In this document: piece after piece, positions 1-45,181 of the stretch | Layout of the letters: every line of letters begins with the position of its first letter | Numbering within the stretch: position 1 is the first letter of the stretch | NCBI GenBank assembly: GCA_005116965.1 | Contig: SWDG01000027.1 | Location: forward strand, 19,314-64,494 | Direction of reading: 5' to 3' | From: Nitrospira sp. | GTDB lineage: Bacteria; Nitrospirota; Nitrospiria; Nitrospirales; Nitrospiraceae | DNA length: 45,181 bases | Position numbers and translations under genes: made by a program | The notes under the pieces: model-generated | The model's database searches: none | Told to the model about the DNA's origin: nothing | Seen by the model: only the letters and a program-made list of their open reading frames with translations

Positions 1-1
1 A

Positions 2-211
2 GATGTGTATGTGGTTTTTTTGTCAGACGGCCGTCCCGTTGCTGGACTCGACGCGTTTGCTGGCGCAAGCTGCGTTTTGCTACAGAGTGCAGGAGGAACG
101 ACATGCGGATGGGAAGTACCTGAGCGATCGTGGAAGCGTGATCTGTTCCGATCCAAACTGGAAGAGCAGTTTGATGCGTGCCGAAGCCATCTGAACCTAA
201 CAAGGATATGA
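2..211 (+). CDS. Possible 3' end of an unknown gene cut by the window edge
   Basis: An open frame runs from the first bases to a TGA at 209-211. Its last third (SWKRDLFRSKLEEQFDACR) looks like a charged helix and could be real coding sequence. A second frame is also open to 194, so neither can be chosen firmly. I recognise no family. It is not the C-terminus of a sulfate-binding protein that I can identify, although such a gene is the usual neighbour of cysTWA. Low confidence. Confidence 0.22.
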   Translation, partial: DVYVVFLSDGRPVAGLDAFAGASCVLLQSAGGTTCGWEVPERSWKRDLFRSKLEEQFDACRSHLNLTRI

Positions 212-216
212 ATCTC

Positions 217-1053
217 ATGAACCTCAGCTTGAAACAACCCAGCGTCCTCCCAGGATTCGGCCTGACTCTGGGGTTCACTCTCTTTTATTTTAGTCTCATC
301 GTGTTGATCCCACTGAGCGGGCTCTTTGTGAAGACCAGTAGCTTGTCGTGGGAACAGTTTTGGAACATCGTCACGACTCCCCGAGCGATCGCCTCCTATC
401 AATTGACATTCGGCGCTTCGCTGGTTGGAGCCTTCATTAATGGAATTTTTGGGTCGATCATCGCATGGGTCCTTGTCCGGTACCATTTCCCGGGCCGTTC
501 CGTCGTTGATGCCCTTGTGGATCTTCCGTTTGCGCTACCGACCGCAGTCGCCGGAATTACACTCACCTCGATCTATGCCTCAAATGGGTGGATAGGACGC
601 TATCTCGAACCTTTAGGCATCAAGGTGGCCTTCACCCCCCTGGGTGTTCTTGTCGCGCTAACGTTCATTGGATTGCCGTTCGTCGTCCGCACCGTACAGC
701 CAGTGCTGCAGGATTTGGATCGAGAAGTTGAAGAGGCTGCCACCACGCTTGGAGCCAATCGATGGCAAACGTTTTGGGCAGTCATCGTGCCGGAACTGTG
801 GCCGGCGCTTCTCACAGGAATTGCCATGGCTTTCGCCCGTGCTGTCGGGGAATATGGCTCGGTCATTTTCATCGCCGGCAATATGCCGCTGAAATCGGAG
901 ATCACTCCCTTACTCATTATGACGAAACTAGAACAGTACGATTATGCGGGAGCCACTTCGCTCGGTGTGGTCATGCTGGTGACCTCGTTCGTCGTGGCGT
1001 TGATGATCAATCTTCTACAGTGGTGGAGCAGCGCTCGCCACATGAATCAATAG
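217..1053 (+). CDS. cysT: Sulfate/thiosulfate ABC transporter permease CysT
   Basis: One of two inner-membrane permeases that import sulfate or thiosulfate with CysW and the ATPase CysA. The 278-residue protein starts with the CysT-type LPGFGLTLGFTLF segment and has about six hydrophobic helices. The EAA cytoplasmic loop (EEAATTLGANRWQTFWAVIVPE, around residue 180) is where the ATPase docks; this motif and the length are normal for the family. The start at 217 is chosen because AAGGA at 202-206 lies ten bases upstream; ATG at 208 would leave one base. It is followed after six bases by cysW. No sulfate-binding protein gene is visible upstream within the window. Specificity for sulfate over molybdate is inferred from the two distinct permeases. 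Confidence 0.92.
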   Translation: MNLSLKQPSVLPGFGLTLGFTLFYFSLIVLIPLSGLFVKTSSLSWEQFWNIVTTPRAIASYQLTFGASLVGAFINGIFGSIIAWVLVRYHFPGRSVVDALVDLPFALPTAVAGITLTSIYASNGWIGRYLEPLGIKVAFTPLGVLVALTFIGLPFVVRTVQPVLQDLDREVEEAATTLGANRWQTFWAVIVPELWPALLTGIAMAFARAVGEYGSVIFIAGNMPLKSEITPLLIMTKLEQYDYAGATSLGVVMLVTSFVVALMINLLQWWSSARHMNQ

Positions 1054-1059
1054 GGACCT

Positions 1060-1941
1060 ATGAATCCTGTCACGATTGCCACAAATACAGACCTGCAGTG
1101 GAAAGATTCTCTCACGACCGAGAGTTCACTCGTCCGTTGGGTACTGATTGGTACTGCGTTCTTGTACTTAACGCTCTTCCTGTTCGTTCCGCTTGTTGCC
1201 ATTTTTACCGAGGCATTGAAACACGGGCTATCCAGCTACGTCGATTCATTTCTCAATGACGATGCGCTTGCTGCTATTCGGTTGACTCTCCTGGTAGCGG
1301 CCGTTGCCGTGCCGCTGAACGCGTTATTTGGAGTAGCTGCGGCCTGGGCCATTGCGAAATTCGAATTTGTCGGCAAGCAGGCTCTCATTACCCTGATTGA
1401 TATGCCGTTGGCCGTCTCGCCGGTCATTTCGGGTTTAATTTACGTGCTGCTCTTTGGAGCGCAAAGTTGGTTGGGTCCGTGGCTGGCCGAACATGACATC
1501 AAAATCATTTTTGCCTTACCCGGTATTGTCCTCGCCACGATCTTTGTCACGGTCCCATTTGTTGCACGTGAACTCATCCCGTTGATGCAATCGCAAGGGC
1601 GGGAGGAAGAGGAAGCGGCGATCACGCTGGGAGCCTCGGGCTGGCAGACCTTTACCCGTGTCACTCTGCCGAATATCAAATGGAGCCTCCTCTATGGAGT
1701 AATTTTGTGCAATGCGCGCGCGATGGGGGAATTCGGCGCGGTGTCGGTGGTGTCGGGCCATATCCGAGGACTGACCAACACGATGCCGTTGCACGTGGAA
1801 ATTCTCTACAACGAGTACAACGCCGTCGCAGCGTTCGGCGTCGCCTCGCTCCTAACCTTGCTGGCAATCGTGACACTTTCGGCGAAAGCGCTGATCGAAC
1901 GGAAAACTGTCTCTCTCAATCGACAGAACATTCACGTGTAA
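1060..1941 (+). CDS. cysW: Sulfate/thiosulfate ABC transporter permease CysW
   Basis: Second permease of the CysTWA importer, 293 residues, with six predicted membrane helices. It carries the EAA loop (REEEEAAITLGASGWQTF, around residue 180) and the CysW-type segment GEFGAVSVVSGHIRG, which matches known CysW proteins closely. The ATG follows the cysT stop by six bases, with AGGG of the stop-codon region as a weak ribosome site, so the genes are translated from one message. CysW and CysT form the heterodimeric channel; CysA binds both. Nothing appears damaged. Confidence 0.93.
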   Translation: MNPVTIATNTDLQWKDSLTTESSLVRWVLIGTAFLYLTLFLFVPLVAIFTEALKHGLSSYVDSFLNDDALAAIRLTLLVAAVAVPLNALFGVAAAWAIAKFEFVGKQALITLIDMPLAVSPVISGLIYVLLFGAQSWLGPWLAEHDIKIIFALPGIVLATIFVTVPFVARELIPLMQSQGREEEEAAITLGASGWQTFTRVTLPNIKWSLLYGVILCNARAMGEFGAVSVVSGHIRGLTNTMPLHVEILYNEYNAVAAFGVASLLTLLAIVTLSAKALIERKTVSLNRQNIHV

Positions 1942-1977
1942 CGACGCGTGGAGGCTTATCTAACTCGGGAGTGCAAC

Positions 1978-3051
1978 ATGAGTATTCAAGTCGATCATGT
2001 CACCAAACGATTCGGGGCCTTTACGGTGTTGAACGACGTCAACCTGCATGTGCGAGAAGGTGAATTGGTGGCCCTCCTCGGTCCCTCTGGATGCGGCAAG
2101 ACGACCTTGCTGCGAATTTTGGCTGGACTGGAGCGCCCTGATCAAGGACGCATCTTTCTGCAGGGGGCGGAGGTGACGGATCAGCGGATCAGCGAGCGCC
2201 GGGTAGGATTCGTCTTTCAGCATTACGCGCTGTTCCGCCATATGACTGTCGCGGATAATGTCGCATTTGGGCTGAATGTACTGCCTCGGGCCCATCGGCC
2301 TTCGGCTACTCGCATACAGGAAAAAGTCCATGACTTGCTCGGACTCGTTCACTTGCAAGCGATGGCCGATCGTTATCCTAGCCAATTGTCGGGGGGACAG
2401 CGACAACGCGTAGCATTGGCCAGGGCGCTGGCCGTGGAACCGAAGCTTCTGTTGCTGGATGAGCCCTTTGGAGCCTTGGATGCCAAGGTCCGGAAAGAGC
2501 TGCGGCGTTGGCTTCGACGTCTCCATGACGACTTACATATTACAAGCATCTTGGTCACGCATGATCAGGAGGAGGCGCTCGAAGCGGCACATCGTGTCGT
2601 CGTGATGCATCGTGGAAATATCGAGCAAGTTGGGACGCCGGACGAAGTGTATGAAAATCCAGCGACGCCGTTCGTGTATCAATTCCTCGGGGACGTCAAC
2701 GTGTTCCACGGACGCATGTCACAAGGTCGCATCGTGGACGGGGAGGATCGTATACCTTCATCGGCTGTGGGCGAATCTTCCGATGAACAGGAAGTGACGT
2801 TTGTGCGTCCTCATGATCTGGAACTGAGTCCAAGCCGGACCATGCCGGCACAGCTCGAGGCGACTGTGCAGTTCGTCAACGCGGCGGGTGCACGAGTTCA
2901 TCTGGAATTAGAATCAAAGGAATCGCCTGAACCGATCGCGGTGGAGCTGACGAAGGAACGCTATCGCGAGTTGAAGATTCAACAAGGCGATGTGGTCTTT
3001 GTACACCCGAAACAACTGCATGTGTTCAAAATGCCGGGTCTCGGTCAGTGA
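1978..3051 (+). CDS. cysA: Sulfate/thiosulfate ABC transporter ATP-binding protein CysA
   Basis: Cytoplasmic ATPase that powers sulfate import through CysT/CysW. The 357-residue protein has Walker [10 protein letters not shown] (about 32-40), a Q-loop FVFQHYALF, signature LSGGQRQRV, Walker [13 protein letters not shown] and the H-loop in LVTHDQ. After residue about 240 comes a TOBE-like regulatory domain ([11 protein letters not shown]), as in E. coli CysA. The start at 1978 is preferred over GTG at 1948 because CGGGAG lies about six bases upstream and the protein then begins [13 protein letters not shown], the normal family N-terminus. It is the last gene of cysTWA; no clear terminator follows. 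Confidence 0.94.
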
Positions 3052-3278
3052 AGCGGTGCTGATCACTCCGCAAAGAGACTTTCGGGCAGGACCATACAGT
3101 CAACGTATTTCCGGCTTTGCTCCGGATGCGCATGTCGCCTAAGAGGATAAATGTCATCATGCCAATATGAAAGTTCAGAGGTTATATCGGTTCCATAAGA
3201 TAACGGCCGTAGGATGACACAGTCACTCTGCGGGCAAGGAATAACCCTTCCGCTCATCGCACACAAATGGAGGTATAT

Positions 3279-3929
3279 ATGAATTCAATGTCTCGGGGTA
3301 TAGTAATTCTCGTGCTCGCGGTCGTTGGCCTCGTAGGTAGCGCACACGAAGGGCGCTCGGCGACAGGGGGCCATCCTCGGAGTGCGACGGACCTGAAGGC
3401 CGTCCTGCGTGACCTGTGGTCGGGGCATAATTTTTGGCTTCGGAATATCGCGTTGGACAATACGACCAACAATCGCAAAGCGCTGGACTATGCCGAAAAG
3501 TCCGTGACGGCCAATGCCAGACAGATTGCAAAAGCGTTTACGCCGTTCTACGGCGAAGCGGCGTCGGAGCAGCTTTTTACTCTTTTGGTCAAACATTCTG
3601 GGGCGATCAAAGCCTATTCCGAAGCCACCGTTGCCGGAAGCAAGAGCTGGCAGGATGCGGCCAAGGCCGACTATGCTTCGAATACCGAGGAGATCGCCAC
3701 ATTCCTCAGTGAGGTCAATCGCTATCTCCCAAAGGATACGGTGCGAGGTTTGTTCGCTGTGCATGGCGCTCATCAGTTTGAGCTGATCAAGGAGTTGCAA
3801 GAAGAGGATTACGGCCACGAGGCAGAAACGTGGCAGGAGATGGAGCAACATGGCCATGCTATTGCGGATACGCTGACAACAGCATTGGAGAGGCAGTTTC
3901 CAAATAAGTTTTCTGGTCATGTTCAATGA
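3279..3929 (+). CDS. Exported helical protein of unknown function
   Basis: A 216-residue protein with a classical signal peptide (MNSMSRGIVILVLAVVGLVG..., about 28 residues) followed by an all-helical domain. The pattern LWSGHNFWLRN, near-tandem helices, and a later block AVHGAHQFELIKELQEEDY suggest two antiparallel helical halves with several histidines (H55-type WSGHNFW, VKHSG, HGAHQ). I recall similar exported proteins in Firmicutes and proteobacteria, often mis-named acetylglutamate kinase, but have no function for them. The start at 3279 is fixed by GGAGG at 3269-3273; ATG at 3267 overlaps that site. The gene stands alone between cysA and a convergent operon. Periplasmic location is inferred. 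Confidence 0.8.
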   Translation: MNSMSRGIVILVLAVVGLVGSAHEGRSATGGHPRSATDLKAVLRDLWSGHNFWLRNIALDNTTNNRKALDYAEKSVTANARQIAKAFTPFYGEAASEQLFTLLVKHSGAIKAYSEATVAGSKSWQDAAKADYASNTEEIATFLSEVNRYLPKDTVRGLFAVHGAHQFELIKELQEEDYGHEAETWQEMEQHGHAIADTLTTALERQFPNKFSGHVQ

Positions 3930-4082
3930 CGAGTGGGTAAGGTCGTTCTGGGCGTCGATTCCGAGGGAAGAAGAAGCCCTATCGAGACTTGAAGCCTCAA
4001 CCAGGCACAGGTAGACCGAGCCTCCGTCACTGTTTGTGAAGCTGGATCATGTAGAACATTTTTCGGGGGGGCACTGGTGCCA

Positions 4083-4457
4083 CTACTCGCTATGGTGAGG
4101 GGCCGCTGATGCTGTGGGCATGGAGGCCGAAATACATCCTTCTATAAACTCAACCTTGCATTGCCATGAGGCAGCCGCATCGTTGACGCGTTTGATGACA
4201 TCCGCTGCGTTCACGGTGCCAGTGGTGATGTCTACGAGAACATGGTTCGGGACACGGTTGAAGTAGATGCCAGTGACGCCAGGAATGCCCTGCAAGACGG
4301 TCGTCAGCTGAGTTTCTTTGCTGTCGCAGCCGGATCCGCTGAGTGTCAGGGGAAGTCGTTCTTTGGTGGGTGGGGTTGCCGCAGCTGGCAGGGACATGGA
4401 AAGGGCTGTGATAAGGAGTGCGACCGGGACAGCTCGTTGGCACCTGAAAGTTTGCAT
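4083..4457 (-). CDS. Exported HMA-like small protein
   Basis: A 124-residue protein with a signal peptide (hydrophobic VPVALLITALSM, cleavage near AAA-TPP). Residues about 40-110 fit the beta-alpha-beta-beta-alpha-beta pattern of heavy-metal-associated domains: a cysteine in GSGCDSKE, then TQLTTVLQGIPGV, VDITTGTVNAADVIKRVNDA and a final strand. The usual CxxC metal site is missing; only single cysteines (GSGC, WQCKVEF, EGC) are present, so metal binding is unproven. ATG at 4457 has GGGAG eight bases upstream. It is the last gene of a four-gene minus-strand run. What it partners is unknown. Confidence 0.68.
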   Translation of the reverse strand: MQTFRCQRAVPVALLITALSMSLPAAATPPTKERLPLTLSGSGCDSKETQLTTVLQGIPGVTGIYFNRVPNHVLVDITTGTVNAADVIKRVNDAAASWQCKVEFIEGCISASMPTASAAPHHSE

Positions 4458-4530
4458 GAAATGAACTCCCAGACAGACAGTAGATTCTCTACTTATACGG
4501 TACATGACTCGAGATAATATTGTCGAGTTG

Positions 4531-4983
4531 CTATCTGGCCTGTACCAAAAAGGCTTTCGAGCGGGCGTTCCCTCCGCTGGCAACGACGTCGATGAAGGAC
4601 ATGCCGGGCTGGATCTCAGGAACCGTCGCTTCGACGGTCGTGTCGTTCACAAACGTGTAGTCAATCTTGGTGGATCCGGCTGCACTGAATGCCACGCCGC
4701 GGAAGCAATCTCTGGTTCCAAAGTGCTCACCTTTAATCGTGATTGTTTGTCCCGGCTTGGCTTCGTCCGGTTCCACACGCACGATCTTTGGTTTTCTGCT
4801 GCTATCGCAGACGGGGTCCTTCGCGACTTTCTGTTCGTCGTGCCCCTTGATCGATTCTGTGTCGTGCAGCGTGTAGCCCGCTCCGTCGACGATCACTCCC
4901 TCTTCGGCAAGGGAGAGTAGGGGGAGGTAGGCAAGCCCAAACAACGAGACTATCAGGAAGGGCATCAGGAAGTGGGGAGCCAT
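4531..4983 (-). CDS. Exported IPT/TIG-domain protein
   Basis: A 150-residue protein with a signal peptide (MAPHFLMPFLIVSLFGLAYLPLLSLAEE) and one immunoglobulin-like IPT/TIG fold. PKIVRVEPDEAKPGQTITIKGEHFG is the diagnostic first half, and the FVNDTTVEATVPEIQPG strand pair is the second half. TIG folds mediate protein or carbohydrate binding outside the cytoplasm; a specific partner cannot be read here. The start at 4983 is supported by AAGGAGG about five bases upstream. It sits between the PstS-like protein gene and the HMA-like protein gene, 22 bases after the former, so co-transcription is likely. Confidence 0.78.
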   Translation of the reverse strand: MAPHFLMPFLIVSLFGLAYLPLLSLAEEGVIVDGAGYTLHDTESIKGHDEQKVAKDPVCDSSRKPKIVRVEPDEAKPGQTITIKGEHFGTRDCFRGVAFSAAGSTKIDYTFVNDTTVEATVPEIQPGMSFIDVVASGGNARSKAFLVQAR

Positions 4984-5005
4984 CGTGACCTCCTTCGATG
5001 AAGAA

Positions 5006-5827
5006 CTATTTCTTTGGCATCGGAACATACATGTCTCCGATAATCGTTTGTCCGGGAGGGGAGAGCGCAAATGCTGAAAAAGCCTCTACCAAGGCATTCG
5101 GTTCTTTTTTGGAAAGCAACAGCAGCGGGCGACGAAGGCTGTAGCGGCCATCTTTCACGGTCGGCACTTCCGGTTCAATCTTATCCATCGGCAGTAAGCG
5201 GACGGCGACGCCGTTGGAGACGGCTGAGAGGCCGGTACTCAGCGAAATATAGGCAACTGCAGAAAGGGGTGGCAGGGTGCCAACGACGGTCTTTACGACG
5301 ACCTCATCTCCGCCGAGTACTTTGGCGGCCTCAGCGATTTTGCCCGTAATCCCGAGTTGGATTTCGAAGGTGTCCCGAACGTTCTGGTTCCGTGGCCTGT
5401 CGATCAGCAGAATCTTCGTCTCCGGTCCACCCAGTTCCGACCACTCCTTGATCTTTCCCGAAAAAATGTCGGCAACTTGCTGCTTAGTCACCTCTTTGGT
5501 GAAGTTCGATAAATGGACTAAAATGCCGATTCCATCCCAACCTATCTGAGTCACCGCTAAAGCGGGATCTTCGATACCCGTGACGGCAATCTGGGCCTGG
5601 CCTGTCGTGACTAATTGCAACGGCTTGGAATTTTCCTCCCACAGGATGTCGACATAGGCACGGGGATTGGCTTTTTCAAAGGCTCGAGCCAAGGCCTCGA
5701 TGGTTGTTTGCTCCGGTCCGTTGCCGGCAATAACCAGGCTTCCAGCTGTTTGAGCGAAGGTATCGGCAGGGAATACACAGAAGATCAATCCGACGAGCAG
5801 CCCGGTTACGAACCGTCCCACGGTCAT
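5006..5827 (-). CDS. PstS-like periplasmic phosphate/anion-binding protein (orphan)
   Basis: A 273-residue periplasmic binding protein of the PstS/PBP-like superfamily. A signal peptide (GLLVGLIFCVFPADTFA) is followed by GSLVIAGNGPEQTTIEALARAFEKANP, the family's opening. The middle holds QVADIFSGKIKEWSELGGP, typical of phosphate-binding proteins, then IDRPRNQNVRDTFEIQLG. No permease or ATPase gene is nearby, so it may act as a sensor, a ligand carrier or part of a dispersed transporter. ATG 5827 gives a good signal peptide but has only a weak ribosome site; GTG 5869 would add 14 residues and lacks one. Phosphate as ligand is an inference. Confidence 0.82.
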   Translation of the reverse strand: MTVGRFVTGLLVGLIFCVFPADTFAQTAGSLVIAGNGPEQTTIEALARAFEKANPRAYVDILWEENSKPLQLVTTGQAQIAVTGIEDPALAVTQIGWDGIGILVHLSNFTKEVTKQQVADIFSGKIKEWSELGGPETKILLIDRPRNQNVRDTFEIQLGITGKIAEAAKVLGGDEVVVKTVVGTLPPLSAVAYISLSTGLSAVSNGVAVRLLPMDKIEPEVPTVKDGRYSLRRPLLLLSKKEPNALVEAFSAFALSPPGQTIIGDMYVPMPKK

Positions 5828-5882
5828 TGAGTCGCCTGTTCCCACAGGAGGTGACGACTGAGCAGGCACTGGGAGTGGCTAC

Positions 5883-6197
5883 TCAAGAAGTTGATCCTTC
5901 TGTTGGTGTGGGATCTGATTCTGAGGTGACGTTCGGCGGTGGCATGGTGCGTATGGCATTCAGCGGGGGCAACTTGGCGAAGCGCTGCATCCGCTCCTCG
6001 TTCATCGCCTTGGCTTTCAGCTCAGTAAAGCCAGGTTTGCGATCACCAGCGACAGTAGACGAAAATGAAGACATGAGTCTGGTTGCCTGGCGAGCCTGAC
6101 AGAATGGGCATTCCGTGTCTTCGACCCTGGCATACACGGACTGAGTGGCCTCGAATTGTTTCTCGCACTGTCCACAACGGTACTCGTAGAGGGGCAC
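5883..6197 (-). CDS. FmdB-family zinc-ribbon protein
   Basis: A 104-residue protein starting MPLYEYRCGQCEKQFE, the hallmark of the FmdB regulatory-protein family, with cysteines C8-C11 and C30-C33 forming a zinc ribbon. The tail from about residue 60 is low-complexity and rich in P, T, S and E, as often seen. The start is GTG at 6197, with AAAGGA nine bases upstream. FmdB was named from an amide-uptake operon, but a molecular role is not established. It is the first gene of the run down to 4083, and faces a divergent small gene across 163 bases. Confidence 0.85.
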   Translation of the reverse strand: MPLYEYRCGQCEKQFEATQSVYARVEDTECPFCQARQATRLMSSFSSTVAGDRKPGFTELKAKAMNEERMQRFAKLPPLNAIRTMPPPNVTSESDPTPTEGSTS

Positions 6198-6285
6198 GGA
6201 ATTAGATCCTTTCTGTGTCTCTATTGTGGCGATCTCATACGGAACTCGGTCTTGGACTTGACAAGGTGACCTCTTCCAAGCGATC

Positions 6286-6315
6286 TTGACCGGCTCACAA
6301 CGAGACGTTTATTCT
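6286..6315 (+). promoter_or_regulatory. Candidate sigma-70-type promoter for the small gene at 6361
   Basis: TTGACC at 6286-6291 and TATTCT at 6310-6315 are separated by 18 bases. Transcription would begin near 6322, giving a leader of about 39 bases that contains the AAGGAGG site. Read by eye only. Confidence 0.4.
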
Positions 6316-6360
6316 AGCAACATAGGCAACCAAACTGCCAGCTTCATAAGGAGGGTTTCA

Positions 6361-6537
6361 ATGTCAGTGCTGATTCGACGGTACAAAGGTAATAACGGCA
6401 TGATGCAAGAAGAACGAATCGATGACGAGGATCGAATCGAGCGCTATCTGAGGCTCTTCGAAAAAGACGACGTCAAGAAGTTGCAGACCGGCGTGAAGTG
6501 CTTCATCGAGAAGGATGAATGGCAACTCCTCGCATGA
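6361..6537 (+). CDS. Small conserved-looking hypothetical protein
   Basis: A 58-residue protein, MSVLIRRYKGNNGMMQEERID..., with a strongly charged helix (DDEDRIERYLRLFEKDDVKKLQ) and an ordered-looking end (VKCFIEKDEWQLLA). The start at 6361 is fixed by a perfect AAGGAGG about six bases upstream, which argues that the gene is real although short. I recognise no domain. It is transcribed away from the FmdB-type gene and lies upstream of another small gene at 6618. Confidence 0.65.
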   Translation: MSVLIRRYKGNNGMMQEERIDDEDRIERYLRLFEKDDVKKLQTGVKCFIEKDEWQLLA

Positions 6538-6617
6538 ACTGCTCATGGGGCAGGAGTAAGGCGTGATCCAGTTGTGAACGCTCCTGAACACTCACCCTGT
6601 ACCCCTCAGCGGTTAGC

Positions 6618-6821
6618 ATGATCTACTGGGTTCACATTGCCCGCTCGATTGATCGTGTGACGCTCCACCGAGACCGGTGCTCGGAAGTACCGTCCGTCTC
6701 AACGTCCAGCGATTTCTGGGAAGGGGGATGGTTCGACTATCCCGATAAAGAGCGGGCGCTCCGTGCCATGGAACAGGCTGGAGTCAACCGAGACCGGCTG
6801 TGTCCTCTGTGCAGACCATAA
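6618..6821 (+). CDS. Small hypothetical protein with C-terminal CxxC
   Basis: A 67-residue protein beginning MIYWVHIARSIDRVTLHRDRCSE and containing GGWFDYPDKERALRAMEQAG, a pattern of two strands plus a helix, then CPLCRP at the end. The three cysteines could bind a metal. There is no convincing ribosome site before the ATG, so the start is less certain. The composition is protein-like and the frame is free of stops. It lies 80 bases after the previous small gene and could be on the same message. Function unknown. Confidence 0.55.
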   Translation: MIYWVHIARSIDRVTLHRDRCSEVPSVSTSSDFWEGGWFDYPDKERALRAMEQAGVNRDRLCPLCRP

Positions 6822-6868
6822 AGGTGTGCGATGGTGAATGGTTACTATGAATGCTGACCTGTTCGGGT

Positions 6869-6901
6869 TCATTCAACATTCATAAGTGATCATTCAACAT
6901 T
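6869..6901 (+). repeat. 12-bp direct repeat, 21-bp period, ahead of the EamA gene
   Basis: TCATTCAACATT occurs at 6869-6880 and again at 6890-6901, a period of 21 bases (two helical turns). The second copy ends four bases before the ATG at 6906. The spacing is typical of a protein-binding operator with two sites on one DNA face. Confidence 0.6.
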
Positions 6902-6905
6902 GACT

Positions 6906-7730
6906 ATGCCGCGACTTGCCCTTCTCCTGACCACCGTCATTTGGGGCGCCACCTTTCCCGCTACCAAGGCCGCGCTTGAACAGATCTCGCCACTGTCCTT
7001 CCTGTTGCTCAGATTCTTCCTGGGCACGCTACTGATCCTATTGTGGTTTGCAGTGAGTCGCCATCGACTGCATCATGATCGTGCACTGCTGATGGCGAGC
7101 GCACTCACCACGGTCTTCCTCTTTCTCGGCTACATATTGCAAACGGTCGGACTTCAGCATACGACTGCGTCCAGTTCGGCCTTTCTGACGGCACTCTACG
7201 TAATTTTTGTTCCTTTGATCCTGCTGCGGATCGACCGACGGGTGGTGTTTGCCACGGCAATCGCGTTGGTTGGACTCTGGTTGTTGGTGAAGCCGAGCAC
7301 CTCCATGAATCTGGGTGATCTCATGACAATCGGGTGCGCCGCAGCCTTCGCAGGACACATCATTTGTCTCGAACGGTTCACACGTCAATTCGACGCGCCA
7401 TCATTGCTGGTGTGGCAGATGGTGGCGATGACGGTGCTGTTTCTTCCGGCTCCCTGGTGGGAGGAGGCAAGCGCAAGCGCCTTTTCGCCAACGGCTGTCT
7501 TGCTGATTGGTCTTGGAGTGACGGGCGTACTTGCCACAATGGCTTTTGCCGTTCAGATGTGGGCACAGCAGCAGGTGCCGGCGCAGCAGGTGGCGTTATT
7601 GTTTGCGTCAGAACCGGCCTATGCGGCCTGGTTGTCCTGGTACTTTCTGGGCGAGACGGTGGATACTCAAGGGTGGATTGGGAGCGCGCTGATCGTGTTG
7701 GCGGTGGTGATCGGAGCGTTCGGGGGTTGA
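6906..7730 (+). CDS. EamA/DMT-family inner-membrane transporter
   Basis: A 274-residue, ten-helix permease of the drug/metabolite transporter superfamily: two EamA repeats of five helices each. Diagnostic pieces are TTVIWGATFPATKAALEQISPLSFLLLRFFLG at the N-terminus, LLRIDRR, and the second-repeat segment EPAYAAWLSWYFLGETVDTQGWIGSALIV. Substrates of this family (amino acids, metabolites, drugs) cannot be predicted from sequence. No ribosome site precedes ATG 6906 or TTG 6900; instead the second copy of a 12-bp direct repeat abuts the start, so translation may be leaderless or the repeat regulatory. The next gene follows after 23 bases with its own strong ribosome site. Confidence 0.85.
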   Translation: MPRLALLLTTVIWGATFPATKAALEQISPLSFLLLRFFLGTLLILLWFAVSRHRLHHDRALLMASALTTVFLFLGYILQTVGLQHTTASSSAFLTALYVIFVPLILLRIDRRVVFATAIALVGLWLLVKPSTSMNLGDLMTIGCAAAFAGHIICLERFTRQFDAPSLLVWQMVAMTVLFLPAPWWEEASASAFSPTAVLLIGLGVTGVLATMAFAVQMWAQQQVPAQQVALLFASEPAYAAWLSWYFLGETVDTQGWIGSALIVLAVVIGAFGG

Positions 7731-7753
7731 TCGTGTGAATAAGGAGGAGTGGT

Positions 7754-8224
7754 ATGGCGCAAAAATTTGGGAATGGACGGTGGGTTCGCGAAGGATTTTT
7801 AGATAACCGTGTTGAAGGGACGGTTGTGGGTCAGGTTGTCTTTGCCGTGATCGGGCCGGTGGATTTTTATTTGCGCGGCAATTTTAAGCCGGATATTGCA
7901 GGAGAGGTGATTCGATTCCGCAATAATCGGTTTGAAGATGACGATATGGCTGGACCGGTCATCGGCGACATGGCGAATCCGCAGGTTGGAACGGTGAATC
8001 TCATTTCGCTGGATCCACACCCCAATCTGGAGCCGCATCCCTACGTCGAGTGGTTTACGCTCGGAAAGGACCACTATCGTTTTGAGCTGAGCGCTGGTGA
8101 GGCGTGGGTGTTATCGGATGAGGAGCGAAAGGCAATTGATGGAGAAAGCCAACGAATTCGAAAGACCTTGGCTGATCACAGGTCTGATCAGCCAAGGTCT
8201 AGTGACAGTGCCGACTTGGTCTAG
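7754..8224 (+). CDS. Hypothetical protein, beta-rich, 156 residues
   Basis: MAQKFGNGRWVREGFLDNRVEGTVVG... is followed by alternating strands (GPVDFYLRGNFKPDIAGEVIRFRN) and PHPYVEWFTLGKDHYRFELS. AAGGAGGAGTGGT directly precedes the ATG, a strong ribosome site. I recognise no family. The last 20 codons lie inside a perfect 16-bp inverted repeat, so the C-terminal tail (from about residue 137) is probably dictated by the hairpin rather than by protein function. The stop codon TAG overlaps the stop of the convergent desaturase gene (CTAG, 8221-8224). Confidence 0.7.
   Translation: MAQKFGNGRWVREGFLDNRVEGTVVGQVVFAVIGPVDFYLRGNFKPDIAGEVIRFRNNRFEDDDMAGPVIGDMANPQVGTVNLISLDPHPNLEPHPYVEWFTLGKDHYRFELSAGEAWVLSDEERKAIDGESQRIRKTLADHRSDQPRSSDSADLV
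8163..8200. terminator. Perfect 16-bp hairpin at the convergent 3' ends (probable bidirectional terminator)
   Basis: AGACCTTGGCTGATCA at 8163-8178 is the exact reverse complement of 8185-8200, with the six-base loop CAGGTC. It lies within the coding sequence of the 7754-8224 gene, about 20 bases before both convergent stop codons. There is no T-tract on either side, so a classical Rho-independent terminator is not proven; RNA end protection or simple blocking of convergent transcription are alternatives. Confidence 0.7.
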
Positions 8225-9276
8225 CGAGGGGTCAGCTCAAGTTCAGGCTGAGGGTCTGGAAGCTCCGTGGCTTTCACGGCTACGTCGATCTTCTTTTTGA
8301 GCACGCTGCGGTCTGAATCCTGCTTGGTTTTTCCTTCACGCACATATTCTGGGACACCGCGGACATCCCAGACCAACCCCATCCACTCAAGCGCCTTGAG
8401 GCAGTAGTAGCTCATGTCGATTTCCCACCAGTAAAAGCCTTGTCTGGTCGAAGCCGGATAGTAGTGATGGTTGTTGTGCCAGCCTTCCCCCATGGTAATC
8501 ATGGCGAGGAAGAAGTTATTGCGGCTATCGTCGCCGGTGACATAGCGCTGTGATCCATACACATGGGAGAGGGAATTGATCGTGCAGGTCCCGTGAACCA
8601 GTGCGACGGTCGAGATGAAAAATCCCCAAATCAGCATCTGAGGCCCATTCGTACCGAGTCCTGGTGCGTAGGCTTCCAGTAATTGACCGAGACCGAACAT
8701 CCCAAATCCCGCAATGGTTGGCATTAGCACATCAAACCGGTCGAGAAACCGCAGTTCAGGAAACTTTGCGAAATCAGCAATGCTTTTGAGGCGTGGTGCG
8801 TAAAAAGTCTGCGACATAATCCAGCCCATGTGAGACCAGAGAAATCCTCCCTGGCGCGGGGAGTGCACATCCTCCGGTGTATCAGAGGCGATGTGGTGAT
8901 GGCGATGATGGCCTGCCCACCACAAGGGACCACGTTGCGCGCAGGTCCCCCCCAACAGGGCAAAGAGAAACTGGACGGTCCGGGAAGTCTTGAACGTGCG
9001 ATGCGAGAAATAGCGATGGTACCAGCCGGTGATGGCAAACATGCGGACGTAATAGAAGGCGACCGCGATAGCTACAGCAGTCCAACTCCAGCCTACCCAG
9101 ATGACTCCCAAACACATCAGATGTACGGCAAGGAAGGGGATACTGCGAATCCAGTCTACCTTGGGTGGCCCCTCTACTTTCGTGTGCTCAAGGCCCGCCC
9201 AGGAATCAAACCACCGCAGAACGGAATACCAGGCATCTGGGGCTTTGGTCGAGTGAAGCGATTGCGCGTCGGACAT
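8221..9276 (-). CDS. Membrane acyl-CoA/acyl-lipid desaturase
   Basis: A 351-residue integral membrane di-iron desaturase that would introduce a double bond (probably delta-9) into fatty acyl chains using oxygen. The three histidine boxes are present: HRYFSH (87-92), HHRHHH (123-128, within AGHHRHHHIASDTPEDVHSP) and HNNHHYYP near residue 270. Four hydrophobic helices surround them. ATG 9276 has GAGGAG seven bases upstream, better than the GTG or other codons further out. It has its own leader region (9277-9554 is shared with the divergent hemE). It serves membrane fluidity; the electron donor gene is not adjacent, although a flavin reductase is encoded at 13130. Confidence 0.92.
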   Translation of the reverse strand: MSDAQSLHSTKAPDAWYSVLRWFDSWAGLEHTKVEGPPKVDWIRSIPFLAVHLMCLGVIWVGWSWTAVAIAVAFYYVRMFAITGWYHRYFSHRTFKTSRTVQFLFALLGGTCAQRGPLWWAGHHRHHHIASDTPEDVHSPRQGGFLWSHMGWIMSQTFYAPRLKSIADFAKFPELRFLDRFDVLMPTIAGFGMFGLGQLLEAYAPGLGTNGPQMLIWGFFISTVALVHGTCTINSLSHVYGSQRYVTGDDSRNNFFLAMITMGEGWHNNHHYYPASTRQGFYWWEIDMSYYCLKALEWMGLVWDVRGVPEYVREGKTKQDSDRSVLKKKIDVAVKATELPDPQPELELTPR

Positions 9277-9554
9277 ACAATTCTCCTCGTAGGTCGGGGG
9301 ATCGGCAACGTCACTGTGGTGGGAGACAGGGAGCCGGGGTCCCAATTAAGCTGATTGATCGTCCTGAATAGGTTAGGGAGTCATTATACATAAGAGCGTC
9401 ATGAAAGTGAAATCTGATTTTGCGTGTTTTCCGTCGGATTGATTGTACCGGACTGGCGATCGCTGTCTACTTATTTGGACAAGTCTCCCTAAGAAGTGGA
9501 CGTTCAGGTGTCTGTTTGACAGGGCTCCTCGTGCGTCTCTAAAATGCCTCCACT

Positions 9555-10580
9555 ATGAACGATCGATTCCTCAAAGCCTGCCGCCGTGAACCTGTCGATT
9601 GCACACCCGTGTGGTTTATGCGCCAGGCCGGACGCTACATGTCCGAGTACCGGACGCTGCGTGCAAAACATTCCATCCTCGAGATGTGCAAGACGCCTGA
9701 GCTGGCCGCTCAAGTCACACTTCAGCCAATTGATCGATTTCCCTTGGATGCTGCAATCATTTTCGCCGACATTCTGCTCCCGTTGGAACCGATGGGGCTC
9801 AACCTTGAGTTTGCGGAAGGGGAGGGACCGGTCATCCATAACCCGGTTCGTGACCGAGCAGCAGTGGATGCGCTTCACGTAATCGATGGCGACGAATTGG
9901 ACTATGTGGCTGAAGCCATTCGGCAAACGCGACGGGCTCTGAATGGGCGGGTACCGTTAATTGGATTTGCCGGTGCGCCGTTCACGCTGGCGAGCTATGC
10001 GATTGAGGGCGGAGGGTCCCGCAACTATCTGCACACCAAACAGATGATGTATGGCGATCCCACAGCCTGGCATCGCCTCATGGACAAATTTGTGTCTGTG
10101 CTTACTGGGTATCTCCGGCGACAGATCAAGGCGGGGGCTCAAGCGATTCAGCTCTTCGATAGTTGGGTCGGCTGTCTCTCGTCCGGTGATTATGCCGAAT
10201 ATGTGAAGCCGCACGTCCAGCGGATTTTCGATGGGCTCAAGCGGGAAGGTGTGCCGATGATTCATTTCGGCACCGGCACGACAGCTATTCTTGGGCAGAT
10301 GCGCGAGGCAGGTGGCGATGTTATCGGGATCGACTGGCGAGTTCATCTGGACGAGGCCTGGTCGATGGTTGGGCATGATCGCGCCGTCCAGGGCAACCTG
10401 GACCCGCTCGTCTTGTTTGCGCCGCTCCACGAAATCGAACGCCGCGTCGAAGATATCTTGCGACGAGCCGGAGGACGTCCCGGGCACATTTTCAACCTTG
10501 GTCACGGTATCCTGCCTACGACACCCGTCGACCATGTCGCTGCCACGATCGATATGGTGCACAAGCTGAGCCAACGGTGA
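9555..10580 (+). CDS. hemE: Uroporphyrinogen decarboxylase HemE
   Basis: Cytoplasmic enzyme that removes four carboxyl groups from uroporphyrinogen III to give coproporphyrinogen III, an intermediate of haem synthesis. The 341-residue length is normal. The signature PVWFMRQAGRYMSEYR lies at about 19-34, with catalytic FADILLPLEPMGL near residue 73, GFAGAPFTLASYAIEGG near 138 and FNLGHGILPTTP near the end. ATG 9555 gives the usual N-terminus (MNDRFLKACRREPVDCTPVW) but has no clear ribosome site. It is the first gene of a hemE-hemH-hemG operon, in reaction order except that HemH acts last; coproporphyrinogen oxidase is not in the window. Confidence 0.96.
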   Translation: MNDRFLKACRREPVDCTPVWFMRQAGRYMSEYRTLRAKHSILEMCKTPELAAQVTLQPIDRFPLDAAIIFADILLPLEPMGLNLEFAEGEGPVIHNPVRDRAAVDALHVIDGDELDYVAEAIRQTRRALNGRVPLIGFAGAPFTLASYAIEGGGSRNYLHTKQMMYGDPTAWHRLMDKFVSVLTGYLRRQIKAGAQAIQLFDSWVGCLSSGDYAEYVKPHVQRIFDGLKREGVPMIHFGTGTTAILGQMREAGGDVIGIDWRVHLDEAWSMVGHDRAVQGNLDPLVLFAPLHEIERRVEDILRRAGGRPGHIFNLGHGILPTTPVDHVAATIDMVHKLSQR

Positions 10581-10584
10581 GGAC

Positions 10585-10635
10585 GTGAAGCGTTGTTCGT
10601 CAAGCGCACCTCGCTTCGAACGTTTCACGCTTCAC
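10585..10635. repeat. Imperfect inverted repeat between hemE and hemH
   Basis: GTGAAGCGT at 10585-10593 is the reverse complement of ACGCTTCAC at 10627-10635, and the interior is partly complementary (TTCGTCAAGCG versus CGCTTCGAACG). The whole 51-bp unit fills the hemE-hemH gap. It could be an intergenic repeat of the REP type or an RNA hairpin that tunes hemH translation. Confidence 0.6.
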
Positions 10636-10650
10636 CAACGACGAGGAACG

Positions 10651-11601
10651 ATGCGAGCTACGCCACGTCATAGGGCTGTTCTTTTGATGGCGATGGGTGG
10701 GCCCGATTGTCTGGAGAACGTTGAGCCATTTTTGCTCGATGTTCGTGGTGGACGACCGACGCCCCCTGAGTTGGTCGAAGAGATTCGTGAACGGTATCGA
10801 GCCACCGGTGGGAAATCGCCTGCTGTCGGTATTACCCACGAAGTGGCAAAGAAACTAGAACAACAGCTGAATAGTTCGAGGACTGGCCGATACCGAGTAT
10901 ACGTCGGGTTGCGGCATTGGCATCCGTTCATCAGGGAGACCTATGCCGAGTTGTTGAAAGAATCGCCGGAACAGATTATCGGGGTCTGTATGGCTCCGCA
11001 ACAGTCCTCACTGAGTACCGGAGCCTACCGAAAAAAAGTTGAAGAAGCTCGTGCGGGGCTAGAGGACCATACACCCGTGACCTATATTGGGAGTTGGAAT
11101 CGCCATCCACGCTTGGTTGCCGCAATCGTTGAGAATATCCGGCAAGGGCTTCAGAAGTTTCCTGCCGATGTGCGGGCATCCGTGCCCGTGCTGTTTACTG
11201 CGCATAGTCTGCCGGAACGGATCGTGGCCATGAAGGATCCCTATCCTGACGAAGTGAAGGGGACGGTCGAAGCGGTCACGCAACAGTTGGGGAACCGACC
11301 GACGTACTTTGCCTATCAAAGTCAGGGACGATCGAACGAACCCTGGCTTGGACCCACCGTGGAATCAATGTTGGAAGCCGTTCAGCTGGCGGGACACCGG
11401 TATGTGCTGGTGGCGCCCATCGGGTTCATCTGTGATCATGTGGAAACGCTCTACGATATCGACATCGAACTCAAACAGTTGGCGTTGAGCAGAGGCCTAC
11501 ACCTTGAGCGCATGCCCATGCTGAACGACTCTCTTCCACTCATCGAGACGTTACGTGACGTCTTGGCTGCACACGAATCCTCGCTCTGTATTCAGTCGTG
11601 A
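10651..11601 (+). CDS. hemH: Ferrochelatase HemH
   Basis: Inserts ferrous iron into protoporphyrin IX to make haem b. The 316-residue protein shows VLLMAMGGPDCLENVEPFLLD at the start, the MAPQQSSLSTGAYRKKVEEA block, the active-site histidine in VLFTAHSLPERI and PIGFICDHVETLYDIDIE near residue 270, all usual for ferrochelatase. ATG 10651 has GAGGAA upstream; an upstream in-frame ATG at 10585 would translate through the inverted repeat and add 22 residues that do not fit the family. Its stop codon overlaps the hemG start. Bacterial homologues of this length are membrane-associated but lack a transmembrane anchor. Confidence 0.95.
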   Translation: MRATPRHRAVLLMAMGGPDCLENVEPFLLDVRGGRPTPPELVEEIRERYRATGGKSPAVGITHEVAKKLEQQLNSSRTGRYRVYVGLRHWHPFIRETYAELLKESPEQIIGVCMAPQQSSLSTGAYRKKVEEARAGLEDHTPVTYIGSWNRHPRLVAAIVENIRQGLQKFPADVRASVPVLFTAHSLPERIVAMKDPYPDEVKGTVEAVTQQLGNRPTYFAYQSQGRSNEPWLGPTVESMLEAVQLAGHRYVLVAPIGFICDHVETLYDIDIELKQLALSRGLHLERMPMLNDSLPLIETLRDVLAAHESSLCIQS

Positions 11602-13076
11602 CTCGACCACGTACAGTCGTAATCGTCGGTGGGGGCATTTCCGGCCTGGCCACTGCATTTTCACTCCAAGAGCAGGCGACAAAGGCTGGCCTGACCCTCC
11701 GTTGCACGATCCTTGAGTCCGGATCGACCTGGGGAGGAAAGATCGTCACGCATCGGGTTGGCGAGATTGTGACGGAAGCCGGACCGGACTCCTTCCTGTC
11801 TCAAAAACAGGTTGGCCTGGATCTTTGTACGAAGCTTGGTCTTGCCGATCAGCTCATCAATACCAATCAGACAGGCAAGAAGGCCTGTGTCCTGTACAGA
11901 GGTCGCCTTCATGACCTACCCGAGGGACTGCTGTCATTTGTCCCAAAACAATTGGGGTCTTTTCTTCACAGCGGACTATTGAGCTGCTCAGGGCTGGTTC
12001 GGATGGGACTCGAATTCGCCGTTCCGCCTGGTTCCTCTAGAGAAGATGAGTCGTTGGCTTCGTTTCTTCGCCGTCGGTTCGGTGCTCAGGCATTTGAGCG
12101 GGTTCTGGAGCCACTCATGGCCGGGATCTATGCGGGGGACGCTGAGCATATGAGCCTGAGGGCTGCGTTTCCACGGTTCTTCGAGCTCGAACAGCAGTAC
12201 GGCAGCGTTGTTCGTGGCATGATGGCTGCCAAGAAATCCGCCTCGCTGGTTTCGACTGCCCAAACAGGGCGTACGATGTTTGTCAGTCTCAAGAATGGTC
12301 TCAGCGATTTGGTCACAGCCTTGACGAGTCGATTGACACAGCAGGGCGTGGAGCTTCGAGTAGGGTGCCGGGTCGACGCGCTGAGAGTGAGATCACATGA
12401 GTTAGGCCGATGGATGTACGACCTGATCCTCGATGATGGATCGGCGCTTTCTGCGGACAGTGTGGTTCTTGCCACACCGGCGTATGTGTCAGCGGAACTG
12501 GTGCGTCCATTGACACCGATCGCAGGTGGACTATTGGACATGATTCCCTATGCGTCAACTGCCACCATTGCGATGGCGTTTCCACGGACGCTGACGAGCG
12601 CCATTGAAGGATTCGGATTTATCATCCCGCGAACAGAGCAGCATGATTTGATTGCCGCAACCTGGACGTCGCTGAAGTGGCCGCATCGCGCTCCGGCGAG
12701 TCAGCTGTTGGCGCGATGCTATGTCGGCGGCGTAGGCCGGGAAGACATTCTTCAGGTGGATGACAAGACGCTGGTGGCCAAAGTCAGAGAGGAACTCGCG
12801 GCGGTATGCGGTATCGACGTGGAACCAACTTTCACGGAAGTGAATCGATGGTGGAAGGCGATGCCGCAGTACACGATTGGTCACCTGGACCGATTGGCTC
12901 AGCTCAATGCAGCAGTGAGTCGTTATTCCGGGTTGATTCTCACAGGGGCCGGCTATCGCGGGGTTGGCATTCCAGACTGTATCCGTGAGGGGGCGTTGGC
13001 AGCTGAACGCGTTGTGCAGGATCTTGTAGGTGGCAAGAGTCTATCTGGGCGATCCGCTATTAGTGAGGGTTCATGA
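11598..13076 (+). CDS. hemG: Oxygen-dependent protoporphyrinogen oxidase HemG (HemY type)
   Basis: Oxidises protoporphyrinogen IX to protoporphyrin IX with FAD and molecular oxygen. The 492-residue protein begins with the dinucleotide-binding fold VVIVGGGISGLATAFSL, has the PPOX segment ILESGSTWGGKIVTHRVGEIVTEAGPDSFL, PLMAGIYAGDAEHMSLRAAFPRFFELE in the middle and LTGAGYRGVGIPDCIREG at the FAD-closing C-terminus. GTG 11598 overlaps the hemH stop (GTGA), so the two are translationally coupled. Naming is mixed: hemG and hemY both refer to this flavin enzyme. It supplies the substrate of HemH from the same operon. Confidence 0.94.
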   Translation: MTRPRTVVIVGGGISGLATAFSLQEQATKAGLTLRCTILESGSTWGGKIVTHRVGEIVTEAGPDSFLSQKQVGLDLCTKLGLADQLINTNQTGKKACVLYRGRLHDLPEGLLSFVPKQLGSFLHSGLLSCSGLVRMGLEFAVPPGSSREDESLASFLRRRFGAQAFERVLEPLMAGIYAGDAEHMSLRAAFPRFFELEQQYGSVVRGMMAAKKSASLVSTAQTGRTMFVSLKNGLSDLVTALTSRLTQQGVELRVGCRVDALRVRSHELGRWMYDLILDDGSALSADSVVLATPAYVSAELVRPLTPIAGGLLDMIPYASTATIAMAFPRTLTSAIEGFGFIIPRTEQHDLIAATWTSLKWPHRAPASQLLARCYVGGVGREDILQVDDKTLVAKVREELAAVCGIDVEPTFTEVNRWWKAMPQYTIGHLDRLAQLNAAVSRYSGLILTGAGYRGVGIPDCIREGALAAERVVQDLVGGKSLSGRSAISEGS

Positions 13077-13086
13077 GGAGGGGGAG

Positions 13087-13112
13087 AGAGAGGGAGAAAC
13101 GGCCTCTCTTTG
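13087..13112 (+). terminator. Possible terminator after hemG
   Basis: AGAGAGG at 13087-13093 pairs with CCTCTCT at 13103-13109 across a nine-base loop, followed by TT. The T-tract is short, so this is tentative. It lies between the convergent hemG and flavin reductase genes. Confidence 0.4.
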
Positions 13113-13129
13113 CAGTCGATCGAGGGCCT

Positions 13130-13948
13130 TTATGGAAGGATAATGGCCTGCTCAGGATATCCAAGTCCCTTCAGCGTTGTTTCCAGAGCATCGACCATCG
13201 GAGGGGGGCCGCAGAGGAAGATACAGGTGGCAGCATCGGCAGCAGGAAGGTGTTGCCGCAGAATGTCCGGTGTAATTCGTCCGATGCTGCCAGACCATCC
13301 AGGAGGTGGTTGTTCCAAGACCTGATGGCAATGAAAGTTGAGGTGTTCTTGAACGTTTCGTTCCCACTCCTGTCGGAAGATGATGTCCGCTTCTGTTTTA
13401 TTGGCAACGATCAGAAATAGCTCCGCATCGATTTTCTTGGTCAGAATCCAACGAATGATAGAGATCATCGGCGTAATACCGGTGCCGGCGGCGACGAATC
13501 CCACGCGTGTGGCCATGCCATCCACCCAATGACCGCCGGTGTTCGGCCCGCTCATCAGCACCATCTCGCCAATCTGCTGATCATGGAGGTACTTCGAGAC
13601 TGAACCAGACTCATAGCGCTTGACCGTCAGGTCGAAGAACCCCGTCGTACCGGGCAGCGATGATGGTGTATAGGCCCGCTTCACTTGCTTGCCGTTGATC
13701 GTCGCATGGACGTACAGAAAGTCACCGGGCAACATGTCCAGCGTAGCGTCGGCAGGCAATTCGAAACGAAACGTTTTCGTGTCGTGGGTGTTCGTCTCGA
13801 TGTGGGTCAGCTTGTACGGACTCGGTGTTTTCGATTTGAGGCGGGTGATGGCATTCATGGTGACGCGCATCATATCGAGGTCAGATGGAGCGGTGCAACT
13901 GAACTCTTCCCGATACTTCCGCCTGCGCCTCTTGCATCTGTTGCTCAT
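13130..13948 (-). CDS. FAD/NAD(P)-binding reductase, cytochrome b5 reductase/ferredoxin reductase type
   Basis: A flavoenzyme that moves electrons between NAD(P)H and a protein or small acceptor. RAYTPSS is the FAD-binding RxYTxxS motif, SKYLHDQQIGEMVLMSGP follows, VGFVAAGTGITPMISIIRWIL is the NAD(P)-binding glycine motif, and FLCGPPPMVDALETTLKGLG near the end is the typical C-terminal block. The start is uncertain: the longest frame (272 residues) begins at 13948 with GAGG only four bases upstream, while ATG 13858 (MNAITRLKSK..., 242 residues) looks closer to a normal N-terminus but has no ribosome site. The acceptor is not known; the desaturase at 8221 is one possibility. Convergent with hemG. 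Confidence 0.85.
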   Translation of the reverse strand: MSNRCKRRRRKYREEFSCTAPSDLDMMRVTMNAITRLKSKTPSPYKLTHIETNTHDTKTFRFELPADATLDMLPGDFLYVHATINGKQVKRAYTPSSLPGTTGFFDLTVKRYESGSVSKYLHDQQIGEMVLMSGPNTGGHWVDGMATRVGFVAAGTGITPMISIIRWILTKKIDAELFLIVANKTEADIIFRQEWERNVQEHLNFHCHQVLEQPPPGWSGSIGRITPDILRQHLPAADAATCIFLCGPPPMVDALETTLKGLGYPEQAIILP

Positions 13949-13969
13949 CTCGCCTCATACTTTCAATTC

Positions 13970-14225
13970 ATGACATCTCCTCACTCGGGTCACTCAACAC
14001 CCCTCCAGGACACCGACGGCCAGATACTCGGACATATGGCGGTGATCGACCGTCGTCCGATTCCAGAAGAACCACGAGTTCATGCGACCTTTCAGATCTT
14101 CGCCGCGCGTGCAGAAGCTGAGAAGTGGAAAGTTTCGGGTGAACATGGTGCGGCGAAGCTGCTGGGCATCAATGCTTCCATCCTTTCCTCCCGTATGAGA
14201 GCGCTCAAGATTCAAAAACCTGCGG
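13970..14225 (+). pseudogene. Collapsed remnant of a sigma-54-dependent regulator (sensor end fused to Fis-type HTH)
   Basis: One open frame (upstream part from 13685, open to 14359) contains ILGHMAVIDRRPIPEEP and HATFQIFAARAEAE, which is how the GAF/PAS sensor domain of FhlA-like activators ends, joined directly to KWKVSGEHGAAKLLGINASI and LSSRMRALKIQKP, which is how their Fis-type DNA-binding domain ends. The central AAA+ sigma-54-interaction domain (normally over 200 residues) is missing. No ribosome site precedes ATG 13970, and codons after about 14225 look like untranslated leader of the next gene. I infer an in-frame deletion and call it a pseudogene; a short DNA-binding protein is possible but less likely. 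Confidence 0.6.
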
Positions 14226-14349
14226 GGCACTCACCTCGGTGGAGACAGTCCGTTTCAGACAACGATGCAGGCGATTGTGGTGACGGCACGGGCAAAAGGA
14301 AGATAAGGTGGGTAAATTTGAACGCTCGAAAGCAGATAAAGGAGGACTT

Positions 14350-15420
14350 ATGTACCTAGGAATATCTCGTCAACAGATAGCTTGCGCCGTGCTGACACTT
14401 TTACTTGCTCCTCCAGCAGGGTATGCGATGTCAGGCATGGAGATGCCCCATGGCGGACATGGAAAATCAACGTCTTCGCTATCGAAGAGTCTTGGCGAAC
14501 CCCTCAATACCTCAGAATCCGAAATCGAGATTACATATAGTGCTGACGGAAATACTGCCATCTTCGTCTCCGGTCGCCAAGGGAGCGTGCCGTCACCCGG
14601 TGTTCCCTACAATTTAGACATCTGGATAGCTCATAAGGTAAATGGCACATGGCAAAGCCCGATTCATCTGGGACCAGGCATCGATCCCACGGTGGGGCCA
14701 AACATCAATACATCGGCGTGGGAGCTGGAACCGAGCTTCTCGGATGATGGCAATGTCATTTATTTTACGCGATACGAGCAGCCGGGCAACCTCTCTACCG
14801 GTGACTTGTATGTGACGCAGAAAATCAACGGGGTCTGGCAACCGGCCAAGAATTGGAACGATGTCCCTGAACTGCCGCACCTCAATACGCCGACCGGCGA
14901 GGAACACTGCCCGATCATTGCGTCCGACAGTCTGATCTATTTCAACTACCAGCAGCCCGGAGTGACACAAGACAGCGACGTCTGGAAAGTTGAAAAGAAA
15001 GACGGTGTGTGGCAGAAGCCTGAGAGTCTAGGGCCACGCCTCAATTCGCCCTATCGGGACCATATGCACTGGACCGGCCTATCGAAGGACGGGAAGAGTC
15101 TCATTATCACCAGTACGCGCCCGGACATGGGCTCTCGGGGCGGACATGATATGTGGATTTCCTACCAGAATCCAAAGGGCGAATGGCAAGAACCATTGAA
15201 CCTCGGTGATACGATCAATACGGCCGGCGAAGATATGTGTTGGATCTTTACCCCGGACGGTAAGACGTTCACGGGTAGTTGGGGCCCTCGCGATTCCTAC
15301 AACCACGACTTGATGTGGGTCAAGAAAGATGATGTTCCGCTGTTGAAAAGCTTTGAGCCGATCGGGCCACCCCCGAACCTGCTCGCTACCAGCAAAAAGA
15401 CATTCAACGATATAAAATAA
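14350..15420 (+). CDS. Exported PD40/TolB-like beta-propeller protein
   Basis: A 356-residue secreted protein. The signal peptide (MYLGISRQQIACAVLTLLLAPPAGYA) leads to a mature N-terminus MSGMEMPHGGHGKS, rich in Met and His as in copper-handling proteins. Repeats of the PD40 type follow: EITYSADGNTAIFVSGRQG, EPSFSDDGNVIYFTRYEQ, WTGLSKDGKSLIITSTRPD and CWIFTPDGKTFTGSWG, each with a D-G turn. DIWIAHKVNGTWQSPIHLG and later QKINGVWQPAKN are the inter-blade strands. ATG 14350 has AAAGGAGG six bases upstream. Propellers of this type bind proteins or ligands; a target cannot be named. Metal binding by the N-terminus is inference. Confidence 0.82.
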   Translation: MYLGISRQQIACAVLTLLLAPPAGYAMSGMEMPHGGHGKSTSSLSKSLGEPLNTSESEIEITYSADGNTAIFVSGRQGSVPSPGVPYNLDIWIAHKVNGTWQSPIHLGPGIDPTVGPNINTSAWELEPSFSDDGNVIYFTRYEQPGNLSTGDLYVTQKINGVWQPAKNWNDVPELPHLNTPTGEEHCPIIASDSLIYFNYQQPGVTQDSDVWKVEKKDGVWQKPESLGPRLNSPYRDHMHWTGLSKDGKSLIITSTRPDMGSRGGHDMWISYQNPKGEWQEPLNLGDTINTAGEDMCWIFTPDGKTFTGSWGPRDSYNHDLMWVKKDDVPLLKSFEPIGPPPNLLATSKKTFNDIK

Positions 15421-15660
15421 TCGGCGGATACTGGAAGGCACCCATAGGAGGACTGGTCAACGGGTGCGCATTAGTGGATTCGAAGAGTAGCGGATTGGTG
15501 ATGATGGCTTGATCGCCGAATCACTCGGCAGCTTCGATGCTGCTGATCTTGAACGTCAAATCGAGCATGGAGTAGATCGCAAGTGACCCACTGGGGTTGG
15601 CGATCTGTCTTTCGGCGAGGTGAATGATGTGGTCTACGACCATGGGGTGGCTAGATTGCT

Positions 15661-16677
15661 TCAGTTCTGCAGCTTGAAGTGTTTTGTCTGTTCTGGTGCT
15701 TTCGGATTGGGATTCGTATGAGGGTGCACTGCCAGTTTTGCGAGAACCAGCTGAGCTGCTGTAATCCTGTGTTCGACAGCCCGGGTCAACCACCGGCGAG
15801 CCTCATCCGTACTTCTTGTGACTCCGCGCCCGTAGGCGTACATCACCCCGAGGACATACATTGCTTGTCCATTACCAGTCTCAGCCAGGCGGTGGAGACC
15901 GGGAGAAGCTTTCTTGTACCAACTGACTGACTCTGGGGTCTGTCGCCCGCCATGCTGTGCATAATAGCGTCCGAGGCGATACTGGGCAAAGGCATCGCCC
16001 TGTTCCGCCAGGCGAGCGTCGATGTCTAGATCTTGAGCAGGTTTTGAGGTCGACAGGCTTGATGTCGTCTGCTCATTACCTGAAGGTGCAATAATGTTGT
16101 GGTCAATGGGATGGTTGACTAGCTCGGAGGACTTGGGCTTCGAGGCTTGGCTGTGATTGTGTTGTGTCGTGAGCCGATCGGCCACGCGAACGTCGTTCTC
16201 CTGATTTTGAGCAGGTTTTTCGGCCGGCATGCTTGCCGCTGTTTTTTCGTTTTTTGGAGGTACCACGCTGTGGTCAGTCGGGCGGGCAGCCGGCTCGGGA
16301 GACTTAGGCTGTGAGTCTTGGTTGTGATTGCTGTGGGTCGTGTGCTGGTCTGGATCAAGGAGAGGTGGAGGATTCTGGGATTCGCCCAGGCCTTCAGCCT
16401 GTGAGACTGGCGTAAGGCTGAAGGCGTTCTGAGTTGGTAGCAGTTCCGTGACTGATTGCGGTTGGCCACAGTTTTTGGAGGAGCTGTTCGATCCTTCCTG
16501 TCCGACGCCTGGTTGGCAGTTCGCTTGATCGTCGGAGGCGGGTGGCCATACGCCTAGTGTCGACGCACCCCAGACGAGCGCGATGATGAACAACGCACAA
16601 AGGAGCAGTCGGCGCCTTAGGATCGTTCGATCGCTGGGTGGCACTAGGACGAGTCCAGGATAGCCTTTCTTGGCCAT
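15661..16677 (-). CDS. Membrane-anchored Sel1-repeat protein with a duplicated disordered linker
   Basis: A 338-residue protein. An N-terminal cytoplasmic stretch with RRR is followed by one membrane helix (LLLCALFIIALVWGAST, about 24-40). A long polar linker (about 45-225) is rich in P, Q, S, H and N and contains two tandem copies of a 56-residue unit. Two or three Sel1-type TPR repeats come last (AQYRLGRYYAQHG, then AMYVLGVMYAYGRGVTRSTDEARRWLTRA). Such proteins scaffold other proteins, here presumably outside the cytoplasm. The start at 16677 has GGAGAAGG just upstream. The target is unknown. Flanked by non-coding regions on both sides. Confidence 0.78.
   Translation of the reverse strand: MAKKGYPGLVLVPPSDRTILRRRLLLCALFIIALVWGASTLGVWPPASDDQANCQPGVGQEGSNSSSKNCGQPQSVTELLPTQNAFSLTPVSQAEGLGESQNPPPLLDPDQHTTHSNHNQDSQPKSPEPAARPTDHSVVPPKNEKTAASMPAEKPAQNQENDVRVADRLTTQHNHSQASKPKSSELVNHPIDHNIIAPSGNEQTTSSLSTSKPAQDLDIDARLAEQGDAFAQYRLGRYYAQHGGRQTPESVSWYKKASPGLHRLAETGNGQAMYVLGVMYAYGRGVTRSTDEARRWLTRAVEHRITAAQLVLAKLAVHPHTNPNPKAPEQTKHFKLQN
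16000..16341 (-). repeat. Internal tandem duplication in the Sel1 protein gene
   Basis: Codons for residues about 113-168 and 170-226 encode two related units. Both begin TT-x-x-NH, continue with a PKSxE block, then a DHxxx(P) block, a stretch ending KPAQ, and an acidic end (VRVADR versus IDARLAEQ). The copies have diverged by about half in protein sequence, so the duplication is not recent. Confidence 0.7.
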
Positions 16678-16852
16678 ACCTTCTCCCGAGGGAATCCTTG
16701 GTCGGAGTATATCAGTGTGTCAGAACGCTGTCTCGTGCTCTGGTCTCCATCACTGCCGTCGTAGTGGGGGAGCCGCAAAGACCTGGCTGCTGCGTCAAAC
16801 GCCGCAGCGCTGTACCTTGTATCTAGTACAGTGCTCCTCTATAGATAGCCTC

Positions 16853-16882
16853 TTGTCCTCCCTAACTTCAAGCTCTTATAGT
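16853..16882 (+). promoter_or_regulatory. Candidate promoter for the gene at 16929
   Basis: TTGTCC at 16853-16858 and TATAGT at 16877-16882 are 18 bases apart. Transcription would start near 16889, leaving a 40-base leader with GAGG upstream of the ATG. Confidence 0.45.
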
Positions 16883-16928
16883 ACGGGCGATAGAGGGGGT
16901 CATTGTAACCGAGGAAAGCGAGCGAATC

Positions 16929-17345
16929 ATGCCGTCAACGGACAACCCCTTTGCCATCGTAGAAATCAACGGTCCGTTTCGTGAGCCGCGAGAGCAAGTC
17001 TTTTCCTACGACTATTCGATTCAACGATCCACCTGGGCGACGCCACATGGCGTGCGCGTGAAGGTCTCAATACCGGATGAACTGGAGGTATTGAAGCGTC
17101 GTCTCGTCGGAATGGTTGTCGGCTCGCCCGGCCAGCAATTGATGATGAGCAACATCCTCTCCAAAACGATTGCGGGCTGGAAGATGCAGGTGGCTGACGG
17201 GGAGGGCATGTTGACGGAACGACGTGACATGTTGCTGGCGCCTTTTATCGGGCCGCTGGCCCATCTATTCCCGAAGGTAGAGGCGTTGTTTGCAGCGGAT
17301 CAATCGGCGATCCGGGAAGAGGTGAGGAGACGCGTGGGCATCTAA
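16929..17345 (+). CDS. Hypothetical protein, 138 residues
   Basis: MPSTDNPFAIVEINGPFREPREQVFSYDY... is a mainly mixed alpha/beta protein with a hydrophobic central part (LVGMVVGSPGQQLMMSNILSK) and a helical C-terminus (KVEALFAADQSAIREEVRRRVGI). There is no signal peptide or obvious motif. GAGGAAAG precedes ATG 16929 and a good promoter lies upstream, so expression is likely. Immediately after its TAA (17343-17345) a 123-bp inverted-repeat element begins. I do not recognise the family. Confidence 0.68.
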   Translation: MPSTDNPFAIVEINGPFREPREQVFSYDYSIQRSTWATPHGVRVKVSIPDELEVLKRRLVGMVVGSPGQQLMMSNILSKTIAGWKMQVADGEGMLTERRDMLLAPFIGPLAHLFPKVEALFAADQSAIREEVRRRVGI

Positions 17346-17468
17346 CAGGCTGTTGAAAAAGTCCTCCCGCTTCGTTCTCACATCGCTCAGAGGCTCAACG
17401 TACAGCCCAAAGTACGATTCGCCTCTTCACTCGTTGCGGCCTTGCTGGAAGCCTTTTTGAACAGCCTG
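17346..17468. mobile_element. 123-bp inverted-repeat element (MITE/REP-like)
   Basis: The ends CAGGCTGTTGAAAAAG (17346-17361) and CTTTTTGAACAGCCTG (17453-17468) are complementary over 16 bases with one mismatch. The interior contains another possible stem, AGAGGC...GCCTCT at about 17389-17426. It encodes nothing and starts the base after a stop codon, between two convergent genes. I recall very similar intergenic elements in Nitrospira genomes, but could not check this. It may also act as a bidirectional terminator. Confidence 0.7.
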
Positions 17469-17500
17469 CGGGCCACACTTAAAAGGTGCCGGTCGATCCG

Positions 17501-18118
17501 TCAAAAGATTCTTTTATAGTGTTTCGAATGGACACCTGATTCGTCGGAGAAACCGAGAGATCCCTTGTCCGGGCTGCCGGTATCATTCAAGTCGATACGG
17601 TAGTAGCCACGAACGTGCTCCATGGCCACCTCGAAGGGAACGCCGTTCGGGTAAAGCGTCCCGGGCGCATGGGCCCCTCGTGTCAGCGTGCGGATCGTAT
17701 CTGCTTCCGCGAGTTGCTTGTCTGAAAAGATGTAGATGTCGGCAATGGTGTGATCACCCAGTTTGTGGCCGGGTGTGGTCGATGGAAGCAGTTCACCAAG
17801 GGTGCCCTTCAGGCGTGCTTGCTTGAGGCGGTTCAAGAGAGCAACGATCTGGCTATCCGTCGCTTGCGAGGGAACGATTAAGCCCAGGGTGTTCATCTCC
17901 AAGATAGTTGTCTGGACCGTAAACATGACAGGCGCGGCTTCCGGATCCTCGATGACCGAGACATTGGGCCCCTCAGTCCCGGCGGCTTGTTTGTTCCTCG
18001 AACTGGGGACGATCAGGGCCACGAACAACCAGAGTCCCATGAGGATGCCGAATACCACGAGCAGCGGATGAGCGCCGGCACGCTTTCCTTCTTCGTACGG
18101 GCCTTGATTCTTGCTCAT
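17501..18118 (-). CDS. Single-pass membrane protein of unknown function
   Basis: A 205-residue protein with a short cytoplasmic N-terminus (MSKNQGPYEEGKRAGAHP), one membrane helix (LLVVFGILMGLWLFVALIVP, about 19-38) and an extracytoplasmic domain. The latter includes VIEDPEAAPVMFTVQTTILEMNTLGLIVP, HTIADIYIFSDKQLAEADTIRTLTRG and YYRIDLNDTGS. No family recognised. ATG 18118 overlaps the mazG stop codon (ATGA), and AAGGAA lies ten bases upstream, so it is coupled to mazG. A role linked to nucleotide pool cleaning is not supported by anything beyond this neighbourhood. Confidence 0.72.
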   Translation of the reverse strand: MSKNQGPYEEGKRAGAHPLLVVFGILMGLWLFVALIVPSSRNKQAAGTEGPNVSVIEDPEAAPVMFTVQTTILEMNTLGLIVPSQATDSQIVALLNRLKQARLKGTLGELLPSTTPGHKLGDHTIADIYIFSDKQLAEADTIRTLTRGAHAPGTLYPNGVPFEVAMEHVRGYYRIDLNDTGSPDKGSLGFSDESGVHSKHYKRIF

Positions 18119-18984
18119 GGCGTGTGTTCCTTTGTGCTGGGCTGGTGTCCCTGCAATCGACGCTTCGCTGCCTCCCATAGCTCATCCATCTCAACCAGCG
18201 TCATGTCTGTCAGCGGCTTGCCCGTCTCTTCCGCTTGCGCTTCAACGAGATGAAATCGATCGATGAAGCGGTTGGTCGATCGGCGAAGCGCTTCTTCCGG
18301 GTTGACCTTCACGAAGCGGGCGAGGTTGACCAGAGAGAACAGGATATCTCCCAATTCCGCTTCAATATCGGTTTGCCTGCCGGGCTGGTTTGGGCCTGAC
18401 CCTGACTCTGCCTGAGCCAGCGCCTCCTTCAACTCGCCGACTTCTTCCGCCACTTTTCCGAAGATTTGTTCGAGGCCTGCAGCATTGTGCGGCCAATCAA
18501 ATCCGACCCGGGCGGCTCTGGCTTGTGTCTGGTAAGCCCGCAGCAAGGCCGGCAGGGTTTTCGGCACGCCGTCCAGTGCGGACTGGGTGCCGCCGGCTGC
18601 CTCGCGCTCCGCGCGTTTGATATGTTCCCATTGGTTCAAGACCTGATCGCTGTTGGTGAGGGTGCCGGTCTGGTCGCCGTTTCCAAAGACGTGGGGATGC
18701 CGCCGGACAAGTTTTTCGGCGAGGGTGTCCAGTACATCCTCTACAGTAAAGGCGCCGACTTCGGCGGCTATCTGGCTGTGGAAAATGACCTGTAGCAGCA
18801 CGTCGCCCAGCTCTTCCCGCAGCTTGGCCTGATCGCCCTGATCGATCGTCTCGAGGACTTCGTACGTTTCTTCGAGAAGGTAGGGTTTCAGTGACTCGTG
18901 CGTCTGCTTCCGATCCCACGGACAACCGTTTTGTGCGCGGAGCGCAGCCATAATCTCAACCACTTTGGTAAATCGTTCCGACAT
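18115..18984 (-). CDS. mazG: Nucleoside triphosphate pyrophosphohydrolase MazG
   Basis: Hydrolyses (d)NTPs to monophosphates plus pyrophosphate, clearing aberrant nucleotides and lowering ppGpp-related signals. The 289-residue protein has two MazG-type helical domains. The first carries CPWDRKQTHESLKPYLLEETYEVLETID and REELGDVLLQVIFHSQIA, the metal-binding EExxE/ExxD residues; the second carries VAEEVGELKEALAQ and EAELGDILFSLVNLARF. Length and order match E. coli MazG. ATG 18984 is preferred to GTG 18996; both have weak ribosome sites. Its TGA overlaps the ATG of the following membrane-protein gene. Confidence 0.95.
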   Translation of the reverse strand: MSERFTKVVEIMAALRAQNGCPWDRKQTHESLKPYLLEETYEVLETIDQGDQAKLREELGDVLLQVIFHSQIAAEVGAFTVEDVLDTLAEKLVRRHPHVFGNGDQTGTLTNSDQVLNQWEHIKRAEREAAGGTQSALDGVPKTLPALLRAYQTQARAARVGFDWPHNAAGLEQIFGKVAEEVGELKEALAQAESGSGPNQPGRQTDIEAELGDILFSLVNLARFVKVNPEEALRRSTNRFIDRFHLVEAQAEETGKPLTDMTLVEMDELWEAAKRRLQGHQPSTKEHTP

Positions 18985-19224
18985 CGGTTCCGCCACTCTA
19001 TACCGAGTGCACTTGCCGCTTCAATGGCGCTGGCGAGCTACCATGAGGACTTGACGGTAGGCGTGCATCCAGGGACAATATGCGCGGTTTGTTCTTGGTT
19101 TCTATGGGTTAGAGCGGGCAATTGCTGCGTACTAAACTATGTAGGCAGAACGTGGACAAGCTGCCCGGAACGGGAGTATACAGTCTGTCCAAGAATTGTT
19201 AGCGTTCTTTCGGAGGAGGCTCCT

Positions 19225-19683
19225 ATGGGGCTGCTCAATAGGCTGTTTGGGTTTCGCTGGAGCCTGTATGTCGTTCACAACGGCGGGTTGGCTTTCGCCA
19301 TGCACGAGCATTCCGTTATGTCCACGGTAGGCTACGTGATGTCTTACTTCGCCGCCGGCAAGGAGCCTGTCGCACCATGGGAGCTTTACCTGAATTTCAA
19401 TCACAAACACCAGACCATTAAGCTCACGCCCGCGCACTTTACCGTGGATGGAGAGAACGTTACGCCACTGCTCATTCAACAAATCGAAGCTATTGATCCG
19501 GGCTGGAAGATAAGAGGTGGAGAGCCGGTCTTTGAAGAAGCAGCAACAAAGAAGAAGCTAAAGATTAGCGACGCGCCGAGAAGTTGGTCTACTGCGGACC
19601 TCCAGGCAATGATGGACAACCTCGACAAGCCGAGGGAACTCACGTTCTTCTCGGTGATGGACATGGTCTTTGGAAAACGCTAA
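19225..19683 (+). CDS. Hypothetical protein on a putative integron-type cassette (cassette 1)
   Basis: A 152-residue protein, MGLLNRLFGFRWSLYVVHNG..., mixed alpha/beta, ending LTFFSVMDMVFGKR. GGAGGAGG (19212-19219) fixes the start. It has no recognised domain, though I recall similar short proteins from gene cassettes. GTTAGCG lies 27 bases before the start and the stop codon TAA lies inside CGCTAAC, the opening of an attC-like region. This tight packing of one gene between recombination-type sites is the cassette pattern. No promoter is visible close upstream. The function is unknown. Confidence 0.7.
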   Translation: MGLLNRLFGFRWSLYVVHNGGLAFAMHEHSVMSTVGYVMSYFAAGKEPVAPWELYLNFNHKHQTIKLTPAHFTVDGENVTPLLIQQIEAIDPGWKIRGGEPVFEEAATKKKLKISDAPRSWSTADLQAMMDNLDKPRELTFFSVMDMVFGKR

Positions 19684-19808
19684 CAAGCCACAGCTGGTGC
19701 TCGTAATTCGGAACGCGAAGCGCGTCCAGAATAAGCGGCTGCACTGGACCGTCGCTCCACAACCTCCGGTTGATCCGTACCGGGCGGTGAGCCGCGGGGC
19801 CGTTAGAT
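19678..19808 (+). other. attC-like site between two cassette genes
   Basis: The 131-bp stretch begins CGCTAAC (consensus RYYYAAC except the first base) and ends GTTAGAT, a perfect GTTRRRY core. Between them are inverted segments: GTCCAG at 19724-19729 with CTGGAC at 19744-19749, and related CRGCT boxes near each end. attC sites of 57-141 bp fold as hairpins for the integron integrase. The symmetry of the outer boxes is only partial, so this is a candidate. Confidence 0.5.
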
Positions 19809-19824
19809 TGCAGAGGGAGGTCGC

Positions 19825-20313
19825 ATGACAACTGAACCATCGAAGTTCTCCGTTTACTCTATACGCGGGCTGCCTGTACGTGTGTGGGGTGAAAGTTATG
19901 CAGTCGTAGCAGCTTTCGAGTCCGCTCCAACTGAGTTGATCACCGAATATTTTGTAATGACTAAACGGCCGAAAGAGTCTCTGAATTCCGACGCACTCAA
20001 GATCGCTGTAAGTCCGCTTCCTCCTGAACTCGGTAAAATAGATATCGAGTTTGCCTTGCGAGAAGGCTTGCGCCAAACAGAGCGTTTGCTGATGGATTTG
20101 CTGGAAGCAAGAGCTGATGAATTGTCTCGACCCGATGTAGCTTACTTGCCGTTCGAATTAAAGCCAACGAACACGGGTGATCTTCTAGGCTGCTGGATGC
20201 GCGGACAATTCAATTCTCAGCTTAAAGAAGTCCAAGCCAAGACTAAGTGTCGTCCGTTAGCCCTATATCTCGGTTTCTTGTCCAAAGTCGGCATCATCAC
20301 CCAAGCGAGCTGA
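19825..20313 (+). CDS. Hypothetical protein on a putative integron-type cassette (cassette 2)
   Basis: A 162-residue protein, MTTEPSKFSVYSIRGLPVRVW..., with a basic and helical middle (LREGLRQTERLLMDLLEARADEL) and a hydrophobic end (ALYLGFLSKVGIITQAS). No family recognised. GAGGGAGG lies upstream of the ATG. The gene begins 17 bases after the core GTTAGAT and ends seven bases before ATCTAACAATGC, again the cassette pattern. The codons seem less G/C-rich than in flanking core genes, but I did not count them. Its function cannot be inferred. Confidence 0.68.
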   Translation: MTTEPSKFSVYSIRGLPVRVWGESYAVVAAFESAPTELITEYFVMTKRPKESLNSDALKIAVSPLPPELGKIDIEFALREGLRQTERLLMDLLEARADELSRPDVAYLPFELKPTNTGDLLGCWMRGQFNSQLKEVQAKTKCRPLALYLGFLSKVGIITQAS

Positions 20314-20319
20314 CATGCA

Positions 20320-20339
20320 ATCTAACAATGCGCTCAAGC
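20320..20339 (+). other. attC half-site (R''-L'' boxes)
   Basis: ATCTAAC matches RYYYAAC exactly and is followed by a five-base spacer AATGC and the box GCTCAAGC, the standard left end of an attC site. No matching right end (GCTTGAGC-like box plus GTTRRRY) is present in the next 120 bases, so the site appears truncated. Confidence 0.6.
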
Positions 20340-20423
20340 ACGCGCCATCTTCAATGACGCAGGCGGCTGCAGGTCCGATGCATACATCAAGATAAGGCCT
20401 CGATTCCGGTCCGCACAATTGAA

Positions 20424-20452
20424 TTGAATCGTCTCCGTGGCAAGTCTACAAT
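20424..20452 (+). promoter_or_regulatory. Promoter of the toxin-antitoxin pair, giving a leaderless message
   Basis: TTGAAT (20424-20429), a 17-base spacer and TACAAT (20447-20452). The ATG at 20459 lies six bases after the -10 hexamer, at the expected transcription start. No ribosome site is present. CAATTG occurs at 20416-20421 and 20450-20455, a possible antitoxin operator. Confidence 0.6.
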
Positions 20453-20458
20453 TGCCGC

Positions 20459-20677
20459 ATGATTGATTGGTCCTCTTGCCCAGCCGTTGAGCGTGATGCG
20501 GAGCGTGTGAGTGGCGCTTGGGTTTTTCGCGGCACTCGTGTTCCTGTTACTGCCCTATTCCAGAATCTTGAAGATGGGGCACACGTCTCAGACTTTATTG
20601 TCTGGTTCCCTGGCGTCACGCTTGCGCAAGTTCGCGCAGTGCTTGAGCACGCCGCCCGCTCTCTAGAAGCGGCGTAA
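20459..20677 (+). CDS. DUF433-family antitoxin
   Basis: A 72-residue protein of the DUF433 family, the VapB-like antitoxin partner of DUF5615 PIN-type toxins. The pattern GAWVFRGTRVPVTALFQNLEDGAHVSDFIVWFPGVTLAQVRAVLEHAARSL is the family's helix-turn-helix-like core. It would bind DNA at its own promoter and neutralise the toxin. The stop TAA is directly followed by the GTG of the toxin gene. It begins at the probable transcription start without a leader. It lies just after the attC half-site, as toxin-antitoxin pairs often do in cassette arrays. Confidence 0.85.
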   Translation: MIDWSSCPAVERDAERVSGAWVFRGTRVPVTALFQNLEDGAHVSDFIVWFPGVTLAQVRAVLEHAARSLEAA

Positions 20678-20998
20678 GTGCGCGTTCTTTTCGACCAGGG
20701 TACTCCAGTCCCTCTTCGCAAGCACCTTGCAGCCCATCAGGTCACTACGACCTATGAGCTTGGTTGGAACAATCTAAAAAACGGTGAACTGCTGCAAAAA
20801 TCAGAAGAGAGCGGTTTTTCTATTCTGGTCACGACCGACCAGAATCTCCGATATCAGCAGAACCTCACTGGTCGCAAGATCGCCATTGTTGTGCTGACGA
20901 CAACCAGTTGGCCGCGCATCGAACGAGTAGTGGAAAGCGTGGCAAAGGCCGTAGATTCCGCCGCGCCAAGCAGTTATGTCGAGGTTCCAATCCCGTGA
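20678..20998 (+). CDS. DUF5615 PIN-like toxin
   Basis: A 106-residue protein of the DUF5615 family, PIN-like nucleases paired with DUF433 antitoxins. It starts MRVLFDQGTPVPLRKHLAAH with the conserved first acidic residue (FDQG), carries ELLQKSEESGFSILVTTDQNL (TTDQNL holds the second acidic site), and ends with VLTTTSWPRI. RNA cleavage is inferred from the PIN fold. The GTG start is immediately adjacent to the antitoxin stop, so translation is coupled. It is complete and probably functional. Nothing resembling a third attC follows it. Confidence 0.85.
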   Translation: MRVLFDQGTPVPLRKHLAAHQVTTTYELGWNNLKNGELLQKSEESGFSILVTTDQNLRYQQNLTGRKIAIVVLTTTSWPRIERVVESVAKAVDSAAPSSYVEVPIP

Positions 20999-21064
20999 CA
21001 GCTACTCCGGTGCTCAACGCCGCATAATACGGAATGTGACGGCCTCTTCAATCTCCATCACGGC

Positions 21065-21093
21065 TTGCGACCGAATAGACCCTATGGTAGGGT
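21065..21093 (+). promoter_or_regulatory. Candidate promoter for the DUF1844 gene
   Basis: TTGCGA at 21065-21070 and TAGGGT at 21088-21093 with a 17-base spacer, 38 bases before the ATG at 21132. Moderate match only. Confidence 0.3.
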
Positions 21094-21131
21094 ACTGAAA
21101 ATATTTTGGAAGGTGAGGGGAGAAGGGAACA

Positions 21132-21512
21132 ATGGCAGAGGAGGAGCAAGGGTTTGTCATTCGTGATCGGCGAGCTAAGGGAGGTGCCGAGGCCGCTCCG
21201 GTCGCCGCGTCGACTTCAAAACCGTCGATCTCCGCGACTTCGCCGATGGAACCAGCGCAAGCGCCTCCGGTCACCTTCTCGTCGTTTGTGATCTCATTGG
21301 GCTCGTCGTCGCTCATGCTCATGGGCGAGCAACTGGACCCGAGCCAGGCATCGATACCTGTCAACCTGCCTCAAGCCAAGGAAATCATCGATCTGTTGTC
21401 TGTCTTGGAAGACAAGACAAAAGGCAATCTGACCCCTGATGAACAGACGGTCCTGCGTGACATGCTCTATGCGCTTCGCATGAAGTACGTCACGCTGGCA
21501 TCACCGAAGTAG
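21132..21512 (+). CDS. DUF1844 domain protein
   Basis: A 126-residue cytoplasmic protein. The N-terminal 45 residues are low-complexity (A, P, S rich). The DUF1844 domain follows: VTFSSFVISLGSSSLMLMGEQ, NLPQAKEIIDLLSVLEDKTKGNLTPDEQTVLRDMLYALRMKYV, matching the family in order and length. The role of DUF1844 is not known. GGAGAAGGGAA lies before ATG 21132. It sits upstream of ntrYX, but separated by 142 bases that hold a strong promoter, so it is probably a separate unit. Confidence 0.85.
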   Translation: MAEEEQGFVIRDRRAKGGAEAAPVAASTSKPSISATSPMEPAQAPPVTFSSFVISLGSSSLMLMGEQLDPSQASIPVNLPQAKEIIDLLSVLEDKTKGNLTPDEQTVLRDMLYALRMKYVTLASPK

Positions 21513-21576
21513 TATCCCATCCTTTCGGTCTTATATGCCGCCGGGTCTCTGGACGTTGTGAGTTGTGCGGCAAACT

Positions 21577-21605
21577 TTGAGACTGCCTTGTAAGTCGGCT
21601 ATAGT
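21577..21605 (+). promoter_or_regulatory. Probable promoter of ntrYX
   Basis: TTGAGA (21577-21582), a 17-base spacer and TATAGT (21600-21605). Transcription would start near 21612, about 43 bases upstream of the kinase ATG. Confidence 0.5.
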
Positions 21606-21654
21606 GAGACAGGCTTCTGTTTCCACGTATTGATAATCCCTAGAGGGCGGGTGA

Positions 21655-23988
21655 ATGCCAGAGCTCAACCATCCCACGGGTGCATTTGGACCAGCCTCCG
21701 GAGGACTTCCGGAGGTTTTGCCCGTGGTGATGAGCGGTCACGTCCGGCCAGCGTTGGCCGACCAACCGAAGAAGCCAGAGCGAAAACCACCTCATCTTCG
21801 CCCTGTCTGGATCGTGCTGATTCTCTTGATCCCCTGCGTGGCCCTCACGCTGTATTACTCACAAGTTGTGGCGCCGGGCTCCGAAGAGAACGGCTCTTTC
21901 CTGCCGACGACGAGCTACGCACTGGTTCTCCTGCTGGTCAATTTAGACCTGATCGGCTTTGTTGTGTTGGTCCTGTTGTTGTCCAGGAATCTGATCAAGG
22001 CCTATTTCGAACGCCGGCACCGTCTCGTTGGGTCAGGATTTCGCACCAAGCTCATCGCGGCCTTTATCGGGTTCTCGTTGATTCCAACGCTGCTCCTAGC
22101 AATCGTCGCGAGTGGGCTGGTCAACAAGGCGGTCGATGTCTGGTTCAGCGAGCATATCGAAAAAGTGATGAAAGATTCGTACGAGGTGGCTCGCATGCAG
22201 CATGCGGGGCATGTTGCGCTCGCGGTGAACAGCGCACGGGCGATTTCTCAAGAACTGTTTCGCGAAGACCTATTGACGCCTGTCCAGCGGGATCTCTTGA
22301 TCGCCGCGATGGCTCGGAAACGCATGGAATACGGCGTTGCCGGGATCGAAGTGTTTTCGAACAAGATGGAGACCCTCACCAAAGCTCTTGATAGTGACAT
22401 TCCCTCCGGGGTGTTGGATCTGCCGATCAGTCAATTGGTCTTACAAGTCATTAACGGGAAGCAAGAGTTTACCTCTGTCCAGGAGGCCCAGACGGGACGG
22501 TTAGTACGCGCCGCCATCCCGGTGGCCTCCGGAAGCCGGCGAGGTGAGTTGGAGGGGGTTGTGGTCGTGGAAACCTACGTCCCAGAATCCCTCTTGACCA
22601 AGATGGAGGGGATTGGCCGTCAATACACGGCATACAAGCAGATCAAGGCGATGAAAAACCCGATTAAAGCCGGGGCCTACCTGTTTGTGGCCGTTGTGGC
22701 GGTATTAATTCTCTTCAGTGCGACGTGGTTCGGGTTTTATGTGGCGCGCGGTATCACTGTTCCGATTCAACGATTGGCGGAAGCGACCGAAGCCGTCGCC
22801 CAGGGCGACCTGTCGGTACAGGTCGATGCCAGGGCAACTGATGAAATCGGGACACTGATCGAGTCGTTCAATCGGATGACGCAGGATCTGCAGGGGAGCA
22901 AGTCGAAGCTTGAGGAAGCCAACCTGACTCTGCGGAATACCAATGTCGAGTTGGATCGCCGCCGTGCCTATATCGAAACAGTCGTCGATACGATCGCCGC
23001 CGGTCTGCTCTCGATCGATCGGAGCGGAATGATCACGACCTTTAACCCATCGGCTGAGCGTATTCTTGGATTGGCGGCTGACCGGTTCAAAGGACGGCTG
23101 GCTAATGAGGCATTCAAGGAGTTCGGTCTCGACTCCTTCCAGACCGCCTATGACCGTATGCTGGCTGATGAGCGCGACGATTTGGACTTGGAAGGGCAGT
23201 TGGATATCCAAGGGAAGCTGATCACGATTGGGTTGAAAGGTTCCCGCATGCGGGATGAGGCGAACAAGGACTTGGGGTTTGTGTTGGTCTTTGAAGATCT
23301 GACGGAGTTGATCAAGGCGCAGAAAGTGGCCGCGTGGCAGGAAGTCGCAAAGCGCGTCGCCCATGAAATCAAGAATCCACTGACTCCGATTCAACTATCG
23401 GCGCAGCGATTACGCAAGAAGTTCTTCGAAAAGTCCCCCGACCTGGATCGCGTGTTCGACGACGCCACGAATGTCATCATCAACGAAGTCGGGAGTCTGA
23501 AACAGATGCTGGACGAATTTTCAAAATTCGCTCGGTTGCCTGTTCCGCAAATGACGCGGCAATCCCTGCACGACGTGGTACGGGAAGTGATCACTCTCTA
23601 TCGCGAGGCGCAGAAGGATATTGAGCTTATTGTGGAACTGGATGAGGATCTGCCGGCCATCAATTTCGACCGGGAACAACTGAGACGTGTGTTTGTGAAT
23701 CTCTTCGACAACGCGGTTCAAGCGATGAATCAAAAAGGGCGGCTGTGGGTCGGGACGAAATATGATACGAAACGCCGCCGCGCGGTCGTCGCCGTGGCGG
23801 ATGAAGGGCCTGGTATCACGCCAGAGGATCAGGAACGGTTGTTTGTCCCGTATTTCACCAGGAAGAAGACCGGAACCGGGTTGGGGTTGGCGATCGTCCG
23901 CCGGATTATCACGGACCATGATGGACAGATCCAAGTTGGGAACCATCATCCGAAGGGCGCCGTATTTACATTCGATTTGCCGGTGTAA
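21655..23988 (+). CDS. ntrY: NtrY-type membrane sensor histidine kinase
   Basis: A 777-residue sensor kinase. Membrane helices lie near 45-65, 82-105 and 120-145, then a periplasmic sensor region up to a further helix near 345-365 (AVVAVLILFSATWFGFYVARG). HAMP (TVPIQRLAEATEAVAQGDLSVQV) and PAS (YIETVVDTIAAGLLSIDRSG) domains follow, then the HisKA segment with phosphorylatable H570 in AHEIKNPLTPIQLSAQRLRKKF, and the ATPase with N-, G1- and G2-type boxes ([36 protein letters not shown]). This order is that of NtrY, which senses nitrogen or redox status in other bacteria. It is followed 39 bases on by its partner ntrX. The N-terminus (about 40 residues) is a polar extension. Confidence 0.88.
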   Translation: MPELNHPTGAFGPASGGLPEVLPVVMSGHVRPALADQPKKPERKPPHLRPVWIVLILLIPCVALTLYYSQVVAPGSEENGSFLPTTSYALVLLLVNLDLIGFVVLVLLLSRNLIKAYFERRHRLVGSGFRTKLIAAFIGFSLIPTLLLAIVASGLVNKAVDVWFSEHIEKVMKDSYEVARMQHAGHVALAVNSARAISQELFREDLLTPVQRDLLIAAMARKRMEYGVAGIEVFSNKMETLTKALDSDIPSGVLDLPISQLVLQVINGKQEFTSVQEAQTGRLVRAAIPVASGSRRGELEGVVVVETYVPESLLTKMEGIGRQYTAYKQIKAMKNPIKAGAYLFVAVVAVLILFSATWFGFYVARGITVPIQRLAEATEAVAQGDLSVQVDARATDEIGTLIESFNRMTQDLQGSKSKLEEANLTLRNTNVELDRRRAYIETVVDTIAAGLLSIDRSGMITTFNPSAERILGLAADRFKGRLANEAFKEFGLDSFQTAYDRMLADERDDLDLEGQLDIQGKLITIGLKGSRMRDEANKDLGFVLVFEDLTELIKAQKVAAWQEVAKRVAHEIKNPLTPIQLSAQRLRKKFFEKSPDLDRVFDDATNVIINEVGSLKQMLDEFSKFARLPVPQMTRQSLHDVVREVITLYREAQKDIELIVELDEDLPAINFDREQLRRVFVNLFDNAVQAMNQKGRLWVGTKYDTKRRRAVVAVADEGPGITPEDQERLFVPYFTRKKTGTGLGLAIVRRIITDHDGQIQVGNHHPKGAVFTFDLPV

Positions 23989-24027
23989 GGTAGACCGGTA
24001 GACGTACGCGGTAAGGAGAGGGGGAGT

Positions 24028-25419
24028 ATGTCGGCATCGATTCTAGTGGTGGACGACGAAGCGGCGATTCGCACGTCCCTGCGAAGCATCCTCGAAGATG
24101 AAGGGTATGAGGTGTCAGTAGCCGCCAATGGGGTCGAGGCGTTGAAAATCTATGGGACGGATCCGCCGGATCTCATGATTCTGGACATCTGGATGCCGGA
24201 AATGGACGGACTGGAGACGTTACGTCGTGTCAAAGAATTTGTACCTGCGACGCAGGTTATGATGATTTCAGGGCATGGGTCCATCGAAACGGCCGTGAAA
24301 GCCATCAAGCTGGGTGCGTATGACTACATCGAGAAGCCGCTGTCCCTGGAGAATGTCACGTTCCGTGTCAAACAAGCGTTGGAGCAGTTTCGATTGGCGC
24401 AAGAGAATCGGTCGTTGCGGACGAAGGTTCAGCAAAAGTTCGAGTTGGTCGGACAGTCTCCGGCCATGCAGCGGCTACGGGAGCTTATCGAAACGGCAGG
24501 GCCCACGAACAGTCGGGTATTGATCGGAGGCGAGAACGGAACAGGGAAGGAGTTGGTCGCTCGAGCCATTCATAGGCACAGCACCCGCTCGGACCATCCG
24601 TTCGTGGCCGTCAACTGTGCCGCCATCCCTGAGACATTGATTGAGAGCGAATTGTTCGGTCACGAAAAAGGTTCCTTCACCGGAGCCACATCCATGAAGC
24701 GCGGTCAGTTCGAGCAGGCCGATGGGGGCACGTTGTTTCTGGACGAAATCGGCGACATGAGTCTCAGTACGCAGGCGAAAGTGTTGCGGGCGTTGCAGGA
24801 ACAGCAGTTCACTCGAGTCGGCGGGACCAAATTGATGAAGGTTGATGTGCGGGTGCTGGCGGCTTCCAATAAGGACTTGGAAAAAGAGATCGGCAAGGGA
24901 CATTTTCGGGAGGATTTGTACTACCGTCTCAACGTGGTCCCGATTGTCGTGCCTCCACTGCGGGAGCGGCGAGAAGATATCCCGGCTCTTGTGCGGCATT
25001 TCATGAAGACGCACGTCGAGGAGCAAGGGTTGCGAATAAAGGAAGTCTCGCCTGAGGCGATGACCGTCTTTCAGCAATACGAATGGCCTGGGAACATCCG
25101 GGAGCTGAGGAATTTGATCGAGCGGCTCATGATCATGGTGCCGGGGTTTATGATCGAAGCCTCTCAGGCTACCTTGTCGCTACAGGGACGAACCGTCGGG
25201 GTGGTGCCGGTGGGCAATCACGCGGCCAATCCACTTCTCAGTAAATCTTATGACTCCCTGCGAGACGCTCGGAATGCGTTCGAGAAGGAATACATCAGCC
25301 GTAAACTTCGGGAACACCATTGGAATATTTCACGGACCGCGGACGATCTCAAGATCGAACGAAGTCATCTTCACCGGAAGATTAAATTGCTCGATGTGGA
25401 GATGCGGCCGGAAAGCTGA
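24028..25419 (+). CDS. ntrX: NtrX-type sigma-54-dependent response regulator
   Basis: A 463-residue activator and partner of the upstream kinase. REC domain (1-120): acidic D9/D10, phosphoacceptor D53 in LMILDIWMPEMDG, and K103-type YIEKPL. The AAA+ domain (about 140-380) has Walker A GENGTGKE, the sigma-54 contact loop as GSFTGA (commonly GAFTGA), Walker B GGTLFLDEIGDM and the arginine-finger region. The Fis-type HTH comes last (HHWNISRTADDLKIERSHLHRKIKLLDV). GGAGAGGGGG precedes the ATG. It would activate sigma-54 promoters, but I found no convincing -24/-12 site in the window. GSFTGA also occurs in some functional NtrX proteins, so loss of function is not implied. Confidence 0.9.
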   Translation: MSASILVVDDEAAIRTSLRSILEDEGYEVSVAANGVEALKIYGTDPPDLMILDIWMPEMDGLETLRRVKEFVPATQVMMISGHGSIETAVKAIKLGAYDYIEKPLSLENVTFRVKQALEQFRLAQENRSLRTKVQQKFELVGQSPAMQRLRELIETAGPTNSRVLIGGENGTGKELVARAIHRHSTRSDHPFVAVNCAAIPETLIESELFGHEKGSFTGATSMKRGQFEQADGGTLFLDEIGDMSLSTQAKVLRALQEQQFTRVGGTKLMKVDVRVLAASNKDLEKEIGKGHFREDLYYRLNVVPIVVPPLRERREDIPALVRHFMKTHVEEQGLRIKEVSPEAMTVFQQYEWPGNIRELRNLIERLMIMVPGFMIEASQATLSLQGRTVGVVPVGNHAANPLLSKSYDSLRDARNAFEKEYISRKLREHHWNISRTADDLKIERSHLHRKIKLLDVEMRPES

Positions 25420-25436
25420 GGATTGCAGCGGCAGGA

Positions 25437-26054
25437 TCAACGCACGGCGCACGCGGAGCAGACGAGATCTTGAAACTTCGTCTGTGGGTGGTTCTGTACA
25501 TACTCGTCGAGCGCGGTGTCAGACATATGCGCGGGATGGGATTTCTTGCATGATGGGCAGACCGGGATCAATTGCTGTAATGTCGCCATGTCGCGAAGGG
25601 TACGATCGAGTTCGCTGATGACTTTGGTCAGTTCCTGTTCCCAGTGATTTCGTTCCTCTGTTTCCTGTTTGAGCTTGAGCGTAGCTTTGACTCTCGCCAG
25701 GAGTTCCACCCGTTCCACCGGTTTTCTGATATAGTCTGTCGCCCCGGCGTCGAAGGCGGCTTGTAAGAAGTCCCTTTGGTCCCGCGCTGTCACGATGATG
25801 ATCGGAATCCCCGCAAACGCATCAACGGCTTTGATGCGCCGACAGGCCTCGACTCCGTCTATGTCCGGCATCTTGATGTCCATCAAAATGAGATCCGTCT
25901 TGACGCCGTTTGCGCCTTCATGATCGAGGTCCAAGTGCATGAAGACATCACGAGCAGAGGAAACCGTGATCAAATCCCGATACCCTGCGGTCTTCAAGAT
26001 GTGATGGAGTAACAGACGTTCATCCGGAGAGTCGTCAACGATTAAAATAGCCAC
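25437..26054 (-). CDS. REC-zinc-ribbon response regulator (copy A)
   Basis: A 205-residue regulator. The REC domain starts VAILIVDDSPDERLL with phosphoacceptor D59 in LILMDIKMPDIDG and K111-type YIRKPVERVEL. A helical linker (KQETEERNHWEQELTKVISELDRTLRD) and a C-terminal cysteine motif, IPVCPSCKK ... VCSACAVR, follow; this likely binds zinc. Compared with copy B at 33356 the last segment is shortened (no LYPGVYQD tail). The start is GTG 26054, with AAGGAGG about six bases upstream; the long N-terminal extension to 26237 is not coding. It converges on ntrX with 17 bases between. Its cognate kinase is not adjacent. Confidence 0.82.
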   Translation of the reverse strand: MAILIVDDSPDERLLLHHILKTAGYRDLITVSSARDVFMHLDLDHEGANGVKTDLILMDIKMPDIDGVEACRRIKAVDAFAGIPIIIVTARDQRDFLQAAFDAGATDYIRKPVERVELLARVKATLKLKQETEERNHWEQELTKVISELDRTLRDMATLQQLIPVCPSCKKSHPAHMSDTALDEYVQNHPQTKFQDLVCSACAVR

Positions 26055-26292
26055 CAACCCCTCCTTGGTCGGTTTGTTCGCCGGAAGCGTGCAGAAACGT
26101 GACAAGCCTAGTATAGGGCGTATTCCGAGAGCGGCAAGAAAAAAATAGAAGGCGGGGGTAGATGGAGTCGTGTCGGGTGGCTTCAGACAGCCGCGTTGAC
26201 CTCTGTTGGACCCTCCGTTAAGATGCGCCCCGAACATAAGTCAGGCTGAGTTTCAGCCTCATCACAACCATAACTTTTCAGGATATCTATTC

Positions 26293-27330
26293 ATGACGAC
26301 CTATCGTGATGCCGGTGTGGATATCGATGCAGGCGATGAGTTTGTCGATCGCATCAAGCCGTTTGTTCGATCGACGTTTCGTCCTGAAGTTCTGACCGAC
26401 CTTGGGGGCTTTGGCGGCCTCTTTGGTTTTCAAGCGGGCAAATATAAGGAGCCGGTGCTTGTATCCGGAACAGATGGGGTCGGGACTAAACTGAAGATCG
26501 CGTTCATGATGGACAAACACGATACCGTCGGAATTGATTTGGTGGCGATGTGTGTCAATGACATCGCAGTAAGCGGGGCAGAGCCGCTGTTTTTTCTCGA
26601 TTATTTCGCCACAGGGAAGTTATCCGTTTCAATGGCTCAGGAAGTGGTAGCCGGTATCGCCGACGGCTGCCGCCAGGCCGGGTGTGCGCTGATCGGGGGT
26701 GAAACTGCAGAGATGCCCTCCTTTTATCCAGAGGGAGAGTACGACTTGGCTGGCTTTGCTGTTGGCGCCGTCGATCGCCCAAAGATGATCGATGGTCGGC
26801 ACATTGTGCACGGGGATGCAGTCATCGGTTTGGCTTCATCGGGACTTCATAGCAACGGTTACTCACTGGCCAGGCGGGTGCTGTTTGAGCAAGCCAAGTT
26901 GACAGTTGCCAGCCGTCTCTCCGAGCTTGAGGGGTCCATTGGCGAAGTTCTCCTGACACCCACTAGAATTTATGCGAAGCAGATTTTAGCGTTAGTCGAG
27001 GAGTTTCCGATCAAAGGCATCGCCCACATTACCGGAGGGGGCATTACGGAGAATTTGCCACGCGTATTTCCGAAAGGCATGCGGGCGAAGATTGCTCGGA
27101 CGGCCTGGTCGGCACCGCCGATTTTCGGGGTGATGAGCCGGTTGGGACAGGTCGATCGTGAGGAGATGTATCGGGTGTTCAACATGGGTATTGGATTGAT
27201 TCTCGTGGTCCCGCCTGATGCAGTGTCCGGAGTGCTGACTCGTGCTGCGGCTCTGGGAGACCGAGGCTGGCAGATCGGCGAAATCGTTTCCTCCACCGGG
27301 GAGGAGCCGGAGGTTGAGTATGTTGATTAG
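26293..27330 (+). CDS. purM: Phosphoribosylformylglycinamidine cyclo-ligase PurM
   Basis: Makes aminoimidazole ribotide (AIR) from FGAM with ATP, step five of purine synthesis. The 345-residue protein has the N-terminal AIRS motif [60 protein letters not shown] and [26 protein letters not shown], all usual positions. ATG 26293 gives the family start ([16 protein letters not shown]), with AGGA about 11 bases upstream. The following purN start overlaps the purM end by 11 bases. Nothing unusual is visible. Confidence 0.96.
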
Positions 27331-27994
27331 CAGAACGACTCCGTTGCGGGTGGCGGTATTGGCATCCGGACGAGGTTCAAATCTACAGTCCATCATCGAT
27401 GCGATCGAAGCAGGCCAGGTGCAGGCGAAGATCGTCGCTGTCATCAGTAACAAGAAGGACGCGGTTGCATTGGAGCGGGCGCGGAAGCATGGGATTAAAG
27501 ATCTCTTCGTCGATCCCAAACCTTTTACTGGGCGGACGGACAGTCGTGAAGCCTATGACAGATCATTGTTGGAAGTGCTTCAGCAACATAATGTCGAACT
27601 CGTCTTGCTGGCAGGTTACATGAAGATCGTCACGGCAGTGCTGGTGAATGCCTACGCCAACCGCATGATGAATATCCATCCCTCTCTGCTGCCGTCATTC
27701 CCTGGATTAGACGTGCAGAAGAAGGCCATCGATTGGGGTTGCAAATTGGCGGGCTGTACAGTGCATTTCGTCACGGAAGGCGTGGATGAAGGCCCAATCA
27801 TTATTCAAGCAGCTGTGCCGATTCTCGAAGACGACACGCCCGACACACTCGCCGCCAGAATCCTCGTGCAAGAACACAAAATCTATCCCCGCGCCGTGCA
27901 GCTCTTCGCCAAAGGCCGATTGCGAGTCGACGGGCGACGAGTCTTCATCGATGATGCCAAGCCGGACGGAGAGGCGATCATCAGTCCCACATAA
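27320..27994 (+). CDS. purN: Phosphoribosylglycinamide formyltransferase PurN
   Basis: Transfers a formyl group from 10-formyl-tetrahydrofolate to GAR, step three of purine synthesis. The 224-residue protein begins with [23 protein letters not shown], and has the catalytic Asn-His block [15 protein letters not shown] and the downstream Asp in [21 protein letters not shown] 27320 has GGAGG upstream, overlapping the end of purM, so the two are coupled. It converges on the DUF72 gene with only 11 bases between the stops and no visible terminator. Confidence 0.96.
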
Positions 27995-28005
27995 CGGGTC
28001 TCACA

Positions 28006-28911
28006 TTACCGGTATCCTTCGTGGCATAGGTAATTTACGAGTGCCTGCACTGTGAGTGGCGCATTGCCCTCTGATCGATTGTTCACCAGCACATAGGCCC
28101 GGCGAGTCTCTCCCACAGCCTGCTTGATGAGAGTCACGGTTTCTTTGCGCATCTGAGGCAACACTTCTACGATCTTGTTGTAGGGGGTCGCTCGTTTCTT
28201 GGCTGCTTCGTAGCTCATGTTGAGTGGCGTGAGTAGGCGGATCACGGTGAACGGCGAGGTGAAACGTTCTTCCATGTTTTTGTGCTGTTGCAGCAACGGC
28301 GGCATGTAGGACCAGTGGTTGTAGACGTGTGCCACACCATGGCTCTCTAAAACCTTCCGATAGTTCTCCTCAAGCAAACCTGCATTGCGGATCTCGACCG
28401 CATACCGGAAATCATTCGGCAGCTGGCCGAAGAACCGATTGAGCCGTGAGCAGAACTCCTCGCTGGTCAGGCCGTGTCTCTGAAACTCAAAAATGAACGG
28501 CCCCATGTGCGGCTCGAATTTGGTTTCACGGTATGGCGCCAGAACCAGATCATTGAACAGCCTTGCGTCGAGAAAGTGAGGATTCGGTTGTCCGGCCTTG
28601 GGACCGTAGCGAACGTGATTCGCAAAACGTGGAATGGTAATTTCTTCCCAGACCTTGAAACACATCTCGAAGTCTTCTGGAATCTGCGTGAGATAGTGGT
28701 CAAGCTGGTTCGTCGTGGGTAGGCGGTAGAAGGTGGAATCATTGCCGACGGTGCGAAAGAGCGGTTCGCCGTTGTAGAGGTATTGGCAATACTCGCCTAA
28801 GCATTCACGTGCAAAGGTTGTCTTGGCGTACGGCCGCTGATAAATCTGTCCTTGCCAGCCTTCATAGGCCCACGTTGAAGTGCCGAAGCGAATCAGAGGA
28901 GTGAAGGACAT
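28006..28911 (-). CDS. DUF72 family protein
   Basis: A 301-residue cytoplasmic protein of the DUF72 (YecE-like) family, a TIM-barrel fold of unknown activity. It shows RFGTSTWAYEGWQGQIYQRPY, NDSTFYRLPTTNQLDHYLTQIPEDFEMCFKVWEEIT, YAVEIRNAG and VLVNNRSEGNAPLTVQALVNYL, the usual conserved blocks in order. ATG 28911 is chosen; a TTG at 28962 would add 17 unlikely residues. Neither has a strong ribosome site. It lies immediately upstream of tRNA-Ala on the same strand. Any substrate is unknown. Confidence 0.88.
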   Translation of the reverse strand: MSFTPLIRFGTSTWAYEGWQGQIYQRPYAKTTFARECLGEYCQYLYNGEPLFRTVGNDSTFYRLPTTNQLDHYLTQIPEDFEMCFKVWEEITIPRFANHVRYGPKAGQPNPHFLDARLFNDLVLAPYRETKFEPHMGPFIFEFQRHGLTSEEFCSRLNRFFGQLPNDFRYAVEIRNAGLLEENYRKVLESHGVAHVYNHWSYMPPLLQQHKNMEERFTSPFTVIRLLTPLNMSYEAAKKRATPYNKIVEVLPQMRKETVTLIKQAVGETRRAYVLVNNRSEGNAPLTVQALVNYLCHEGYR

Positions 28912-29010
28912 GGGGCCTGTATTGTTCAGTGAACTAGTGGGAGCAGGTATAGAGTCAGTCAAGGCGGGCTGTAAGGAGAATGACTACAACCGGTAGTTTT
29001 AGCGAAGATT

Positions 29011-29086
29011 TGGTGGAGGGCAGGGGAGTTGAACCCCCGACCCCTACGTTGCGAACGTAGTGCTCTCCCAACTGAGCTAGCCCCCC
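29011..29086 (-). tRNA. tRNA-Ala, anticodon CGC
   Basis: A 76-base cloverleaf including an encoded 3' CCA. The acceptor stem GGGGGGC pairs with GCCCTCC (one G-U). The D-arm carries GCTCAGTTGGGAGAGC, and the anticodon stem CTACG/CGTAG encloses TTCGCAA, giving anticodon CGC (reads GCG). The T-arm GGGGGTTCAACTCCCC is standard. Read on the minus strand, upstream of the DUF72 gene. Confidence 0.96.
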
Positions 29087-29665
29087 ACCCATGGGATATC
29101 GGGACCGCGACCTCTGGATCCCGCAGGGTTTGCTGCACATGAGTATGCAGTCTTATTGCTGCGGTCGAAGAACGGGGAGGAATATAGGGTCGCGTTTCCC
29201 AGGGGTCATTATACACAACCTGTTATAGAGTCTCCACCAGTACTTGATCGCACAGGAACGGAAGGTGACCATCATCATAACAGGGCATTCCAAAATTCAA
29301 GACTTGAGGTCTCCCAGGCGATGGCATTGCCCCTGGTCGCATGATGGCCTATGGCGATCGTCATGCTTCTTGCCAAATTTGTCAGAATGGTAGCCCTCGA
29401 AGAAAGGCAGGCTAGGGTTGTGTTTTGTCTTGGTGAAAATGTACCGCTTCTGATTTCTCAGACAGGGTTATCGCTATATGAGACCGGACTATCAAGACAC
29501 AGTTGATACTTTCGATCGACTATGTACTGCAGCGAGCACCACCGCTAGAGCATCCGGTTTTAGCTTGAGGATGAGGAACCTTTCGAATGACTGCCGATGT
29601 GGGAACTGCTGTCCGAAGCCGATGCGGATTAAGGGTCGGATGAACAAGGTTGCGTACTCGATCCT
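29087..29665. other. Non-coding stretch, 579 bases
   Basis: Between tRNA-Ala and the HPt gene I see no protein of known family, RNA, or repeat. One 63-codon frame (29478-29669, plus) has no ribosome site or recognisable sequence. The region presumably holds the promoter of tRNA-Ala and the 3' end of the HPt transcript. Confidence 0.6.
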
Positions 29666-29989
29666 CTAGCGGTAGACAACTGTCACGCGTTTGAGGAAGT
29701 CTTCCAACTGTACAATATACTGTTCGATTGTTGAGTGGTCCTCGAGTTGTGCTGCGCGTTCCATCGCCGCTCCGATTTCAGTAATTCGATCAAACCCAAA
29801 TCCGCCTCCATCGCCTTTCATACGATGGCCTAGAGTTTGAATAGTCCTGAGGTCTTGGTTGCTCAGCGCGTTTCGAAGTGTCTGGACGTCCCTTTTCCGG
29901 TTATCTAGAAAGATTGGGACAATATCTTCAAGGTCTCGACTAATCTCTATAGTGAGTTGGTCTGTTGGTTCGGGTTGTGAGGCGTGCAT
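29666..29989 (-). CDS. Stand-alone HPt phosphotransfer protein
   Basis: A 107-residue protein with a single HPt four-helix bundle. The phosphoaccepting histidine is H55 in QTLGHRMKGDGGGFGFDRIT, the standard xHxxKGxxxxxG pattern. It would take phosphate from a receiver domain of the hybrid kinase and pass it to another receiver. The gene starts two bases after the hybrid kinase stop, in the same direction, so they are one unit. No ribosome site is clear, consistent with translational re-initiation. Confidence 0.9.
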   Translation of the reverse strand: MHASQPEPTDQLTIEISRDLEDIVPIFLDNRKRDVQTLRNALSNQDLRTIQTLGHRMKGDGGGFGFDRITEIGAAMERAAQLEDHSTIEQYIVQLEDFLKRVTVVYR

Positions 29990-29991
29990 CG

Positions 29992-32268
29992 CTAGACGAC
30001 GTGCTCCTTGTACGCTCGAAGCACTTCCAGTAATGTGGATTTCTTTACGGGCTTCGTGAGATGTGTGTTGCAGCCTGCTTCAAAGATGCGGGCCCCTTCT
30101 TCCTTGAGGGCCAATGCAGTGAGGGCGATAATTGGTGTGGGTGGAAGATCATGATCCCGTTCCCACGAGCGGATTGCCCTTGTCGCGGCATAGCCGTCCA
30201 TGACGGGCATTTGCACATCCATCAGGACGACGTCGTAGTGAACGGACTTGAATTTGTCCAACGCGATAGCGCCATGTTCTGCCACGTCAAGGAAGTAGTC
30301 AGTCGGCGTCAGATATGCTCGTACGAGCAATTGATTGTCAGGGGAATCTTCAACTAACAATACGCGTAAGGGCCGTGTCGAAGCAGTCGATGGTGGCGTT
30401 GTGACTACCACACCTGTCGGTGGTGTTCCTTTTGTCCTGCCGATGGCGATCTCGATAGTTTGTGCGAGATCGGACCGTCGGATAGGTTTAATCAGATACC
30501 CGCCGAGACCGAGGTCATAGGTCCGTGCGATATCGTCTGCCCAATGATCAGAAGTTAGCATGACGATGGTTGGGCAACTCCCGTTGAGCAGGAACTTCAA
30601 GCGTTCTACCACTTGAAAGCCGTTCATCTCAGGCATGCGGCAGTCGAGGAGCACGAGTTCGTACGCCTGCTCTCGGTCCGATGCCTGGCGCAGTTCGTCC
30701 AATGCCGTTATCCCGTCGCTCGCCTCCGTCACCTGAGCCCCCCAGGCACTCAGTAGTTCACGGAGGATAAGGCGGTTGGTGGGATGATCGTCCACGACCA
30801 GAACTCTGATTCCTTCAAGGTTGATCAGCGTTGCGGATTGCTGATGGTGCGGTTCTGTTTGAGCCTGAAGTAGGAGAGAGCAGTGGAAGGTGCTCCCTGT
30901 TCCCACAATACTTTCCGCCCAGATCCGTCCATTCATATGTTCGGCAAGGCGTTTAGTGATCGCGAGGCCGAGTCCGGTCCCTCCGTACTGCCTGGTTGTT
31001 GACGCATGGGCCTGCGTAAAATTGTCGAAGATCGAGACGAGTTTGTCGGAGGGGATCCCGATTCCGGTATCGGTTATAGAAAATCGAACAGCACCGGCGA
31101 TATTCTTATCGGAGTCGTTGGTAACACGAACGATAACAGAACCTTTCTCTGTGAATTTGATGGCATTGCCGATGAGATTGATCAATATCTGCGTGAGCCG
31201 CGTTGGGTCACCGACTAACTGACACGGCATGTTCCGATCCACATGGCAGGCAAGCTCTAGCTCCTTCTCGTTGGCTCGCATCGCCAGTATATCGATGGCC
31301 TTATCGATAACTTCATTCAGGTCGAATGCGATGGATTCCAACTCCAAACGACCGGCTTCGACTTTCGAGAGGTCCAAAATACCATTGATCAGATTCAAGA
31401 GTGTGCCACCCGCACGTCGGAAGATCCGTAGATACTTTCGTTGGTCTGGTGTGAGCGGAGTATCCCAGAGGAGATCGGCCATGCCGACGATAGCATTCAT
31501 GGGAGTTCGGATCTCATGACTCATGCTGGCTAGGAATTCACTCTTGGCGCGGTTGGCCACTTCGGCGGCTTCCTTGGCGACACGGAGGGCTTGTTCCACT
31601 TCACGCCGTTCAGCCGCTTCTAAGGCAAGGGATGTCATGGTTGCGAGTAGGCTGATGAGGTCTTCTTCATGCCGAGTCCATCGCCGAGGTGTGCCGATGG
31701 ACTCGGCACAGAGTGCTCCCACGAGCTTTCCGTTCTGCCTGATCGGCACACTCAGCATGGCATTGATACGGAAGGCGGACAGGTACCACGGTGCCAGTTC
31801 CTTGAAACGTGGATTTCTGGAAACATCGTGAACTGCGATGGTACGATGTGTGCGCGTCAGCGATCGAAGATGGGCAGGCCAGTCCGAGAGCCGAAACACG
31901 AAGGAAGGGTTGGAATGGTGTCGTCCGGATGTGCACGCGTCGATCAGCTCGATGGCAGCGCGCTCTTTAGTAAGCAGCCAGAGGCTGGCGCGTTTGACAT
32001 GCAGCATGTTGCAGCAGGCCTCTGAGAGAGCGCAAAAGACACGGGAAATGTCGCCGCTGTGCAAGGCCTCACTTTGAGCCAGTTTGCGGAGTGCTCCTTG
32101 ATATTGCTTGAGCCGTGTGGCCGCACTCTGCTCGAATAAGGGAAGTGTTCGTTCGGTGGGTTTCCGCTCAGAGGAAGTGGTTCGTTTGGTCGTAGAGCGG
32201 GAATGCCGAGTAGATCTCATGATTACGGGACTCGCTTTTTGATGTCGTTCCCGTGGGCGGCGTGACAT
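29992..32268 (-). CDS. GAF-domain hybrid histidine kinase with two receivers
   Basis: A 758-residue cytoplasmic sensor. A basic, disordered N-terminus (1-45) is followed by a GAF domain (about 75-215, SALCAES-type end [11 protein letters not shown]), a coiled coil ([23 protein letters not shown]), HisKA with H251 in [13 protein letters not shown], HATPase ([25 protein letters not shown]), and two REC domains: [11 protein letters not shown] with D in [12 protein letters not shown], and [11 protein letters not shown] with D in [12 protein letters not shown]. There are no membrane helices, so the signal is internal or small-molecule. It is transcribed with the HPt gene. The start is uncertain (32268 or 32220; neither has a ribosome site). 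Confidence 0.9.
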
Positions 32269-32305
32269 GGGGGTGTGAATGCCCAGCGAATAGTTGGGCC
32301 GGTCT

Positions 32306-33310
32306 CTAGTCGTCGTGTGACTCTTGGACCAGCGACAGAATACTGGCCGATTTGGTCCGATTGCGTCCCTCTTGTTTTGCTTGATAGAGGGCCTGATCTG
32401 CAGCCCTGATGAGATCGGTAGGAGAAGAGTGTCTGTTCGGAACTATGCAGGCATATCCGACGCTGATCGTCACGAGTTCCCCATCTGCGTGCTTCATGCC
32501 TAGGGATTCAACCCGTCGACGCAGGCTTTCCGCGACCTGTGCCGTGCCATCGATCCCTGTGCCGGGCAGGACTGTCACAAACTCATCGCCGCCATAGCGG
32601 GCAACCAAATCGCCAGGCCGATTCACGGAGCTCGAAATTGCCGCAGCGACCTGCTTGAGACATTCATCGCCGGCTGTGTGGCCCTTGGTGTCGTTGTAAG
32701 TTTTAAATCGGTCGATATCGAACATGATCAGCGACACCGCAGTCGACTCGCGTGCCCCTCTCCTCCATTCCTGATCCAGGAAGTCATCGAACTGGCGTCG
32801 GTTGGTGATACCCGTCAATCCGTCCAAGCAGGAGAGACGGAGCAACATCTGATTGGCTTCTTGGAGTTGCCGCATGACCTCGAGAAGTTCCTGCTCACGC
32901 GCGCGGCGGCGGTCGATTTCGTGGACAAGCCGGAGCACCGACCGTACTCTGGTCAGGAGCTCGACCTTGTTGACCGGTTTGGCGACGTAATCCATGGCTC
33001 CGGCGGCAAACGCGAGTTGAAGATCGACCGGATCGGTCTTGACGGTGACCATGATAATCGGAGTGTCTCGGAACCGGTCGGCGGCTTTGATCTGGCGACA
33101 GGCTTCGATGCCGTTCATCTGGGGCATCAAAATATCCATGAGGATCAGATCGACTTGCCCGCCGCTGTGCTTACCTCCGTCCAGGCCGAGATGCTTAAAC
33201 GCGGCGGCGGCGGAATCCGCTGTCAGAATGTTTTCGTAGCCGGCAGCCGACAAAATGGCCTGCAACAGGAGTCGATCATCTGCGGAATCGTCGACGATGA
33301 GAATGCTCAT
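32306..33310 (-). CDS. REC-GGDEF response regulator (diguanylate cyclase)
   Basis: A 334-residue regulator. The REC domain has DD at 7-8, phosphoacceptor D59 in [13 protein letters not shown] and K111 in [13 protein letters not shown] coiled coil ([21 protein letters not shown]) leads to the GGDEF domain: [30 protein letters not shown] and [13 protein letters not shown] (GGDEF at 240-244). The inhibitory I-site RPGD lies five residues before it, the PleD arrangement, so c-di-GMP feedback is likely. The enzyme makes c-di-GMP from two GTP when phosphorylated. Its REC domain is closely related to those of copies A and B, and it lies 38 bases upstream of the hybrid kinase gene. Confidence 0.93.
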
Positions 33311-33355
33311 AAGTTCACACAGTCTTGTGGCGAGAAGCTTTCAAAAGCGTAACAG

Positions 33356-33994
33356 CTAGTCTTGATAAACTCCAGGATAAAGCTTTTTGAGGCAGGGTTG
33401 ACAGAGTCCGTGGCTAAACTCCGCTTCGGAATGTTCGCCGATATATTCTTCGAGTTGTTGCCAGAATCCACCATCATTACGGATGCTTTTGCAGGAGGCA
33501 CAGATCGGAATGAGCCCGCGAAGTACTTTGACTTCGCGAAGGGCGCGTTGGAGTTCCTCATTGCTGAGGCTAAGCTCCACCTCCCGTTTCTTGCGGCAAT
33601 CCATCTCGTGCTTCAAGGTAAGCGCCGAGGACACGCGGGCAAGCAACTCCACTCCGTTCACGGGTTTATTGATGTAATCCATTGCGCCGGCAGAGAATGC
33701 TTCCTTGAGGCTATTGAGGTCATTCTTCGCGGTCACCATGATGATTGGAATGTCTCGAAGATGCTCCTGCTGTTTGATATGTCGGCAAGCTCCCACGCCA
33801 TCGATATCGGGCATGAGGACATCCATCAGAATCAAGTCGACCTTGACTGATGTTGGGGGGCCATCAAGGTTTAAGGCGGTAAACGCTGTCCGGGCCGAAT
33901 CAACTGTGACAATCTCATCATGACCGGCCTTTGTCAGGATAGACCGCAGTAAGAGATGCTGGTCGGGAGAGTCATCGACTATGAGGATTGCCAT
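33356..33994 (-). CDS. REC-zinc-ribbon response regulator (copy B)
   Basis: A 212-residue protein with the same plan as the gene at 25437: REC (VDDSPD, phosphoacceptor D58 in LILMDVLMPDIDG, DYINKPVNGVEL), a coiled coil (KKREVELSLSNEELQRALREVKVLRG) and a C-terminal motif LIPICASCKSIRNDGG ... HGLCQPCLKKLYPGVYQD, with four cysteines in two CxxC pairs as in zinc-binding ends of two-component proteins. No DNA-binding or enzyme domain is present, so it is probably an adaptor in the phosphorelay. It is the first gene of the island 33994-29666. What the zinc ribbon binds is not known. Confidence 0.85.
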   Translation of the reverse strand: MAILIVDDSPDQHLLLRSILTKAGHDEIVTVDSARTAFTALNLDGPPTSVKVDLILMDVLMPDIDGVGACRHIKQQEHLRDIPIIMVTAKNDLNSLKEAFSAGAMDYINKPVNGVELLARVSSALTLKHEMDCRKKREVELSLSNEELQRALREVKVLRGLIPICASCKSIRNDGGFWQQLEEYIGEHSEAEFSHGLCQPCLKKLYPGVYQD

Positions 33995-34077
33995 ACCACT
34001 ACTTAACGGCTAAGAGTAGACGAAACTAAAGCCACCCATGGAATAGGATTCAGTATAGCAAACGATGCTAGAGACGA

Positions 34078-34524
34078 TCAGGAGAGCTTGCTTTTGACCA
34101 GGTCGCTGATTTGCTTGCCGTCGACGGATTGCTCGGCGAGGCGGGCCATCACAGCCTTCATGACGACTCCCATATCTTTCTGGGTGCGGGAGCCTGTCTC
34201 TGCAACGACCGCTACGACAATAGCCTCAAGCTCTTGAGGGGAGAGCGGTTTGGGGAGGTAGGACTCGATAATTTCAATTTCCTTTCGTTCCTTAGCAGCC
34301 AGTTCCGTCCGTTGAGCTTTTTCAAATTGTTCGACGGATTCCCGGCGCTGCTTGACGAGAGTTGTCATCACGCGGCTCATTTCAGCATCATCAAGGTCCC
34401 GCTTCAACTCGAATTCTTTGTTCAGGACGGCGGCTTTAACCATACGGATGACATCCATGCGAAGTTGATCCCGTGATTTCATCGCCTGCTTAAGGTCTTC
34501 GGTCAAGCGATCGGACAGTGACAT
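34078..34524 (-). CDS. GatB/YqeY domain protein
   Basis: A 148-residue cytoplasmic protein of the YqeY family, related to the tail of the amidotransferase subunit GatB, which binds tRNA. The signature LTEDLKQAMKSRDQLRMDVIRMVKAAVLNKE is followed by VEQFEKAQRTELAAKERKEIEIIESYLPKPLS and KDMGVVMKAVMARL, all in family order. ATG 34524 has GAGG six bases upstream and is preferred to 34536. Function in other bacteria is not settled; a link to tRNA or translation is assumed from GatB. Confidence 0.9.
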   Translation of the reverse strand: MSLSDRLTEDLKQAMKSRDQLRMDVIRMVKAAVLNKEFELKRDLDDAEMSRVMTTLVKQRRESVEQFEKAQRTELAAKERKEIEIIESYLPKPLSPQELEAIVVAVVAETGSRTQKDMGVVMKAVMARLAEQSVDGKQISDLVKSKLS

Positions 34525-34680
34525 GGGAGGCCTCATGGATTAGTGGTTGAGATGAATTCGAAAGCATACCCTCTTGGTTTCAGTGAGTCAACGAGATGAG
34601 TGCGGAATGGTATTCATACAAAGGGATGGTATGATATGGGTAGAAACTGTATGGCTCTCATGACGAAGAGGAGGATGGGT

Positions 34681-34902
34681 ATGTCGGAGAAAGCGACATG
34701 GAGGATAGGATTCAAGAATGGGTTGAGCGTGGCTGGCATAGGGGTAGTGCTGTTGGTGACGGGGGGATGTGCCGGTGAAGCGCCGAAGCCTGCGCCGACG
34801 ATGACGCAGGACCAGGTTCGAAGCAATGCTGACAAAGCGTTTGAAAAGCTGAAGCAAGAGGAAAAGAGTCGTGCTATCGACTCCGGAGTAGGTCCTTACT
34901 AA
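34681..34902 (+). CDS. Small lipoprotein
   Basis: A 73-residue protein with a signal peptide ending in the lipobox VTGGC (about residue 30), so the mature form is a lipid-anchored peptide of about 44 residues, GEAPKPAPTMTQDQVRSNADKAFEKLKQEEKSRAIDSG. This is mostly one charged amphipathic helix. AGGAGG lies about six bases before ATG 34681; the longer frame from 34600 is not needed. Its stop overlaps the stop of the convergent MFS gene (CTAA, 34899-34902). I do not recognise a family. Confidence 0.75.
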   Translation: MSEKATWRIGFKNGLSVAGIGVVLLVTGGCAGEAPKPAPTMTQDQVRSNADKAFEKLKQEEKSRAIDSGVGPY

Positions 34903-36302
34903 TTAAGATTGATCGCCCGGCGGGACAGTTGTCGCAAGGGTTTCAACAGCGGTAGTTCCCAGAGCAATCGATGGTGAGCGCGCTGCTCCACTTGACGAGG
35001 TTCGTGAAACGTTCGGAGAAGTGTCGCTGAGACGATCAATCGCAATAGGCCCGAGAGAAAGAAAATAAACGGGAGGTTGGAGACGGGCTCCAGCATCAAG
35101 TTCCAAGCCTGCAGCCTGTCCGGTAGCGTGTCGATCAGTACGCTTCCGATCACGGTTCCCATTGCCCACCCAATACCATTCACGATGCTTGAAATGGCAA
35201 CAGCTTTCCCGCGATCCGTAGGCTGCACCACGTCGAAGACGTAGTTATTCAGTCCAAGCCCAAGTCCCGCCCAGACCACGCCTCCGAAGAAATTGACGGT
35301 AACAAGAAACAGCCATGCTGTCCCGAACAGATATAACATCGGTAGGAATGCTACGAGTAGCCCAGTGAAGGTGAGCAACGCCTTATTCCCAAAGCGATCG
35401 CCGAACTGTCCCCAAGCTGGCAGGGTCAGAAATTGGCCGATGATACCGGCAGCCAGCCAGGTTCCATATTGCCAATGTGCGAGATGCAGGTCCTGAAGCA
35501 GGTAGATGACGAAGAATGGACCAGCAATCAAAACGGCCGAGTGCATGAGACCTGAAAACAGCAGGAAGTGGCGGAAATTTTTAGACGTGCCGGTGCGGAG
35601 AAAGACCAGAAACCCCGTTGGATTGTCGCTCGGCCCATGAGAAGGTAAGCCCCTCACCTTCATGAGTAGGAGCGCCGACGTGCTACGGCAGAGCCCAGCT
35701 GCGAGAAATATGACAGCAAAGCCGACCCAAAGGAGTTGCTGTTGCTCGAAGAAGCTCAACAGCGCTCCAGCCAAGCAGAGTGCGAGAAAACTGGTCATTG
35801 CAATGGTGCGTGACCGTCTGGCGAAGTAAGTGCCCCGTTCGTTAGGCTCAAGCAAGTCGGTGATGAGACTACTCCACGCAGGAGAGGTGAAATGAGTAAA
35901 GGTGAAATACACGGCAACGGCTGCGATGAGCAGCCACGGTCCTTGATCAGGCCAGAGCAAGGGTAGTGCGAGAATGGGGAACCAGGCGAGGGATTGTCCG
36001 ATGATGCCCCAGAAGACTTGAGAGGCCGGGCTGGGGAACCAGTGGGCGACTTTGACGGAAACCAACTGCGCCCATGTGCCTAAGAGCTGGGGAATAGCGG
36101 AGAGAATACTCAATTGGAACGGTGTCGCGTGCAAGAGTAAGGCAAAGGCCGAGAGATACTGCTCGCCTCCGCCTTGAGCGATAGCCTGGAACAGTCCATC
36201 ACGAATACCAAAACGACGACCGGATTCGTGTGGCCTGATGGGAGCGGGATCGTTGTCAGGAGTATGTCCAGTTGGATGTGGTGATGCTGGTTGGGCGGTC
36301 AT
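34899..36302 (-). CDS. Major facilitator superfamily transporter
   Basis: A 467-residue inner-membrane protein with about twelve hydrophobic helices. The MFS loop 2-3 is diverged; TDRGKAVAISSIVNGIGWAMGTVIGSVL and the segment NERGTYFARRSRTIAMTSFLAL resemble the YihN/permease type. Substrate is unknown. Polar tails lie at both ends (TGHTPDNDPAPIRPHESGRR at the start). ATG 36302 has no strong ribosome site, but a promoter-like pair with an inverted repeat lies just upstream. It is divergent from the gene at 36413. Confidence 0.8.
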   Translation of the reverse strand: MTAQPASPHPTGHTPDNDPAPIRPHESGRRFGIRDGLFQAIAQGGGEQYLSAFALLLHATPFQLSILSAIPQLLGTWAQLVSVKVAHWFPSPASQVFWGIIGQSLAWFPILALPLLWPDQGPWLLIAAVAVYFTFTHFTSPAWSSLITDLLEPNERGTYFARRSRTIAMTSFLALCLAGALLSFFEQQQLLWVGFAVIFLAAGLCRSTSALLLMKVRGLPSHGPSDNPTGFLVFLRTGTSKNFRHFLLFSGLMHSAVLIAGPFFVIYLLQDLHLAHWQYGTWLAAGIIGQFLTLPAWGQFGDRFGNKALLTFTGLLVAFLPMLYLFGTAWLFLVTVNFFGGVVWAGLGLGLNNYVFDVVQPTDRGKAVAISSIVNGIGWAMGTVIGSVLIDTLPDRLQAWNLMLEPVSNLPFIFFLSGLLRLIVSATLLRTFHEPRQVEQRAHHRLLWELPLLKPLRQLSRRAINLN

Positions 36303-36320
36303 AATCAGAGAACCAAGAGC

Positions 36321-36348
36321 ACTCTACCATAGACTCGACATGGTACAA
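36321..36348 (-). promoter_or_regulatory. Candidate promoter of the MFS gene with an overlapping inverted repeat
   Basis: On the minus strand, TTGTAC (plus 36343-36348), a 16-base spacer and TAGAGT (plus 36321-36326). TACCAT at 36325-36330 and ATGGTA at 36340-36345 form an inverted repeat inside this promoter, a possible repressor operator. Confidence 0.35.
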
Positions 36349-36412
36349 GGATTCATCGGATGATGGCCGGCAGTCATTGTCTCCTATGATGTTCCTCAGT
36401 ACGATAAATTCT

Positions 36413-37060
36413 ATGGCTCAGGTTGCTTCGACAACGAGACTGCCACGAGGTTGGTTTGCCGTTGGCGTGGTTTGCGTCGCCTTGCTCCATGAGCATGTAG
36501 GGATTGCCAAAGATCTCCTGCCTCCCAAAGCGCAAGAGTCCACGGAGATTGGATCGACCCAAAGCCCCTCCTTCGACCATCAGGAAAAAGACATTCCGCA
36601 GTCGCTTTTTACTTGGATCAAGATGGCGAAAGGGTTTGAAATAGAATGGGATACGTTTGGACGTAAAGGGTGGTATACCCAGGATCCGCGGCTGAAACCG
36701 ATCGGGCTGGGGTCTACATTCACGCCGGAGATTCAAGCAATCTATATTGTTTTTGAAGTAGCCCCCTTGGAGGATCCTGCACAATTTGCAGTGCAATGGC
36801 AGTTGGAAAAAATGAGCGGCCAGTTGAATGAGAAGCCGTTAGGGAAAGATGTATTGGAGGTGTCAGGACACGAACGATATGGGTACCTTGAGTTGAAACG
36901 GTCAGGCGAGAAATGGCCGCTGGGCAATTATCTGGCGAAGATCTATATTGCGCCGATAGGCCAACAACCGTTTCACGCCGTAAACCACGTCGGCGTGATG
37001 CGTTTTACCATTGCAGATACTGTTCCTACCTGGTCTCCTGAACAGAAGTCGGTCAGGTAG
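36413..37060 (+). CDS. Exported hypothetical protein
   Basis: A 215-residue protein with a probable signal peptide (RLPRGWFAVGVVCVALLHEHVGIA) and a beta-rich mature part: GFEIEWDTFG, EIQAIYIVFEVAPLEDPAQFAVQWQLEK, VSGHERYGYLELKRSG and NYLAKIYIAPIG. The strands suggest an immunoglobulin-like or C2-like sandwich, but no family is recognised. The start could also be 36386 or 36389; none has a ribosome site, so translation initiation is unclear. It is followed after 21 bases by another short gene. Confidence 0.6.
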   Translation: MAQVASTTRLPRGWFAVGVVCVALLHEHVGIAKDLLPPKAQESTEIGSTQSPSFDHQEKDIPQSLFTWIKMAKGFEIEWDTFGRKGWYTQDPRLKPIGLGSTFTPEIQAIYIVFEVAPLEDPAQFAVQWQLEKMSGQLNEKPLGKDVLEVSGHERYGYLELKRSGEKWPLGNYLAKIYIAPIGQQPFHAVNHVGVMRFTIADTVPTWSPEQKSVR

Positions 37061-37081
37061 ATTCCTGGAGAAAGGATACTC

Positions 37082-37369
37082 ATGGGAGAGCGTGTGAAGG
37101 TCACAGATCCAGAAAAACTAGCCTTGCTCTATGAACGGTTTCGGGATGTGTGTTTGGTTGAAAAAGAAGTCTGGAAAGAAATCTTTATGCCACGGGAGGT
37201 GGCACGGGGGCCGGTCAGAACGAACATTCAGGACCGGTATGACGTTGAGATTAACGACCCCGACATTGAGGATGCCATCGAGGCCAACATCTCACGGGGG
37301 AGTACGATGTTGGGCGCGGCCATTGATGAGTACCGCGCCCACATCGTGTTTTTCAGGAAACAGGATTAA
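37082..37369 (+). CDS. Hypothetical protein, 95 residues
   Basis: MGERVKVTDPEKLALLYERFRDVCLVEKEVWKEIFM... is a mainly helical, acidic protein with a second helical half (DPDIEDAIEANISRGSTMLGAAIDEYRAHIVFFRKQ). There are no cysteine motifs, membrane segments or known domains. GGAGAAAGGATACTC precedes the ATG. Its TAA overlaps the stop of the convergent htpX gene (TTAA). It is close behind the exported protein gene and probably shares its message. Confidence 0.6.
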   Translation: MGERVKVTDPEKLALLYERFRDVCLVEKEVWKEIFMPREVARGPVRTNIQDRYDVEINDPDIEDAIEANISRGSTMLGAAIDEYRAHIVFFRKQD

Positions 37370-38253
37370 AGCCGTTCCAACGCCGCGATCCGTACCTCAA
37401 GCGGGGGATGCGTTGAGAATAAGCTCATGAACCCACCGGCGTTGCCGGAGATCTTCATCGTTGCGAGTGCGTCTTGCGTGGAGTATTGGAATTGAGCACG
37501 ATTCACCCATCGATCAATCGCTCGGAGCGCACCGATCATCGAGTCTTTCCCATACACCTTGGCAGCAAACGCATCGGCTCCAAATTCTCGACGACGTGAA
37601 AACCAACTGATGACGACGGAGGCCAGGATGCTGACGATGATCTGTAGTACCAGTGACAGACCGAAACCTAATGCTGCCTGATCCCGCTCCTCGAAGAAAC
37701 GCCGTACCCACATGGCGATGTAATACACAAAGGTGTTCATCAGCCCGGCTAGCACAGTCGTAGCGAACATGTCGCCGTTATAGACGTGGCCCATTTCATG
37801 AGCCAGAACAGCCTTCACCTCATCTTCCTTGAGGTTCTCCAGTAATCCGGTTGACACGGCCACCATTGAGTTGTTCTTGCTTGGCCCCGTTGCGAAAGCA
37901 TTGGGATCGGGAGAATTGTAGACCCATACCTCGGGCATGGTGATATTCAACCGTTGGGCGATTTCCCGCACGGAACCATACACAACCTGTTCCGCGTGAG
38001 AACGAGGTTGGGTGATCTGCTGGCAGTCGAGCATGGCTCGTGCCATTTGCTTTGAGAATGCCAAACTGATGAATGCCCCACCGAACCCGAACATGGCAGC
38101 CCATACCAACGATGTTAGGTCGACAGAACCGCGGACATCGATTCCGAACATCGGTAAGATCACGTTGATCACAATGGGGATGGTGATTGACAGTGTCACC
38201 ATGATGAGAATATTTGCGATCAGCAGCAGACCTACGCCTTTAAGCCACTTCAT
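37366..38253 (-). CDS. htpX: Protease HtpX homologue
   Basis: Membrane-bound zinc metalloprotease of peptidase family M48, which degrades misfolded membrane proteins. The 295-residue protein has two N-terminal membrane helices (GVGLLLIANILIMVTLSITIP and the following LTSLVWAAMFGFGGAFISLAF), the active-site AHEMGHVYNGD (H152, E153, H156) and the third zinc ligand in EFGADAFAA, then two further helices. The C-terminal SLFSTHPPLEVRIAALERL is the family end. ATG 38253 has AAGGAGG five bases upstream. It is alone on this strand. Confidence 0.95.
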   Translation of the reverse strand: MKWLKGVGLLLIANILIMVTLSITIPIVINVILPMFGIDVRGSVDLTSLVWAAMFGFGGAFISLAFSKQMARAMLDCQQITQPRSHAEQVVYGSVREIAQRLNITMPEVWVYNSPDPNAFATGPSKNNSMVAVSTGLLENLKEDEVKAVLAHEMGHVYNGDMFATTVLAGLMNTFVYYIAMWVRRFFEERDQAALGFGLSLVLQIIVSILASVVISWFSRRREFGADAFAAKVYGKDSMIGALRAIDRWVNRAQFQYSTQDALATMKISGNAGGFMSLFSTHPPLEVRIAALERL

Positions 38254-38433
38254 TGTGAGCCTCCTTGGAAACAAACGGTCGCCTCATGTGAGGCAACGAG
38301 CTGAACTCTCATGATTATACACAAATCCGTTGCCTGCGATACACTGTCAGTCATAAGTCGGCATAGGGTTATGAGTAAGACCTCATTGTTCAAAGTCAAG
38401 GTGTGTGAGGCCTCTGAACGTACGAGGATAACG

Positions 38434-38462
38434 TTGACCGTCTCACGACGTTCCTGTTAGAA
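38434..38462 (+). promoter_or_regulatory. Candidate promoter of the cupredoxin/squalene synthase unit
   Basis: TTGACC (38434-38439), a 17-base spacer and TTAGAA (38457-38462). The ATG at 38473 lies about four bases downstream of the expected start and there is no ribosome site, so the message would be nearly leaderless. Confidence 0.45.
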
Positions 38463-38472
38463 AGCCATTATC

Positions 38473-38910
38473 ATGAGGGTTTATGCAAAATGCTTTCAGA
38501 CATTGGTGATAGGGAGTTGGTTGACCCTAATGCCTATGTCGGTTGGACGAGCTGCGGATACTTTCGTCCCAGGCCCGCCGATTGTTGTCTCGATTTCTCC
38601 TGATGGAGTTCAACGGGCTACCGTTATTCTCGACAGCTATTCCTACTCACCGAACCATCTGGTCGTGGAGAGCGGGACGCCAGTTGAGTTGACCCTAACG
38701 AGTCGTACGACATTCATACCCCATAACTTCGTCATGCAGGAGCTCTCGGCTGGCATTTCGATCGAGCAGGACGTTGGCGCAGGGAAAACGGTCATAGCAA
38801 AACTCGTTCCCACTCACCCTGGGCTTTTTCCGTTCTTTTGTGATAAACGACTGTGGCCTATGCCCAGTCATCGAGATAAGGGAATGGAAGGATTATTGGA
38901 AGTCAGGTAA
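38473..38910 (+). CDS. Exported cupredoxin-like copper protein
   Basis: A 145-residue protein with a signal peptide (MRVYAKCFQTLVIGSWLTLMPMSVGRAADT) and a cupredoxin fold. The probable type-1 copper ligands are H84 (FIPHNFVM), C123 (FFCDKRLW), H133 (SHRDKG) and M138 (KGMEG), in the usual order and spacing C-x9-H-x4-M. VELTLTSRTTFIPHNF and HPGLFPFFC surround the site. It should carry electrons or bind copper in the periplasm. The TAA overlaps the ATG of the next gene by one base (TAATG), an unusual pairing with a terpenoid enzyme. No ribosome site is seen. Confidence 0.82.
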   Translation: MRVYAKCFQTLVIGSWLTLMPMSVGRAADTFVPGPPIVVSISPDGVQRATVILDSYSYSPNHLVVESGTPVELTLTSRTTFIPHNFVMQELSAGISIEQDVGAGKTVIAKLVPTHPGLFPFFCDKRLWPMPSHRDKGMEGLLEVR

Positions 38911-39962
38911 TGGATCTCTCCACGACGACCCTATCCTCCAAACACGAGCTGCTCCGTGACATTCTCAAACGAGTCTCTCGTCTGTTCTACACGACTTTGG
39001 TGGTTGTGCCGGCGAATGTTCGTGATCAAGTAGGATTGGCTTATCTCTTTGCCCGGGCCGCCGATACGATTGCCGATACGGAATTGATCGACCGGCCACG
39101 CCGGTTAGGTTTTCTCAACCGTCTCAGAGAGCAGTTTGTCCGCGAGTCGATCGATTGGACAGAGGTTTGCGCCATTCAGGAAGCGGTGGGACCGCTTCAG
39201 CAGGATTCCGCTGAGCGAATTCTGCTTGAACGACTGGATGAGTGCTTCCGGCTGTTTCTCGATTTTTCATCGGATGACCGGCAGCGGATTCAGCGGCTGA
39301 TGACCACCCTGACTCAGGGAATGGACATGGACCTCAGCGTCTTCCCGGGAGCCTCAGTGGCCGACCTCACGGCATTGAAGACACCCGATGACCTGGATCG
39401 CTATACATATCATGTGGCCGGATGTGTCGGCGAGTTCTGGACCGATCTCATGTGCGCTCATCGCAAGGCGCTGGCGAACTGGAATATTCAGCAGATGTCG
39501 GACGTCGGAGTACGATTTGGCAAGGGGCTACAACTGACGAACATCGTCAAGGACATTGCCCATGATCTGCAAAATGGGCGTTGTTATATTCCCGAAATGA
39601 TGCTCGATGAAGCTGGACTGAAGCCGCAGGACCTCTTGCAGCAGAGCAATCTTCCTCGCTTCAGGCCTGTGCTCCGCAAGCTCATTCGGTTGGCGGTTGA
39701 GCACCTTGATCAGGGTTGGCTCTATACGATGGCCATCCCACGTTACGAAACTCGGTTGCGGCTGGCTTGTATGTGGCCGATTCTCTCTGCCGGAGAATCG
39801 CTCAAGCTCGTCATGAATTCCCCCGATCTGTTGAATCCCGCCGTGAAGGTCAAAATCCCGCGCAGCAAGGTGTATCAGATCGTGGGGATGACGACAGGTA
39901 CTGCTGCGTGTGCATACGCCGGAACTGCCTACTGGGGACATTTACGCAAGCAGATCGTGTGA
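38910..39962 (+). CDS. Squalene/phytoene synthase family protein
   Basis: A 350-residue enzyme that condenses two prenyl diphosphates, most likely farnesyl diphosphate, to squalene or a related product for hopanoids or carotenoids. The first aspartate-rich region is ARAADTIADTELID; GMDMDLSVF and YTYHVAGCVGEFWTDL follow, and the second motif is LQLTNIVKDIAHDLQNGRCYIP (DxxxD). The helical C-terminus ends with a hydrophobic segment (GMTTGTAACAYAGTAYWG) that may anchor it in the membrane. Squalene is favoured over phytoene because of the C-terminal anchor, but sequence alone does not decide. The start codon overlaps the cupredoxin stop. Confidence 0.88.
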   Translation: MDLSTTTLSSKHELLRDILKRVSRLFYTTLVVVPANVRDQVGLAYLFARAADTIADTELIDRPRRLGFLNRLREQFVRESIDWTEVCAIQEAVGPLQQDSAERILLERLDECFRLFLDFSSDDRQRIQRLMTTLTQGMDMDLSVFPGASVADLTALKTPDDLDRYTYHVAGCVGEFWTDLMCAHRKALANWNIQQMSDVGVRFGKGLQLTNIVKDIAHDLQNGRCYIPEMMLDEAGLKPQDLLQQSNLPRFRPVLRKLIRLAVEHLDQGWLYTMAIPRYETRLRLACMWPILSAGESLKLVMNSPDLLNPAVKVKIPRSKVYQIVGMTTGTAACAYAGTAYWGHLRKQIV

Positions 39963-39981
39963 CGATCTGTAGGTCTTCGTC

Positions 39982-40284
39982 CTACCCTGTTTTTTTCTGC
40001 GGCTCCAAGAGCTTGTCGCCCTTCTTGAAGACGGCGTAGATTGCCTGTGAAGGGCAAGCGTCGAGACAGAGCCGGCAGCTTTCAAGACAGCGCGAAGGAT
40101 CGAACTTGTAAGGTGGCGTGGAGAGCCAGGCGCTGGTCGGGCAAATCGGTACACAGACGGCCTGGTGCGTGCAGCGGTCAGGGTGGCGGACGAGGTGATC
40201 ACGAATGACTAACATGGGCTTGACTCCTTCAAAGAGGCCTTGAGAGAAGATCTCGAACATATTTTTCTTCGGTAGGCTGCTCAT
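39982..40284 (-). CDS. Atypical 4Fe-4S ferredoxin
   Basis: A 100-residue electron carrier with two Fe-S motifs. The first is CTHQAVCVPICP (C38, C44, C48): the position expected for the second cysteine of a CxxCxxCxxxCP set is Q41, so three ligands remain. The second is CLESCRLCLDACP (C66, C70, C73, C77), with three rather than two residues between the first two. The N-terminus is helical and basic, with no signal peptide. ATG 40284 overlaps the stop of the upstream gene (ATGA). It is the last of four genes that run from 41473. Confidence 0.82.
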   Translation of the reverse strand: MSSLPKKNMFEIFSQGLFEGVKPMLVIRDHLVRHPDRCTHQAVCVPICPTSAWLSTPPYKFDPSRCLESCRLCLDACPSQAIYAVFKKGDKLLEPQKKTG

Positions 40285-40694
40285 TTCCATTCCTTGACGA
40301 GTTCTTTGAGCCGATCTTTGAGCTCAGGAATCTGTTCGAGATTATTCTGAATCGCGCCGAGGATTTTTTCCAGCCGAGCCGAACGAAGCGCTTCCTTATC
40401 CTTCTTCACCACACGGTCATAGTCCTCATAGGCTTGTCCATGTTTGGGTTCCAGATGTTTCCTGGCATCCACCAGGGCCTGGCCCAACTCCCACGGTTCC
40501 GGCGACGGTAGAGAAGCGACCGTAAACGACCCATCGGTAAACACGATGACCGAGGCACTCGGTTTCCCGGTCAAGGGGACCACGGCTTCAATCGTTTTGC
40601 GTTCGCAGACGTTCCAGTCAAGCGTGAGTCCAGGAAACTGTTTGGTGAAGGCCACCTTTTCCATGTTGGCCTTCCATTTGTCTTCGGTTGGCAT
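40281..40694 (-). CDS. Hypothetical protein coupled to the ferredoxin
   Basis: A 137-residue protein: MPTEDKWKANMEKVAFTKQFPGLTLDWNVCERKTIEAVVPLTG is a beta-rich start, VIVFTDGSFTVASLPSPEPWELGQALVDARKHL looks like a strand-helix unit, and the C-terminus is a charged coiled coil (KKDKEALRSARLEKILGAIQNNLEQIPELKDRLKELVKEWK). A single cysteine is present (C30). I recognise no family. Its TGA overlaps the ferredoxin start and it lies 29 bases after the [2Fe-2S] protein gene, so it is in the same unit. The start at 40694 has only a weak ribosome site. Confidence 0.68.
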   Translation of the reverse strand: MPTEDKWKANMEKVAFTKQFPGLTLDWNVCERKTIEAVVPLTGKPSASVIVFTDGSFTVASLPSPEPWELGQALVDARKHLEPKHGQAYEDYDRVVKKDKEALRSARLEKILGAIQNNLEQIPELKDRLKELVKEWK

Positions 40695-40723
40695 GGGTGT
40701 ATAGAGGTATCGAACGGGAAGCC

Positions 40724-41077
40724 TTATGGTTTCTTGAGTGGTATCAGCTGTTCTGGAACCGGATGGTCAGGCATGAGCAATCGAGTAACGATTTCACCGT
40801 TCAGCACGTGCCGCTCCATGATCTCGGTGACATCGTCCTCCGAACCGACCCAGTACCACACGCCTTCAGGATAGACTACGACACTTGGGCCGAGGTCACA
40901 ATGGTCGAGGCAACCGGCTTTGTTTGCTCGGACCACCCCTTTGAGATTTAACCGCTTCGTTTCACTCTTGAAGTGCGCATGAAGTTTTTCCGAACCCAAG
41001 TTCGCGCAACAGCCGCGCGGATCGTCTTTTGGACGCTGATTCGTACAGATGAAGATATGTCGTTGAAATGATGGCAT
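40724..41077 (-). CDS. Thioredoxin-like [2Fe-2S] ferredoxin
   Basis: A 117-residue cytoplasmic protein of the thioredoxin-like [2Fe-2S] family. The four cluster cysteines are C11 (FICTNQRP), C23 or C24 (GCCANLGS), C56 and C60 (GCLDHCDLGP), with the family spacing. RHIFICTNQRPKDDPRG and VVVYPEGVWYWVGSEDDVTEIMERHV are typical. It carries one electron; the partners may be the adjacent ferredoxin. ATG 41077 has no obvious ribosome site, but it follows the upstream gene after 12 bases. Confidence 0.88.
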   Translation of the reverse strand: MPSFQRHIFICTNQRPKDDPRGCCANLGSEKLHAHFKSETKRLNLKGVVRANKAGCLDHCDLGPSVVVYPEGVWYWVGSEDDVTEIMERHVLNGEIVTRLLMPDHPVPEQLIPLKKP

Positions 41078-41089
41078 TGGGTTAGGTCG

Positions 41090-41473
41090 CTAGACAGGCA
41101 TCGTCAGGGTATTGAGTCGTTCCATCAGGAGCGTCACATCGTCGCCCCTTAAGAACGGAGATGGGTGCTGGGTTGCGTTCAGGATAGTCGAGATCTCATG
41201 TAACCGCAATGATGCTCGTCGGAACTCGTCGCCCTTGGCGAGTTCCGATACGTGGTCAGCACGCAACTTATCGAATTCAGCGCAGATGTCACGGAAGTCA
41301 CGTTGTAAGTTTTTGTGTATCGAACACGGGGTGCAATACCATTTTGGGTTTTGATCTGATAGCGGAGACAGGCGATCGTAAGGGCGACCGAAAAAGTCTT
41401 TTCCCAGGGAAAGCTTTTTCAGTGGACCGTTGCCTGCTCCGCAGGCCTGACACGATTCGCTCCAGGAGTCCAT
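41090..41473 (-). CDS. Hypothetical protein with zinc-finger-like cysteines
   Basis: A 127-residue protein. Cysteines lie at SCQACGAGNG (CxxC) and YCTPCSIHKN (CxxC) within the first 55 residues, probably one zinc site. The rest is helical and charged (RDFRDICAEFDKLRADHVSELAKGDEFRRASLRLHEI). ATG 41473 has GGAGG five bases upstream, which decides against the upstream ATG at 41485. It is the first gene of the minus-strand Fe-S cluster and is divergent from ald. No family recognised. Confidence 0.68.
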   Translation of the reverse strand: MDSWSESCQACGAGNGPLKKLSLGKDFFGRPYDRLSPLSDQNPKWYCTPCSIHKNLQRDFRDICAEFDKLRADHVSELAKGDEFRRASLRLHEISTILNATQHPSPFLRGDDVTLLMERLNTLTMPV

Positions 41474-41590
41474 CTTCACCTCCATACTAAACCACACCGA
41501 AGGGTGCATCTTACAACAGGATTTTCCAGACTGTCCATGGGCAGCACCGCAGATGGTTGGCGGTCAACCCGATCACGTTGTGGATCCATG

Positions 41591-41596
41591 TATAAT
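41591..41596 (+). promoter_or_regulatory. -10 element of the alanine dehydrogenase gene
   Basis: TATAAT at 41591-41596 is a perfect hexamer. No good -35 match lies 16-18 bases upstream, so an activator may be needed. The expected start near 41603 leaves a leader of about 41 bases to ATG 41644. Confidence 0.4.
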
Positions 41597-41643
41597 GAAC
41601 ACAATTAGGCCTGCAGCACTCATTGCCGGAAGGGGGAACCTTT

Positions 41644-42747
41644 ATGGTCATCGGTGTTCCGAAGGAAATCAAAGATCATGAGTATCGTGTCAGTCTGACA
41701 CCGGAGGGTGCAGCGACCCTTCGGCAAAGTGGGCATGAGGTCTGGCTTGAATCGTCTGCCGGGCAGGGCAGTGGATTTAGCGATGATGAGTATCGTAAGG
41801 CTGGGGCCTCGGTTGCCGGTTCGAAAGAGGAGGTCTTCAAGAGAGCTGATTTGATTGTGAAGGTGAAAGAGCCGTTGCTTTCTGAGTGCCATCTGTTTCG
41901 TCCAGGCCAGGTCCTGTTCACCTATTTACATCTTGCCTCACTCGTAGAGGTGACCAAGGAACTTCTGAGTAGTAAGGTCACGGCTATTGCGTATGAAACG
42001 ACTGAGTCGAAAGATGGCAGTCTTCCGATGCTCAAGCCGATGAGTGAAATTGCCGGACGAATGTCGGTGCAGATCGGTGCTCAATATCTGGAGAAAATCA
42101 ACGGAGGTCGGGGTGTGCTGTTGGGAGGAGTTCCGGGAGTGGAGCCGGGCAAGGTCGTCGTGCTTGGTGCCGGGATCGTTGGAAGCTCGGCGATTCGCAT
42201 TGCGGTCGGGATGGGAGCCCAGGTAACGGTGATCAATTTGGATGTTGAACGGTTGCGGCACCTCGATGATCAGTACCAGGGCCGGATTATCACGCGCGCT
42301 GCGAGCTCCACCACCATTGAGGAGGCTGTGTGCTCAGCAGATCTTGTTATCGGCGCCGTACTGATCCCCGGAGCCAAGGCACCTACGCTGGTGTCTCGTT
42401 CTCTGGTCTCACGGATGAAGCCTGGCTCGGTGATTGTGGATGTTTCCGTCGATCAGGGGGGCTGTGTTGAGACCACAAGACCGACGACTCACTCGGCGCC
42501 TATCTATGTCGTTGATGGCGTCGTGCATTATTGTGTCGCCAATATGCCGGGAATCGTTCCTCGCACGTCCACCTACGCTTTGACCAATGCGACGTTGCCG
42601 TATCTGCTGCAGCTCGCGTCTGACGGTGTGGATCGAGCGATTCACGCTGATCCGGGGTTGGCGAAGGGCGTTAACCTTAAAGATGGAAAAATTGTTCACC
42701 GAGGTGTGGCTGATGCTCATGGGTTGCCTTTTACCCCTGTCTTGTAA
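41644..42747 (+). CDS. ald: Alanine dehydrogenase
   Basis: Converts L-alanine to pyruvate and ammonia with NAD, or the reverse. The 367-residue protein starts [26 protein letters not shown], the family start with its substrate-binding lysine and arginine. [23 protein letters not shown] and the NAD-binding [26 protein letters not shown] follow, and the end is [23 protein letters not shown]. The domain order is normal. GGGGGAA lies upstream of ATG 41644; an in-frame upstream codon at 41623 is not needed. It is a single-gene unit between the Fe-S genes and tRNA-Pro. Confidence 0.95.
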
Positions 42748-42756
42748 GACAATGAC

Positions 42757-42778
42757 GCGTTCAGTTTGAACGCTTGGT
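42757..42778 (+). terminator. Probable terminator of ald
   Basis: GCGTTCA (42757-42763) and TGAACGC (42767-42773) form a seven-base perfect stem with a three-base loop, followed by TTGGTCTTG. The T-tract is interrupted. It lies ten bases after the ald stop codon and before tRNA-Pro. Confidence 0.55.
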
Positions 42779-42783
42779 CTTGT

Positions 42784-43218
<435 letters not shown>

Positions 43219-43515
43219 ATGCCTCAATCGGTCGATGAACCGCCGGTTCGAGCACACATTCTCGTGGTCGGTCGTGTGCAGGGAGTAGGGTTTCGTGCGT
43301 TCGCGGCACGTATTGCCACCAGGCTTAATCTGGTGGGGGGCGTCCGCAATCTCGACGACGGCCGGGTTGAGCTGGAGGCCGAGGGTGGGAAACTGGCGAT
43401 TGAAGACCTTTTGCGAGAATTGAAAGCCGGTCCTCCGGCTGCGCATGTCAGGACGATTGCGGTGGAATGGAGCGTCGCAACCGGCCGGCATTTACACTTC
43501 GACATTTGGCATTAA
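43219..43515 (+). CDS. acyP: Acylphosphatase
   Basis: A 98-residue enzyme that hydrolyses acyl phosphates such as 1,3-bisphosphoglycerate. [43 protein letters not shown] carries the catalytic arginine (in GVGFR) and asparagine (in VRNLDDG). The fold length is normal, with a short N-terminal extension ([13 protein letters not shown]). The start lacks a clear ribosome site, but the residue pattern is unmistakable. It precedes the sigma-factor gene by 13 bases, with which it may share a message. Confidence 0.93.
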
Positions 43516-43528
43516 GGAACGAGGAGTC

Positions 43529-44482
43529 ATGAGTCGACAGGAAGACGAGGAGTCCGAGTTGAACGAAGCTCGACGGCACACCGCCGATGATATGGACACC
43601 TCAGAACCTGCGAGCGCATCTGATCAGGGCGAGCGAGAAACTGGTCGATCAGAAGGACTTGACACGCTGAAGAGCTACTTGCGGGAGGTTCGTCGATCGA
43701 CACTGCTGACCTTCAAGCAAGAACAGCAGCTCGGCAAACGGGTGATGGCTGGCGATGAGCACGCTCGGCAAGAGATGATCGAATCGAATCTGCGGCTTGT
43801 CATCAGCATCGGGAAACGCTACATGCACCGAGGGTTTCCGTTTTCCGACATCGTGGAGGAAGGCAATTTAGGACTGATCAAAGCAGTCGAGAAATTCAAT
43901 TACAAGCGGGGGTTCAGGTTTAGCACCTACGCGTCTTGGTGGATCCGGCAATACATCGAGCGAGCGATCATTAATCAAGGTAAGCTGGTGCGTCTGCCTG
44001 TGCACGTGGTGGAGCGTCTCAATCGTTATCTGAGTCGTGTCGAGCAGTTGGTGCAAACGCTCGGGCGGGAGCCGAGGGCGGCCGAAGTGGCTGCCAAGAT
44101 GAAGACATCGGAAGAAGAGGTATTGGACCTGAAGCAGTTGGTGCGTACGACCTGCTCGCTTGATAGTCCGCTGAATGACCACACTGATACCTTTCTCCGC
44201 GATGTGATCGAGGATCCCGTCGGGCTCTTGCCCGATGAGACCGCCGATGGGGTTCGGCGGAGGACGGAACTGATGGCGTGGGTGAGGGAGTTGCCTGAGA
44301 AAGAGCAAACTGTTATTGTGTCACGGTTCGGACTCGACGGAGACGAGGCGAAGACGCTCGAAGAAATCGGTCGTACCATGGGACTGACTCGTGAGCGAGT
44401 CCGACAGATCGAAATGGCGGCGTTAGTTCGGCTTCGCAACACCATCGGTAGAAAAGCCATGACACAGGCAGACTTGCTCTAA
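43529..44482 (+). CDS. rpoS: RpoS-like (group 2) sigma factor
   Basis: A 317-residue sigma-70-family factor. The N-terminus to about residue 40 is acidic and disordered. Region 1.2 begins [12 protein letters not shown]. Region 2 ([37 protein letters not shown] and [21 protein letters not shown]) contacts RNA polymerase and the -10 element. Regions 3 and 4 follow, and region 4 ends with the [26 protein letters not shown] that reads the -35 box. Length and order match RpoS rather than RpoD, which has a longer region 1.1. GAGGAG lies six bases before ATG 43529. It probably controls stress or stationary-phase genes. RpoS identity, as opposed to another group 2 factor, is likely but not certain. 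Confidence 0.85.
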
Positions 44483-44487
44483 ATCCC

Positions 44488-45012
44488 GTGACCACCGTCA
44501 ACTATCAAGCACTCATTCGAGAAGTGCCGGACTTTCCGAAGCCCGGTATTCTCTTTTATGACATCACCACGCTCCTGAAGGATCCTGCCGCGCTTCGGAG
44601 TCTTGCCGACCAATTGACGACTCGGTATCAGGATCGAGGGATCGCCAAGGTTGTTGGGATCGAGTCTCGGGGGTTTATTTTTGGCGGGATTCTTGCCGCC
44701 CGTCTCGGTGCTGGATTTGTTCCGGTTCGTAAGCCTGGAAAACTTCCGGCTGATTCTTATGAAGTCAAATATAGTCTTGAGTATGGACAGAACAGTCTTG
44801 CCGTGCACCGTGACGCGATCCAAGCTGGAGAGCCGGTGCTGATCGTCGACGACCTGTTGGCGACCGGAGGAACGGCAGAGGCGACGGTCCAGCTTGTTCG
44901 TCAGCTTGGTGGCACAATTGTCGGACTTGATTTTCTGGTTGAACTGAAGAGTTTGAGGGGACGCGACAAACTCGCTGGGTACGAGGTCCACTCAACCATT
45001 ACCTATCCCTAG
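44488..45012 (+). CDS. apt: Adenine phosphoribosyltransferase
   Basis: Salvages adenine to AMP with PRPP. The 174-residue protein has [22 protein letters not shown] at the start, [31 protein letters not shown], and the PRPP-binding loop [16 protein letters not shown]; length is normal for Apt. The GTG start at 44488 follows the sigma-factor stop after five bases, so translational coupling is likely. A hairpin region follows the stop. Confidence 0.95.
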
Positions 45013-45048
45013 GGGTTAGGCATCCTTCTAAACCCCTTGCTCAAGGGG
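45011..45048 (+). terminator. Overlapping hairpins after apt
   Basis: CCCCTT (45033-45038) pairs with AAGGGG (45043-45048) over the loop GCTC. The same CCCC tract can instead pair upstream with AGGGGTT (45011-45017 with 45031-45037). The two structures exclude each other. There is no direct T-tract, so termination is not certain. Confidence 0.45.
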
Positions 45049-45123
45049 CAGAGGGCGTGATATAGAAGCCGAAATTTTTGACCCTCCAACTACGTACCTT
45101 ACTTTCTGGAGCGGACTCTCTAT

Positions 45124-45181
45124 ATGGCAACAAAAATACAGGCAAAGAAGAAGGGTGAGGCAAAGACGAAATCCGTGGACG
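45124..45181 (+). CDS. 5' end of a gene cut by the window edge
   Basis: ATG 45124 opens a frame encoding MATKIQAKKKGEAKTKSVD, a lysine-rich N-terminus that continues out of the window. GGAG lies about 13 bases upstream, a little far. Many bacterial proteins start with such a basic tail, for example DksA/TraR-type or nucleoid-binding proteins, but nothing here decides. I call only a probable start. Confidence 0.45.
   Translation, partial: MATKIQAKKKGEAKTKSVD

Follow-up and report, generated by a model that had tools for sequence, protein, structure and literature searches.

The window, a 45,181-nucleotide stretch (positions 19,314 to 64,494) of contig SWDG01000027.1 from Nitrospira sp. (GCA_005116965.1), carries an open reading frame of 129 aa at positions 13970-14359 on the plus strand. 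Its translation reads as quoted in the initial annotation, which had described a sensor end fused in frame to a Fis-type helix-turn-helix (HTH) end, and this description held: in the frame that starts at ATG 13970, the end of a GAF sensor domain is fused in frame to the last part of a Fis-type HTH, and PAS, AAA+ and lid are missing. The features of the locus, with scars marking the sites of DNA lost relative to related loci, are as follows.

13130..13873, minus strand: FAD/NAD(P)-binding oxidoreductase (FNR-like), intact (Pfam FAD_binding_6, NAD_binding_1); upstream divergent synteny anchor
13874..13969, no strand: intergenic by coordinates, from the oxidoreductase to the regulator start; no sigma-70-like promoter in our scan
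13970..14011, plus strand: original start and first 14 codons of the regulator; the ATG aligns with L066:1485 and L036:4638
14000..14011, plus strand: scar 1, 348 bp lost; one copy of a 12-bp direct repeat coding PLQ(D/N) is left, and the blastn ends overlap
14012..14112, plus strand: remnant of the GAF C-terminal end (blastn, tblastn), L036 residues ~131-164 of GAF 34-168
14113..14122, plus strand: scar 2, 1338 bp (446 codons) lost, with PAS, AAA+, lid and the first part of HTH_8
14123..14225, plus strand: Fis-type HTH remnant, L036 residues ~614-648, where HTH_8 is 598-641
14221..14231, plus strand: scar 3, 2274 bp lost versus L066, with the regulator stop, SnoaL, MBL and most of the methyltransferase
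14232..14306, plus strand: 3' tail of the lost methyltransferase, residues 250-273 and TAA (tblastn, 96% identity), in a frame that differs from that of the relic
14350..15420, plus strand: TolB-like gene (PD40), intact (Pfam PD40 E 6e-32); in L066 it closes the neighbouring gene group
15431..15565, plus strand: SnoaL remnant, residues 86-130, interrupted by an internal stop; L066 and G015 carry it too, downstream of TolB

The frame maps onto residues 1-14, ~127-164 and ~614-649 of the intact orthologue L036. Its left piece matched intact regulators at 69-93% identity (tblastn) in 32 of 33 Nitrospira loci (L035-L067), with no match in L065, while the residues of the right piece (KWKVSGEHGAAKLLGINAS...) equal those of the C-terminus of intact orthologues at nearly all positions. 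At the DNA level, the pieces are 69-90% identical to L036, L039, L045, L048 and L066, and synteny together with DNA identity establishes common descent with the intact sigma-54 activator at the same locus. The origin of the two halves as sensor end and HTH end was assigned correctly in the initial annotation. About 38 of 135 GAF residues are left (limits from Pfam on L036), and the HTH is missing ~15 residues at its start as well as its stop codon, so the relic can count neither as a working sensor end nor as a full HTH. In the Pfam search, the GAF piece alone matched no family, HTH_8 remained below the cut-off (profile positions 24-41 of 42, E 0.19, 11.9 bits against a cut-off of 22), and the AAA+ Sigma54_activat domain gave no match. 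The complete C-terminal HTH_8 of a sigma-54 activator is thus missing by Pfam. Also missing is what a Fis- or RegA-like protein would be expected to have, a complete HTH_8 together with a dimerisation or sensor domain that is intact. An AlphaFold model of the 129-aa frame, in which a 20-residue chimeric helix precedes the HTH helices, is uninformative because it was built from a single sequence and has low confidence (mean pLDDT 46.8). A terminator scan around the relic found none.

The initial annotation had proposed a search for an intact orthologue in relatives, and one was found at the same locus in related Nitrospira genomes, adjoining the same FAD/NAD oxidoreductase gene. The intact frames are about 617-688 aa long and have the GAF-PAS-AAA+-HTH_8 architecture with the GAFTGA motif; a frame of at least 400 aa with this motif is present in 26 of the 28 loci L007-L034, counting L033 (446 aa), which is split by a frameshift. 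Pfam places GAF at residues 34-168 (E 2.4e-10), PAS at 188-296, Sigma54_activat at 329-495 (E 2.9e-75), the lid at 501-573 and HTH_8 at 598-641 (E 4.2e-6) of L036. The gene order in L066 (Nitrospira RSF5) is PPO, oxidoreductase (reverse), regulator, SnoaL, MBL, methyltransferase and TolB-like. Synteny was counted over the 33 Nitrospira loci L035-L067, six of 39 loci being left out as belonging to other groups. The oxidoreductase adjoins the regulator in nine of them (L035, L036, L037, L039, L045, L048, L054, L059 and L066), 12 have MBL and methyltransferase after the regulator (13 of 34 with L087), and several others presumably have a DoxX-like gene there instead. The SnoaL, MBL, methyltransferase and TolB-like genes are also common to some related loci; the absence of a gene is uninformative at many loci because these are cut short. 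The regulator of RSF5 (L066:1863-1984, 3324-3421) shares only 74-82% DNA identity with the relic, against 90-94% in the flanks, a gap suggesting that the regulator was replaced by recombination in one lineage. The source genome (3.73 Mb, 27 contigs) was found to carry no further copy of this regulator; Sigma54_activat gave 22 matches in it (19 near-full-length and three partial).

Compared with L066 by blastn, the locus falls into four matching islands at 12484-13978, 14000-14121, 14123-14220 and 14231-15597 (L066 1-1493, 1863-1984, 3324-3421 and 5706-7069), and the island ends give losses of 348, 1338 and 2274 bp. Island ends and junctions were compared with six loci, and the first two losses are equal in length against L066, L036 and L039. 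The AAA+ domain is indeed gone, as the initial annotation had stated, with 1338 bp (446 codons) missing in frame relative to these three intact orthologues. The presence of intact orthologues at the same locus in relatives identifies the frame as a collapsed sigma-54 regulator from which AAA+ was removed in frame. The collapse proposed from the sequence is confirmed, but it was not a single event, as three deletions are involved; the 348-bp N-terminal in-frame deletion, the lost stop codon and the lost downstream genes had been overlooked. By pattern search, 11 of 33 loci (L035, L036, L037, L039, L040, L043, L046, L048, L051, L053 and L066) carry the PLQ(D/N) repeat twice, at a spacing of exactly 348 bp. 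As the two 12-bp repeats encode PLQ(D/N) in a common frame, the 348-bp deletion was necessarily in frame. No clear repeat was found at the ends of scar 2, so the frame was kept there either by a 1-in-3 chance or by early selection. The third deletion took the stop codon, so that the relic frame continues through the final 24 methyltransferase codons, but not in their register. A transposon-driven collapse was considered and rejected: no transposase was noticed among the frames listed for 11000-17500, and the junctions fit plain deletions.

According to the initial annotation, conservation of exactly this short form among relatives would refute a collapse. The 267-bp stretch 13970-14236 is contiguous in two of 175 family genomes, the source genome and its sister G015; 45 others match in one or in separate pieces (among the matches listed) and 128 have no match. 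Within the genus, the joined form is found in 2 of 79 genomes. G015 has the same three junctions, with 94.7% identity over 3279 bp and 96% over 13970-14236. Its copy is frame-shifted by a 1-bp deletion in codon 12 and the frame ends soon after. This deletion could be a sequencing error, and an ATG at 14036, which lies downstream of the frameshift, could by its position give a product of ~107 aa in both genomes.

The relic and its G015 counterpart differ by three synonymous and four non-synonymous changes in 66 codons, a dN/dS of 0.43 which, at seven changes, is indistinguishable from 1 (p 0.23) and from 0.14 (p 0.13), the median of 153 pairs of intact regulators (highest 0.53). In this 66-codon comparison, 18 of 26 full-length sequences were used, and eight were dropped because the motif pattern missed the HTH start. 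All four non-synonymous differences involve residues absent at that position from all 18 intact sequences, and two fall at invariant columns (37 of 66 columns are invariant). Over 14024-14359, a range that includes the methyltransferase tail and the TolB start, 8.5 non-synonymous and 7.5 synonymous changes were counted, with non-synonymous changes below the neutral expectation (p 0.019, uncorrected and with no transition bias in the model). The relic diverges from G015 at 12 of 342 positions (0.035), which is below the dS of neighbouring genes (0.10-0.31) and similar to two short intergenic stretches beside it (0.039 and 0.042); two other noncoding stretches gave 0.096 and 0.067. Low local divergence is weak evidence here, as divergence from G015 ranges over 0-25% per 200 bp along the aligned 9 kb. 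Peaks lie at 10472-10671 (~25%) and 16072-16271 (~23%), and values elsewhere are mostly 3-10%.

Taken together, we consider the frame a decaying pseudogene relic within a larger operon scar rather than a new protein, with a probability of roughly 0.88. Relatives carry an intact orthologue while the lesions of the relic remove essential domains, and the broken state of the neighbouring SnoaL remnant also supports the pseudogene reading. Further support comes from the 348-bp repeat spacing, the two-genome distribution of the joined form, the codon-12 deletion in G015, the read-through after the lost stop, the partial HTH_8 match with no GAF match, the residues not seen in intact sequences and the lack of an intact copy elsewhere in the genome. 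Without the ATPase that remodels sigma-54 RNA polymerase, and with GAF and HTH both incomplete, the frame cannot do the job of its parent, and judging from its sequence it probably yields no functional protein. Counting against the relic reading are the frame staying open across two junctions, the ATG at 14036, the deficit over 14024-14359, the low divergence and the chance that the 1-bp deletion in G015 is a sequencing error. In the course of events that we envisage, the common ancestor of the source genome and G015 would have come from a lineage with a GAF-PAS-AAA+-HTH_8 activator beside the SnoaL/MBL/methyltransferase/TolB-like group, and at least three deletions, in an order that we can only infer, would have taken 348, 1338 and 2274 bp. 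The first may have arisen by slippage or recombination between the 12-bp coding repeats, the second would owe its preserved frame to chance (1 in 3) or to early selection, and the third would have removed the stop codon along with the greater part of three genes downstream. Bacterial pseudogenes can arise by deletion between short direct repeats.

Alternatively, the frame could encode a functional chimera of GAF end and HTH that lacks AAA+ and acts at the former enhancer site, repressing or competing with sigma-54 activators; Fis and REC-HTH regulators such as RegA/PrrA are the model for such a mode of action. The frame open over two junctions, the junctions common to two genomes, the little-diverged stretch with its non-synonymous deficit and the chimeric helix of the AlphaFold model would all agree with this. 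We nevertheless regard it as quite improbable, given the frameshift near the start in G015, the truncated N-terminal side of the HTH, the lost stop codon, the changes at invariant positions, the low confidence of the model and a scan of 13850-14400 that found no sigma-70-like promoter. A shade less probable still is that the stretch has been kept as DNA only, for example because it serves the TolB-like gene starting at 14350 as leader or promoter, with the open frame incidental. The gene immediately downstream of the relic does evolve under purifying selection (TolB-like, dN/dS 0.07 against G015), and the relic's divergence is below neighbouring dS; against this, divergence varies widely along the locus, the 37 bp directly before TolB are the most diverged noncoding piece measured (0.108), and the same scan offers no promoter.

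A second AAA+-less regulator of another type was observed about 108 kb from the relic, as a 204-aa frame (L096:2952-3593, G000:C12) in which an N-terminal GAF part is fused in frame to a complete HTH_8. Of the 878-aa frame of G013, residues 9-168 and 799-878 survive in it, while elsewhere this regulator is reduced to residues 818-878 in G015 and 700-878 in G016. As the second regulator has also collapsed and is broken differently in relatives, loss of GAF-type activators has been repeated in the clade by different lesions. That in-frame excision of AAA+, at least twice in this genome, turned sigma-54 activators into sensor-HTH proteins acting as DNA-binding competitors or repressors is, in our view, very improbable; if true, it would be a live example of Fis-like proteins arising from NtrC-like ones and a natural experiment on their origin. 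Two further frames carry HTH parts. At L087:9174-9740 (reverse strand), a 189-aa frame has a transposase-like piece, which we take to be of the IS630 type, running in frame into an HTH tail of the regulator family, and another HTH tail lies at L087:3665-3805. In the same genome as the relic, L108:500-1093 (G000:C27) encodes a naturally AAA+-less 197-aa protein with HTH_8, whose N-terminus may be a degenerate receiver domain. An assembly or binning error can practically be dismissed, as the genome is a 27-contig draft but the recurrence of the junctions in G015 shows that they are not an artefact of one assembly.

In annotation, the appropriate label for the frame is remnant rather than small regulator. 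The case has little importance beyond annotation, loss of unneeded genes being an ordinary fate, but it is a clean one in which the loss of a regulator and operon can be resolved into separate deletions, and it illustrates how a deletion can leave an open frame simply because the repeats at its two ends encode an identical motif in one frame. The locus was not met in the literature as judged by titles and the beginnings of abstracts, a scope that does not imply absence from print.

Among known systems, the relic resembles Fis and RegA/PrrA in having a Fis-type HTH without AAA+. In those proteins the HTH is complete and the partner domain or dimer intact, whereas both pieces of the relic are incomplete. 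With the GAF-PAS-AAA+-HTH_8 enhancer-binding proteins of Nitrospira it shares orthology of both pieces at the same locus, but it lacks PAS, AAA+, lid, most of GAF and part of the HTH. Although two of its deletions happen to keep the frame, unlike pseudogenes formed by repeat deletion, it is like them in that 12-bp repeats end the 348-bp loss, several deletions have occurred and neighbouring genes have been lost.

Follow-up and report, generated by a model that had tools for sequence, protein, structure and literature searches.

A probable relic of a chromosomal integron between mazG and a DUF1844 gene in Nitrospira

Two short genes lie between mazG and a DUF1844 gene in a chromosome of Nitrospira sp., and each is bordered by short motifs of the kind found at the ends of integron cassettes. 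The locus raises the question of whether these genes belong to an integron and, if so, where its integrase is and whether the array can still move. Integrons are known mostly from Proteobacteria. The window, that is, the whole stretch of 45,181 nucleotides that was analysed (G000:C12:19314-64494), belongs to a genome of 3.73 Mb that is 99% complete. From its letters an earlier note had proposed a fossil or mobilised array of two cassettes without an integrase. All the elements that it named were found where it had put them, whereas the attI in front of them had gone unmentioned (Table 1). The ATG of gene 1 at 19225 is preceded by GGAGGAGG, and the left half of attC2 at 20320-20339 reads ATCTAACAATGCGCTCAAGC.

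Table 1. Features of the mazG-DUF1844 gap and its borders (positions in the window)
Feature	Position	Strand	Evidence
mazG, left chromosomal neighbour	18115-18996	-	Pfam MazG 5.6e-41; first ~60 nt of foreign type (identity break against closest relatives)
Promoter-like block TTGACG-17-GACAAT	19051-19079	+	Kept at left end of many occupied mazG-DUF1844 gaps
attI, ending in core G/TTAGCG	19104-19204	+	73-79% identity to DNA between intI stop codon and first cassette in relatives
5' core GTTAGCG of cassette 1	19198-19204	+	Exact reverse complement of own R''; same core in Limnohabitans homologue
Cassette 1 gene (gene 1), 152 aa, apparently conserved cassette cargo	19225-19683	+	Homologues 67-75% identical in Betaproteobacteria
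attC1, R'' CGCTAAC to R' GTTAGAT, apparently decayed and belonging to a local attC family	19678-19808	+	Family match 87% over 100 bp, E 3.6e-29
Cassette 2 gene (gene 2), 162 aa	19825-20313	+	No detectable relatives
Left half of attC2 (R'' ATCTAAC + AATGC + GCTCAAGC)	20320-20339	+	Exact reverse complement of cassette 2 core at 19802
DUF433-DUF5615 gene pair, putative toxin-antitoxin, non-cassette part of locus	20459-20998	+	Pfam hits
DUF1844 gene, right chromosomal neighbour	21132-21512	+	Pfam 7.2e-25

The first bases of an integrated cassette are the TTRRRY portion of its attC, and a 5' core reverse-complementary to the R'' box of the same cassette is therefore expected. Both cassettes showed this relation over 7/7 bases, with GTTAGCG (19198) matching CGCTAAC (19678) in cassette 1 and GTTAGAT (19802) matching ATCTAAC (20320) in cassette 2, and in both genes the reverse complement of the 7-base core was located at most 10 bases from the stop codon. 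When 132 ORFs of at least 100 aa from the DNA of this genome were scanned for the same relation, only gene 2 and one spurious match were returned; the latter arose where the gene 1 frame was read from a start too far upstream, and gene 1 passes from its real start. In Markov shuffles the chained two-cassette core pattern was expected 0.13 times per 45 kb, and patterns resembling a single cassette appeared about 3 times per 45 kb. Such motifs are therefore common singly, which favors the explanation that chance GTT/AAC motifs surround two hypothetical genes and that there is no integron; the silence of the generic attC model (see below) points the same way. The homologies described in the following paragraphs bear against it.

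Gene 1 was found outside the phylum. A scan of species genomes showed homologues in Limnohabitans (75% identity, full alignment), a Gallionellales MAG (73%), and a Rhodocyclaceae MAG (67%), and a fourth was present on a further betaproteobacterial contig. The Limnohabitans homologue shares with gene 1 the 5' core GTTAGCG and the R'' CGCTAAC, which overlaps the stop codon; the following gene also had a core/R'' pair, being a second cassette. The R'' box was kept in three of the four Betaproteobacterial homologues; it was followed by CCGGCAGTCAAG...GCGCCCC-type sequence in the Gallionellales copy and on the fourth contig, and no such box was present in the Rhodocyclaceae copy. Between gene 1 and its homologues the replacement differences were few (pN 0.16-0.22) and the silent ones were saturated (pS 0.75-0.83), so the gene 1 protein is under selection. 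Judging from its core/R'' pair and these comparisons, gene 1 appears to be a genuine integron cassette, the cargo of which is common to this genome and Betaproteobacteria. Of the two proteins, which had earlier been described as unknown, that of gene 1 is not an orphan, and that of gene 2 has no detectable relatives. Neither protein had a match in Pfam, NCBIfam, PHROGs, or PADLOC, and nothing useful was obtained from searches of both against plasmids, PHROGs, PADLOC, and the PDB or of gene 1 against viral contigs. The genus yielded no homologue of either gene, and accordingly none at the same position without attC sites. Run without an alignment, AlphaFold modelled gene 1 weakly (pLDDT 58), with no Foldseek match at E <= 0.001, and produced no usable model for gene 2 (pLDDT 33). 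The case for cassette 2 rests on its core/R'' pair and its half attC, the gene being without relatives.

The DNA at 19104-19204 was homologous to the DNA directly 3' of the intI stop codon in four relatives (G018 C3, G022, G029, and G003), with the same G/TT core end, and it also aligned with attI in other genomes. In a fifth relative, G085, a full IntI was followed by an attI homologous to that of the window. At all of these loci intI reads toward attI, like the chromosomal integrons of Treponema (PMC3607928) and the archaeal integrons, in which attI is located just downstream of intI (PMC9668308); unlike in those systems, intI appears to have been deleted in the window, where only attI and cassettes are left. 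With attI ahead of the array, the locus appears to be what remains of an entire integron and not a set of scattered cassettes. Of the parts of a complete integron, attI is thus present and an intI next to it is absent: no trace of intI was detected between mazG and attI, and no IntI match was found within the window, as had been stated earlier. A search of the genome as a whole, 99% complete, gave no IntI match above the profile cut-off. Its best match, at C6, was an internally deleted gene in which ~32 N-terminal residues are joined to ~86 C-terminal residues, so the intI found elsewhere in the genome was a remnant.

The C6 locus (G000:C6:414700-415950; L017 9700-10950) is itself a second relic integron. 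Behind its intI remnant come a divergent attI, one cassette, and an attC whose R' core reads TTTAGGC, the one site of the genome that the generic attC model hit. A third attI of this genome was observed at G000:C12:585248-585329 (L157 3749-3830, minus strand) with no intI nearby, and its first cassette has the core GTTATGC and the R'' GCATAAC, as read from the sequence. At another locus of a relative (L021, on G022:C197, reverse strand, ~3950-220), a group II intron-like element with reverse-transcriptase-type maturase genes splits an attC that comes after a TIR-domain cassette, beside a frameshifted intI.

The remnant on C6 lends something to the explanation that an integrase acting in trans inserted the cassettes at a secondary target within the mazG promoter region, which would then never have been an integron platform. 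Off-target insertion by a distant IntI has been proposed as one origin of CALIN, the clusters of attC sites without an integrase (PMC8618304). Such an event is quite unlikely here, as it is opposed by the full attI ahead of the first cassette and by the intact intI or intI pieces present in the same gap of other genomes.

With a length of 131 bp, attC1 was decayed and atypical, and its part at ~19690-19808 belongs to a sequence family with matches in 20/76 genomes. In the circular form, the outer R''/R' stem and the inner stems of attC1 folded with z -2.4 against shuffles, and the linear fold was no better than shuffles (z about -1). An intact copy of the family, also in circular form, had a perfect 19-bp outer stem with z -8.3 against shuffles. 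Unlike classical attC sites, the intact units of this family consist of a perfect 19-bp R''L''/L'R' stem without an unpaired spacer. In G018 and G085, the family forms a gene-less unit of ~150 bp directly after attI or attC, followed by other cassettes. These units resemble the ORF-less gene cassettes (PMC6557892); in the window, by contrast, the sequence is the attC of a cassette that carries a gene. Gene-less units were observed at L164 (reverse, 3543-3725 and 5756-5938), L147 (reverse, 1432-1614), L158 (reverse, 5065-5247), and L025 (10710-10892), and they stand in front of differing cassettes. Because the sequence 3' of R'' in the Betaproteobacterial homologues differs from attC1, the site seems to have kept the R'' of its cassette, the remainder being of the local attC family. 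For attC2, no complementary right arm and no GTTRRRY were found downstream before 20458.

The generic attC covariance model, built from 15 attCs (12 from plasmid integrons and three from G083), found the plasmid and G083 attCs and had no hit at attC1 or attC2. Nominally, this is one of the two outcomes that the earlier note had named as counting against its reading, but the miss at attC1 is not decisive, because the model is weak on attCs of this length and also misses the full 131-bp attC of the blaIMP cassette in L143, although it had been trained on a shortened form of that site. With Rfam, too, no attC-type hit was obtained in the window. A home-made scan for R''/R' arm complementarity found the classical plasmid attCs and few in the related loci, since the cores there vary beyond GTTRRRY.

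The mazG and DUF1844 genes were divergent neighbours in 68/79 genomes. The gap between them measured 104-162 bp in 36 genomes, 207-340 bp in five, and 0.7-11.9 kb in 27, and with one further occupied gap that is split by contig ends (G030), 28 gaps were occupied. The mazG-DUF1844 gap is thus an insertion hotspot across the genus. A recognisable integron part was present in about 12 of the 28 occupied gaps. In G083, the 12-kb gap contained an intact, co-oriented IntI of 404 aa and an array in which the attC model scored four hits, three of them on sequences from its own training set. Pieces of intI were found in the gaps of G066, G100, G101, G016, and G030, an attI in that of G098, attC model hits of varying strength in those of G017, G018, G001, and others, and attC1-family members in those of G030, G100, G027, and G018. 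These integron parts at the same site, together with the attI homology, the homologous cassette of another phylum with the same core and R'', and the attC family match, refute the explanation by chance motifs, which is left with next to no probability.

The closest relatives by mazG (G068, G102, and G088) had an empty gap. Compared with them, the mazG of the window was 88-98% identical over most of its length, ~70% identical in the first 60 nt, and 40% identical upstream. From this break it follows that the block probably arrived together with a foreign mazG 5' end via homologous recombination. The DUF433-DUF5615 pair (20363-21015) was shared, at 82-90% DNA identity, with eight other occupied gaps whose content otherwise differed. 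Its reading as a third cassette was dropped, as its edges are without att cores; one may speculate that it helps hold the block in place. A mazG promoter element (TTGAAG-16-TATA type, minus strand) was observed at 18998-19024 and 21024-21051. In the window and in G098 the insert carries it at either end, and most occupied gaps have it at the left end only. The second copy at the right end had brought up the idea that the whole block is one site-specific element, which was rejected because most occupied gaps lack this copy and the break in mazG points to homologous recombination.

The locus is very probably the remnant of a chromosomal integron that stood at a genus-wide site and lost its intI, leaving attI and the cassettes, with one decayed and one half attC, to be inherited as ordinary genes. 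The fossil cassette array without an integrase that had been proposed earlier is accordingly supported by the evidence. Against this reading count the silence of the generic attC model at both sites, the length and atypical form of attC1 and its difference after R'' from the Betaproteobacterial attC, the half attC and relative-less gene of cassette 2, and the lack of an intI trace between mazG and attI. In the proposed order of events, the mazG-DUF1844 intergenic region would be an old chromosomal integron site of the genus, and the integrase gene would have been deleted in an ancestor or donor of the locus of this species. The deletion would have left the promoter-like block, attI, cassette 1 with its decayed attC, and cassette 2 with its half attC, followed by the putative toxin-antitoxin pair, and the locus probably entered the lineage by the recombination that brought the divergent mazG 5' end. 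The promoter-like block, ~150 bp upstream of gene 1, could transcribe the array.

In another reading the array is dormant rather than fossil, with an integrase of another replicon or of a related strain acting at times on attI. In its favor, the sequences of attI and of the two 5' cores are intact, three sites with attI plus cassette persist in the genome, and gene 1 is shared across phyla. Continued mobility of this kind is nevertheless unlikely, given that the 99% complete genome has no intact IntI, that the stem of attC1 is decayed, and that the right half of attC2 is missing. An immobile array that is passed on by inheritance alone is the likeliest state; as a relic, it would no longer gain or lose cassettes via an integrase of its own and would persist as ordinary inherited genes.

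Two CALIN have been reported in Candidatus Nitrospira inopinata (IntegronFinder 2.0, PMC9024848). The window resembles them in having cassettes with attC-type ends and no nearby integrase, probably in the same genus. It differs in keeping an attI before the array and in occupying a site that can be traced across the genus, and its attCs are decayed or cut, so that with the home-made 15-sequence model it lies outside the usual definition of CALIN (IntegronFinder 2: at least two attC model hits, no integrase). Clusters of attC without an integrase were thus already known in Nitrospira, and the main interest lies in the history of one integron site across the genus. Tentatively, the gap can be regarded as the ancestral integron site of the genus. 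Its integrons would combine a co-oriented intI with attCs of a distinctive family, in which the stems are perfect and have no unpaired spacers and which also spreads in the form of gene-less cassettes. Through repeated intI loss and through exchange by homologous recombination, the gap may have become a shared, frozen site of accessory genes.

A decayed array led by an attI implies that relic integrons are undercounted by standard attC searches, and a cassette in common with freshwater Betaproteobacteria shows exchange across phyla. With one chromosomal site found in empty, intact, and ruined states across the genus, the gain, decay, and exchange of integrons become directly traceable in Nitrospira.
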